Shown here piece by piece: positions 1-38,637 of a DNA stretch of 38,637 bases. Below the pieces are notes generated by a model. The model had not been told where the DNA came from. It worked only from the letters and a program-made list of their open reading frames with translations, and did not search any database. How positions within the stretch are numbered: position 1 is the first letter of the stretch; every line of letters begins with the position of its first letter. The stretch covers positions 1 through 38,637 of the IMG/VR virus record IMGVR_UViG_3300025073_000105. The stretch is one strand, 5' to 3'. This DNA is from a virus. Position numbers and translations under genes: made by a program.

Positions 1-32
1 ATTAAATCGGCTGTTTTTTGTGAGTAGTCCAT
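1..32 (-). CDS. 46-aa hypothetical protein, N-terminal part (gene crosses the window ends)
   Basis: The minus-strand ATG at 32-30 opens a frame (MDYSQKTADL...) that runs off base 1. Joined to base 38637 it continues without a stop to TGA at 38531-38529. The two pieces (32 + 109 nt) sum to 141 nt, exactly 47 codons. I recognise no family; the product is small and charged. It lies 51 nt downstream of the RNase H gene in the same leftward operon. Its main value is showing that the ends join. Confidence 0.7.
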   Translation of the reverse strand, partial: MDYSQKTADL

Positions 33-83
33 ATATATTAATTATATTTAAATATTTCTAAAATAAAGTTTTTAATTTCTTTA

Positions 84-488
84 TTAGTTCCTTCTACCAA
101 ACAAATCCCCATCTTCTGTTTTAAAATTGTTCTCAATATAAATACCAGCTTGGTTTTGTTCTCGTGGTACTTGTGTAACGGTTAGTTTCTTAAATATAAT
201 ATTTTCTTTTGCTTCTTTGGCTCTTGGCGATAAATCTGGTCTAGCTTTACAAAAACCATTTTTTGCCCAATCTTTAGCAACTTGGCTATCAGTAACAATT
301 TCATCTCCCATACTTGCAAATTGACTAGCTTTGTTTATTCCGAGTAGCTCGGCTTCGTTGTTTGTAAAGTTTTCTTGTAAAATATGTTCTCTATGTAATC
401 TCTCCCCCAGTTCTGTTGTCAGAACATACCCTCCCCCCTTTTGGCTTGGGTTTTTTCCTATCGTATATCCGTCCGTGTATATTTTCAT
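84..488 (-). CDS. RNase H-like nuclease
   Basis: A 134-aa protein with the RNase HI layout: beta-strand 1 with the first acidic residue (IYTDG, D6), a glycine-rich turn (KGGGYVL), NNEAELLGI with the second acidic residue, and VTDSQVAKDW with the third. A C-terminal VPREQNQAG stands where the last acidic/His motif normally is, and that fourth acidic residue is not obvious. Family role: it cleaves RNA in RNA:DNA hybrids, for example replication primers or R-loops. It is a single domain of near-usual length. It starts inside the 3' end of the upstream RHH-like gene, in the typical ATAAATATG context without an SD. It is the only replication-related enzyme I can see, which suggests the host supplies the polymerase. 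Confidence 0.75.
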   Translation of the reverse strand: MKIYTDGYTIGKNPSQKGGGYVLTTELGERLHREHILQENFTNNEAELLGINKASQFASMGDEIVTDSQVAKDWAKNGFCKARPDLSPRAKEAKENIIFKKLTVTQVPREQNQAGIYIENNFKTEDGDLFGRRN

Positions 489-621
489 ATTTATCTAGTA
501 TGTTAATAAATAGGTAATTAAAACTTACTTGTTCTTTTTTCTTTAAATTGTTTAGTCTTTCAACTGTTTTGCTATTTAATCTAAAACAGTATGTTTTGTA
601 ACTTATCTTCTCTGTACTCAT
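391..621 (-). CDS. Small ribbon-helix-helix-like putative DNA-binding protein
   Basis: A 76-aa ORF, first gene of the leftward operon. Residues about 7-45 (YKTYCFRLNSKTVERLNNL then a helix to about 45) look like an Arc/MetJ-type ribbon-helix-helix: one strand of alternating residues followed by two amphipathic helices. The C-terminal third is Lys/Gly/Pro-rich and overlaps the RNase H start by 98 nt in another frame, so the real product might be shorter or the tail disordered. As the promoter-proximal gene beside a palindromic divergent promoter it would be a natural autoregulator. That role is inferred from position only. The start is the ATG at 621, with a weak distal TAAGG about 11 nt upstream. 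Confidence 0.55.
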   Translation of the reverse strand: MSTEKISYKTYCFRLNSKTVERLNNLKKKEQVSFNYLFINILDKYENIHGRIYDRKKPKPKGGRVCSDNRTGGEIT

Positions 622-999
622 AATTGTAATACCTTATTGTATGACATTAACACTCCCGCCCTTACAACCTTGTCTGTTTAACAGTAATTAGTAACAAGTC
701 TCTCTGGTGGTTTTATTTAACTTTAGAAGTAACTTGTGTCTTTTAGGTTGTTTAAAGAACGTAACAGCATAAGGCAGTCAATTTGAGCCGAACTGCAAGC
801 CCAAGGAATATCTTGTTATAAGCCATTTAGTGTCCGCTTATAAGAGGTGATAATAACCCCGAGTGAGGACAATATAAAAAAACTACTTGCGAAGTAACTC
901 TAATTTACCTTTTTAGGGGCAGGCTAGAGTACTTTCGTAAATAGTTTTTAGTATCCAACCTTTAAATTTTAGTTACTTCGGCACACGTTGTGCATAACA
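622..999 (-). ncRNA. Structured 5' leader of the leftward operon (about 370 nt, no ORF)
   Basis: No credible gene lies between the minus promoter at 1000-1028 and the RHH gene. The leader RNA would begin near 993 and contains several inverted repeats. GCACA/TGTGC (981-985/989-993) forms a hairpin at the 5' end. A perfect 10-bp long-range pair joins 971-980 to 890-899. CTCTA/TAGAG and CCT/AGG pairs lie inside it. A hairpin TACTT-CGC-AAGTA followed by T7 sits at 896-876. A perfect 8-bp pair TTATAAGC/GCTTATAA is at 816-823/836-843. GAAGTAACT recurs at 726-734. The whole looks like a regulatory leader or ncRNA; the function is unknown. Confidence 0.5.
876..896 (-). terminator. Putative attenuator/intrinsic terminator in the leftward leader
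   Basis: On the minus strand, TACTT (896-892), loop CGC and AAGTA (888-884) are followed by G and seven U residues (882-876). The stem is only 5 bp, so it would be weak alone. Its 5' arm overlaps the segment 899-890 that can instead pair perfectly over 10 bp with 980-971. That is the usual terminator/antiterminator competition of attenuators. Confidence 0.5.
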
Positions 1000-1028
1000 A
1001 ATATAACACACTTACAAGATAATGTCAA
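1000..1028 (-). promoter_or_regulatory. Sigma70 promoter for the leftward operon
   Basis: On the minus strand, TTGACA (1028-1023), a 17-bp spacer and TATATT (1005-1000) make a near-consensus promoter. The expected start is near 993, at the base of the GCACA/TGTGC hairpin. Its -35 abuts the -35 of a rightward promoter. Confidence 0.75.
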
Positions 1029-1034
1029 TATTGA
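1025..1034. promoter_or_regulatory. Palindromic operator candidate between divergent promoters
   Basis: TCAATATTGA is a perfect 10-bp palindrome overlapping both back-to-back -35 elements. A protein bound here would block or co-regulate both operons. The overlapping 12-mer ATATTGATTTAT (1028-1039) is repeated exactly at 5082-5093, at the portal start. Confidence 0.5.
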
Positions 1035-1059
1035 TTTATCCCCAAATATGTGGTATATT
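1031..1059 (+). promoter_or_regulatory. Sigma70-like promoter, rightward
   Basis: TTGATT (1031-1036), 17 bp, TATATT (1054-1059). The -35 is imperfect but the spacing is ideal. It sits 28 bp before the ATG of the 95-aa gene and is divergent from the promoter at 1000-1028. Confidence 0.55.
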
Positions 1060-1086
1060 ATATATGTTATTTTTGTAGGTAACAAT

Positions 1087-1374
1087 ATGATTACATTAAG
1101 TGGTTTAAAGATCAAGTTTGACCAGAAGTTTAGAAGAAAAGAAGAATTAAAAAAGATTTTTATTAATCGGTGCCACAATTTTGACGAATCTAAACGTCGG
1201 ACATTTTTAAATGATAGTGCTTATATTTCTGACAGTCAATACTGTTGTAACCAACAAATTGAGATAAATGAATTGTATAGGGAACTTGATCAGATTTCAA
1301 AAGAGATTTCAGAAAGATGTGAAGGTGAAAAAACCGTATTAAAATCAGGAATGTTGTCATTTAAAAGTGAATAA
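1087..1374 (+). CDS. 95-aa hypothetical protein
   Basis: The start is set at ATG 1087 because the longer frame would begin inside the promoter, and because AGGT lies 7 nt upstream as a modest SD. The product begins MITLSGLKIKFDQKF. It is charged, mostly helical in character, with four cysteines and a likely coiled coil at about 55-80 (EINELYRELDQISKEISE). I do not recognise a family. As the first rightward gene from the divergent control region it may be an early regulator; that is inference from position. A second promoter follows its stop directly. Confidence 0.6.
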   Translation: MITLSGLKIKFDQKFRRKEELKKIFINRCHNFDESKRRTFLNDSAYISDSQYCCNQQIEINELYRELDQISKEISERCEGEKTVLKSGMLSFKSE

Positions 1375-1375
1375 C

Positions 1376-1404
1376 TTGACAAAATATATTTAATATGCTA
1401 CGAT
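1376..1404 (+). promoter_or_regulatory. Sigma70 promoter of the structured-RNA unit
   Basis: TTGACA (1376-1381), 17 bp, TACGAT (1399-1404); expected start near 1411. It lies immediately after the stop codon of the 95-aa gene and directs transcription into the RNA / micro-ORF / terminator / tRNA block. Confidence 0.75.
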
Positions 1405-1553
1405 TAGTTTAATCCTCTGAGTTATCTCAATTCCTTACCGAAGAACACCATCATATTACGATTAGCTGACAAGGCGAAGTTGGGGTATGGTAGTTTTGAA
1501 AACCGAGTGTTGAGAGAACCTAGCGGATTTTAACCGTCATTTAGCTTGTAACT

Positions 1554-1601
1554 ATGGCTGGTAAAAAAACAACTAAAAAGAAAAAAGGTAGTAAGTGTTA
1601 A
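1554..1601 (+). CDS. 15-aa Lys-rich micro-ORF (leader peptide candidate)
   Basis: ATG at 1554 encodes MAGKKTTKKKKGSKC and stops at TAA 1599-1601. Seven of 15 residues are Lys. No clear SD is present. The last codons and the stop form the 5' arm of the terminator hairpin at 1594-1616, so a translating ribosome would disrupt the terminator. That arrangement is typical of attenuator leader peptides. Alternatively it is a tiny basic nucleic-acid-binding peptide, or not translated at all. Confidence 0.45.
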   Translation: MAGKKTTKKKKGSKC

Positions 1602-1623
1602 TTTTTTGTTAACGCTTTTTTTT
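1594..1623 (+). terminator. Intrinsic terminator
   Basis: AGTGTTAA (1594-1601) pairs with TTAACGCT (1609-1616) over 8 bp with one G-U. The loop is TTTTTTG and an eight-U tract (1616-1623) follows. It overlaps the stop codon of the micro-ORF and ends 4 nt before the tRNA. Confidence 0.8.
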
Positions 1624-1627
1624 ATAT

Positions 1628-1698
1628 CGCTTGGTGGAGTAAAGGCAACTCGTCGGGCTCATAATCCGAAGACGTCAGTTCGATTCTGACCCTTGCAA
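1628..1698 (+). tRNA. tRNA-Met, initiator-like (anticodon CAT)
   Basis: 71 nt without an encoded CCA. D arm GAGT/ACTC with GG in the loop (1637-1651); anticodon arm TCGGG-CTCATAA-TCCGA (1653-1669) with anticodon CAT at 1660-1662; T arm GTCAG-TTCGATT-CTGAC (1674-1690). It closely follows bacterial initiator tRNA: C1-A72 at the acceptor end, the ...GGTGGAG... 5' region, CTCGTCGGGCTCATAA, and a GCAAC 3' end. Oddities: acceptor pairs 4-69 and 5-68 are U-U mismatches, and the third G-C pair of the initiator anticodon stem is a G-U. It may be a functional initiator, or a decayed or repurposed one. Confidence 0.8.
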
Positions 1699-1701
1699 CT
1701 A

Positions 1702-1893
1702 GACAATCTTATTTAAAGACTGGCAACAAGACACTTCGATTACTTCGTTATGACGCTATTGTGGGGTGAGCCTCCAATAACCTGTTATAACCTAGAATTA
1801 AGTGATAGACCAAGCACGCCAGTTTTATTGCCTTGGTCTTTAGGTAGTAGATTGTCATAATAGCTCAACGACTTATCCTCGAAGGTAGTCGTT
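1702..1893 (+). ncRNA. Structured intergenic RNA after the tRNA
   Basis: This stretch has no gene but many complementary segments. GACAATCT (1702-1709) pairs perfectly with AGATTGTC (1849-1856), closing about 155 nt. Inside are TATTG-GGGG/CCTC-CAATA (1757-1779, TGAG loop) and AGACCAAG/CTTGGTCT (1807-1814/1832-1839). Directly after is AACGACT/AGTCGTT (1867-1873/1887-1893) with an inner CCT/AGG. Such nesting is unlikely by chance and suggests a folded RNA, but I recognise no family. Confidence 0.5.
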
Positions 1894-1967
1894 TGGCTGT
1901 GTGAAATAATTATTAAAAACCTATCAGACGAACACTCGTTTAGATATGGGGAATTAAACAAAAACGT

Positions 1968-2450
1968 ATGCAGAAAATTAAACTGCAATCAATTCGTATA
2001 GTAGAGTTAACTAATGTAGTAGATGCGATCTCTTCAAAGGATCTCTCAACAGTTAAAGACGTTCGTTTGAATGTCAACTTAGTAGAGGATCTAAGAAAAG
2101 CAAACCAAGCTCTAACTACAATGGTAGAAGATTTCAACGTAAAGCGAGACGCTATTCTAAAACCATACCAACAGGAATATGTAGAGAAGTCTCAAGGTTT
2201 AGAAGAAGAAGAAGCAAAAGCACTTTCTGCTGAATTAGACAAAAAGATGAATGAGGAACAGAAAGAAGTATTACTAGCAACAAAACCAGCTCAAGAAGCT
2301 ATCGAAGCTGCAAGTAAAGAAGTTGTAGAGTTTGAACTTTCAGATGACAAATTTGCTAAGCTTAAAGAATGGGTAGAGAAATTTGGTGTAGCTAAATTCT
2401 CAAACAAAAAAGCATTCTTGGAAGTTTGTGACGCTTTAAATATTGAATAA
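1968..2450 (+). CDS. 160-aa helical/coiled-coil protein
   Basis: Soluble and highly charged. Residues 40-125 are rich in Glu/Lys heptads (EDLRKANQALTTMVEDFNVK and following), with a short globular tail (about 128-160, ending FLEVCDALNIE). This length and character are common among small phage proteins of unknown function. I cannot assign a role. The nearest upstream G-rich segment is ATATGGGGA (1944-1952), a motif also found before 4735 and 5092. It starts the block leading to terminase, 7 nt upstream of the next ORF. Confidence 0.75.
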   Translation: MQKIKLQSIRIVELTNVVDAISSKDLSTVKDVRLNVNLVEDLRKANQALTTMVEDFNVKRDAILKPYQQEYVEKSQGLEEEEAKALSAELDKKMNEEQKEVLLATKPAQEAIEAASKEVVEFELSDDKFAKLKEWVEKFGVAKFSNKKAFLEVCDALNIE

Positions 2451-2457
2451 TAAATAT

Positions 2458-2790
2458 ATGTGGGGTAAAAAACTTGTAACAAGAGAAGAACTAGAAAGAG
2501 CACTTGATAAGTTTCTAAAATATAGATACGAAGACAAACAGGAGATTGATAAATTATATCAGCGAATCTCATTCTTAGAGCAAGAACTAGGTTTAAGAGA
2601 TAAGGAAAAAGAAAAGAATTGTTGGTATTTGATTGCTTCAGAATATCCTGGCCTTAGTTTGGGAGGTAATATACCAGTTAAAAAAGACAAAACACTAAGT
2701 GTTGTTGAAAAGGTAGAAGCTCTCATGAAACACTTTAAGCTTAAACTTGAAGATGTCCCAGAGAGTACAAAATTAGTTAAAAGTAAGTAG
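2458..2790 (+). CDS. 110-aa hypothetical protein with coiled coil
   Basis: The start is placed at ATG 2458 (TAATAAATATATG). The upstream TTG would overlap the previous gene. Residues 8-50 form a charged helix pair (LVTREELERALDKF..., DKLYQRISFLEQELGL). The C-terminal half (VVEKVEALMKHFKLKLEDVP) is also helical. No catalytic motif. It sits in tandem with the 160-aa gene and upstream of terminase, so a DNA-metabolism or packaging-accessory role is possible but unproven. Confidence 0.7.
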   Translation: MWGKKLVTREELERALDKFLKYRYEDKQEIDKLYQRISFLEQELGLRDKEKEKNCWYLIASEYPGLSLGGNIPVKKDKTLSVVEKVEALMKHFKLKLEDVPESTKLVKSK

Positions 2791-2795
2791 TTTTA

Positions 2796-2822
2796 CCTGG
2801 AGCTAGGCTTGTAAGCTTCAGG
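2796..2822 (+). other. Intergenic RNA hairpin
   Basis: CCTGGAGC (2796-2803) pairs with GCTTCAGG (2815-2822), 8 bp with one G-U, around an 11-nt loop. It lies 12 nt before the next ATG. There is no U-tract, so it is not a classical terminator; it may be a processing or translation-control element. Confidence 0.45.
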
Positions 2823-2834
2823 ATAAGACCATTT

Positions 2835-3020
2835 ATGAAACAATATATTTTAAGAAAAATCTTTATGGCCGAGAGTATTCAAGATGCTCTAAACCAAGAG
2901 AAGAAACATAAACCAGAAAGTGTGTGGTTAGATGAAGAGTGGGTAAAGAACCAACCACCAACACCAGTAGCTGGTTTCAAAGCGTATGGAAGAACAAACA
3001 ACAAAGGGAACACTAAATGA
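2835..3020 (+). CDS. 61-aa hypothetical protein
   Basis: Small soluble ORF; an internal ATG at 2865 (MAESIQDALNQEKKH) is an alternative start. The C-terminal half is Pro/Asn-rich. It overlaps the terminase small subunit start by 35 nt in another frame and ends with TGA, one of the few TGA stops here. No recognisable domain. Its position suggests translation coupled to the terminase small subunit. Confidence 0.5.
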   Translation: MKQYILRKIFMAESIQDALNQEKKHKPESVWLDEEWVKNQPPTPVAGFKAYGRTNNKGNTK

Positions 3021-3513
3021 GAAGCAAGAACTATTTTGTAAAATATATACTGGAGACGATCGTGAGTTATACGGAAATGGTACTCAAAGCTACTTGGAAG
3101 TGTATGGTTATGAAGATGAGAATGGCAAAGCGGTTAGCTATGTTTCCGCTATGGCAGCAGCTTCTCGGCTGTTAAGGAACGTTAAGATTTGCAACCGCAT
3201 CAACGAACTGTTAGAAACTGGAGGATTTAATGATCAGAACGTAGACAAGCAACACCTGTTCCTAATCAACCAACACGCTGATCTGAAATCTAAACTAGGA
3301 GCGATTAAAGAATATAATGCACTGAAGAAGCGAGTAGAGAACAAGTTAGAACTCATACTCCCACAACCAATCTTATCAAATGTACAAAATAACCACAGCA
3401 ACGAGAAAGATAATGTTGATGACGAAACGGATCAAGGCGATTCAGGGGGGAACGAGTGCGTCGAAAACAATCTCGGTGCTTCTATACTTGATACACTTAG
3501 CCCAAAGCGATAA
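2986..3513 (+). CDS. Terminase small subunit
   Basis: 175 aa resembling the Terminase_2 type. Residues 10-110 hold the helical DNA-binding core (LNEKQELFCKIY ... GNGTQSYLEVYG ... AMAAASRLLRNVKICNRINEL), where a first helix is followed by ASRLLRN repeats and the helix INELLETGGFNDQNVDKQHL. The tail (about 130-175) is acidic and overlaps the start of the large subunit by 134 nt. Role: recognises phage DNA and recruits the large subunit. It sits immediately upstream of the large subunit, as usual. No SD is visible. Confidence 0.8.
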   Translation: MEEQTTKGTLNEKQELFCKIYTGDDRELYGNGTQSYLEVYGYEDENGKAVSYVSAMAAASRLLRNVKICNRINELLETGGFNDQNVDKQHLFLINQHADLKSKLGAIKEYNALKKRVENKLELILPQPILSNVQNNHSNEKDNVDDETDQGDSGGNECVENNLGASILDTLSPKR

Positions 3514-4567
3514 GGTTGCAACATTGACAAGTGTCGTTTCAGAGTCATTCCCACACTTGAAACGTGGTGTGATGAGAGACTTTCTCAACATCATGCAAGA
3601 TCATGGATATTTCAAAGAAGGAAGATGGAACAAGACAGATTCAATCTATTCGTTTGAAACAGGTAGTAAGATAGAGTTCTTTTCAGCAGATCAACCCAGT
3701 AAAGTGCGAGGTCCTAGACGTGACAGACTATTCTTAAATGAGTGTAATAACATTCCTTACGAAGCGTTTGATCAACTAGAGGTCCGTACTAAAGATTCTA
3801 TTTATCTTGATTGGAATCCAACAAACGAGTTCTGGTTCTATACCGAAGAACGCTTAAAGAAAGACGATGTCGAGCATATTATCTTAACATACTTAGACAA
3901 CGAAGCTTTATCACCAGAGATTATTAAGAGTATCGAGCAGCGTAAAGACAACAAAGCGTGGTGGAAGGTTTATGGTGAAGGACAGTTAGGTGAGGTTGAT
4001 GGTAAGATTTATAAAGACTGGAAGATCATTGATGAAATACCACACGAAGCAAGATTGGTTAAATATGGACTGGACTTCGGATATACAAACGATCCAACTA
4101 CTATAGTAGCAATATATTATTTTAACGGAGCATATTTATTAGATGAAATTACTTTTGAAAAAGGTTTAACAAACAGAAACATAGTAGACATTTTAAAACT
4201 ACAGTCCAAATCAATTATCATAGCAGATAGTGCAGAGCCTAAGAGCATAGATGAGATTAGAGGATATGGTATCTCAATAATGGGAGCTGTCAAAGGTCCA
4301 GGAAGTATCTTGCAAGGCATTCAATACGTTCAAGCACAGAAGATCAGTGTCACTAAAAGAAGTGTAAATATCATAAAAGAATACCGCAACTACTTCTGGA
4401 TCACTGATAGAGACGGAAAGATATTGAATGAACCAGACCATGCTTACTCGCACAGTATGGACGCTATCAGATACGCTTTCGGTGCAATTAAAGGACTAGA
4501 ACGACCAGTTAGAGATAGGGATGTTGTTAAAAGAAAAAAGACAGTTAAATATATGAGGATGGCTTAA
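3380..4567 (+). CDS. Terminase large subunit (ATPase/nuclease)
   Basis: 395 aa, Terminase_3/PBSX-like. The N-terminal ATPase has a Walker A variant IQGGTSASKT (about 22-31) and a Walker B-type strand ending LFLNEC (about 116-121). The C-terminal RNase H-fold nuclease has LDFGYTNDPT (first Asp), IIADSAEP (second) and HSMDAIRYAF (last), the three metal-binding acidic positions. It is the packaging motor that cuts and pumps DNA into the procapsid through the portal. The start at 3380 keeps the usual KITTATRKI N-terminus, at the cost of a 134-nt overlap with the small subunit. Its TAA is followed by T-ATG of the next gene. Confidence 0.93.
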   Translation: MYKITTATRKIMLMTKRIKAIQGGTSASKTISVLLYLIHLAQSDKVATLTSVVSESFPHLKRGVMRDFLNIMQDHGYFKEGRWNKTDSIYSFETGSKIEFFSADQPSKVRGPRRDRLFLNECNNIPYEAFDQLEVRTKDSIYLDWNPTNEFWFYTEERLKKDDVEHIILTYLDNEALSPEIIKSIEQRKDNKAWWKVYGEGQLGEVDGKIYKDWKIIDEIPHEARLVKYGLDFGYTNDPTTIVAIYYFNGAYLLDEITFEKGLTNRNIVDILKLQSKSIIIADSAEPKSIDEIRGYGISIMGAVKGPGSILQGIQYVQAQKISVTKRSVNIIKEYRNYFWITDRDGKILNEPDHAYSHSMDAIRYAFGAIKGLERPVRDRDVVKRKKTVKYMRMA

Positions 4568-4568
4568 T

Positions 4569-4718
4569 ATGAATAAAGTTACAAAAGAACTTTTTAAAAC
4601 TGGTATAGCACTTATAAGACATGGAAGTTATGCAACAAAGATAGATGAGTTATCAGATGAAACAAAAGGAGCTATTAAAATATTAATAAAATTGGAAGAC
4701 AAATTAAGAAAAGGTTAA
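4569..4718 (+). CDS. 49-aa hypothetical protein
   Basis: ATG at 4569 follows the terminase stop with one intervening T (TAA-T-ATG), the standard coupling of this genome. The product (MNKVTKELFKTGIALIRHGS...) is basic and probably two short helices. I see no family. Placement between terminase and portal suggests a packaging or head-assembly accessory at most. Confidence 0.6.
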   Translation: MNKVTKELFKTGIALIRHGSYATKIDELSDETKGAIKILIKLEDKLRKG

Positions 4719-4734
4719 AAATTAATATGGGGAT

Positions 4735-4920
4735 ATGAGATACGCAAAAGCTATAAAAGAAGCACAAAGAACTAACCAGCTAAACATATTTTATTTAAAA
4801 AGAATTGGATTAGATATTAATAAACATTGGACGAGAAGAATTAAAAAACTTAACAAAAAACACAAGGACGAAATAGAATTAAAAACACCGAGAGGTGAAT
4901 GTAAAAATTGGTATAATTAG
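4735..4920 (+). CDS. 61-aa basic hypothetical protein
   Basis: Lys/Arg-rich small protein (MRYAKAIKEAQRTNQLNIF ... WTRRIKKLNKKHKDEI), probably helical and nucleic-acid binding. The start is preceded by ATATGGGGATATG (from 4725), in which the first ATG is a dead end. A structured intergenic RNA follows directly. No further assignment is possible. Confidence 0.55.
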   Translation: MRYAKAIKEAQRTNQLNIFYLKRIGLDINKHWTRRIKKLNKKHKDEIELKTPRGECKNWYN

Positions 4921-4924
4921 AGAT

Positions 4925-5040
4925 TGTATTAAGACTCTACGAAAATTAATTCTGGGCGGGTGTGAACCCTTAAACAACCCTAAAGAGAAGTAGTAGATGC
5001 AAATAGTTGTCTTATGTTATGCAAGTGACTTCTTAATACA
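4925..5040 (+). ncRNA. Structured RNA between terminase and portal genes
   Basis: A perfect 10-bp pair, TGTATTAAGA (4925-4934) with TCTTAATACA (5031-5040), closes a 116-nt element. Inside is a GGGT-GTGA-ACCC hairpin (4958-4969) with a GNRA-type loop. An alternative AGAAGT/ACTTCT pair (4986-4991/5028-5033) competes with the closing stem. No ORF is present. Its location beside packaging genes is suggestive, but the function is unknown. Confidence 0.5.
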
Positions 5041-5064
5041 GGCCTAATTATATCAAAATAAATT

Positions 5065-5091
5065 AAATCAATATGGGGAAGATATTGATTT
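5065..5091 (+). promoter_or_regulatory. Perfect hairpin abutting the portal start codon
   Basis: AAATCAATAT (5065-5074), loop GGGGAAG (5075-5081) and ATATTGATTT (5082-5091) form a 10-bp perfect stem that ends at the base before ATG 5092. The loop carries the only purine-rich, SD-like sequence upstream of the portal. It is probably a translational control element; part of its 3' arm repeats the operator region at 1028-1039. Confidence 0.6.
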
Positions 5092-7077
5092 ATGAAGAAA
5101 GAACAAAAAATTACCAATAGAATAAAACCTCAAAGCGAAGCAAAGCAGGAGAAGGTTAAATTTGTGTATGATGAACTGAGAGACATGATTGATGTTTCTA
5201 CTGCTAAATACCCAGAGTTTAATGACAGAAGTCTCAAAGAGTTTTTAGATGACAGCCAAAAGCGTGCTAATTCCTATGTCCCTACTCGTGAAGACCAAGG
5301 CAAGGAAGATTGGCAGGCTAATTTCTTCTCTCCTACTACAAGAAACAAAGTAAAAGCTCTTATCGCTGGTATAGCCAAGAACCCACCAGAGATTGCAATG
5401 ACAGCTCGCAATGATAAAGACCAGATGTCTGTTCAGAGAGCTGAGGTAATGAAAACTGTTACTGAAGCTACATTCTTTGAAGGAGATAACAACCCAGAAA
5501 TTGAAATGTATTTTGATGGCTGGAATAATGCTATCAACGGAACGGTTGTCAAATACATGGGACACCTTAAGATTAAAGGTAAAGTAAAGGTAGTCACTGA
5601 CTATAATTACGAGACAGGAGAGGTAGAATTTGATGAAAGCGAAGAGGTAATCAGAGATGAGTGCCTTGATTTAGATATTTCGTTGACTAATTTCTTAATC
5701 AAAAATCCTTATATTAAAGATGTCCAAGATCAACCTCGTGTTGCTTGGGTTGAATATAAAACATTAGAAGAGATTGAATTTGAGTTCGGACAGTTTAAAG
5801 ACTTTAATTTAGTTCAAGACGGAACTCAAGAAATGGCCAAAGATTTACAAGACTCATTCTTCCTACAGAATTGGAAGGATCGTGTATCGGTTAATGGTTC
5901 AAAGACTTATGAGCTCGTAAGAATGTATGACAAGATTAATGACTTCTATCGCATTGTAATTAATGGAGTTTTAATCTTAGACACACCTTTATTGTGGGGC
6001 AGGAAGCGTAAGAAATATCCTTTTGCTAAGACGATTTGTGAATCTTTCGCTAATACTAAATTCTTTTGGGGAAATAATATCCCTAATATATTGATGGGTG
6101 AACAGGATGTAGAGAATGCTTTTGTGATGTCATTGACAGATAAGACATATCGCTCACTCGTTAAACCACTTATCATCGGTCAAGTAAACAAAGATGATTT
6201 TGATTTAGAAGACGAGAACGTCACACTTGACACTCGCATCTATGTAAATGATGTATCTCAAGTCACTCCATTGCCTTTTGAGGGTGTTACAAACTCAGAG
6301 ATAACAATGCTTAAGATTATCAAAGCAGGAATGGACCAGAGCACCACAGATTCAGTTCAGAATGGTACTGGCGGTTCAGGATCAACAGCACGTGAAATTG
6401 TTATCGCAAATGAGAGAGCTGAAGAGATTAAAGGTTTGTTCTTTACTTTCATGAAAGACTTGTGGATTCAGAAATACAGACTTAGATCCTTAGATGTCTT
6501 AATGACATATAGCACCTCGATGTTTATTGACGAGGTTGGAGAAGATGGCGAGAAGATAATGCACCCAATCTTAAGAACTTATAGTCTAGCTAATCAACAA
6601 CTATCTACTGGTCAGATGGGAACTAAACAGATTGAGGTTGTAAATGGACGTGAGAATCGTTCAAGACCATACGCCTTAGATGTAAGGGAAGCCGAGATGA
6701 GCTTGCAAGGTAAACCAACTGAGATCACACAGATTACAAATACATATTTAGATGATCACGATTATCCAGTTGTAGTTCAATCAGATTCAATGTACCAGAA
6801 GTCGAAAGCTTTAAAGATGGCAATGAACCAAGAGAAAATAAATGGTGTAGCTACATTATTCCCCGAAATATTTATGGCTAACAAAGAAGAGTTCTTTAAA
6901 AGCTTTATAGATGGGTACGGAGACAGTCCAGACAAATACTTAGAGAACATGCAGAATATGCCACAACCTCAAGTTCCAGGTATGCCAGGAGCTCCAGGTG
7001 AACAAGGTCAAGAAGCTGTTAATCCAATGATGGCAGCGGCAGGACAACAAATGCCAGCCTTACCTCAATTAGCTTAA
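5092..7077 (+). CDS. Portal protein
   Basis: 661 aa, the large portal size class typical of podoviruses. It lies between terminase and scaffold genes. Recognisable portal traits are an N-terminal alpha/beta domain, a central segment (about 300-400: YPFAKTICESFANTKFFWGNNIPNILMGEQD, residues split here only for reference) with the ENAFVMSLTDKTYRS helix, and a GGSGSTAREIVIANERAEEI helix followed by FMKDLWIQKYRLR (the stem/clip region). The C-terminus (about 620-661) is Pro/Gln/Gly/Met-rich and disordered. It forms the dodecameric DNA gate at one capsid vertex and binds terminase and the neck adaptor. The stop is coupled to the next gene by TAA-T-ATG. Confidence 0.8.
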   Translation: MKKEQKITNRIKPQSEAKQEKVKFVYDELRDMIDVSTAKYPEFNDRSLKEFLDDSQKRANSYVPTREDQGKEDWQANFFSPTTRNKVKALIAGIAKNPPEIAMTARNDKDQMSVQRAEVMKTVTEATFFEGDNNPEIEMYFDGWNNAINGTVVKYMGHLKIKGKVKVVTDYNYETGEVEFDESEEVIRDECLDLDISLTNFLIKNPYIKDVQDQPRVAWVEYKTLEEIEFEFGQFKDFNLVQDGTQEMAKDLQDSFFLQNWKDRVSVNGSKTYELVRMYDKINDFYRIVINGVLILDTPLLWGRKRKKYPFAKTICESFANTKFFWGNNIPNILMGEQDVENAFVMSLTDKTYRSLVKPLIIGQVNKDDFDLEDENVTLDTRIYVNDVSQVTPLPFEGVTNSEITMLKIIKAGMDQSTTDSVQNGTGGSGSTAREIVIANERAEEIKGLFFTFMKDLWIQKYRLRSLDVLMTYSTSMFIDEVGEDGEKIMHPILRTYSLANQQLSTGQMGTKQIEVVNGRENRSRPYALDVREAEMSLQGKPTEITQITNTYLDDHDYPVVVQSDSMYQKSKALKMAMNQEKINGVATLFPEIFMANKEEFFKSFIDGYGDSPDKYLENMQNMPQPQVPGMPGAPGEQGQEAVNPMMAAAGQQMPALPQLA

Positions 7078-7078
7078 T

Positions 7079-7303
7079 ATGATTAATGAAAAAGAACTAC
7101 AAGACTGGCTCAAATCTCTAGCAGCTGAGAACAGTCAATATAAAGCTTGGTACACACTTCGTAAGAAGACAATCCAAGACGCTATGGCCAATGGGTTGGA
7201 GCAAAAAGATTATTGGAAATTTATCGGCAGGCTGGAAGAGCTCAAACATCTTAATCAAACAGCATCAGATTTATTAAAAAGTGAAAAACCTAAAAAGAAA
7301 TAA
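7079..7303 (+). CDS. 74-aa hypothetical helical protein
   Basis: Starts one base after the portal stop. Predominantly helical, charged, with an aromatic centre (QYKAWYTLRKKTIQDAMANG) and a Lys-rich end. Small proteins of this type often follow the portal gene in podovirus-like phages, but I cannot name a function. Coupled downstream by TAA-T-ATG to the zinc-finger-like gene. Confidence 0.65.
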   Translation: MINEKELQDWLKSLAAENSQYKAWYTLRKKTIQDAMANGLEQKDYWKFIGRLEELKHLNQTASDLLKSEKPKKK

Positions 7304-7304
7304 T

Positions 7305-7526
7305 ATGGGAAAAAAACTTACAGCAGAACAAAAGAAGAAAGTAGCAATCATGCAAAAGATGATAAAACCTTCTTTGTATGACAACAAACCAGATAATGTA
7401 AATTGTAAAAAACATGGAGAAACTCCATCAATGGTCTATAAGGTCTTTGATGTCGAGAAAATAAAAGTCTGCTTCATGTGTTATGCTGAGAAACAAACTC
7501 AGGGATTAAAAAACTTTATAAAATAG
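7305..7526 (+). CDS. 73-aa putative zinc-binding protein
   Basis: The start is set at ATG 7305 by the TAA-T-ATG junction; the longer GTG-initiated frame is rejected. C34-x2-H37 and C56-x2-C59 could bind one zinc ion. The N-terminus is Lys-rich (MGKKLTAEQKKKVAIMQKM). It looks like a small nucleic-acid or protein-binding zinc finger. It is one of at least six small Cys-rich proteins in this genome. Confidence 0.65.
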   Translation: MGKKLTAEQKKKVAIMQKMIKPSLYDNKPDNVNCKKHGETPSMVYKVFDVEKIKVCFMCYAEKQTQGLKNFIK

Positions 7527-7527
7527 T

Positions 7528-7641
7528 ATGAAAGAATCAAAGAAAATGGAAAAGATGGAGAAAAAGATGAAGGGATATGATATGCCTTTCAAGAAAAGTG
7601 CAATGAAGAAAACAAAAGCTAAAGCAGCTAAAAGAAAATAG
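7528..7641 (+). CDS. 37-aa very basic peptide
   Basis: ATG at 7528 follows TAG-T. The product (MKESKKMEKMEKKMKGYDMP...) has about 16 Lys/Arg and seven Met in 37 residues. It is arginine/lysine-tailed and probably binds DNA or RNA, or is virion-packaged. The intact coupling to its neighbour and lack of alternatives make translation plausible. Confidence 0.55.
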   Translation: MKESKKMEKMEKKMKGYDMPFKKSAMKKTKAKAAKRK

Positions 7642-7787
7642 GTTCACCTTTGGTGGCCCTACCCACCTTGATCAAATAGTGATTGTCCCCATAGTCATTA
7701 AATGTTCAAGGGTTGTGGGTTCATCAAATATTAATTCAAATCATAAGCTGGGAGAACGAACCCAGTTGAAATAAGCGTTTTAAAATT
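7642..7787 (+). other. Intergenic region with hairpins before the capsid block
   Basis: 146 nt without a gene. AGCTGGG/CCCAGTT (7746-7752/7761-7767, 7 bp with one G-U, 8-nt loop AGAACGAA) lies 20 nt before the scaffold ATG. A GGTGG/CCACC pair lies near the start. There is no promoter match and no U-tract, so a processing or translation-control role is more likely than termination. Confidence 0.4.
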
Positions 7788-8465
7788 ATGTTTGAAAAAA
7801 CAAAAGCAAGTACTGAAGCAAATTCAGTCGAGGATATTAAAAAAGACTTTAATTCAGAGGAAGACACCTCATCTGCCGCTGGTCCGACAGAAGAAAACGA
7901 ATCTGGTAACGAGGGAGACACCTCTACAAACGAAGCTGAAGAAGCTGAAAGCCAGAAAGAAGAGAAAGTAACTCTTTCAAAATCTGAATACGAACAGATG
8001 GTCTCGGATCGTGATAACTACAAACAAGGTATGTTGTCCGCCAAGGCAGCGAAACGTTCTCTAGTCGAGCCTAAAGCTGAAGAAGCTGAGCAGGTTGACG
8101 TGAATGAGGAAATTGTGGTTGGTGTTTTATCTAAACAGACTGAAAAATCTGCTTTAAAGAACACAATCAACCCAAAACATGCTGATTATATTCAAGAATT
8201 AATTGATGACAATCAGTATAACGAAATTATTGGTTATTTACCTAGGAATGTTGATAAAACTTCTTACGAATCTATAGTTAAGGGATTAAAGCTAGCAACT
8301 AAACTATGGAAAGAAGAAAGAGGAATTGTTGATAAACCAGTTAAAAAACAGGTAGATTTACATACATCTAAAGCCGTTGCTTCAAGTTCTGGAAACGTAG
8401 AGGTTAAAAAACCTCAAGGTAGAAAGATTTTGAAGACTGGCCGTGGTGCAGGTACTTGGTATTAA
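7788..8465 (+). CDS. Capsid scaffolding protein (putative)
   Basis: 225 aa located between portal and capsid genes. Residues 1-85 are very acidic and low complexity (Glu/Ser/Thr/Ala), followed by a short coiled coil (about 65-80). The C-terminal part is basic (KKPQGRKILKTGRGAGTW), where scaffolds usually contact the coat protein. This composition and location are typical of scaffolding proteins that direct procapsid assembly and leave before packaging. There is no protease motif. Confidence 0.65.
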   Translation: MFEKTKASTEANSVEDIKKDFNSEEDTSSAAGPTEENESGNEGDTSTNEAEEAESQKEEKVTLSKSEYEQMVSDRDNYKQGMLSAKAAKRSLVEPKAEEAEQVDVNEEIVVGVLSKQTEKSALKNTINPKHADYIQELIDDNQYNEIIGYLPRNVDKTSYESIVKGLKLATKLWKEERGIVDKPVKKQVDLHTSKAVASSSGNVEVKKPQGRKILKTGRGAGTWY

Positions 8466-8484
8466 TTTAAAATAATAAAAATTT

Positions 8485-8895
8485 ATGTCATTCGTTCCAG
8501 TTCGAGATTTCGAAGGCAAAAATATGGAACTTCTAATGGGCGGTTCTTCCGCTTTAGTCAAAGGAGCACTTGCAAAGATGACTTCAGGTTATCTACAGAT
8601 TGCAGCTGCTGGCGACAACGAAGTCGAGTATATGTCTAACGAAACAAAATCAAATTCAGTAGCAGGTGCAGCAAGTGCAAATGTGTTGCCAATTAGTGGT
8701 GATATGCAATTTGAAGCTCTTTGTTCTACAACTCCAGTACAAGCAACTCATGTTGGTAACGACTATGACCTTGCAACTGATGCTAACGATGTTGATTTGG
8801 GTGCTACAACAGACAAAGTATTCCATATCGACTACATTAAAAGTGCAGCAGACAAAATCGTAGTTGGACGCTTTAATAAACCAGCAATCGCTTAA
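8485..8895 (+). CDS. Capsid decoration/stabilisation protein (putative)
   Basis: 136 aa immediately upstream of the major capsid gene. Small, beta-rich, Ala/Val-rich, with an N-terminal segment containing GSSALVKGALAKMTSGYLQ, like the DUF2190-type proteins that trimerise on phage capsids. It probably coats or cements the capsid surface. Assignment is from position, size and character only. Confidence 0.5.
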   Translation: MSFVPVRDFEGKNMELLMGGSSALVKGALAKMTSGYLQIAAAGDNEVEYMSNETKSNSVAGAASANVLPISGDMQFEALCSTTPVQATHVGNDYDLATDANDVDLGATTDKVFHIDYIKSAADKIVVGRFNKPAIA

Positions 8896-8910
8896 TATTA
8901 ATTTTATTAT

Positions 8911-9891
8911 ATGGCAATAATGACGACAGATTTCCCTGCATTGACAGATGATTTGCAGGAAATATTTAATGAGGTTGCAAAGAATAGTATTGCTGACTTA
9001 AAAGGTTATCAACTTTTTGAAGTTAAAGATACTGATCGTCGCACCTTTGATCACTTAATCCTACATGGTATTGGTGGTGCTCAGAAAGTAGCTCAAGGAG
9101 CTGATTTACCAGCTTTGAGTTTGGTAGAAGGTGATTCTATCACTTGGACACAAGGAAGATACGGTGCTTTGGTATCTGTTACTAAAGATATGCGTCTCTT
9201 TGATTTGTATGACCAGATTGAAAGTTTGGTTCGCTCAGTAACTGATGCTTCATTTAACGATATTGACCAAGCTATGGCTGATGTATTGTTATATGGCTTT
9301 TCATCTTCTAACTATACTGATGTTTATGGTCAATCTGTAAGTGCAGTTGGTCCAGATGGCTTAGCTGTCTTCTCCGCTTCTCATACAAACAACCTAAATG
9401 CAACAGTATTTAGTAATTTGATTGTTTACAATAGTATTACTAATCCAATTTTGAGTCGTGAAGCTATCGTAGCAGCTCGTGTTATGGGACGCATTCACAA
9501 AGATCCAGCTGGTAAATCTCGTCCAGTAAATTTAGATACATTGTACGTTGCTCCTTCTAAAGAAGATGAAGCATTGCGTATTATTGAATCTAGTCAAATC
9601 TCTGGTTCTGCTGAAAACGATATTAACCCATTGAAAGGCAAAATCAAAGTTGTTGCTTGGGAAAAACTTGAAACACGTTCAGATGGTACTGATACTTCTG
9701 CATACTGGTTCATGTGTGATTCTAAGAAAGTCAAAGAATCTGTTAAAGCTCTATTCCGTGAACGTCCTTCTTTGGATGCTCCAGAACAGGTTTATAAGAA
9801 CAAAAATTGGGACTACTCCATTGATTTTTACTACACATTAGGACGTGGTTACCCAGCTTACATTTTCGGTTCTAACGCTACATTAAGTTAA
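8911..9891 (+). CDS. Major capsid protein
   Basis: 326 aa, the expected size and place (after scaffold and decoration genes). It has the general HK97-fold rhythm: an N-terminal helix (LTDDLQEIFNEVAKNSIADL), an E-loop-like beta region (about 50-100), a long spine-type helix region (about 95-135: MRLFDLYDQIESLVRSVTDAS), and a C-terminal beta strand region (DYSIDFYYTLGRGYPAYIFG). Somewhat like Mu gpT-type coat proteins. It forms the icosahedral shell. The codons are noticeably regular (many GCT/GGT), consistent with high expression. Confidence 0.75.
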   Translation: MAIMTTDFPALTDDLQEIFNEVAKNSIADLKGYQLFEVKDTDRRTFDHLILHGIGGAQKVAQGADLPALSLVEGDSITWTQGRYGALVSVTKDMRLFDLYDQIESLVRSVTDASFNDIDQAMADVLLYGFSSSNYTDVYGQSVSAVGPDGLAVFSASHTNNLNATVFSNLIVYNSITNPILSREAIVAARVMGRIHKDPAGKSRPVNLDTLYVAPSKEDEALRIIESSQISGSAENDINPLKGKIKVVAWEKLETRSDGTDTSAYWFMCDSKKVKESVKALFRERPSLDAPEQVYKNKNWDYSIDFYYTLGRGYPAYIFGSNATLS

Positions 9892-9905
9892 TCTAATATA
9901 ATCTT

Positions 9906-10232
9906 ATGGGTGCACCTAATTGGGGTATGCTACTAGAACACGATCGCTGCAAAGCAATCGGAGTATCTTGGAGCGAAGAAGAATTAAACGCTATTTACAG
10001 TTTAAAAATTCCTGCTGAGTATGTACGAAACGGTATTCTAACATTAGAGGAATATACTTCAGAGAAATCTGAGGTAGAAAACTCCGATGTAAAGCCGTTG
10101 CGTTATATGAAGAAGGAAGAATTATTGGTGGTGGCTAAAACTCTTCAAATAGAGTGCACCCAAGAGGTTACTCGTTGGGATTTAATTCATCTTATTCAAA
10201 CTAAACAAGCTAAATTGGCTAAAGGGGAATAG
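9906..10232 (+). CDS. 108-aa protein with SAP/Rho-N-like C-terminal domain
   Basis: The N-terminal half (1-60) is undefined. Residues about 66-105 (MKKEELLVVAKTLQIECTQ...TRWDLIHLIQ) have the helix-extended-helix pattern of SAP/Rho-N-type domains often found in phage head-completion or capsid-adjacent proteins. Position right after the coat gene supports a head role. No SD; a 14-nt AT-rich gap precedes it. Confidence 0.5.
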   Translation: MGAPNWGMLLEHDRCKAIGVSWSEEELNAIYSLKIPAEYVRNGILTLEEYTSEKSEVENSDVKPLRYMKKEELLVVAKTLQIECTQEVTRWDLIHLIQTKQAKLAKGE

Positions 10233-10253
10233 CAGAGCTAGCTTCATAAAATT

Positions 10254-13133
10254 ATGTCTGTAAATTTTGGTGGTAAAAAAGTCACAGCTTTCCCTGGTAT
10301 TTATATCAAGGCGAAAGATATGATTTCAGATGCGGTTGTCGCATTTGATGTCGTAAACACAACCCCAGTCACAGCAACAGGAAAATATTTCTTGTATGTT
10401 GCTTCTGACGGTTCTCTACGTTTTAACAATGGTTCTACAATCACAACTATCGGAGCAGCTGGTTCAGTTTCCTCTGGTACTTGGGACGGAATCTATTCAG
10501 CAGATAAAACACTAACAATCGGTAGTGGTACACTTACCTTTGCTGGTAATGCCTCAGACGGTGTTAATGTATTTACAGTAACAAATATTGCAGGCTCAAC
10601 AGGTGCTGCAATTCAAATTACAAATGATACTACAAGCAACCCAGATATTAAAGGCACATCTGATACTTGGAAAGTTCTTGGTACTGGTGCAGCTACTTTC
10701 TTATCTGTAACATTAAGTGGTACAGCAGGATCAACAGTTCAAACAATTACCGCTGGTGATGTTGTTTATTCTGATGGTTCTCTAGCTATCACAGATGCTG
10801 ACGACGCTGCTTCCTTCTCTGTCACCAACAATTCTGCAACCACAGCCCCGATGGTTGTATTAGCAAGTTCTGGTGCTCATACAGGAAATACTACTAATGC
10901 TCTTGTAACTCTTACCTCTGGTGTGACTACAGGTACATTGTTGTATGCTCCAATGGCTGCTCTTACTACTGGTAAAGGTATTTCGTTGGTAGCAAACGCA
11001 GTGACTGATGGTTTGGTATTAAATATCACTTCATCTTCGACAGTTCATACTGCAACTGGTCGTTTGTTAAATGTAGCTTCAACAGCCGCAACAAACACAA
11101 GTGCTGTATTAAATGAATTTGCTACCGCAGCAAATGATGAAACTGTTCTTTTACGCTTAACCGCTTCTGATGTGCTTGCAGCTGGCAAGATGTTGCACTT
11201 TAGTGCTTCTTCATTGACAACTGGTACAGCTCTTGATATGGCTGCCTTGGATGCTTTGACAGATGGTTTTGGTGTAAATATCGGTTCAAGTTGTGTAACA
11301 ATGTCTTCAACTGGAAGACTATTAAATGTTGCTCATACTGGAAACGCTACAGTTTCAGGTATTATTGCAGAATTTGCTACAGCTGCCGCTGATGAAACAA
11401 TCTTGATGCGTTTAACAGCTTCTGCTGCCTTAACTGGTGTTGGTGCTGTTTTAGACGTTAAAGGTGTTGGTATCACAACTGGTAACGGTATCAAGATGAT
11501 AAATCTTGATGCTCTTACTTCTGGTTTAGGTCTAGCTATCGCTTCTTCTGCTACAGCTATCACTGGTGCTGGTCGTTTACTTTCTGTTGATCACACTGGT
11601 ACAACAAGTTCTACTGGTACTATCGTTGAATTTAAGACTGCCGCTACCGATGCTGTTAACGTAACAACTTTGCTTAAATTGACAGCTGCCGCTTTGGTTA
11701 CTGGTGTTGTTCTTGATGTTTCAAGTACTACAGGTATGACTACAGGTAGTTTGGTGCGTGTTGCTTCTTCTTCTGCTGGTGCTTACGCTACTAACGGTGC
11801 AATCTCATTTACTTCTACTGGTAACTTTACAAGTACCTCTGCTGTAAATGGTGGTTTTGTTGAAGTAAAAGCTAATTCAACAACTGCTGGTACTATCTTT
11901 AACTTGGTTGGCTCTGGTCTTACAACTGGTATTGGCATGCAACTTTCAAACGGTACTTCTGCAATGACAAGTGGTTCATTACTACGTGTTACAACAAGCG
12001 GTACTGGAATTATTGCAACTAATGGAATCGTTTCTATTACTCATGCTGGTATTTACACTTCAACAGCAAACGCTGGTGTTCTTGATGTAAGAGCTTCAGC
12101 TGTGGTTGGTGATGGCACTGTGGTAAACTTTATGAGTACCGCAGCTTCTCAGCTAACTTCTACTGTTTTAAATGTAGAAAACTCTGGTTTCACTACTGGA
12201 TATACTGGTTCAATGTTGCGTATTAAATCACCTACTACTACTGGTGCTTGTAAAGTCGTTGACTTGATTGCAGATGGTATTACTTCTGGTGGTGTCGCAA
12301 TGAACATCTCAGTAGCCGCTCTTACAACTGGTGATGGTTTGGTAATTACTAACGGAACAGCCGCTACAACTACTGGCTCATTATTGAAAGTAACCGCTGG
12401 TGGTACTGGTGCAGTTTCTTCTGATGGTTTAGTTTCATTCCAACATTCTGGAGTTTATACCTCTACTACTGTCGGTTTTGTAAATGTTAGTGCTTCTGCC
12501 ACAACTGGCGGTACAGTAATGACAGTTACAGGTGCTGCAGTGACTGATGGTACAGGTTTCCAAATCAGCAACGCTTCTATTACATCTGGTAAACACTTTA
12601 ATGTTTTAGGTGCAGCTGGTGCGTCAATGTTCTCTATCTCAGTTAGTGGTGCAACAGTAATTGCTGGTGTCGCTCTTGGTACTGCCGCTTTGACAGTATC
12701 TGCTGGTGATTTGGTTTTATCTTCTGGTAAAATCACAGTTGTTGGAGGTATCTTATCCTCTGCTCCTACTGGTTCAGGTATCGGTTACGCAACTGGTGCT
12801 GGTTCAACTGTTACTCAACTTACTAATAGATCCACTGGTGTTACAATTAACACTCTTTGTGGAAAAATTCAGACTGATACAACTTCTTTGGCAGCTGGTG
12901 CAAGTGCCGAGTTTACAGTTACTAACTCAACCGTCGCTATTGGTGACGTTGTGGTAGTTTCTCAACGCTCTGGTTCTTCTAACGTTGCTGGTGTAGCTGG
13001 TGTTACTGTAGTTGAAGTTGTAACTGTAGCCGCTGGTTCATTTATCGTTTCGGTAAATAATCAATCTACTACTACAGCTGAAACTGGTGCAATCGTTATC
13101 AACTTTGCTGTGATTAAAGCAGTTACTGCATAG
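10254..13133 (+). CDS. 959-aa repetitive beta-strand fibre/appendage protein
   Basis: Dominated by Thr/Ser/Gly/Ala with strand-turn repeats (TTGxGL..., TGSLLxVT). At least three long repeats of about 85 residues carry TGRLLNV / EFATAAxDETxLxRLTAS near residues 268, 353 and 440. Shorter TTG units continue to about 820. It resembles phage and bacterial beta-strand-repeat adhesins that fold as elongated trimeric fibres. The C-terminal part (about 860-959) is a compact beta domain. Probably receptor-binding or capsid surface fibre. DNA repeats make recombination or phase variation of length plausible. Confidence 0.65.
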   Translation: MSVNFGGKKVTAFPGIYIKAKDMISDAVVAFDVVNTTPVTATGKYFLYVASDGSLRFNNGSTITTIGAAGSVSSGTWDGIYSADKTLTIGSGTLTFAGNASDGVNVFTVTNIAGSTGAAIQITNDTTSNPDIKGTSDTWKVLGTGAATFLSVTLSGTAGSTVQTITAGDVVYSDGSLAITDADDAASFSVTNNSATTAPMVVLASSGAHTGNTTNALVTLTSGVTTGTLLYAPMAALTTGKGISLVANAVTDGLVLNITSSSTVHTATGRLLNVASTAATNTSAVLNEFATAANDETVLLRLTASDVLAAGKMLHFSASSLTTGTALDMAALDALTDGFGVNIGSSCVTMSSTGRLLNVAHTGNATVSGIIAEFATAAADETILMRLTASAALTGVGAVLDVKGVGITTGNGIKMINLDALTSGLGLAIASSATAITGAGRLLSVDHTGTTSSTGTIVEFKTAATDAVNVTTLLKLTAAALVTGVVLDVSSTTGMTTGSLVRVASSSAGAYATNGAISFTSTGNFTSTSAVNGGFVEVKANSTTAGTIFNLVGSGLTTGIGMQLSNGTSAMTSGSLLRVTTSGTGIIATNGIVSITHAGIYTSTANAGVLDVRASAVVGDGTVVNFMSTAASQLTSTVLNVENSGFTTGYTGSMLRIKSPTTTGACKVVDLIADGITSGGVAMNISVAALTTGDGLVITNGTAATTTGSLLKVTAGGTGAVSSDGLVSFQHSGVYTSTTVGFVNVSASATTGGTVMTVTGAAVTDGTGFQISNASITSGKHFNVLGAAGASMFSISVSGATVIAGVALGTAALTVSAGDLVLSSGKITVVGGILSSAPTGSGIGYATGAGSTVTQLTNRSTGVTINTLCGKIQTDTTSLAAGASAEFTVTNSTVAIGDVVVVSQRSGSSNVAGVAGVTVVEVVTVAAGSFIVSVNNQSTTTAETGAIVINFAVIKAVTA

Positions 13134-13144
13134 TCTTTATTTAA

Positions 13145-13199
13145 GTCTTTTGCCCGCCCCTCTGTTGCTCACGCTACACAGGGGTTTGGGACAAAAGAC
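13145..13199 (+). other. Long stem-loop between fibre genes
   Basis: GTCTTTTG (13145-13152) pairs perfectly with CAAAAGAC (13192-13199). Inside, CCC/GGG, CCCCT/AGGGG and TGT/ACA (13153-13165/13176-13190) extend the stem to about 19 bp with small interruptions. There is no U-tract after it, so it is not a standard terminator. It may be an RNA-processing or stability element that changes the stoichiometry of the flanking virion genes. Confidence 0.6.
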
Positions 13200-13212
13200 A
13201 TAACTTATATTT

Positions 13213-13794
13213 ATGTCACGTCATACAAATCTCTCTAATTTTGAGCCTTTGGTTCGTTTAGTAACAACTTCTGGCACTCCAGTTCGTCTTTCTCCTTATC
13301 AAGTAGCTTCAACAATCGCTTTCAACAACAATTCTAGTACAGGTTTAGCTGATACAATTACAGATAGTGCTAATGGCTTCGAAACCGCTGGTTTTGCTGT
13401 TGGTGATGTTATTTTGGTCGCAGGAACAGCAAATAACAACACAACAACAGGTCTTAATCTAAAAATAGCTTCTTTAACATCAGGAACAATTACACTAGAA
13501 AAAATTGGTGTTTTGACTACTGAAGCTGCTGGCTCTTCTATAACTTTAGAAACATTACACGGTTATAAAATTGAAGATGGTGTAAAAGTTACTATTCGCT
13601 CTCGTGCAACTAATACTGGTGTTATTTGTCTTGCTCCAACTTCTGCTCGTGCAGTAAATACTGTTAGTGGGTATAAAAGACACTCTCGCTTTGAAGCCAA
13701 CCAGTCGATTGGAACTCAAGTTAAAAATCTGAAAGAATTATGGATTGATTCCACAGTATCTGGTGAAGGTGTGGAAATTTTATTAGATAAATAA
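13213..13794 (+). CDS. 193-aa beta-rich structural protein
   Basis: Composition like the surrounding fibre proteins (Thr/Ser/Gly, short strands). It has GYKIEDGVKVTIRSRATNTG and a C-terminal SGEGVEILLDK that suggest a compact beta-sandwich. Probably a small virion attachment or head-fibre protein. Flanked by the long stem-loop and a 677-aa fibre gene. No known domain recognised. Confidence 0.55.
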   Translation: MSRHTNLSNFEPLVRLVTTSGTPVRLSPYQVASTIAFNNNSSTGLADTITDSANGFETAGFAVGDVILVAGTANNNTTTGLNLKIASLTSGTITLEKIGVLTTEAAGSSITLETLHGYKIEDGVKVTIRSRATNTGVICLAPTSARAVNTVSGYKRHSRFEANQSIGTQVKNLKELWIDSTVSGEGVEILLDK

Positions 13795-13800
13795 AAATAT

Positions 13801-15834
13801 ATGACAGATTTTAATGATTCATGGAGATCTGGTGGTAAAGGCAGAGGTCCTTATATTTTGTACCCTCGTACAAATACAGAAGTACCACTTACTTTACAAG
13901 CGATCGCATCATCTCTTTCAACAGATTATGCTTTGCAAGTTAAAAATTACGCTGGTACTTCTGTATTTTCAGTTGATTATGCAGGTAATTTAAGTTTTTC
14001 AGGTTCTGGGATAGTAGTTGTTGATCAGACAATAACTGGTAATTTAACAGTTAATGGAAATACAATTTTAGGCAATTCTGCAACTGATACAACCACAATT
14101 ACTGGTGTTTTTAGTGTTGTTGGAACAAGTACAATTTCTGGTGCTTCAACTTTTGGTACTCTAAATGACTCTTCCACCGCTTCTTTGTTTAATACCAACG
14201 TGACAGTAATGGGTGCAACCGCTTTTAATGGTCACAATGTTTTTAATGGTGATTCAACTTTTGCACAAGATGTTACTCTTATTAATGGATCTAATTTAAT
14301 ATTGAGTGGTGGTGTAGCTAGTGGAAAAGGTCTTATCCAATTCCAGAGTGCAGCAAGCAACGGTTATGATACAAACCTTCTTTACGTTTCTAGCACGGCG
14401 ATGACGATGGGTATAATAGCAGGTTCAAGTCCAAGTTATGCCGCTGCAAATGGTCCATTTATTGGACTAAGAGGAAACACTTATTCAGCTGTAATAACAC
14501 AAAGAGGTAATTTGTTCTTCGGAGCAGGAAATCCAAGTGCTGCAGCGACTGGTGAAGGTGAAATAAGATTTACAACTGGTGCTGACGTTCTGAGATTAGT
14601 CGTAAACAAATCAGGTGTTACATATATCCCAACTCCAGCCACCAATAAATTTGTAGTTGGTGGTACGGCTGTGATTGGTGCAAACTCTGTATCTAATTTT
14701 ATTAGTGATTCAGGATCCTACGAACCAATTTCTATACAAAACACGGCCGTAACAGGATGGTCGCAACTTGATATATATAATAGTGCTAATGCACTTGTTG
14801 CTGGTTTTGGATATGCAAATTCTTCGGCTCCTGTTCAACCATCAAAAGCATATTTTTATACAGCAGCAAGAGATTTTCATATTTCAACAGACAGTAATAC
14901 CACTAGACACTTCGCCATTGCGGCAACTTCTGGTGCGGCAACATTTAATACACTAGCGACCGCAGGTGGTGTCGCTGGTTTCACCTATACTCCTGGTGCT
15001 CATACTGCCGTCACTGCAAATGTGACAGATTTCAAAGTTGCAGCTCATACGATGACTATCACAGGTGGGTATGCTAGCCAGATTTTCTCAAGCTTTGCAG
15101 CTCCAATCGTTTCTGCTGCTTCTGGTCTTACATTAACAAACGTAGCGAACGTTAATATAGAGATGGCTTCGGTAGCAGGAAGTGCACTTATCACAGCCAA
15201 TTCCGCATTATTCTTAGGTTCACCTGCGGCTGCCGTCACGGTTGCTAACATAGCAGGTACTCACCTTTCATTATTAGAAACAGGTAATCAGTCATTCACA
15301 TTGACCGCTGCCACTCAAATCACAAACGCCATTGGTGTTGCAGGTGCGACATTCGGAACAATGACTGTAAACCAGTCAGGAGGAGCAGTCACAGTTGATA
15401 ACACAGCAACCGTTTACATCGCAGGTGCATTTACAGCAGGTGCAAGTGTAACGCTTACGAACAATTATGCTCTTTTTGTTGATGACGGAGCTTCAAGATT
15501 TGATGGAGCAATAATCGAAAATCAAGGGACGGATATTGCTTCTGCTACTACCATTGTTATACCGACAAATGGTAATACTTTTGAATTGACAGGAACAACA
15601 GCGGTAACTTTGATTACTAAAACAGGTTATCAAGACGGTCACGAAATTACCTTAACTGCCAATGAAAATGTAACTATCACTAACGGGACAGCAACTAGTG
15701 GAAATGATATAACCATTAAGCTTGCTGGAGCAGCTAATTTTGCAATGACAGCCGACGACACTCTTACTCTTAAACTTACCTCAACTACTGCAGGAGGACA
15801 GGCTTGGAGAGAGGTATCAAGAAGTGCTAACTAA
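13801..15834 (+). CDS. 677-aa tail fibre/spike-like protein
   Basis: The N-terminal 30 residues are short and polar (MTDFNDSWRSGGKGRGPY), like a virion-anchoring peptide. Then come long beta repeats, with TVNGNTILGNSATDTTTITG resembling fibre shaft repeats. The C-terminus (about 590-677) has the LTANENVTITNGT...LKLTSTTAGGQAWREVSRS pattern common at the ends of phage fibres. A probable trimeric fibre involved in adsorption. I see no chaperone-type autoprotease motif. Confidence 0.65.
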   Translation: MTDFNDSWRSGGKGRGPYILYPRTNTEVPLTLQAIASSLSTDYALQVKNYAGTSVFSVDYAGNLSFSGSGIVVVDQTITGNLTVNGNTILGNSATDTTTITGVFSVVGTSTISGASTFGTLNDSSTASLFNTNVTVMGATAFNGHNVFNGDSTFAQDVTLINGSNLILSGGVASGKGLIQFQSAASNGYDTNLLYVSSTAMTMGIIAGSSPSYAAANGPFIGLRGNTYSAVITQRGNLFFGAGNPSAAATGEGEIRFTTGADVLRLVVNKSGVTYIPTPATNKFVVGGTAVIGANSVSNFISDSGSYEPISIQNTAVTGWSQLDIYNSANALVAGFGYANSSAPVQPSKAYFYTAARDFHISTDSNTTRHFAIAATSGAATFNTLATAGGVAGFTYTPGAHTAVTANVTDFKVAAHTMTITGGYASQIFSSFAAPIVSAASGLTLTNVANVNIEMASVAGSALITANSALFLGSPAAAVTVANIAGTHLSLLETGNQSFTLTAATQITNAIGVAGATFGTMTVNQSGGAVTVDNTATVYIAGAFTAGASVTLTNNYALFVDDGASRFDGAIIENQGTDIASATTIVIPTNGNTFELTGTTAVTLITKTGYQDGHEITLTANENVTITNGTATSGNDITIKLAGAANFAMTADDTLTLKLTSTTAGGQAWREVSRSAN

Positions 15835-15840
15835 AAATAT

Positions 15841-16317
15841 ATGACAGCAAAAGGAAATGCCTTATTGGATGATGATAATAAAATTACAGGAAGTTATATA
15901 TCTAGAGGAGCGTTGTACATCAGCACTCCTGGGGCCACCACCATAACTAATGCTGGAACTTTCTACCTTTTGCAAGGAGTGTCTACTGCCCAACTTGGAT
16001 TAAACGGTTTTACACATTCTTCTCCAGGTAGATTGACATACACAGGCACGGTCACAAGAGGATTCACGGTTCATGGAGATATATGCATTACATCTAGTGC
16101 AAATAATATTGTTGTTAAGATTAGGATTGCTAAAAATGGGATAACGGAGGCTGGTTCTGAAAAGAGTATGACAAAAACAACAGGAACAGATACAAGAGCT
16201 ATTCCGTGTAATTGGGAAGTTTCATTAGCCACAAATGATTATATAGAGTTTTATGTTACTTGTGACAATGCAGGATCAATAATAACTGCCACAAGTGGAA
16301 CATTAATGGCAGACTAA
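15841..16317 (+). CDS. 158-aa fibre-tip or appendage protein
   Basis: Starts 6 nt after the fibre gene. The sequence (TNAGTFYLLQGV...TGTVTRGFTVHGDICI...) is a jelly-roll-like beta protein resembling C-terminal TNF-like domains at fibre tips (FTHSSPGRLTYTGT then alternating strands to EFYVTCDNAG). It could be a separate receptor-binding tip for the upstream fibre. The role is inferred from position and beta character. Confidence 0.5.
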   Translation: MTAKGNALLDDDNKITGSYISRGALYISTPGATTITNAGTFYLLQGVSTAQLGLNGFTHSSPGRLTYTGTVTRGFTVHGDICITSSANNIVVKIRIAKNGITEAGSEKSMTKTTGTDTRAIPCNWEVSLATNDYIEFYVTCDNAGSIITATSGTLMAD

Positions 16318-16326
16318 TCTATTTAT

Positions 16327-16455
16327 ATGTTAATTAGAGACATCATTAATCTTATCGGCCTAGTAGATAGAGAGATTATCCGCCTAGAAGACTCGTTTCA
16401 AAATACTATTTATCTTAAAGAATTAAGAACTAAACTTGAACAGTATGGCCGATGA
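16327..16455 (+). CDS. 42-aa hypothetical protein
   Basis: A charged amphipathic helix (MLIRDIINLIGLVDREIIRL... to LEQYGR) ending with TGA that overlaps the next gene's start by 11 nt. It opens the lysis cassette. No family recognised; the tight overlap supports translation. Confidence 0.5.
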   Translation: MLIRDIINLIGLVDREIIRLEDSFQNTIYLKELRTKLEQYGR

Positions 16456-16801
16456 AGAATCAATATCAATTGCAATAATCCAAACAGACCTTAAAAATTT
16501 GTCTAGCAATTTTTCTGAATTTAAAGAAGATAGCAAAAAAGAACGTATTGAAATATCTAAAAAATTAGATGCTTTAACATTGGAGTGGCAAAAGTTTGGC
16601 GGGCTTTATAATGGGTTCACCAAACTTCAGGAGCAAGTAAATGTTTTGACAACGTGGAAAGAACGCTCTGAAACTGTTTTAGATAGCATTCGTAAAGTAG
16701 AAAGTAATTGGCAAGGTTTAGTCTGGGATTTAGTCAAAAGAGCTATTATTGGAGCATTTACTGCGGTTATTGCTATAATGACGTACATAAAATTTAAATA
16801 A
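16445..16801 (+). CDS. Coiled-coil protein with C-terminal membrane anchor (lysis accessory)
   Basis: 118 aa; start ATG 16445 (a TTG upstream is rejected). Residues 5-85 are a charged coiled coil (IQTDLKNLSSNFSEFKEDSK...), and residues about 94-116 (VKRAIIGAFTAVIAIMTYI) are one transmembrane helix. The layout resembles XhlA/hemolysin-type or holin-accessory proteins. Placed just before a second membrane protein and the amidase, it is most likely part of the lysis module. Confidence 0.6.
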   Translation: MADEESISIAIIQTDLKNLSSNFSEFKEDSKKERIEISKKLDALTLEWQKFGGLYNGFTKLQEQVNVLTTWKERSETVLDSIRKVESNWQGLVWDLVKRAIIGAFTAVIAIMTYIKFK

Positions 16802-16810
16802 TATAAAAAT

Positions 16811-17023
16811 ATGAATCAATGGGATTTTTTGAAAGCACCAAGATTTTGGGCTTTAGTATTAGGATCTATTTCTTTAGCGTTGTATCAAGACCATATTATT
16901 TCACAATCCATTATGGTTGCTATAACAAGTATTACAGGTGGTTTTGTTAGCATTCGCACGATTGATCGTTTTTCTGAAAAAGTAAATTCAAAAGAACAAA
17001 CTATTAATAATGAAGAAGTTTAA
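16811..17023 (+). CDS. Putative holin
   Basis: 70 aa with one or two hydrophobic segments (FWALVLGSISLALY and IMVAITSITGGFVSI), a short polar N-terminus and a charged C-terminus. Size, topology and its place directly before the amidase fit a small holin that permeabilises the inner membrane. The stop TAA overlaps the alternative upstream ATG of the amidase. Confidence 0.6.
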   Translation: MNQWDFLKAPRFWALVLGSISLALYQDHIISQSIMVAITSITGGFVSIRTIDRFSEKVNSKEQTINNEEV

Positions 17024-17024
17024 T

Positions 17025-17678
17025 ATGATAGAAATTACTCAAAAATTATTACCAATCTCTTCGCAAAGACGTTCTGGTCAAAAGATTTTGGGAATTAATC
17101 ATATTGTTTCTCACGACACTGGTAATGATGGCTCAACAGCCAACCAAAATGCTTCATATTACTTTAATTCTGCACAAAAAGAACAGGCCTCTGCTCATTA
17201 TTTTGTTGATGATAAACAAATTATTTGTGTTATTCCAGAAATAGAAAAAGCTTGGCATGTTAGATACTTAGTAACAAAAGATAATGAATTATTTGGAAAA
17301 GATTCGAATGACTGGTCTATTGGTATAGAACTTTGTTTTCATTCTAAAAATATTTTAGTTGATAATTTAAAGGCTTATCAAAATTATGTAGAATTACATG
17401 CTCACTTTTGTAAAAAATATAACATTAATCCAAAGACAAATATAGTTGGACACTATTTATTAGATCCGACTCGCAGAACTGATCCACTGAATGCTTTTAA
17501 ATATATTGGTAAAAATTGGGAACAATTTACTGATGATGTTGCAAAGTTATTGGAACCAGTTGTGCAACCAGTTGTTCCTGCAACACCAGTTTCTACAATC
17601 GACCCAAATGAAACAATAAAAAAACAAATTGTAATTAGATTAAATGAAGTAGAAGCAATGTTAGATTTAATAAAATAA
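17025..17678 (+). CDS. N-acetylmuramoyl-L-alanine amidase endolysin
   Basis: 217 aa; start at 17025 follows TAA-T-ATG (an ATG at 17010 is the alternative). Amidase_2 domain at about 20-160: NHIVSHDTG (zinc ligand H30), SAHYFVDD, AWHV, SIGIELCFH (E102), and VGHYLLDPTRRTDP with H143 and D153 completing the usual zinc/catalytic set. A Pro/Val linker (about 175-190) and a short C-terminal helix follow, with no obvious wall-binding repeat. It cleaves the amide between MurNAc and the stem peptide at lysis. No signal peptide, so holin release is expected. Confidence 0.88.
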   Translation: MIEITQKLLPISSQRRSGQKILGINHIVSHDTGNDGSTANQNASYYFNSAQKEQASAHYFVDDKQIICVIPEIEKAWHVRYLVTKDNELFGKDSNDWSIGIELCFHSKNILVDNLKAYQNYVELHAHFCKKYNINPKTNIVGHYLLDPTRRTDPLNAFKYIGKNWEQFTDDVAKLLEPVVQPVVPATPVSTIDPNETIKKQIVIRLNEVEAMLDLIK

Positions 17679-17679
17679 T

Positions 17680-17925
17680 ATGAAATTTTATATTAAAAAA
17701 AATTATAGCAGGTATTTACATAGTTCTTTAATTACTTTTCTTTCAATTCTTGTTCCAATGTTGTTAGTTGTGAAAGATAATATAAATATAGACACTTTAA
17801 ATATGACAAGTTTAATCGCTTTAGGAGGTGTGGTTATTCGGAGTGTATTTAAAGCTACGTGGGAAACATTTTGGGTATATATATTAAAATTAAATATTTA
17901 CTTAAAACAAAAATATGGTAAATAA
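17680..17925 (+). CDS. 81-aa membrane protein (second holin candidate)
   Basis: Two hydrophobic segments, about 14-32 (SSLITFLSILVPMLLVV) and 43-75 (MTSLIALGGVVIRSVF plus an aromatic-rich stretch), with basic ends. Coupled to the amidase by TAA-T-ATG. It could be a holin, antiholin or superinfection membrane protein. Its 3' end overlaps the next small gene. Confidence 0.55.
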   Translation: MKFYIKKNYSRYLHSSLITFLSILVPMLLVVKDNINIDTLNMTSLIALGGVVIRSVFKATWETFWVYILKLNIYLKQKYGK

Positions 17926-18064
17926 ATGTGATCATTGTGGTGAAGATTTAAAATTAGTTTTTGAATATAAAGAACAAAATTTTGGAAACAAATTAATCCC
18001 ATCAGGAAAGTTTTGCTCTAATAAATGCCTTGGAGAGCATATAAATAAAAATCTTAAAGTATGA
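17915..18064 (+). CDS. 49-aa treble-clef-like zinc protein
   Basis: ATG at 17915 overlaps the previous stop and its own stop (TGA 18062-18064) overlaps the next ATG at 18061. C5-x2-C8 and C33-x3-C37 (FCSNKCLGEH) form a clear zinc-binding set. Such small zinc ribbons are common accessory phage proteins. The double overlaps support real translation. Function unknown. Confidence 0.65.
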   Translation: MVNKCDHCGEDLKLVFEYKEQNFGNKLIPSGKFCSNKCLGEHINKNLKV

Positions 18065-19473
18065 GTTACGAAATTCCTCGCATAGTAAGCATTTCAGGAC
18101 GCACAATTCAAATTGCACATCTTGATCTGCCAAGTCAACCACTGACATATCTTTTGACTGCTTCAAGTGCTGGGGACACCGCCTTAACTGTTATAGATAA
18201 TGTGGGTTTTGCAGATACAAATCTAATTTTAATCGGCGAACTAGGAAGAGAACAGACTGAAATTAGAAGTGTAAACGGAGCAATTACCTCTGGTAGTTCG
18301 ATGACTTCTACTACTACAGTTTTTGCCCATCCAGCAGGATCACCTATCCGTAAATTAGTGTTTAATCAGTTAAAAGTATACGGAAATTCAACAAATACAA
18401 GTTCAGGAGCTACTTTAATCGCTACAATTGACATTCAAGTAAACGCTCCTCATACAACTTATGTAAATGCAGGAACAGAATATAATTATTATTTTGTTTT
18501 ACCTTATGACTCAATAAATGCAGTTACAAGCGATTCTTATAGTGATGGTGTTGCAAAGACGACTGGTTACAATCCAAGTAACGTCGGCTCATTGATAAAA
18601 TCCGCCTTGGATAGCACTAAGAAAGAAAAAGGTGGTGTGATCACTGATGAGTGGTTTATGAGCGAGATAAATAATTGCTTACGTTTTGTCGCTGGTAAGT
18701 TGAAACACTGGTCTACACTTGAAAGTTTTGATTATGTATTAGGTCAAACTGTTCGTGGTACTTTTTCTTATACCATGCCAACGGATATTGACGATCCAAA
18801 TTCAAACAAATCTATTTTAGGAGTGAGAGTTGGTAGTGGTGAAGATCTTACTTATATTGATAAAAGAGAATTAGAAACCAAACAAGAAGGTGTAATAAAA
18901 ACACAAGTTACAACCCAAGCTATTGCAACGGATACAACTTTAGCGATTGACAACTCATATGACTTCGCAGATTCTGGTTCAGTAGACGTTTTTGTGTCTG
19001 GAACTAAATACACATTAACTTATACTGGGGTAACTCGTTCTGCGACCGCTGGCGTGCTAACTGGTATACCTGCAACTGGTACTGGATCAATTACTGTTAC
19101 TATTCCAGTAGATACTTATGTTTGGTATGGAGAAAACGAGGGTTTACCTCTTTACTACACTATCTTTGATGGTGTGTTGCAGTTAGAGCCAATGCCAGAC
19201 GCTACTTATGATAAATTAAATGTTTATCTTGATTACTTTACTTCTCGCACTTTGGTAAATTCAGCTGGTGACACAGTAGAGACAGCTAGATATGATATGG
19301 TTAAACACTGGTTATGCTTTAAATTACACTCACTTGATAATGCCTCTGGTAAATTAGATCTTCAAGATGGTGACTGGGTGATGTTCAATTCAATTCTAAC
19401 TGATAATATTCGCAAAGAGACTACGTCTCAGAAATTTAAAATGAAATTTAGACATAACGGAATTACATATTAA
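18061..19473 (+). CDS. Head-to-tail adaptor/neck protein (putative)
   Basis: 470 aa. N-terminal beta region (about 1-150, with repeats such as TYLLTASSAGDTALTVIDN), then a helical segment with GGVITDEWFMSEINNCLRFVA (about 195-220), and a C-terminal part ending YDMVKHWLCFKLHSLDN (about 420-435). This resembles the P22 gp4-like adaptor fold (helical bundle) carrying extra beta insertions, found next to nozzle genes in podoviruses. It would connect portal to nozzle. Assigned by context and fold impression only. Confidence 0.5.
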   Translation: MSYEIPRIVSISGRTIQIAHLDLPSQPLTYLLTASSAGDTALTVIDNVGFADTNLILIGELGREQTEIRSVNGAITSGSSMTSTTTVFAHPAGSPIRKLVFNQLKVYGNSTNTSSGATLIATIDIQVNAPHTTYVNAGTEYNYYFVLPYDSINAVTSDSYSDGVAKTTGYNPSNVGSLIKSALDSTKKEKGGVITDEWFMSEINNCLRFVAGKLKHWSTLESFDYVLGQTVRGTFSYTMPTDIDDPNSNKSILGVRVGSGEDLTYIDKRELETKQEGVIKTQVTTQAIATDTTLAIDNSYDFADSGSVDVFVSGTKYTLTYTGVTRSATAGVLTGIPATGTGSITVTIPVDTYVWYGENEGLPLYYTIFDGVLQLEPMPDATYDKLNVYLDYFTSRTLVNSAGDTVETARYDMVKHWLCFKLHSLDNASGKLDLQDGDWVMFNSILTDNIRKETTSQKFKMKFRHNGITY

Positions 19474-19474
19474 T

Positions 19475-20884
19475 ATGCCAGAAGTTACCCCTATTATATT
19501 CCAAGATTGCTCTGCTGGCGTTATCACTAACGTTAAAAGTGAAATTGCACCTCCAAATAGTGTTGAAATGGGCATTAATCTTATATTTGATGAAATTTAC
19601 GGGGTAGCGAAAGTAAGAAAAGGAAGCACAATCATAGGTAGCCAAATTAACGGTAGTAACGAAGTATTAGGACTTTTTCAGTATCTAAACAGTGCTGGGA
19701 CTGTTTCTAAGCTTTTATCAGTCGTAGCAGGCACGATTTACTCATTTAATGGCTCCGTATGGGTTACTTCTAGTCAGACTGGTACTTCTAACATTAAACA
19801 TCGTTTCCTATCATTTCTGGACACCGTAGTGAGAATCAATGGTACTGACGCAGCAGTTGCCTCTTCTAACGGTACTACTTGGGGTTCTTCTGTTGCTTTA
19901 GACACCGCAAATTTTCCTCTTGGTAAATTTGGGACAGTTTATAAGGATCAGGTAATAATTGCTGGAGTAAACTCAGACCCAGATACTTTATATATCTCGT
20001 CAGTCCCTTCTTCTGGTGTTATCTCGTGGTTGACAAACAGTCGCACTATTACAATTAATCCAGAAGATGGCCAAAATATTACCGCTCTAGGAGAAGTAAA
20101 CGGAACTTTGATAATTTGGAAAGACAGATCAATGTATACTTGGAATAACAGAAGCACAGAAGCTGATGAGATTGTTCGTGTTGGTTGCTCTTCTCAAGAG
20201 AGTGTGGCAGCTTGTGGTAACGCCTTAGCTTTCTTTAATAGCAAAGGTGTGTGGCTGGCAAATGGAGGTTACCCAATTCTAATTTCTCGTCCAGTACAAA
20301 AATGGATCGACGGTATGTCCTCATCGTATTTTAATGAAGTAGCTGCAATCGGTGATGAAAAATATCTCTATGTCTCAATTGGAGATTGTACAGTAGATAG
20401 TTTAGCTTATTCAAATATCGTTTTACGTTATTCAGTAAATACAAAAGAATGGGCGGTCTTCTCCTATGCTAATAAATTTAAAGTATTTGCAGAATATTTA
20501 GATACAAGTTATAAGATTGTTGGTGGTGATTCTATCTCAAAAGTTTTAACAATAGAAAGCTCTTCATTAAGTGATAACGGCACAGATATTAAGTTTGATT
20601 TACAAAGTCAAGACCAAATATTTGGCAGTCGTGGTATTGTCAAAGAAATAAGCGAGAGAATAATGGGTTATAGTAAAAATGCTCAAGGTATTGTACAGGT
20701 CAAGATTGATGATGGAGATTGGAAGATGATTGGTACTATCCAAAAAGAAGTTGAAAACATGCAAATCAAAGAAAGTTTAAAAGGCAATAAAATGAAGTTT
20801 AGAGTAGTCGGTATTTCAAAAAATAGAGCTGAGATAAAAGGTTTAGAAATTCCTAATATAATGGCGTTAGGTTATTCAGAATAA
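19475..20884 (+). CDS. Tail nozzle/DNA-stabilisation protein (putative)
   Basis: 469 aa with repeated beta-blade units (YKDQVIIAGVNSDPDTLYIS, VNGTLIIWKDRSMYTW, FFNSKGVWLANGG) typical of beta-propeller nozzle proteins of P22-like and T7-like tails. The N-terminus (CSAGVITNVKSEIAPPNSVEM) and the FDEIYGVAKVRKGS strand match packaged-DNA stabilisation (gp10-like) proteins. It plugs the short tail. Location after the adaptor supports the call. TAA-T-ATG joins it to the adaptor gene. Confidence 0.65.
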   Translation: MPEVTPIIFQDCSAGVITNVKSEIAPPNSVEMGINLIFDEIYGVAKVRKGSTIIGSQINGSNEVLGLFQYLNSAGTVSKLLSVVAGTIYSFNGSVWVTSSQTGTSNIKHRFLSFLDTVVRINGTDAAVASSNGTTWGSSVALDTANFPLGKFGTVYKDQVIIAGVNSDPDTLYISSVPSSGVISWLTNSRTITINPEDGQNITALGEVNGTLIIWKDRSMYTWNNRSTEADEIVRVGCSSQESVAACGNALAFFNSKGVWLANGGYPILISRPVQKWIDGMSSSYFNEVAAIGDEKYLYVSIGDCTVDSLAYSNIVLRYSVNTKEWAVFSYANKFKVFAEYLDTSYKIVGGDSISKVLTIESSSLSDNGTDIKFDLQSQDQIFGSRGIVKEISERIMGYSKNAQGIVQVKIDDGDWKMIGTIQKEVENMQIKESLKGNKMKFRVVGISKNRAEIKGLEIPNIMALGYSE

Positions 20885-20886
20885 AT

Positions 20887-21771
20887 ATGGATTACAATAT
20901 CTACAGCCCAGAAATTGGCCTAAACAAATGGCTTAACAAGGGTAGTGAAGATTTACAAGGTATCTCCCAAGGTACTGGAGATTTTAATTCTTTAAGTTCA
21001 ATTCAAGGTGGGGTGATCGGATCTTCTACACAATCTTCTCCTAGCGGTGCTGTAAATTCAGTTAATCCAAACAACGTAACTTCTGGTGAAATTGGATCAA
21101 TATTAGCTTTTAAGAAAAAGAATTTCTTAGATACAACTGAGGGTTGGATTCAAGGAATGGACACAGATAATATTTATAAATGGTTAATCGGTGGAAGTTC
21201 AAGTTCAATTGATTGGGCGATAACAACACCATCTACTCTTACGATAACAGGAGTATTAAATGTTAGTGTAGGGTCAACAATCGCTGGATTTACCATCGGA
21301 GCGGATTATCTTCGTGACGTTGCTAATTCTTTTGGTCTAGCGTCTACTGTAACTGGAGGAGATGACGTGCGTTTTTGGGCTGGTTCGACTTATGAAAATA
21401 GGCAAACAGCCCCACTTAGAATATATGAATCTGGTGTAATTTTTTCTACAACAGTTCCAATCCAAAATTATTCACCTTCAGCCGCTGGTACAGCAACTTT
21501 AGATTTAAAAACTGGCAATGATCATAGAATAACAATGCCAGCTGGCAATATTACTATTGCACTAAGCAATGTAACTGTTGGCCAAAAATTTTTAGTATCA
21601 CTAACTCAAGATAGTACTGGTAGCAGGACAGTTACATGGTTTACAACAATTCGCTGGTCAGATGGTTCAGCTCCTCTTCTTACAACAACACCAAATAAAA
21701 GAGATACTTTTGGTTTTATTTGCACTGGAAGTAACACTTATGATGCTTTTATCTTAGGTTTAAATATTTAG
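20887..21771 (+). CDS. 294-aa tail fibre/spike protein
   Basis: N-terminal 1-75 binding-type region with Asn/Ser/Gly; a middle segment (about 85-150: STLTITGVLNVSVGSTIAGF) of shaft repeats; and a C-terminal beta domain (about 190-294) with NITIALSNVTVGQKFLVSL and TVTWFTTIRWSDG, like fibre-tip beta-sandwiches. Lies directly after the nozzle gene, so probably a tail fibre attached at the short tail. Confidence 0.6.
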   Translation: MDYNIYSPEIGLNKWLNKGSEDLQGISQGTGDFNSLSSIQGGVIGSSTQSSPSGAVNSVNPNNVTSGEIGSILAFKKKNFLDTTEGWIQGMDTDNIYKWLIGGSSSSIDWAITTPSTLTITGVLNVSVGSTIAGFTIGADYLRDVANSFGLASTVTGGDDVRFWAGSTYENRQTAPLRIYESGVIFSTTVPIQNYSPSAAGTATLDLKTGNDHRITMPAGNITIALSNVTVGQKFLVSLTQDSTGSRTVTWFTTIRWSDGSAPLLTTTPNKRDTFGFICTGSNTYDAFILGLNI

Positions 21772-21772
21772 T

Positions 21773-22450
21773 ATGACTATTTCAAGACAATCTCTTACAG
21801 GACCAACTAATAGTACTGTCGCTGCGACAACGTTTACTGATGTTGCTTATGATCCTGGTTATGGTGGAACAGAAAAATGTCGAATAATAGTAATACTAAT
21901 TTGGAATGGTATGGGCGGTGGTGCTGCGATTGCAACTATTAACGGTGGGGGTATCACTTATGGCGGAAACCCAATGCATTTAGCTGTTGGAGGTCTTATT
22001 AATAATGGTTTTGGAACTCATTCAATTTGGTATATAATTAATCCACCAACTGGTGCACAAGATATTATTTATAAATCTATTGGTGGTAATATTGGTGGTG
22101 TATATAGGGCAATTGTCGCACTTGAAAGTGATACAGATACTGGTATAAGAATTAGCCGTGCAGATAAGGTTACAACATTAAATGCGACTACGTCATCTGT
22201 ACTTATTACTACCACGACAACAGCTGGTTTCATGTTAGGATTTTCTAAGGCAAGTTTTAATCAAACTGTTACTGCTGGGACAGCAATTGGTGGAGATGGA
22301 ACGTTGTTTGCTGTTGTGGATTCAAATGGAGAGGTTGTAGCAGGGACATCAACTGGTATTACTGTAACAACTGGTACTTCAGGCACTATTTTCCAAGATG
22401 TTGTTGTTGTTTCCCCAGTTAGAAGAGCAGGATTTTTGTTTTTTGAATAA
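21773..22450 (+). CDS. 225-aa beta-rich tail-associated protein
   Basis: Compact beta protein without low-complexity repeats (VAATTFTDVAYDPGYGG, AIVALESDTDTGIRI, VVVVSPVRRAGFLFFE). Follows the spike gene by TAG-T-ATG. A possible receptor-binding or fibre-attachment protein. No catalytic motif; no family recognised. Confidence 0.55.
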   Translation: MTISRQSLTGPTNSTVAATTFTDVAYDPGYGGTEKCRIIVILIWNGMGGGAAIATINGGGITYGGNPMHLAVGGLINNGFGTHSIWYIINPPTGAQDIIYKSIGGNIGGVYRAIVALESDTDTGIRISRADKVTTLNATTSSVLITTTTTAGFMLGFSKASFNQTVTAGTAIGGDGTLFAVVDSNGEVVAGTSTGITVTTGTSGTIFQDVVVVSPVRRAGFLFFE

Positions 22451-22463
22451 ATATTATAACCTA

Positions 22464-22523
22464 ATGATATATATAATAATTTTACTTATGTTTTTAATCA
22501 CAGATAATACACCACTAGAATAA
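22464..22523 (+). CDS. 19-aa hydrophobic micropeptide
   Basis: ATG at 22464 encodes MIYIIILLMFLITDNTPLE, a single membrane helix with an acidic tail. Its TAA-T-ATG junction to the next gene is the reason to believe it; without that it would be noise. Function unknown. Confidence 0.4.
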   Translation: MIYIIILLMFLITDNTPLE

Positions 22524-22524
22524 T

Positions 22525-24294
22525 ATGGCATTATATCAAAACACAAAATTACAAACATACTATGACCAATTGTTACATTACGGTTATGAAACAGACCAAG
22601 CAAAACAATTGACTGACGCTTATGCTGTAAAAAATAATTTAGTTACTTCTCAACCATCTCAACCACAACAACAACAACAATATCAAACACAACCTTATCA
22701 ACCACAACAGCCAACGCAGCCACAATCTAATTCAAATATAACGTGGAATCTTTCTTCTTGGACAAGTTCTGGTTCTAATTGGACAAAACAACCTGTTCTT
22801 ACAATTAATGGACAACAATATATTTTTAATACACCACAAGAATATATCAACAAATTAAATGAACTAAAATCAGGGGGTGCAACTGGTAATTTAGATTTAT
22901 TTGCTAGTCAGTTTCAAAATATAGTTCCAAATTTCATAAAACAACCAGTTGTAGCTGAAACACACCAAAGTAAAACTGGAACTTTTAATGCTCAAGGGAT
23001 GTTTGTTCCTGATGTTCCAAAAAATGTTTCACCACAAAATAGTTTTAATGTTGGGCAAAGAGTTAATGGACCAGAGGCAATAGCTGCTGCCAAAGCAGCT
23101 GGTTATACACTTAAAAATGGGTCTGATATAGGTTCTTCTTGGCCTTCTTATGAAATTGCTGCTCCTACTAATCAAAATCAACTCTACCAAACCGAATATG
23201 ATAGGATTAAAGCTCAATATCCTAATGACCCACAACAAGCTTTACAAGTGTTTAAAGCAGCTAACCCTAATGCTCCAAAGGATTTTGTAACACAAATAAG
23301 TTCTACTGGAAGTAATAATCCAACTGTTCAACCACAACCTACACAACAACCTGTACAAAATCAATTATATCAAACTGAATACGACCGTATTGCCGCTCAA
23401 TATCCAAACGACCCAACTACGGCACTGCAAGTTTTTAAAGCTGCTAATCCAAACGCTCCAAAGGATTTTGTGCCTCAAATAACTCAACCTCAACAAAACC
23501 AAGAACAACAGTCTCAACAGTTCCAGGACATGTCACAACTTCCTTCAAACATTACATCTTCTCCTCAATGGTCTCAACTTTCTCCAGACCAACAAGCACT
23601 TATTAAACTATACTACTCTGGTTCACAAGCAGGTACAGCGGAACAGAAAGCTAGAATAGATTTAGCTTTAAATGAAGCAATCAAAGTAGCTGATCCTTGG
23701 TTAAAAGAACAAGTAAATATTGTTAAAGACGAATTAAATAGAGGAGCTGGTTCAATCCAAGGTGATTATCAAAGTAAGAGTAATGATTTACAAAATAGAG
23801 TTAAAAGCATTCAAGAAGATTTAGCTTACAACAAAGAGAATTTGACACTCGACCAACAAACTGAACTATCATCACAATTAAGAAAATATAAAGGAGATTT
23901 ATTTAATATCCAACAATCTGCCGCTGAAGCAGGACTTGCTTTTTCTTCACCTCGCACTACCGCTGAATCTAATTTAGGTGCAGCAAATCAAGATATAGTA
24001 CAAAGTACTCAACAGAAATATGGTAGAGCATTAAGAGAACAGGAAATGACTGCTCAACGCAACCTAGCAACTCTTAAGCAAGGTGCTGCTGATTTAGAGC
24101 GACAACGTCAAGAAAGTCTTACTACTATACAACGTGGTGCAGAAAAACAATTAGGCAGTAATACAACTCCAATATTTGCTGGAGTGCCACAACTTGGTGG
24201 ATTATCTGGAACAATTCCTGGTCAACAAGGTCAATATGTCACTAACTTAGCTGGTTCATTATTAAATAATCCTTTAAATCAGTTATTAAAATAA
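22525..24294 (+). CDS. 589-aa Gln-rich candidate ejection/internal virion protein
   Basis: The N-terminal 40-75 segment is almost pure Gln/Pro. Two near-identical units of about 41 residues (NQLYQTEYDRIKAQYPNDP... and the same start with IAAQ, at about 218-258 and 279-319) end ALQVFKAANPNAPKDFV. Residues about 370-540 are long coiled coils (VNIVKDELNRGAGSIQGDYQ and following), and the C-terminus is Gly/Gln-rich. Podovirus ejection proteins often combine low-complexity ends and coiled coils. It starts a run of three large genes likely carried in the capsid. Confidence 0.5.
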   Translation: MALYQNTKLQTYYDQLLHYGYETDQAKQLTDAYAVKNNLVTSQPSQPQQQQQYQTQPYQPQQPTQPQSNSNITWNLSSWTSSGSNWTKQPVLTINGQQYIFNTPQEYINKLNELKSGGATGNLDLFASQFQNIVPNFIKQPVVAETHQSKTGTFNAQGMFVPDVPKNVSPQNSFNVGQRVNGPEAIAAAKAAGYTLKNGSDIGSSWPSYEIAAPTNQNQLYQTEYDRIKAQYPNDPQQALQVFKAANPNAPKDFVTQISSTGSNNPTVQPQPTQQPVQNQLYQTEYDRIAAQYPNDPTTALQVFKAANPNAPKDFVPQITQPQQNQEQQSQQFQDMSQLPSNITSSPQWSQLSPDQQALIKLYYSGSQAGTAEQKARIDLALNEAIKVADPWLKEQVNIVKDELNRGAGSIQGDYQSKSNDLQNRVKSIQEDLAYNKENLTLDQQTELSSQLRKYKGDLFNIQQSAAEAGLAFSSPRTTAESNLGAANQDIVQSTQQKYGRALREQEMTAQRNLATLKQGAADLERQRQESLTTIQRGAEKQLGSNTTPIFAGVPQLGGLSGTIPGQQGQYVTNLAGSLLNNPLNQLLK

Positions 24295-24295
24295 T

Positions 24296-26137
24296 ATGGC
24301 TCTAACCGTAGCACAAATAAAAGCACAAGGATATACTATATTGACAGATCCAAGTCAGATAAAAAACTTTGACATCGCAGGACAATCTGGAGTCTCTGGT
24401 GCAAAAGGTTCTTTTCTTTACGGGAAACCAAAAGCAGGTGCTAGTCTTGGTGGAACTCTACCACCAGAAAAACCTGTAGCTCAAGCTTTACCAAATCCTG
24501 CACTTGCTAATCCTCAACTTCCAAGTGGAGATAGACAACTTCCTGCTTCTGGACAAGGTTCAATGGCAGCATTTCAAGATGTGCTAAAAAATATTTCATA
24601 CAGCACATTGCAACAAAACAAACCATCTGTGGCTGATGTTATTAATCAGTATACCGACAAAGGATTATCTCTTGTTAATCCTGGTGCTATTGAGAATGCT
24701 TATAAACAACAATCTGATTTGTACGCTCGTCCTATTGGAGATATTTACCAATCTACAATGACAGCAATGCAAGAGGTTGAAAAATCTAAGCAAGAGAAAT
24801 TTAATACTGTCGCTCAAGACATTTTTAAGAGTGCTCCTGGATTTATCTCATCTCTCACTGGCGAAGAGTTTGACCAATTTAAGAACTTACAGTTTAGTCC
24901 TGAAATGCAGGTTAAACTTAAGACTGCACAAGATTCAGCTAAACAAGAAGATAATAAATTTCAGTTTGTTCCTACTACCGAAAATCAACCTGGTGGTGCT
25001 TTCGATCCTAAAACTGGTAATTTTACACCTAGTTCCCCAACCCCTGGCCCTACAAGCGATGGTGGTTCGATTAGTTTCCGTACAAATAACCCTGGAAACA
25101 TTAAATGGACTGGTGCTCCTTGGCAAACTGCTCTTGGTGGTGTGGATTCTGGTATTAAAGCAACAGACGGTGGTTCATTTGCTAAGTTCCCTACTCTTGA
25201 AGCTGGAACTAATGCCCAAAAACAATTGCTCACTGGTTCTGGTTACGCAAACCTAACCTTAGACGCTGCAATGAAGCGTTGGAGTAATAACGGTTATGGT
25301 GCAAGCGTCTCTCCTACACTCCCAGCGAATGCTAAGATGAGTACACTCTCTCCTACACAACTTTCTACTTTGATGGAAGACATGAAAAAACGTGAAGGTT
25401 TTACTGCACCTAAACAAGCTGGACCAAGCATAGAAGCACAAAATTGGTATTTACAAATAAAACAAGGAAAACAAAAACTATCTGATATTCAAGGGAGTAG
25501 TACAAAAGATACTGCAAGACTTAAGAATGAAGTTTTGGCACTCCAAGCAAAGGACGGTAACATATCAAATATCGATGTTCAGACAAACATGAAACTTCAA
25601 GACAAACTCATCACTCTTGATGGTTTAATTGAAGATTTAAAAGGTAAGGTTGGTGCTGGAACTGGTGTAGTAGGTCCGACAGTTATGGCTAGATTTTCAG
25701 GTGTATCTCATCTTACTGGTTCTGAACAAAATTTTGTTGGTAGTATAAAACAAATCGTCTCAGCTGAAACTCTAAAAACTCTTACTGATCTTAAAAAAGC
25801 TGGTGGTACTTTAGGTGCTCTTAATGTAGAGGAACTTAAAATGTTGCAAGGTGCTGCTTCGAAGATTAATGGTTGGGAAGTTAGGGATGAAAATGGTAAT
25901 GGTAAAGGACAGTGGGCTATTTCTGAAGATGATTTTACCAAAGAACTTGAAACACTTAAAAAATACACTGAGCTCGCTATCAAAAATGCAGGTGGTACAA
26001 CTGGGATTATAAATACTTTAGAACAAAATCTTGCTAGTAACCCTGAAAAAGTTGAAGAATATAATGCGTTAGTTGCCGATAATCCAGGTTTGTCAGAAGA
26101 TGATATAAATCAATTACTAGGATTTAACCAACCATAA
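24296..26137 (+). CDS. Virion-associated protein with lysozyme-like (peptidoglycan-degrading) domain
   Basis: 613 aa. The domain at about 257-370 begins SFRTNNPGNIKW and continues with FPTLEAGTNAQKQL and LDAAMKRWSNNGYGASVSP. This is the NPGNI-type lytic domain known from phage virion muramidases and transglycosylases. The flanks are low-complexity N-terminal and coiled-coil C-terminal regions (QDKLITLDGLIEDLKGKV). Expected role: local wall digestion during DNA entry, not lysis. Neighbours on both sides are large candidate ejection proteins; junctions are TAA-T-ATG. Confidence 0.65.
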   Translation: MALTVAQIKAQGYTILTDPSQIKNFDIAGQSGVSGAKGSFLYGKPKAGASLGGTLPPEKPVAQALPNPALANPQLPSGDRQLPASGQGSMAAFQDVLKNISYSTLQQNKPSVADVINQYTDKGLSLVNPGAIENAYKQQSDLYARPIGDIYQSTMTAMQEVEKSKQEKFNTVAQDIFKSAPGFISSLTGEEFDQFKNLQFSPEMQVKLKTAQDSAKQEDNKFQFVPTTENQPGGAFDPKTGNFTPSSPTPGPTSDGGSISFRTNNPGNIKWTGAPWQTALGGVDSGIKATDGGSFAKFPTLEAGTNAQKQLLTGSGYANLTLDAAMKRWSNNGYGASVSPTLPANAKMSTLSPTQLSTLMEDMKKREGFTAPKQAGPSIEAQNWYLQIKQGKQKLSDIQGSSTKDTARLKNEVLALQAKDGNISNIDVQTNMKLQDKLITLDGLIEDLKGKVGAGTGVVGPTVMARFSGVSHLTGSEQNFVGSIKQIVSAETLKTLTDLKKAGGTLGALNVEELKMLQGAASKINGWEVRDENGNGKGQWAISEDDFTKELETLKKYTELAIKNAGGTTGIINTLEQNLASNPEKVEEYNALVADNPGLSEDDINQLLGFNQP

Positions 26138-26138
26138 T

Positions 26139-29114
26139 ATGTTAACACCAGAGCAAATAACAGAAATCAGAGCAAAAAGTAAGCTGCCACCGCTTGCTCC
26201 AATTGCATCTTTAGGTGGTACAACACAAAATACTGTCGGTAAATTTGATTATTTATTAAAGGCACCAAAAGAGGATAGTTATTTATCTAATTTAGGTACT
26301 GCGGCTGTTGAAACTGGTAAAGATTTAATGGGAGTAATACCAAAAAGAGCTGGCCAGCTGGAGCAAGGGCTAACTAGAACAGGAAATGATCAACAGAACG
26401 TCGGTCAGCTTGCTGTAAACGTCGCTGGGGCAGGGGCGGGGGCCATTAATGATGTTATTGGGTCTGTTTTTAATCTAGGAGTACAAGCAATTCCACAATT
26501 AATTAGAAAACCAGTAGGTGATGCAATCAAAAATTTATCAAATGCCATGGTAAATAACGAAACTATTTATACTGGTTTAAATTTTCTTAACAATAATATA
26601 GATAAATACAAAGAATGGGAAACAGAAAATCCTACTGAGGCTCAGCAAGTAAAGGATTTTGTTAATGTCGCTCTACTATATCCAGGAGCACCAGCAGCAA
26701 AGGGTGCGAGCGAAGTAGTTGGACAATCTATTGTAAAGCCTGCAGAAGCCGCTATAGCAAGCGGAGTATCAAAAGTAGGAGAAGTGGCTGGTAAAGTAGC
26801 CAAACCTATTGTGGAAGCAGGACAGGTGGCCAAGGAGTTCGCTGGCGGAGCTGTTGAGACTGTAGCAAAGGGTGCAAAACCTCTAGCAGAGAAACTAGCG
26901 TCTTATGGCACAAGTCAGTCCACAGGTTTATCCCCAGACACAATTAAAAGAATCATTTCAAACCCAGACGATTTTGCTCCAGAAGTAATGAAAACATACA
27001 CAAGAGAGGGTGTGGCACAAAAAGCAATCGGTGATATTAACACAAGATTAAAGAATTTAAGTGAAACAGGTAGCGAATATCAGGGAATTAGAGATAGTAA
27101 ACAGACGGTAATTGTTGATCCAAAAAATCTCACAACAGTTTTTGATAAATATGGAATCAAGTTTGATGAAGCTGGTAAAATTATAAGATCTAAAGATACT
27201 GTACCATTAAAAGGCGGAGATGTTTCTGCTATGGAAGATTTCTTTAAAATATATGGTGCCGATTCTTATTATGACAGTAACAGTTTCCTGAATGCTCGAA
27301 AGGCTTTAGATAACATGTCCAACTATGATAGAGCAACTGGTAGTGATATTTCCTCAAGAATTGCTAGAGATCTCCGTGGTGTTTATGATAAAGAAGGTAA
27401 GGCCCAGATTGATGGTTTAGCATCCTTAGATGCAAAATATGCACCAGAAGTAAAGATATTAAAGAAAGTTAAAAAGGATTATTTCAATGCTGATGGATCG
27501 ATGAAGGATAACGCTATTAGTAAAATAGCTAATCTTTCTAATGAGGGTAGAGACTCTGTTTTAAAAAGACTAGAGCAAGTAAGTCCTGGTATTGGTGAGA
27601 CTGTTAAGACATTGAAAGCGGTAGAAGACATTGAACGAGCTGCTGGACAAAAAGTAGGTACTTATGTAAGAGGTACTATTGCTGGCGGTGCTGTTTTAAC
27701 TGGTAACTTGCCAGCTATCGTTTTATCAATCATGTCAGAGCCTCGCATAGCTACTAAAATATTAAGAGGATATGGAAAGATGATTGGAGCCGAGGGAACT
27801 GCCGTTGAAAAAGTAGTTAAAGCGTTTGAAGGAGTAAAAGAAAATGTTGGTAGATCTTTAGAGCAAAAAGTCCCTAAAATGCCGAGGACATTAGAAGTAA
27901 AAAAAAAAGAAGTAAATAAAAAGTTTGATGCAGAGAAACAAAAAATGATCCCTGTAAAGAGTAGTGAGGTTGATATAAATAATATAATTATTGAACCTAG
28001 TGCGACTAACAAATTAGTAAAACGACAGATTAAATATTTAGATGAAATGACAACTGCAGAAAAAGAAAGTTACTTGAACTTTAAAAAAACTGCGTATAAT
28101 GATCACCAACCATTTGCTGATAGATTTAATAAGATTAATGAGAAATACAATCTTGAAACTTTTTCTCCTCAGTTCAAATCAGACGGACGTGCGGTGGAGA
28201 AATCCATAGAAGATTATGGACGTAATTTCAGCAAAGTATCAGATATGAATCGTGGTGCTTACATAGTTGATAATCTTGATAACGTTTCTAGTTTGATTAA
28301 AGATATTGAAAATACTTTTGTAGTTAAGAAAGTAAATGATAGATTTATTAACCAAACTCTTGGATATAGAGATTTCCTAATTAAAGTTGAATTACCTAAT
28401 GGAACAATTGGTGAGATCCAAATTATACCTAAAGAGATGGCAAAGGCTAAAGACGCTACACATATTCTTTATGAAGAATCTAGGACACTTGAAAGTCAAT
28501 CCAAATTAAGATTACTATCCCAAGAAGAAAAAAATCGAAAACTTACTCTTGAAATTAAACAGCAAAAAGTTTACAATAAAGCATGGGAACCATACAAACA
28601 AAGTTATGAATCTAATAAACAAAGCCTAGTTGATATTGGCAAAGGAAAGAATGCCCCAGTAGGGGAAACTTTTGGACAAATAACTGGGAAAGAACTTGGG
28701 GAGATAGTATCTAAAATAAAAGAAGGAGGCATTACTTTTGATATGATTAAGAAGTCGCCTCGTTCAAATGAACCTTTATTTGCCGTTTCGATCTATCCTG
28801 AAAATTCTGTTATATTAGATAGGAAAAATTTTACCACCAAAGATGTTTACGAATTTATAAGAAAGAATCGTAAGATGCTAGATAAACCAAACCATTTTTT
28901 AGGTGGTTGGTATGATACAGAATCTGGTAAAATTTATTTGGACGTTTCTATCGCTGTTAAAGATAAAACTAAAGCCGTTTCTTTAGGTAAAAAGTTTAAT
29001 CAGAAATCTGTTTTTGATTTGATGTCTTTAAAAGAAATTAATACTGGAGGAACTGGGGAATCATTAATCGGACAAAATATTTTACCTCGTATTCATTCAG
29101 CTAAAAAATTATAA
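26139..29114 (+). CDS. 991-aa multidomain candidate ejection/polyvalent protein with RelA/SpoT-like domain
   Basis: Residues 1-130 contain amphipathic and Ala/Gly-rich helices. 230-480 is a charged helical region and 505-535 is hydrophobic (TIAGGAVLTGNLPAIVLSIM). About 640-800 matches the RelA/SpoT synthetase core: a basic helix (GRAVEKSIEDYGRNF), D702 in SDMNRGAY, GYRD at 742-745, and EIQI at 759-762 followed by PKEMAKAKDATHILYEE. D702, Y743 and E759 occupy the positions of the metal-binding Asp, the GTP-stacking Tyr and the catalytic Glu in family members. A C-terminal region (about 840-975, FLGGWYDTESGKIYLDVS ... NQKSVFDLMSL) resembles domains seen in phage polyvalent proteins. Known enzymes of this fold make (p)ppGpp/(p)ppApp or modify tRNA 3' ends. 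The phage role is inferred: an effector delivered with the DNA. Confidence 0.6.
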   Translation: MLTPEQITEIRAKSKLPPLAPIASLGGTTQNTVGKFDYLLKAPKEDSYLSNLGTAAVETGKDLMGVIPKRAGQLEQGLTRTGNDQQNVGQLAVNVAGAGAGAINDVIGSVFNLGVQAIPQLIRKPVGDAIKNLSNAMVNNETIYTGLNFLNNNIDKYKEWETENPTEAQQVKDFVNVALLYPGAPAAKGASEVVGQSIVKPAEAAIASGVSKVGEVAGKVAKPIVEAGQVAKEFAGGAVETVAKGAKPLAEKLASYGTSQSTGLSPDTIKRIISNPDDFAPEVMKTYTREGVAQKAIGDINTRLKNLSETGSEYQGIRDSKQTVIVDPKNLTTVFDKYGIKFDEAGKIIRSKDTVPLKGGDVSAMEDFFKIYGADSYYDSNSFLNARKALDNMSNYDRATGSDISSRIARDLRGVYDKEGKAQIDGLASLDAKYAPEVKILKKVKKDYFNADGSMKDNAISKIANLSNEGRDSVLKRLEQVSPGIGETVKTLKAVEDIERAAGQKVGTYVRGTIAGGAVLTGNLPAIVLSIMSEPRIATKILRGYGKMIGAEGTAVEKVVKAFEGVKENVGRSLEQKVPKMPRTLEVKKKEVNKKFDAEKQKMIPVKSSEVDINNIIIEPSATNKLVKRQIKYLDEMTTAEKESYLNFKKTAYNDHQPFADRFNKINEKYNLETFSPQFKSDGRAVEKSIEDYGRNFSKVSDMNRGAYIVDNLDNVSSLIKDIENTFVVKKVNDRFINQTLGYRDFLIKVELPNGTIGEIQIIPKEMAKAKDATHILYEESRTLESQSKLRLLSQEEKNRKLTLEIKQQKVYNKAWEPYKQSYESNKQSLVDIGKGKNAPVGETFGQITGKELGEIVSKIKEGGITFDMIKKSPRSNEPLFAVSIYPENSVILDRKNFTTKDVYEFIRKNRKMLDKPNHFLGGWYDTESGKIYLDVSIAVKDKTKAVSLGKKFNQKSVFDLMSLKEINTGGTGESLIGQNILPRIHSAKKL

Positions 29115-29115
29115 T

Positions 29116-29364
29116 ATGCGTATTCCATTGCATACACTATTAAACAATATAGACGGTGAAATGAGAAGTATCTACAAAACAGAGCCAAATGAAGTAAGAT
29201 ATTTTAAAATAAACGGAGAAGATGAAGATAGAGAAATTAGAGTTTCTGGAACTTCCAGCGGTGGCTTGAAAGTTGAAGAACTTCAGGGCAAAAAATGGAA
29301 CATAAATACCACCGCATTACCAAGATTAGGTGATGGAGTTATTGAAGTTTCCAAGTCCGAATAA
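29116..29364 (+). CDS. 82-aa hypothetical protein
   Basis: Last rightward gene, joined to the 991-aa gene by TAA-T-ATG. Charged, with a possible small beta domain (YFKINGEDEDREIRVSGTSS) and no motif. Its 3' end overlaps the end of the convergent HAD gene by 26 bp. It may be an immunity or chaperone partner for its upstream neighbour (inference from position only). Confidence 0.6.
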   Translation: MRIPLHTLLNNIDGEMRSIYKTEPNEVRYFKINGEDEDREIRVSGTSSGGLKVEELQGKKWNINTTALPRLGDGVIEVSKSE

Positions 29365-29845
29365 CCTCTTCCCAATCCATAAACTTAACTGCTTTATTGT
29401 CAATGTACATATCAGCAGAAGGTTTATTATTTGTTACTTCGTCAAATGGAATCTCGTATTTATTTAACCAAGCAATCACTCTGTCTTTCTTCCATACCAA
29501 ATCACCACCAAAATCAGGATTCAAACGGGTTGTAAGAATAATAATCTTATAACCTGTTTTTTTAAACCCAATCAATGCTTCTTTAGCAGCTAACTTTGGT
29601 TCACCTTCAACGAATCCATCACCAAAAGGTTGTTGTTTACACAATGTGCCGTCTAAATCAATACAAACAACTTTACCTTTGCGAACTTTTTTCATTGCCT
29701 CACTAATTTCTTCTTTGGTTTTACCGTTAAATCTTGATTTAACTGATTTATCACCACCTAGACTGCCTAATTGTGCTGCAAATATTAGTTTTTTCATATC
29801 ACCGCAGCAATTACAAACTAAATTTATTGGTTGGTTGTTGTTCAT
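29339..29845 (-). CDS. HAD-superfamily phosphatase
   Basis: 168 aa. Motif I CIDLDGTLC (nucleophile D63, acid D65), motif II ILTTR (about 104-107), motif III/IV NNKPSADMYIDN (K141, D145, D149). The N-terminal 50 residues are an unusual extension with CNCC (11-14) and a basic, mobile-looking LGSLGGDKSVKSRFNGK segment. HAD phosphatases of this size in phages include nucleotide and DNA 3'/5'-phosphatases; the substrate cannot be told. Downstream end of the leftward operon; the 3' ends overlap convergently with the 82-aa gene. Confidence 0.75.
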   Translation of the reverse strand: MNNNQPINLVCNCCGDMKKLIFAAQLGSLGGDKSVKSRFNGKTKEEISEAMKKVRKGKVVCIDLDGTLCKQQPFGDGFVEGEPKLAAKEALIGFKKTGYKIIILTTRLNPDFGGDLVWKKDRVIAWLNKYEIPFDEVTNNKPSADMYIDNKAVKFMDWEEVIRTWKLQ

Positions 29846-29849
29846 ACAT

Positions 29850-30029
29850 TTATTGTTTAGGAGGTAAAACTTGTTTAAATTGTAAGCCGAGTAATTTATA
29901 AAGGTGAAAATCTTTTTCTCTCAAAGTTGTGCAACCTGTTAAATCTTTGTGAATCTGTTAAAAACCTTTTTCTACGATGTAATATTTTTGTTCTCCGTAA
30001 ACGTCTTTTGTGTAGTATTTATAAATCAT
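29850..30029 (-). pseudogene. Small phage protein interrupted by an in-frame TAA
   Basis: ATG at 30029 begins MIYKYYTKDVYGEQKYYI and reads 23 codons to TAA at 29960-29958. The same frame continues for 35 more codons (QIHKDLTGCTTLREKDFHLY... FKQVLPPKQ) to TAA at 29852-29850. Together the two halves look like one typical small phage protein of about 60 residues (…DVYG…YY…LTG…FHLYKLLGL.F.QVLPP). Interpretation: recent loss, a sequencing or assembly error, or stop read-through. Gene context is otherwise intact (ATG of HAD follows 5 nt later). Confidence 0.55.
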
Positions 30030-30036
30030 ATAGTTT

Positions 30037-30285
30037 TTAGTTAAAATGTTTTAATGCTTGAGTAATATTATCAACGAAGAATCCAGCGAAATAATCAGAT
30101 TGTGAATCATTATAATCATTCTTTCGTCTTACTTTGATACAAATTGCTTCTTGACTTTCACCACCATTTTTAATAAAACTGATTTCTCTTTCTTTGCCCG
30201 TTACCCAGTACATATTATTGTCATTCTTTTGAACTTTTAAACCTGTAAATTTCTCTATTTTTTTAATTGCATTTTGAATGTTCAT
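30037..30285 (-). CDS. 82-aa conserved-type small phage protein
   Basis: Begins MNIQNAIKKIEKFTGLKVQK and includes ICIKVRRKNDYNDSQSDYF, then AGFFVDNITQALKHF. The pattern (helix, beta-rich core with RRxxDxxDSxSDYFxGxFxDNITQA) is familiar from many unrelated phages, where its function is unknown. It follows the 36-aa gene with a 2-nt gap (TAA-AT-ATG). Confidence 0.65.
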   Translation of the reverse strand: MNIQNAIKKIEKFTGLKVQKNDNNMYWVTGKEREISFIKNGGESQEAICIKVRRKNDYNDSQSDYFAGFFVDNITQALKHFN

Positions 30286-30287
30286 AT

Positions 30288-30398
30288 TTAATATCTTATT
30301 AATTTAAGTCCAAGAGCATAACCTATTGCGAACAGTGTCGCTAACTCCAGAATCTTGCTCATTAATCTGAAGATGAATTTTTTAAAGAATCTTTTCAT
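30288..30398 (-). CDS. 36-aa small membrane protein
   Basis: MKRFFKKFIFRLMSKILEL then a hydrophobic stretch (ATLFAIGYALGLKLI). A basic N-terminus plus one membrane helix. Directly downstream of a sigma70 promoter (30456-30484), so likely expressed; translation coupled to the 82-aa gene. Function unknown. Confidence 0.55.
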   Translation of the reverse strand: MKRFFKKFIFRLMSKILELATLFAIGYALGLKLIRY

Positions 30399-30455
30399 AT
30401 TGTTTTTTACTTTCTTGCTTACGACTTTTGTTGTTGCTCTCTCTCCAACATTTAT

Positions 30456-30484
30456 AGTATACCACGAACCGCTTCGTCTGTCAA
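30456..30484 (-). promoter_or_regulatory. Sigma70 promoter (minus strand)
   Basis: TTGACA (30484-30479), 17 bp, TATACT (30461-30456). The spacer contains CGAAGCGGTTCG, a 4-bp inverted repeat that might be an operator. It starts the last leftward segment (36-aa, 82-aa, interrupted gene, HAD), immediately downstream of a terminator. Confidence 0.8.
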
Positions 30485-30498
30485 GTATAACTGTGAAT

Positions 30499-30524
30499 AA
30501 AAAAAGCCACCTATTAAAGTGGCT
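30499..30524 (-). terminator. Intrinsic terminator (minus strand)
   Basis: On the minus strand, AGCCAC (30524-30519), an 8-nt loop and GTGGCT (30510-30505) are followed by a run of U residues (to 30499). The perfect 6-bp stem and U-tract end the methyltransferase segment just before the next promoter. Confidence 0.85.
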
Positions 30525-30539
30525 AATCCTAGAGATTTT

Positions 30540-30599
30540 TTACGATTTAGTAAGTGCTATCCCCACAAAAACTCCGAGTATAAAAAGTACCATACACAT
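30540..30599 (-). CDS. 19-aa hydrophobic micropeptide with SD site
   Basis: ATG at 30599 encodes MCMVLFILGVFVGIALTKS, a single membrane helix. GGAG lies 6 nt upstream, within AAGGTGGAG. A hairpin (CCACC/GGTGG, 30608-30623) would hide most of that site. A terminator follows its stop. Real expression is plausible but unproven. Confidence 0.5.
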   Translation of the reverse strand: MCMVLFILGVFVGIALTKS

Positions 30600-30607
30600 T
30601 TTAATCT

Positions 30608-30628
30608 CCACCTTAAACGGTGGTTTTT
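30608..30628 (+). terminator. Possible terminator for rightward (late) transcription
   Basis: On the plus strand, CCACC (30608-30612), loop TTAAAC, GGTGG (30619-30623), then five U residues. It lies about 1.2 kb beyond the last rightward gene, and no nearer terminator is seen there. On the minus strand the same hairpin covers the SD of the 19-aa ORF. Either role is possible. Confidence 0.45.
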
Positions 30629-30633
30629 ATTTT

Positions 30634-30768
30634 CCACCCAACCGACCTGCCCAACAGATTATTGTGCAAAGCGGACGAAAGATAGGTAATACTTTTCAGT
30701 ATTATCCGCTTGAAAGAACACTCTGTGGTCTACTTTCTAAAGGTAGGATCCGACAGATTGGTTGAGGG
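30634..30768 (-). ncRNA. Structured intergenic region after the methyltransferase gene
   Basis: No ORF. Inverted repeats suggest a fold: an outer CAACC/GGTTG pair (about 30637-30641 with about 30758-30762); a hairpin of GCGGA/TCCGC plus TAATAC/GTATTA near 30670-30712; and on the minus strand CTAcCTTT/AAAGTAG near 30735-30751. There is no U-tract and no promoter inside. It could be a 3' UTR structure or an RNA gene; I recognise no family. Confidence 0.35.
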
Positions 30769-30784
30769 GAAATAGTCTACAACT

Positions 30785-32008
30785 TTAATGACGTGGAAAG
30801 GAGAATAATTTCTCAACTATTATTTGAACTACATTGCTCACAACTCCATTTCCTAGTGTTTTATATCTTTGAGTGTCACTGAGTCCCTCAGTCCATCCGT
30901 CTGGGTAGCCCATCAGTCTTTCACATTCGAGTGGGGTAAGTCTACGGATTCTCATATCACTAGATAATGTATGTTGTTGCATCCCAGTATCTATAGTTTG
31001 AGCTATTCCATGACCTACTCTACCTCTACGAGTTTTACTGTCTGGAACTGATAAATTTATACTATCTCCCTCCTCTGCTATTGCATATCCTAGTTTTGTA
31101 GCTTCTGGTATTTTTATAAACGGCTGCCTATTTCCTCCTTGCATTGTATTTAATGTTGGAGATATTCCATCTGTTCCATACACTCTATCGTTTGAATGAG
31201 TTGGATTATTTAATTGTTGAATAACTACTTTAGGGTCTTTATAATCTCGTGCTAGTAAAGTTCTACTTAATTCTCTTGGATTGGAAACCGATTGAAGCCC
31301 ACTTGTTTCATCAACTTCTCTGTCTGCTCTTGTGATAGGAAATACTTTTCGTTCGGGGATTCCTCCAAGATGTCCGACAATGAACACTCTTTCCCGATTC
31401 TGTGGGACTCCGAAATTCTTTGCGTTAAGCACTTGCCATTCCACACAATACCCCAATTCAATAAGCGTATTGATGATGGTTTTGAAAGTTCTTCCGTTGT
31501 CGTGAGAAAGCAATCCTTTGACGTTTTCCAGTATGAAGTTTCTAGGTTGTTTTTCTTTGAGAATCCTTGCACAGTCAAAGAAGAGAGTTCCTCTGGTGTC
31601 GTCAAATCCCCCTCTTTTTCCAGCAATAGAAAATGCTTGACAAGGGAATCCTCCAACGAATAGGTCGAAGTCTGGGAGTTCTTTAGCGTTGATTTTTGTG
31701 ATGTCACCATAGTTTTTGTGGTTAGGGAAATGTTTTTGATAAATTTGGATCGCATATTTGTTGACTTCGTAGTAACCAATACATAGTGGTCTTTCGTCAA
31801 GGAAGTTTGTAGGGCGTTCACTAACTGGTCTGTTCTTGGCACTAATTTTTTCCCCCTCCTTGGCGAGAAATCCTTGTCTTTCGTCATACGTCTGATTCTC
31901 TTGCTCTCCTCCGTCCTCACTTCTGTCATCATCACATAGTTGTTCATACGCTTTATTTATTCCTAATTCAAAACCTCCTATACCACTAAATGTTGATAAA
32001 TATTTCAT
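30785..32008 (-). CDS. DNA (cytosine-5) methyltransferase
   Basis: 407 aa from ATG 32008, the start that lets the protein open with motif I (LSTFSGIGGFELGI, 4-17). A longer frame from 32128 is rejected. Catalytic GGFPCQAFS (C123), ENVKGLL (161-167), VPQNRERVF (QxRxR, 201-209), a target-recognition region at about 225-370, and a C-terminal GNGVV motif (about 390) are all present. A hydrophilic insert of about 45 residues (26-72, rich in Asp/Glu/Arg) separates motifs I and II. It transfers a methyl group from SAM to C5 of cytosine. No cognate restriction gene is present, so self-protection of phage DNA is the likely purpose. Confidence 0.9.
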   Translation of the reverse strand: MKYLSTFSGIGGFELGINKAYEQLCDDDRSEDGGEQENQTYDERQGFLAKEGEKISAKNRPVSERPTNFLDERPLCIGYYEVNKYAIQIYQKHFPNHKNYGDITKINAKELPDFDLFVGGFPCQAFSIAGKRGGFDDTRGTLFFDCARILKEKQPRNFILENVKGLLSHDNGRTFKTIINTLIELGYCVEWQVLNAKNFGVPQNRERVFIVGHLGGIPERKVFPITRADREVDETSGLQSVSNPRELSRTLLARDYKDPKVVIQQLNNPTHSNDRVYGTDGISPTLNTMQGGNRQPFIKIPEATKLGYAIAEEGDSINLSVPDSKTRRGRVGHGIAQTIDTGMQQHTLSSDMRIRRLTPLECERLMGYPDGWTEGLSDTQRYKTLGNGVVSNVVQIIVEKLFSFPRH

Positions 32009-32067
32009 AACATAAAAATTGTTAAAAATGTAAATGGGGGTAGGCGGTTTTGTGTAGTCCGCCCGAA

Positions 32068-32247
32068 CTACTTCTTTGTTGCGTCTTGCAAAACGAGAAG
32101 TCGGTTTTTGCACTGACGGCAACACCATAACCTGCCAATGATATAGCCCTCGCTCTCCTCGAAGATTTCAAGAGGGTCGTGGGTATGGAAACCCTCGCAT
32201 TTTTTGCAAGGATAATTCATCGGAAAAGGTTTTGGTTGTTTACTCAT
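32068..32247 (-). CDS. 59-aa zinc-ribbon microprotein
   Basis: MSKQPKPFPMNYP then C14-x2-C17 and, near the C-terminus, C43-x2-C46 (WCCRQCKNR): a zinc ribbon. A strong SD (GGAGG, 4 nt before ATG 32247) lies inside the codons of the preceding gene, whose stop overlaps the start (ATGAGTAA). Part of the SD-bearing island. Function unknown. Confidence 0.65.
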   Translation of the reverse strand: MSKQPKPFPMNYPCKKCEGFHTHDPLEIFEESEGYIIGRLWCCRQCKNRLLVLQDATKK

Positions 32248-32383
32248 ACTTCCTCCACAACCTATCCCACCAGCTCAGGTACCGATGTGAATATTTTCCA
32301 CAATCAGTACAGCGAACGGTGAAAGAGTTGGCACAGTCGCCAGGCAAATGACTACGCCCGACAACTTTGAAACGACACTTCAT
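32240..32383 (-). CDS. 47-aa zinc-finger-like microprotein
   Basis: MKCRFKVVGRSH with C17, C25-x2-C28 (CTDCGKYSH) and a Trp-rich tail. ATG 32383 overlaps the HNH gene's TGA, and AAGGAGG sits 5 nt upstream. Translationally coupled on both sides. A small zinc-binding protein of unknown role. Confidence 0.6.
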   Translation of the reverse strand: MKCRFKVVGRSHLPGDCANSFTVRCTDCGKYSHRYLSWWDRLWRKYE

Positions 32384-32940
32384 TCTTCCTCCTTTAAAGA
32401 ACTACGAATTTGACTTTTTATTATATTACATTTTTTGCAATGTGGTATTGTGGTTCCATTTTTTCTAAAATAGAAATTTTCTTTGTTTACTTCAAGTTCT
32501 TTTTTACAAATTGTGCATTTTTTAAACCATTTATCTTCTCTTTTCCACCAACCAAATTCGTATCTAGCATGCTCTTGATTATCTTTACAAAGTTTTAAAT
32601 TACTTAATCTATTGTCGCTCTTGTTTCCATTTATATGATGTATTTGTTCATTCGGTAATAAATATCTACCTATTTTTTTCTCCATTTTTAAAATATGTTC
32701 ATATACATAACCACTCATATTTCTTGGGTGTGTTTTATTTATTAAACAAACATATCCTCTTTTGTCTTGTGTTCTACCACCTTTCCAAAGTAAACTATTT
32801 TCTCCAGAATTATATTTTCCGAAACATATTTTTGAGCAAAACTGTTGTTTACTTCTTCTCCTTTGTGCTGGAATAATATAAATTTCTTTTTTACATACTG
32901 GACAATTTTGTATTTGTCCACACCTACATTTTATACACAT
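32380..32940 (-). CDS. HNH endonuclease with zinc clusters
   Basis: 186 aa from ATG 32940; the longer frame runs through a promoter and terminator and is rejected. N-terminal C13-x2-C16 and C35-x3-C39; HNH core with EH at about 81-82, EQIHHINGNKSDN (HH 101-102, N110), NL and H124. A second zinc set, C142-x2-C145 and C168-x2-C171, is at the C-terminus. This is the free-standing homing-type HNH family that cuts DNA at long sites and spreads its own gene. An AAGG is 5 nt upstream. It is preceded by its own promoter and interlocking hairpins. Confidence 0.85.
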   Translation of the reverse strand: MCIKCRCGQIQNCPVCKKEIYIIPAQRRRSKQQFCSKICFGKYNSGENSLLWKGGRTQDKRGYVCLINKTHPRNMSGYVYEHILKMEKKIGRYLLPNEQIHHINGNKSDNRLSNLKLCKDNQEHARYEFGWWKREDKWFKKCTICKKELEVNKENFYFRKNGTTIPHCKKCNIIKSQIRSSLKEEE

Positions 32941-32950
32941 ACAAACCTTA

Positions 32951-33034
32951 TTAAAAACACAAAAGCCGAAAACAACTTGTTCAAGGCGTGTCGTCGGCTT
33001 TTTGTGCTTATATAAAATTTCTATCGCCTTGAAC
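32951..33034 (-). ncRNA. Interlocking-hairpin leader/small RNA with terminator
   Basis: RNA starting at about 33034 contains, in order: A = GTTCAAGGCG (33034-33025), B = ACAAAAAGCCGA (within 33006-32994), A' = CGCCTTGAAC (32988-32979) and B' = TCGGCTTTTGTG (32969-32958), then five U residues (to 32953). A pairs perfectly with A' (10 bp). B pairs with B' (11 bp plus a bulge), forming a terminator. The order A-B-A'-B' means the stems either exclude each other or form a pseudoknot. It is an attenuator before the HNH gene or a free small RNA of about 80 nt. Confidence 0.6.
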
Positions 33035-33040
33035 ACTATT

Positions 33041-33069
33041 ATTCTATCAAATTGTAAAGGTACTGTCAA
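33041..33069 (-). promoter_or_regulatory. Sigma70 promoter (minus strand)
   Basis: TTGACA (33069-33064), 17 bp, TAGAAT (33046-33041). The expected start, about 33034, coincides with the first base of hairpin arm A of the leader. It serves the HNH, zinc-protein and methyltransferase genes. Confidence 0.8.
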
Positions 33070-33109
33070 TGTAGTTGTGCCAGTTTTTTATAGTAGTGCT
33101 GGCAAACTA

Positions 33110-33283
33110 CTAAACCCTCCACTTCTGAAGAAAGATTTCCTTCTTCACTTTGACCAACTTGGCCGTGCCGCAGACCCTGCAGTAGTAGACAGCTTCAACG
33201 TGCTTCTCTCCGCTGGTGCTGGACCAACTGATAAGCAGATGAAGTGCTTTCTGCTTGCAGTTCAGACACTTGAGATGAATCAC
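33110..33283 (-). CDS. 57-aa zinc-ribbon protein, GTG start
   Basis: Starts at GTG 33283 (the start overlaps the upstream TGA) with GGAGG 6 nt upstream. Contains C6-x2-C9 (CLNCKQK) and C35-x2-C38 (CRVCGTA) around a Trp/Ser-rich middle, then a basic tail. A typical zinc ribbon. This SD and start pair is unlike most of the genome. Function unknown. Confidence 0.6.
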   Translation of the reverse strand: MIHLKCLNCKQKALHLLISWSSTSGEKHVEAVYYCRVCGTAKLVKVKKEIFLQKWRV

Positions 33284-33423
33284 CCTGTCCTCCGTTTGGT
33301 GAGGATGTAGCAGTAGTCGACCCCCGACATACTGCTTTTTGCCTTGTAAAGAACTTTTCTACGCCAACCACTAGCGAAGAAGTGGGGAATTTTTGCGTAG
33401 ATGTAAACCACGATTTTTGCCAT
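33280..33423 (-). CDS. 47-aa hypothetical protein with strong SD
   Basis: MAKIVVYIYAKIPHFFASGW then a basic tail (RRKVLYKAKSS). AGGAGGG is 5 nt before ATG 33423. Its TGA overlaps the next gene's GTG. No family recognised. It is the first gene after the tRNA-like element. Confidence 0.55.
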   Translation of the reverse strand: MAKIVVYIYAKIPHFFASGWRRKVLYKAKSSMSGVDYCYILTKRRTG

Positions 33424-33442
33424 TCTGACCCTCCTGTTACTC

Positions 33443-33553
33443 TCTGTTAGGTGGAAAAATATTATAGCTGTGGATTTGAACCACTCTCTTTTCGAACACT
33501 CTTTCGAGGCGATACTAACCAGTATCTTTTAATAATATTTTCCACCTGACAGA
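33443..33553 (-). ncRNA. tRNA-like cloverleaf with 22-bp closing stem
   Basis: The arms 33443-33465 and 33532-33553 pair over about 22 bp with one bulge and one G-U. Inside, on the minus strand, are a D-like hairpin GATACT-GGTT-AGTATC (33526-33511), an anticodon-like hairpin TCGAA-AGAGTG-TTCGA (33507-33492; 6-nt loop, no normal anticodon loop), and a T-arm GTGG-TTCAAAT-CCAC (33484-33470) with a perfect T-loop consensus. It is not a standard tRNA: the acceptor stem is too long and U33 is absent. It lies in the 5' region of the SD-bearing island. Confidence 0.5.
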
Positions 33554-33581
33554 AAGCCCCAAAGATTGAGGCTAGATGGGA

Positions 33582-33974
33582 TTATTTAATATCAATATCT
33601 GGGATAATAACTGATGGTTTGAAGATAACTTTATAATGATAAACATCAACACCAGCACTTTTTATTTGCTCGACAAAATAGGTTACATTATCTGAAAGAC
33701 CAAGGAAGTGTTTTTTAAATTCAGTTTGTCCTGTTTTGCAAGTTACGCTAAGTTGCCCTGCCATATCTGAATTTCCCAAAGAACATAACCCCTCTATTGT
33801 CAGCATATATTCTCCAGAAATTCCATTATAGAATACAATACGTCTGTTAATTTGGAATTGGTCTGCGGCTTTTGACAGATTATACGAAGCGACATCGGCG
33901 TCTGAACATCCAGCCCCCAACAACATTACAGATACTAATATGGTCGGTATAATTAAAAACTTTTTCCATTTCAT
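33582..33974 (-). CDS. Beta-sandwich phage lipoprotein
   Basis: 130 aa with a signal peptide (MKWKKFLIIPTILVSVMLL) and a lipobox ending at C23 (LGAGC). The mature part contains NLSKAADQFQINRRIVFYNG and TIEGLCSLGN ... FLGLSDNVTYFVEQI. It is very close to a lipoprotein family found in phages of widely different hosts, so horizontal spread is likely. It would be anchored in the cell envelope, possibly excluding other phages; the role is not established from sequence. Its 60-nt leader contains one CACCTAATATAAT linker copy. Confidence 0.8.
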   Translation of the reverse strand: MKWKKFLIIPTILVSVMLLGAGCSDADVASYNLSKAADQFQINRRIVFYNGISGEYMLTIEGLCSLGNSDMAGQLSVTCKTGQTEFKKHFLGLSDNVTYFVEQIKSAGVDVYHYKVIFKPSVIIPDIDIK

Positions 33975-34031
33975 ATTTTTATATATTCCCTGCTACTAAT
34001 GTAGCATTAAGGATTATTATATTAGGTGTGA

Positions 34032-34205
34032 TTATTTCCTAGGTCTAGCCCAGATTAAAAGTGTTTGATTCTGAAGAAATACTTTTGTTACTAAAAGCCA
34101 ACCATCTTGCATAAAATAATCCAAAGTTTTTTCAATTCCTTCACCTGCGTGATTATCACTAGAATGCGTAAATTCGTAGTTACCTATCCAATTTATTTCT
34201 TTCAT
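34032..34205 (-). CDS. 57-aa hypothetical protein
   Basis: MKEINWIGNYEFTHSSDNHAG, then a helix (EKTLDYFMQDGWLLVTKVF) and a basic end. The pattern resembles small phage proteins with W-rich beta-alpha-beta folds. Preceded by a family 1 linker. No function assigned. Confidence 0.6.
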   Translation of the reverse strand: MKEINWIGNYEFTHSSDNHAGEGIEKTLDYFMQDGWLLVTKVFLQNQTLLIWARPRK

Positions 34206-34223
34206 ATTATATTAGGTGAATGA

Positions 34224-34358
34224 TTATTTAGTTAAAGCCTCTTGAAAAGTAAACCACAATAGTGACACATCTCCTTGGCAGACTGGACAGGTATAGCTTG
34301 CTCTGCCTACTCTAACTGCTTTCTCTATGTTTTCTAAGCAACAATCTTTTTCTGGCAT
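34224..34358 (-). CDS. 44-aa small Cys protein
   Basis: MPEKDCCLENIEKA with C6 C7 and C25-x2-C28 (CPVCQGD): a possible zinc-binding pair. A family 1 linker precedes the start. Function unknown; one of the small zinc-type proteins concentrated in this arm. Confidence 0.6.
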   Translation of the reverse strand: MPEKDCCLENIEKAVRVGRASYTCPVCQGDVSLLWFTFQEALTK

Positions 34359-34374
34359 ATTATATTAGGTGTAA

Positions 34375-34668
34375 TTATAATTCAGATGAAGTGATGTCGG
34401 AATCTTTGTCTTCTAAAACTGACATTCTTCTATTTAATCCGTGGTAACCACTTATTTTATTGCATACATAAAAACAAATAAACATAAAAAACAATGAACA
34501 GTAACCTAGAATGCTGGATAATATTTTGTGATTATTTGCCCAACTATTAACCGAATTTCCCCAAAGTTTATATGGTAAAATTAACAACACTCCATAACAA
34601 AACATCATCAAAAGCATACTACTTAAAATACCCAACACAGACAAAATTTGTTTTATTTCTTTTTTCAT
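34375..34668 (-). CDS. 97-aa membrane protein, two helices
   Basis: Hydrophobic helices at about 9-33 (LSVLGILSSMLLMMFCYGVL) and about 48-70 (ILSSILGYCSLFFMFICFYV), with an acidic C-terminus (EDKDSDITSSEL). No signal peptidase motif. A possible superinfection or membrane-interaction protein. Precise role unknown. Confidence 0.65.
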   Translation of the reverse strand: MKKEIKQILSVLGILSSMLLMMFCYGVLLILPYKLWGNSVNSWANNHKILSSILGYCSLFFMFICFYVCNKISGYHGLNRRMSVLEDKDSDITSSEL

Positions 34669-34688
34669 ATTATATTAGGTGTGATTAT

Positions 34689-34862
34689 TTAACGCATTTT
34701 ATTTCCAAAATCTTCATACTGTTTCCAATAATTAGGGAAAGCAGTTTTTAATTTTTCAAAATTCTCCCTGTCGGCTTTGTGGAAACATTCGGCAAGAGCT
34801 TTTACAAAACTACCACCAAAACAAGCCATATTTTCTACTACTGCAAATTCTTCTTCATTCAT
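34689..34862 (-). CDS. 57-aa hypothetical protein
   Basis: MNEEEFAVVENMACFGGSF... then a helix (KALAECFHKADRENFEKLK) and WKQYEDFGNKMR. Acidic, helical, no known domain. Preceded by a diverged family 1 linker. Confidence 0.6.
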   Translation of the reverse strand: MNEEEFAVVENMACFGGSFVKALAECFHKADRENFEKLKTAFPNYWKQYEDFGNKMR

Positions 34863-34880
34863 ATTATATTAGGTAAATGG

Positions 34881-35057
34881 TTATTTAGTTTCTTTGTAAA
34901 ATAAAGTGTGGCAGAAAACACAAACTTCAATTTTAATATCAGGTAGTTTAATTTTAGTTTCCAAGCCATTTGCATAAGTGGCGGACATTGTATCGTCTGT
35001 CTTTAGAATTGTTAATCCACTCTTAAGATGGCGACCTACTAAACATTTTATTTTCAT
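34881..35057 (-). CDS. 58-aa hypothetical protein with C-x2-C
   Basis: MKIKCLVGRHLKSGLTI and C-terminal CVFCHTLFY (C46-x2-C49). With C5 it may bind zinc. Mostly beta in character. Preceded by the most diverged linker copy. Confidence 0.55.
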   Translation of the reverse strand: MKIKCLVGRHLKSGLTILKTDDTMSATYANGLETKIKLPDIKIEVCVFCHTLFYKETK

Positions 35058-35075
35058 ATCGTATTAGATAAAGGA

Positions 35076-35501
35076 TTATTTAAGTTGACTAACAATTTTT
35101 TGCATTAAATAAGTATGTTGGTATGCCATCGCTTCATTCTCTTCAATTGGATTAAGAAAATCTTTGAGATGAAACGAAACACAGTGAACTAATTCGTGGG
35201 CTAGAACTGTAAGATGTCCAGTGTCTTCTTTCCAATTTGGTAGCCAAAGTAAATAATAAGTCACGCATTTTTCTAATTTTCCATCTAAATTCTTTTCTAG
35301 TTCCCATTTAGAACAATGTGGGCTATCAAATTCTTCTGGCTTTAATCTCAAAGCTCGTTCCCACTCAGTATATTTTTTCTTTTTGAGAAAAACTAATACG
35401 TCTGCATAATCTTTCCAACCCGAGCAAATCATCATCATACCAGGGAAAGTGCCAAAATTTTGCCAGAATATTGTTTTCTTTATTTTCATAGTCGCATACA
35501 T
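35076..35501 (-). CDS. Putative HExxH zinc metallopeptidase
   Basis: 141 aa using the ATG at 35501 (35489, MKIKKTIFW, is the alternative). The motif HELVH (102-106) with E at about 123 in EENEAMAYQHTY is the classic gluzincin-type HExxH...E arrangement. No signal peptide or membrane helix. Expected to be a cytosolic protease or a catalytically inactive relative; targets in phages of this kind are unknown. It has an SD-less start after a 52-aa gene. Confidence 0.65.
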   Translation of the reverse strand: MYATMKIKKTIFWQNFGTFPGMMMICSGWKDYADVLVFLKKKKYTEWERALRLKPEEFDSPHCSKWELEKNLDGKLEKCVTYYLLWLPNWKEDTGHLTVLAHELVHCVSFHLKDFLNPIEENEAMAYQHTYLMQKIVSQLK

Positions 35502-35530
35502 TAAGTTAAAAGATAGAACGGGGGTGGGGA

Positions 35531-35689
35531 TTAAATTATCCAATAAAATCTCCAGAATATTCTTTTACAGTCGTAGGTATTTTTTTTATCACCAAAACAT
35601 TCATATTCTTTAAAAGATATATTTCCACAATCATCAAAAAGTTTTAAATATGCTAATCTCCAAACTCTTACTATTTTTTCACTATTCAT
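35531..35689 (-). CDS. 52-aa hypothetical protein
   Basis: MNSEKIVRVWRLAYLKLFDD and an aromatic C-terminus (FWRFYWII). Three Cys residues. It overlaps an alternative, discarded upstream start of the metallopeptidase. No domain recognised. Confidence 0.55.
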   Translation of the reverse strand: MNSEKIVRVWRLAYLKLFDDCGNISFKEYECFGDKKNTYDCKRIFWRFYWII

Positions 35690-35728
35690 ATATTTATTTT
35701 CTCCAGCCCGAGAGCTGTTTGATTAAAG

Positions 35729-36226
35729 TTAAACTTCTTTTTTTGTTGTTCCTTTAAAGTCAAACCAACTATTATAATAAGTAAAAGATACTCCATTGCT
35801 ATTTCTATTGAAATATTCAATGTTTTTTAGTCCGAACATCTCTTTGATTTTATCTTTTAAAATTTCCTCTTCTTTTGCAATTTCTTTGTGGATTTTTATG
35901 ATTGGTGCAACTAATTCATCCCAACCTTTTATATCACTACTTGGAATTTCAGCAACAAATTTATTGTGGTCATACTCTGAACCTGATTTTCTAATAACTG
36001 TTTTCGGAATTTCTTTAATTTCTTGTTTTTTAGTTTCGCCTTGGTCGATAGTAATTACTTCTATGTTCTCCACCTGTAAAACATCTACTCTAAAACCTTG
36101 ATATTTATTACTATACGCTTTTTCTATTTCGTGACTCATATTTTCAGAATTTATAACAAATTCGTATAGTTTTTCAAATACTTGTTTACGAGTGTATCTG
36201 CCTACTTTTATTTGATAAGTATTCAT
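35729..36226 (-). CDS. 165-aa hypothetical protein
   Basis: Mixed alpha/beta, highly charged, with a coiled coil at about 115-135 (IIKIHKEIAKEEEILKDKIK) and a C-terminal tyrosine-rich SFTYYNSWFDFKG. No family. It is one of the longer early genes, in a block where genes are separated by family 2 linkers. Confidence 0.65.
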   Translation of the reverse strand: MNTYQIKVGRYTRKQVFEKLYEFVINSENMSHEIEKAYSNKYQGFRVDVLQVENIEVITIDQGETKKQEIKEIPKTVIRKSGSEYDHNKFVAEIPSSDIKGWDELVAPIIKIHKEIAKEEEILKDKIKEMFGLKNIEYFNRNSNGVSFTYYNSWFDFKGTTKKEV

Positions 36227-36250
36227 ATTATTTGATTAAAGTTAATTGGG

Positions 36251-36640
36251 TTAGATTTGTTTGTTTTCCTTTAAATAAATAAGCATTTTGGCCATTGCAT
36301 CTGCTTTGTTCTCCCCGTGAGCCATTCCTCTACCACACAACATACTAAAATCAGAGCTTTTATCTGTTGTTTTATAAGTCATATAGCACTGGGCTACCCT
36401 ATCCCAAATTATTTCATAATCAGTTTTTCTTAGCTTTTCTTCTAACTCTGCTACTGTGTAGGCGGAAATAAATTTTTCTTCACTAGATTTTGGAATTGAG
36501 AAACCACCATCTCTATCAATATAATAAATAAACCAATCTCCATTTAATTCAGTCCACGCAAATAAACTCTCCTGCTCAAATCCCAACTCCTTTAACCGTT
36601 TGGCAAGCTCTAGGTTTACTACTTGATTTTCTAGTTTCAT
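36251..36640 (-). CDS. 129-aa hypothetical protein of a common phage type
   Basis: Contains VNLELAKRLKELGFEQESLFAW at the start and SAYTVAELEEKLRK and YLKENK near the end. This matches the general pattern of a small phage protein seen across phages of many hosts, unknown in function. Two Cys near the middle and end. SD-less start after a family 2 linker. Confidence 0.65.
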   Translation of the reverse strand: MKLENQVVNLELAKRLKELGFEQESLFAWTELNGDWFIYYIDRDGGFSIPKSSEEKFISAYTVAELEEKLRKTDYEIIWDRVAQCYMTYKTTDKSSDFSMLCGRGMAHGENKADAMAKMLIYLKENKQI

Positions 36641-36667
36641 ATAGTTTTAAGTTAATTGGGTTGATGA

Positions 36668-36871
36668 TTATTTAACACTTCCTCTTTTGTAAATCTGATA
36701 AACAATATGCTGAATTTTACCCAACGCCATATCTCTTGATGCGGAATCCATTTGGTCATTATTTTTACCCTGAACATAACCTTTTAAATATACACCAGAT
36801 AATATTGCACAGATGCTGCTCATTTTGTTTTTGATATATAGTTCATCTTTTTTAGTGGTAGTTATTTTCAT
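36668..36871 (-). CDS. 67-aa hypothetical protein
   Basis: MKITTTKKDELYIKNKMSSI and a mixed helical rest (IQHIVYQIYKRGSVK). Basic, no recognisable domain. Its leader (TAATCATCAACCCAATATG) is the shortest family 2 linker copy. Confidence 0.55.
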   Translation of the reverse strand: MKITTTKKDELYIKNKMSSICAILSGVYLKGYVQGKNNDQMDSASRDMALGKIQHIVYQIYKRGSVK

Positions 36872-36884
36872 ATTGGGTTGATGA

Positions 36885-37007
36885 TTATTTAAACAATTCT
36901 TTTATTGCTGTTTTTATTACTACCGAGAAAATACTCAAAATTATAAAAACAACTGTGATTCCAAAAGCTAACGCAATACTTACACTTATTATTTCAACAA
37001 TATTCAT
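36885..37007 (-). CDS. 40-aa membrane protein
   Basis: MNIVEIISVSIALAFGITVV followed by FIILSIFSVVIKTAI: almost entirely hydrophobic, with a basic end (KELFK). A single or double membrane helix. Function unknown; small membrane proteins of this kind often modulate host membranes during infection. Confidence 0.6.
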   Translation of the reverse strand: MNIVEIISVSIALAFGITVVFIILSIFSVVIKTAIKELFK

Positions 37008-37018
37008 ATTAACTTAGA

Positions 37019-37438
37019 TTAATTCTTGTGATTTAAACTATTCAACAATTGTGCTTTTATTCTCCTCCCACTTCCACCACCACTATCATCAATATTTTCA
37101 ATCATTGTTATAACTTTCTCCATAGTTTCTTCTCTTCCTTTAGCAAAAGCATAATCAACGGCAAAGGCTATCTCTATATTTTTATAATTCGCTTTAATAC
37201 ATTTTTCTAAACATTCACTTTTCCAACCTGCACCCTGACCATATCTTTTAACCCATTCTTTCTTTCCTTGCTCGATTGCTTCTTCTCTTACTGTGCGGAT
37301 GAAGGCTTTGAGCTTCTCCAAATCTCTTAAAATAAAATCCCTTTCTCCTTGTGCAAATCTTGCTAAAAATAAACCAAATAACTCTAATTCTAATTTATTA
37401 AATTTTTCCTCCCAATTCAAAGGTTGTTTGTTTGTCAT
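37019..37438 (-). CDS. 139-aa hypothetical helical protein
   Basis: Helical throughout, with charged repeats (FILRDLEKLKAFIRTVREEA, AFAKGREETMEKVITMIEN). Starts one base after the previous TAA (TAATATG), so coupled. A Gly/Ser-rich segment (DDSGGGSGRRIK) near the C-terminus looks like a linker. No domain recognised. Confidence 0.6.
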   Translation of the reverse strand: MTNKQPLNWEEKFNKLELELFGLFLARFAQGERDFILRDLEKLKAFIRTVREEAIEQGKKEWVKRYGQGAGWKSECLEKCIKANYKNIEIAFAVDYAFAKGREETMEKVITMIENIDDSGGGSGRRIKAQLLNSLNHKN

Positions 37439-37439
37439 A

Positions 37440-37691
37440 TTAAAAGAAATTCATTTTAAAGGCATCAAAGTTTGCCCACATTCTGCAAGTCCAACAGCCT
37501 ACTGCTTGTCGCTTGCAAGGCATACCAACTTTTTTAATTAACACTTGCTCCATTTTAGTCATTGCTCGGCCTATTTCTTTATCATCGGTTTCGTAGTCCC
37601 ATTTCTTTGGCTGTTTGTTTGACATACAATTATTAAATGTTTTTCTTAATGATGAGTTTTCTTCTTCAAATAGTTCTGATGGTTTCGGCAT
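37440..37691 (-). CDS. 83-aa hypothetical protein
   Basis: The start is set at ATG 37691 by TAA-T-ATG; the 103-residue version is rejected. MPKPSELFEEENSSLRKTFNN then a basic middle, C-terminal C-x9-C-x2-C (CKRQAVGCWTCRMW) that could bind zinc, and an aromatic end. Unknown function. Confidence 0.6.
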   Translation of the reverse strand: MPKPSELFEEENSSLRKTFNNCMSNKQPKKWDYETDDKEIGRAMTKMEQVLIKKVGMPCKRQAVGCWTCRMWANFDAFKMNFF

Positions 37692-37692
37692 A

Positions 37693-38079
37693 TTATTTAA
37701 GCAGTTCAGGATTTTGATAAATATTGCCGATGACTTCTTCTTGGGCGGCATAGACTTTCAAATAATCATTCGAGGCAGGGCGTGCAGATGCACTGTCAAG
37801 ATTAACTACTGTAAAACCACCGTCATTAAAAACAATCTTGTATTTATTTCCGTCTTTCACAGGAACTTGTAATATGTCCCCCTCATAAATTTCAACACCA
37901 TTTTTGTCTTTTAGTCCTGTGTACTGCATTAATTTTAACGATGGGTTGAGTAACCCATATCCAGCTGGTGAAAATAACGGAGATAAATGTTCACTCGGAA
38001 ATTGATAATACATTTCACCGCCGTCTTTTAAATTATCAGTCCACGCTCTAAATTTGTAACGATTATTTAAGTTTCCCAT
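37693..38079 (-). CDS. YopX-like phage protein
   Basis: 128 aa with YKFRAWTDN near the N-terminus, then LMQYTGLKDKNGVEIYEGD and the C-terminal EEVIGNIYQNPELL, the three hallmarks of the YopX family. YopX proteins are widespread in phages and prophages of Gram-positive hosts; the function is unknown. It starts inside the 3' end of the HNH gene upstream. Confidence 0.85.
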   Translation of the reverse strand: MGNLNNRYKFRAWTDNLKDGGEMYYQFPSEHLSPLFSPAGYGLLNPSLKLMQYTGLKDKNGVEIYEGDILQVPVKDGNKYKIVFNDGGFTVVNLDSASARPASNDYLKVYAAQEEVIGNIYQNPELLK

Positions 38080-38455
38080 ATTTGTTTTTTTTACGTTCTT
38101 TATAAGTTAATTTGTTGTGTTCACTTATTGTTAAAACCTCAATATTTTCTGGTCTATTATCTTGTTTATTTCCATTTTTATGGTGAGCAATCTCTAGTTT
38201 TGTTAAATAGCGACCAATATTCTTCTCCGCAACAAAACGATGTTCCGCTATGTACCGACCCTTTTTTATTGCGTTTGGATGTGTTGGCAAGTATAGATAA
38301 AAGTAACCATTCACAAATATCTTTTCTTTGTAAGCTCGTTTATTGGGATGTTTTCGCTTCCACCTAAAATAACATTCTTGATTACAGAATAACGAACCTT
38401 CTCTATCATACTTTTTAGTTATTTTTGAGCATTGTTTGCATTTTACTGATTTCAT
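38063..38455 (-). CDS. HNH endonuclease (small, free-standing)
   Basis: 130 aa. N-terminal zinc-type C6-x2-C9 and C24-x3-C28; HNH core with EH (71-72), LEIAHHKNGNKQDN (HH 91-92, N100) and NIEVLT followed by H113. A second free-standing HNH enzyme, shorter than the one at 32380-32940, which it resembles in core layout. First gene after a strong promoter. Such genes spread as homing elements between related phages. Confidence 0.85.
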   Translation of the reverse strand: MKSVKCKQCSKITKKYDREGSLFCNQECYFRWKRKHPNKRAYKEKIFVNGYFYLYLPTHPNAIKKGRYIAEHRFVAEKNIGRYLTKLEIAHHKNGNKQDNRPENIEVLTISEHNKLTYKERKKNKYGKLK

Positions 38456-38484
38456 AAATTATATTTTAATTGTTATATGAAATT

Positions 38485-38513
38485 AGTATAGTAATTTTAT
38501 TATTCTTTGTCAA
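38485..38513 (-). promoter_or_regulatory. Sigma70 promoter (minus strand)
   Basis: TTGACA (38513-38508), 17 bp, TATACT (38490-38485), about 30 nt before the HNH start. It gives the rest of the leftward operon its own promoter beyond the 1000-1028 promoter. Confidence 0.85.
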
Positions 38514-38528
38514 ATTTTATTTCTCTAT

Positions 38529-38637
38529 TCATACAATTTTAACATTCTTACCTTCTAGTTTCGTTAATTTGTCTTCTGCTTCTTTTACAGTGTATTTAGT
38601 TGCTGGGCGGTATTTGTCTACGAGAGATTTTGGAATA
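38529..38637 (-). CDS. 46-aa hypothetical protein, C-terminal part
   Basis: The minus frame enters at base 38637 in the phase left by the piece at 1-32 and ends at TGA 38531-38529. It contains ATKYTVKEAEDKLTKLEGK and ends KNVKIV. It supports the circular continuity of the sequence. Confidence 0.7.
   Translation of the reverse strand, partial: IPKSLVDKYRPATKYTVKEAEDKLTKLEGKNVKIV

Follow-up and report, generated by a model that had tools for sequence, protein, structure and literature searches.

The region at 1376-1624 on the + strand of the viral record analyzed here, a stretch of 38,637 nucleotides that we call the window, has the makings of a promoter-proximal, prematurely terminated leader that gates the rightward (packaging/structural) operon, a reading that we hold to be evenly balanced between right and wrong. 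What the region represents is a recurring transcription-control layout, not a new RNA family. Under the gating reading, host RNA polymerase would start near position 1411 without a phage factor, make a folded RNA of approximately 210 nt, and mostly halt at a terminator with a U8 tract, leaving ends at about 1620-1624. Were termination relieved, either by a putative protein or by the folded leader itself, the polymerase would read through into a tRNA, a second folded RNA at 1702-1859, the gene at 1968-2450, and the terminase genes. This would make the terminator a gate like that of lambda pR'-tR', whose leader is about 200 nt long, and the leftward arm of the genome would be built alike. Termination itself, along with the existence and nature of an anti-terminating factor, is what we infer from the sequence.

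The record carries genes for the small and large terminase subunits (TerS and TerL). Rightward (+) genes span 1087 to 29364, and leftward (-) genes lie below 621 and again beyond about 29.3 kb, up to where the record ends. Judged by gene content, the leftward block is probably "early" and the rightward, packaging/structural block probably "late." Because the rightward block starts at 1087, with one + ORF (1087-1374) ahead of the promoter, the promoter-leader-terminator unit sits near the head of that block and upstream of TerS/TerL. No relatives of the local genes at 1087-1374 and 1968-2450 were detectable, and a host search returned matches only to three unclassified or doubtful MAG contigs. 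Elsewhere in the window, the ORF at 33582-33974 (-) strongly matches a PHROG annotated as a recombination directionality factor (VG64 family); despite this family member, no integrase was found among the window ORFs scanned, which weakens the case for an attP in the tRNA.

The predicted sigma-70 promoter at 1376-1404 (+) reads TTGACA-N17-TACGAT and carries a TG extension. A consensus scan gave it 10 of 12 positions with an extended -10, in keeping with the near-consensus promoter that a sequence-only reading of this DNA had proposed, and among the + strand sites of the window scoring at least 10, it alone has a -35 box matching at all six positions. A TTTAAT seen by eye lies at 1408-1413, a possible counterpart of the -10-like pause element of lambda late leaders, and transcription would be expected to start at about 1411. 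Approximately 213 nt separate this presumed start from the U8 tract of the predicted intrinsic terminator at 1593-1624 (+). The same reading had called this terminator strong and had placed the stop codon of a short ORF in its 5' arm; the terminator and the TAA in its arm are both there, but "strong" overstates a 10-bp AT-rich stem with a fold of -8.4 kcal/mol, and the strength of the terminator rests on the U8 tract. Between 1376 and 3500, no further + promoter scoring at least 10/12 was found. Since none lies between this promoter and the terminase genes, expression of the tRNA and of the genes downstream probably needs read-through, or else transcription from further upstream.

Terminase-family relatives are plentiful, and although searches found no homologue of the leader, the layout recurs among them. 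Upstream of TerL, 10 pairs of a strong promoter followed by a terminator were counted, compared with a mean of 0.8 and a maximum of 3 in shuffled sequence. Control counts gave 5 such pairs on the - strand upstream of TerL and 6 downstream of it. As these controls are not empty, part of the TerL-upstream signal reflects real genomes having real promoters and terminators, and the promoter-terminator theme is not unique to this site. A folding-based scan of all loci examined 115 strong intergenic promoters and placed a hairpin and U-tract after 28 of them, where shuffles led one to expect 7.3, a count that may be slightly inflated by overlapping copies of one contig and by two overlapping promoter calls in L081. 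Close matches to the layout number only three: the window itself and the loci L014 and L038. In L014 (to which L148 is identical), TTGACA-17-TAGAGT is followed by a folded leader, ACTATG..., MGEIILQRHRRSVLLR, a TAG in the terminator arm, U8, and the next gene; in L038, the succession is TTGACT-17-TATTAT, a rod with a long closing stem, ACTATG..., MLVRSNNSFLNI, a TAG in the terminator arm, U8, and the next gene. The micro-ORFs of the matching units are 12-16 codons long, and in both L014 and L038 the next gene begins immediately past the U-tract. Relatives sought through the genes that follow the L014 and L038 units were the same phages only. The loop, 3' arm, and U-tract of the window terminator align locally with the L038 terminator over 24 columns, the two having TTTTTGTTAAC plus the U-tract in common (p 0.005 before correction for 45 comparisons). 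The predicted parts, their order, and the return of the layout in relatives can thus be read off the sequences, and the recurrence suggests an on/off gate for late genes. A recurrent unit was seen shortly after TerL in L022, L023, L043, L046, L050, L061, L071, L155, and L184, each with a strong promoter, a leader of about 45 nt, and a GC-rich hairpin with a U-tract; in several of them, a gene start follows the U-tract at once.

The same parts would also suit a stand-alone small RNA, a 210-nt transcript acting in trans on host or phage targets, with the terminator as a mere 3' end and the downstream genes transcribed from elsewhere. Bacterial small RNAs usually combine a promoter, a folded body, a single-stranded stretch, and a terminator, and the sequence of such an RNA would be free to vary among phages. 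However, the stretch 1376-3500 offers no other + promoter of at least 10/12 from which the tRNA/TerS region could be served, and in L014 and L038 the gene that directly follows the U-tract makes the unit leader-like. We consider a trans-acting RNA unlikely.

The leader that the gating reading invokes is predicted to form an irregular rod-like hairpin at 1411-1529 (+), its 5' end set by the presumed transcription start. The element of roughly 100 nt with a 9/10 closing stem, described from the letters alone, is indeed present, with 9 of 10 pairs between about 1421-1430 and 1508-1518, but Watson-Crick stems of this quality with arms 70-110 nt apart arise in 5% of shuffles. The fold of 1409-1625 is mildly more stable than shuffled sequence (z -1.75, equaled by 12 of 200 shuffles), and in a z-scan of the + strand, several windows within coding genes of this phage outscore it. 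On its own, the leader fold is weak evidence, and each part of the unit taken alone is only modestly beyond chance. A 23-mer from the leader core had no exact match in viral contigs, nucleotide searches with the leader gave no significant matches, and the three + leaders (window, L014, and L038) do not align reliably with one another. Rfam covariance models, including GOLLD and ROOL, matched no family but tRNA.

Between the leader fold and the terminator lies a 15-codon ORF with seven Lys, MAGKKTTKKKKGSKC, at 1554-1601 (+), as had been noted before, and its TAA (1599-1601) sits within the 5' arm of the terminator (1593-1602). This arrangement invites a translation-coupled attenuator of the pyrBI kind, in which a ribosome on the ORF would cover the 5' arm and so allow read-through, with the accessibility of the AUG as the switch. 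The stop codon lies inside the terminator 5' arm in all three units, an outcome with a chance of about 10% in each and about 0.001 jointly before allowing for selection. The pattern is suggestive, though the ORF was itself part of what drew attention to these units. In E. coli, ribosomes repress terminators located a few bases past a stop codon (PMC4824070), which would favor such coupling; terminators that lie no more than 100 bp into a coding region function normally (PMC4824070), and for an ORF of 15 codons these two rules pull opposite ways. The start context of the micro-ORF is worse than those of all 40 annotated gene starts of the phage and falls at the median of random ATGs. In the window, a small hairpin at 1532-1561 (+), drawn from base-pair probabilities, engages the AUG, which is predicted to be paired in all three units (probability of being unpaired no higher than 0.1 in the window, 0.29 in L014, and 0.06 in L038). 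Among shuffled leaders, 8-11% contain a 10-25-codon ORF whose end falls in the terminator arm, a chance of about 0.1, and only about one-fifth to one-quarter of some 40 promoter-terminator pairs have such an ORF. The peptides of the three units are unrelated and Lys richness is not common to them; a scan of TerL relatives for a Lys-rich ORF with a T-run found no match except the window itself, and no conserved peptide emerged. Given the poor start context, the paired AUG, the roughly 10% chance per leader, and the unrelated peptides, the micro-ORF is probably incidental, and ribosome-controlled attenuation is quite improbable. Of the earlier proposal that translation of the micro-ORF controls read-through into the tRNA and terminase region, what stands is the promoter-leader-terminator unit ahead of that region, with its layout recurring in relatives and on the opposite arm; translation as the controller is not supported.

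The tRNA that the sequence-only reading had noted just downstream of the unit is a tRNA-Met(CAU) at 1628-1699 (+), which comes directly after the U-tract and was called by ARAGORN and given 50.2 bits by Rfam with mismatch marks. Its D, anticodon, and T arms are intact and 3 of its 7 acceptor pairs are mismatched; it may have degenerated as a tRNA or be what is left of an attachment site. A strongly folded, rod-like RNA of 158 nt (1702-1859, +) is predicted to start 2 nt after the tRNA and lies in what would be the read-through leader. The fold of 1700-1967 has a z of -4.68, with no shuffle as good, and this rod is more striking than the promoter-leader-terminator region itself. Taken together, 1405-1967 also has a fold that none of 100 shuffles equaled (z -3.34). 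These values would fit one large, processed non-coding RNA spanning 1411 to roughly 1960, with the tRNA as a cutting mark between two folded RNAs. L017 offers a parallel in a folded RNA (1735-1840), closed by a 14-bp stem and enclosing three hairpins (z -4.18), immediately 5' of a tRNA-Met and upstream of the terminase genes. Against a single large RNA, the intervening terminator would split the transcript, no Rfam family matches, and the leader, the post-tRNA rod, and the L017 RNA have no resemblance in sequence to one another; we regard it as very unlikely. In L005, nearly 1 kb without long ORFs (7640-8575) holds a tRNA-Leu-like stretch and a tRNA-Asn upstream of the terminase genes.

The opposite arm of the window provides a counterpart to the gated leader. 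A predicted leftward promoter, TTGACA-N17(TG)-TATATT, occupies 1028-1000 (-) and matches at 11 of 12 positions. It is followed at 949-876 (-) by a 72-nt imperfect, terminator-like hairpin, whose 25-nt arms are 80% complementary, and a U7 tract at 882-876. In L038/L202, L204 (the L014 phage), and L119, the U-tract comes 124-145 nt past the start, after a hairpin of 87-96 nt with 21-23 counted pairs and -38 to -39 kcal/mol. Across the opposite-arm units, the hairpin measures 72-96 nt and its U-tract lies some 110-145 nt past the start. In the window, L038, and the L014 phage, each arm thus opens with a promoter, a leader, and a terminator-like hairpin, the hairpin of the opposite arm being the larger. 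L119 has both units as well, but several - strand ORFs lie between them, so they are not a simple divergent pair there. Comparison of the + and - leaders of the window found no significant local match and no put-like common element. The opposite-arm leaders of L202 (1228-1060, -) and L119 (777-590, -) have AACAA-TTA-ATATGCCTAAAA in common, and both contain short ORFs beginning MPK... that run through the terminator hairpin. Because the layout is enriched in relatives and the opposite arm matches, it is highly improbable that the region is a chance neighborhood of functionless promoter- and terminator-like sequence in an AT-rich intergenic region, for all that promoter-like sites are common (20 in 1-4000, with 12.3 expected) and the fold is modest (z -1.75).

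A broader and doubtful proposal is that, in a clade of uncultivated phages, the divergent transcripts of both arms would each open with a folded leader ending ahead of the first gene, and a phage factor or the leader RNA would release the block. Sequence would turn over fast while layout and dimensions persist, and some members would sense translation through a micro-ORF whose end lies in the terminator. No antiterminator or Q-type protein was matched by PHROGs among the window ORFs scanned, a search that would miss a novel protein. If gating of this kind is real, a promoter, leader, and terminator at a divergent junction would give a sequence-independent handle for predicting early and late control in unculturable phages, and there would be an antitermination system outside the lambdoid phages, with a factor to look for. 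What makes the finding of interest is that uncultivated phages show the pattern on both arms.

Among known systems, the Theta (HDV-like) ribozymes likewise place a folded RNA right beside a phage tRNA (PMC10879173), but the post-tRNA RNA of the window is a long rod and not a minimal double pseudoknot. With E up to 5, Rfam gave no HDV-family match that would point to a double pseudoknot of this type lying 5 nt or less from where the tRNA ends, and reading by eye found no P1-type partner nearby after 1700. Attenuators of the pyrBI or other ribosome-mediated type likewise set a short ORF beside an intrinsic terminator; in the window, by contrast, the start codon is unfavorable and paired, peptide and codon content are not conserved, and no biosynthetic gene lies downstream. 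Antitermination by Q and by put is established in phages (PMC6606751, PMC9378689), and putL and putR of HK022, like the leaders here, are folded RNAs near the phage transcript start, ahead of terminators, on both arms. The put elements are of about 70 nt with two stem-loops and have their sequence common to both arms (PMC9378689), whereas the arms of the window have no element in common. The statement that no family with this layout is known was too strong, given that phage leaders with gated terminators have been described, as at lambda pR'-tR' (PMC4604602, PMC6606751). The window differs from lambda in that no Q homologue was recognized among the ORFs scanned and in that its terminator is followed by a tRNA and a further folded RNA. 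Like the Q-dependent late operon of lambda, with pR', the 6S leader RNA, and tR', it has a predicted sigma-70 promoter upstream of late genes and a short leader ending at a predicted intrinsic terminator, where read-through would switch the operon on (PMC4604602).
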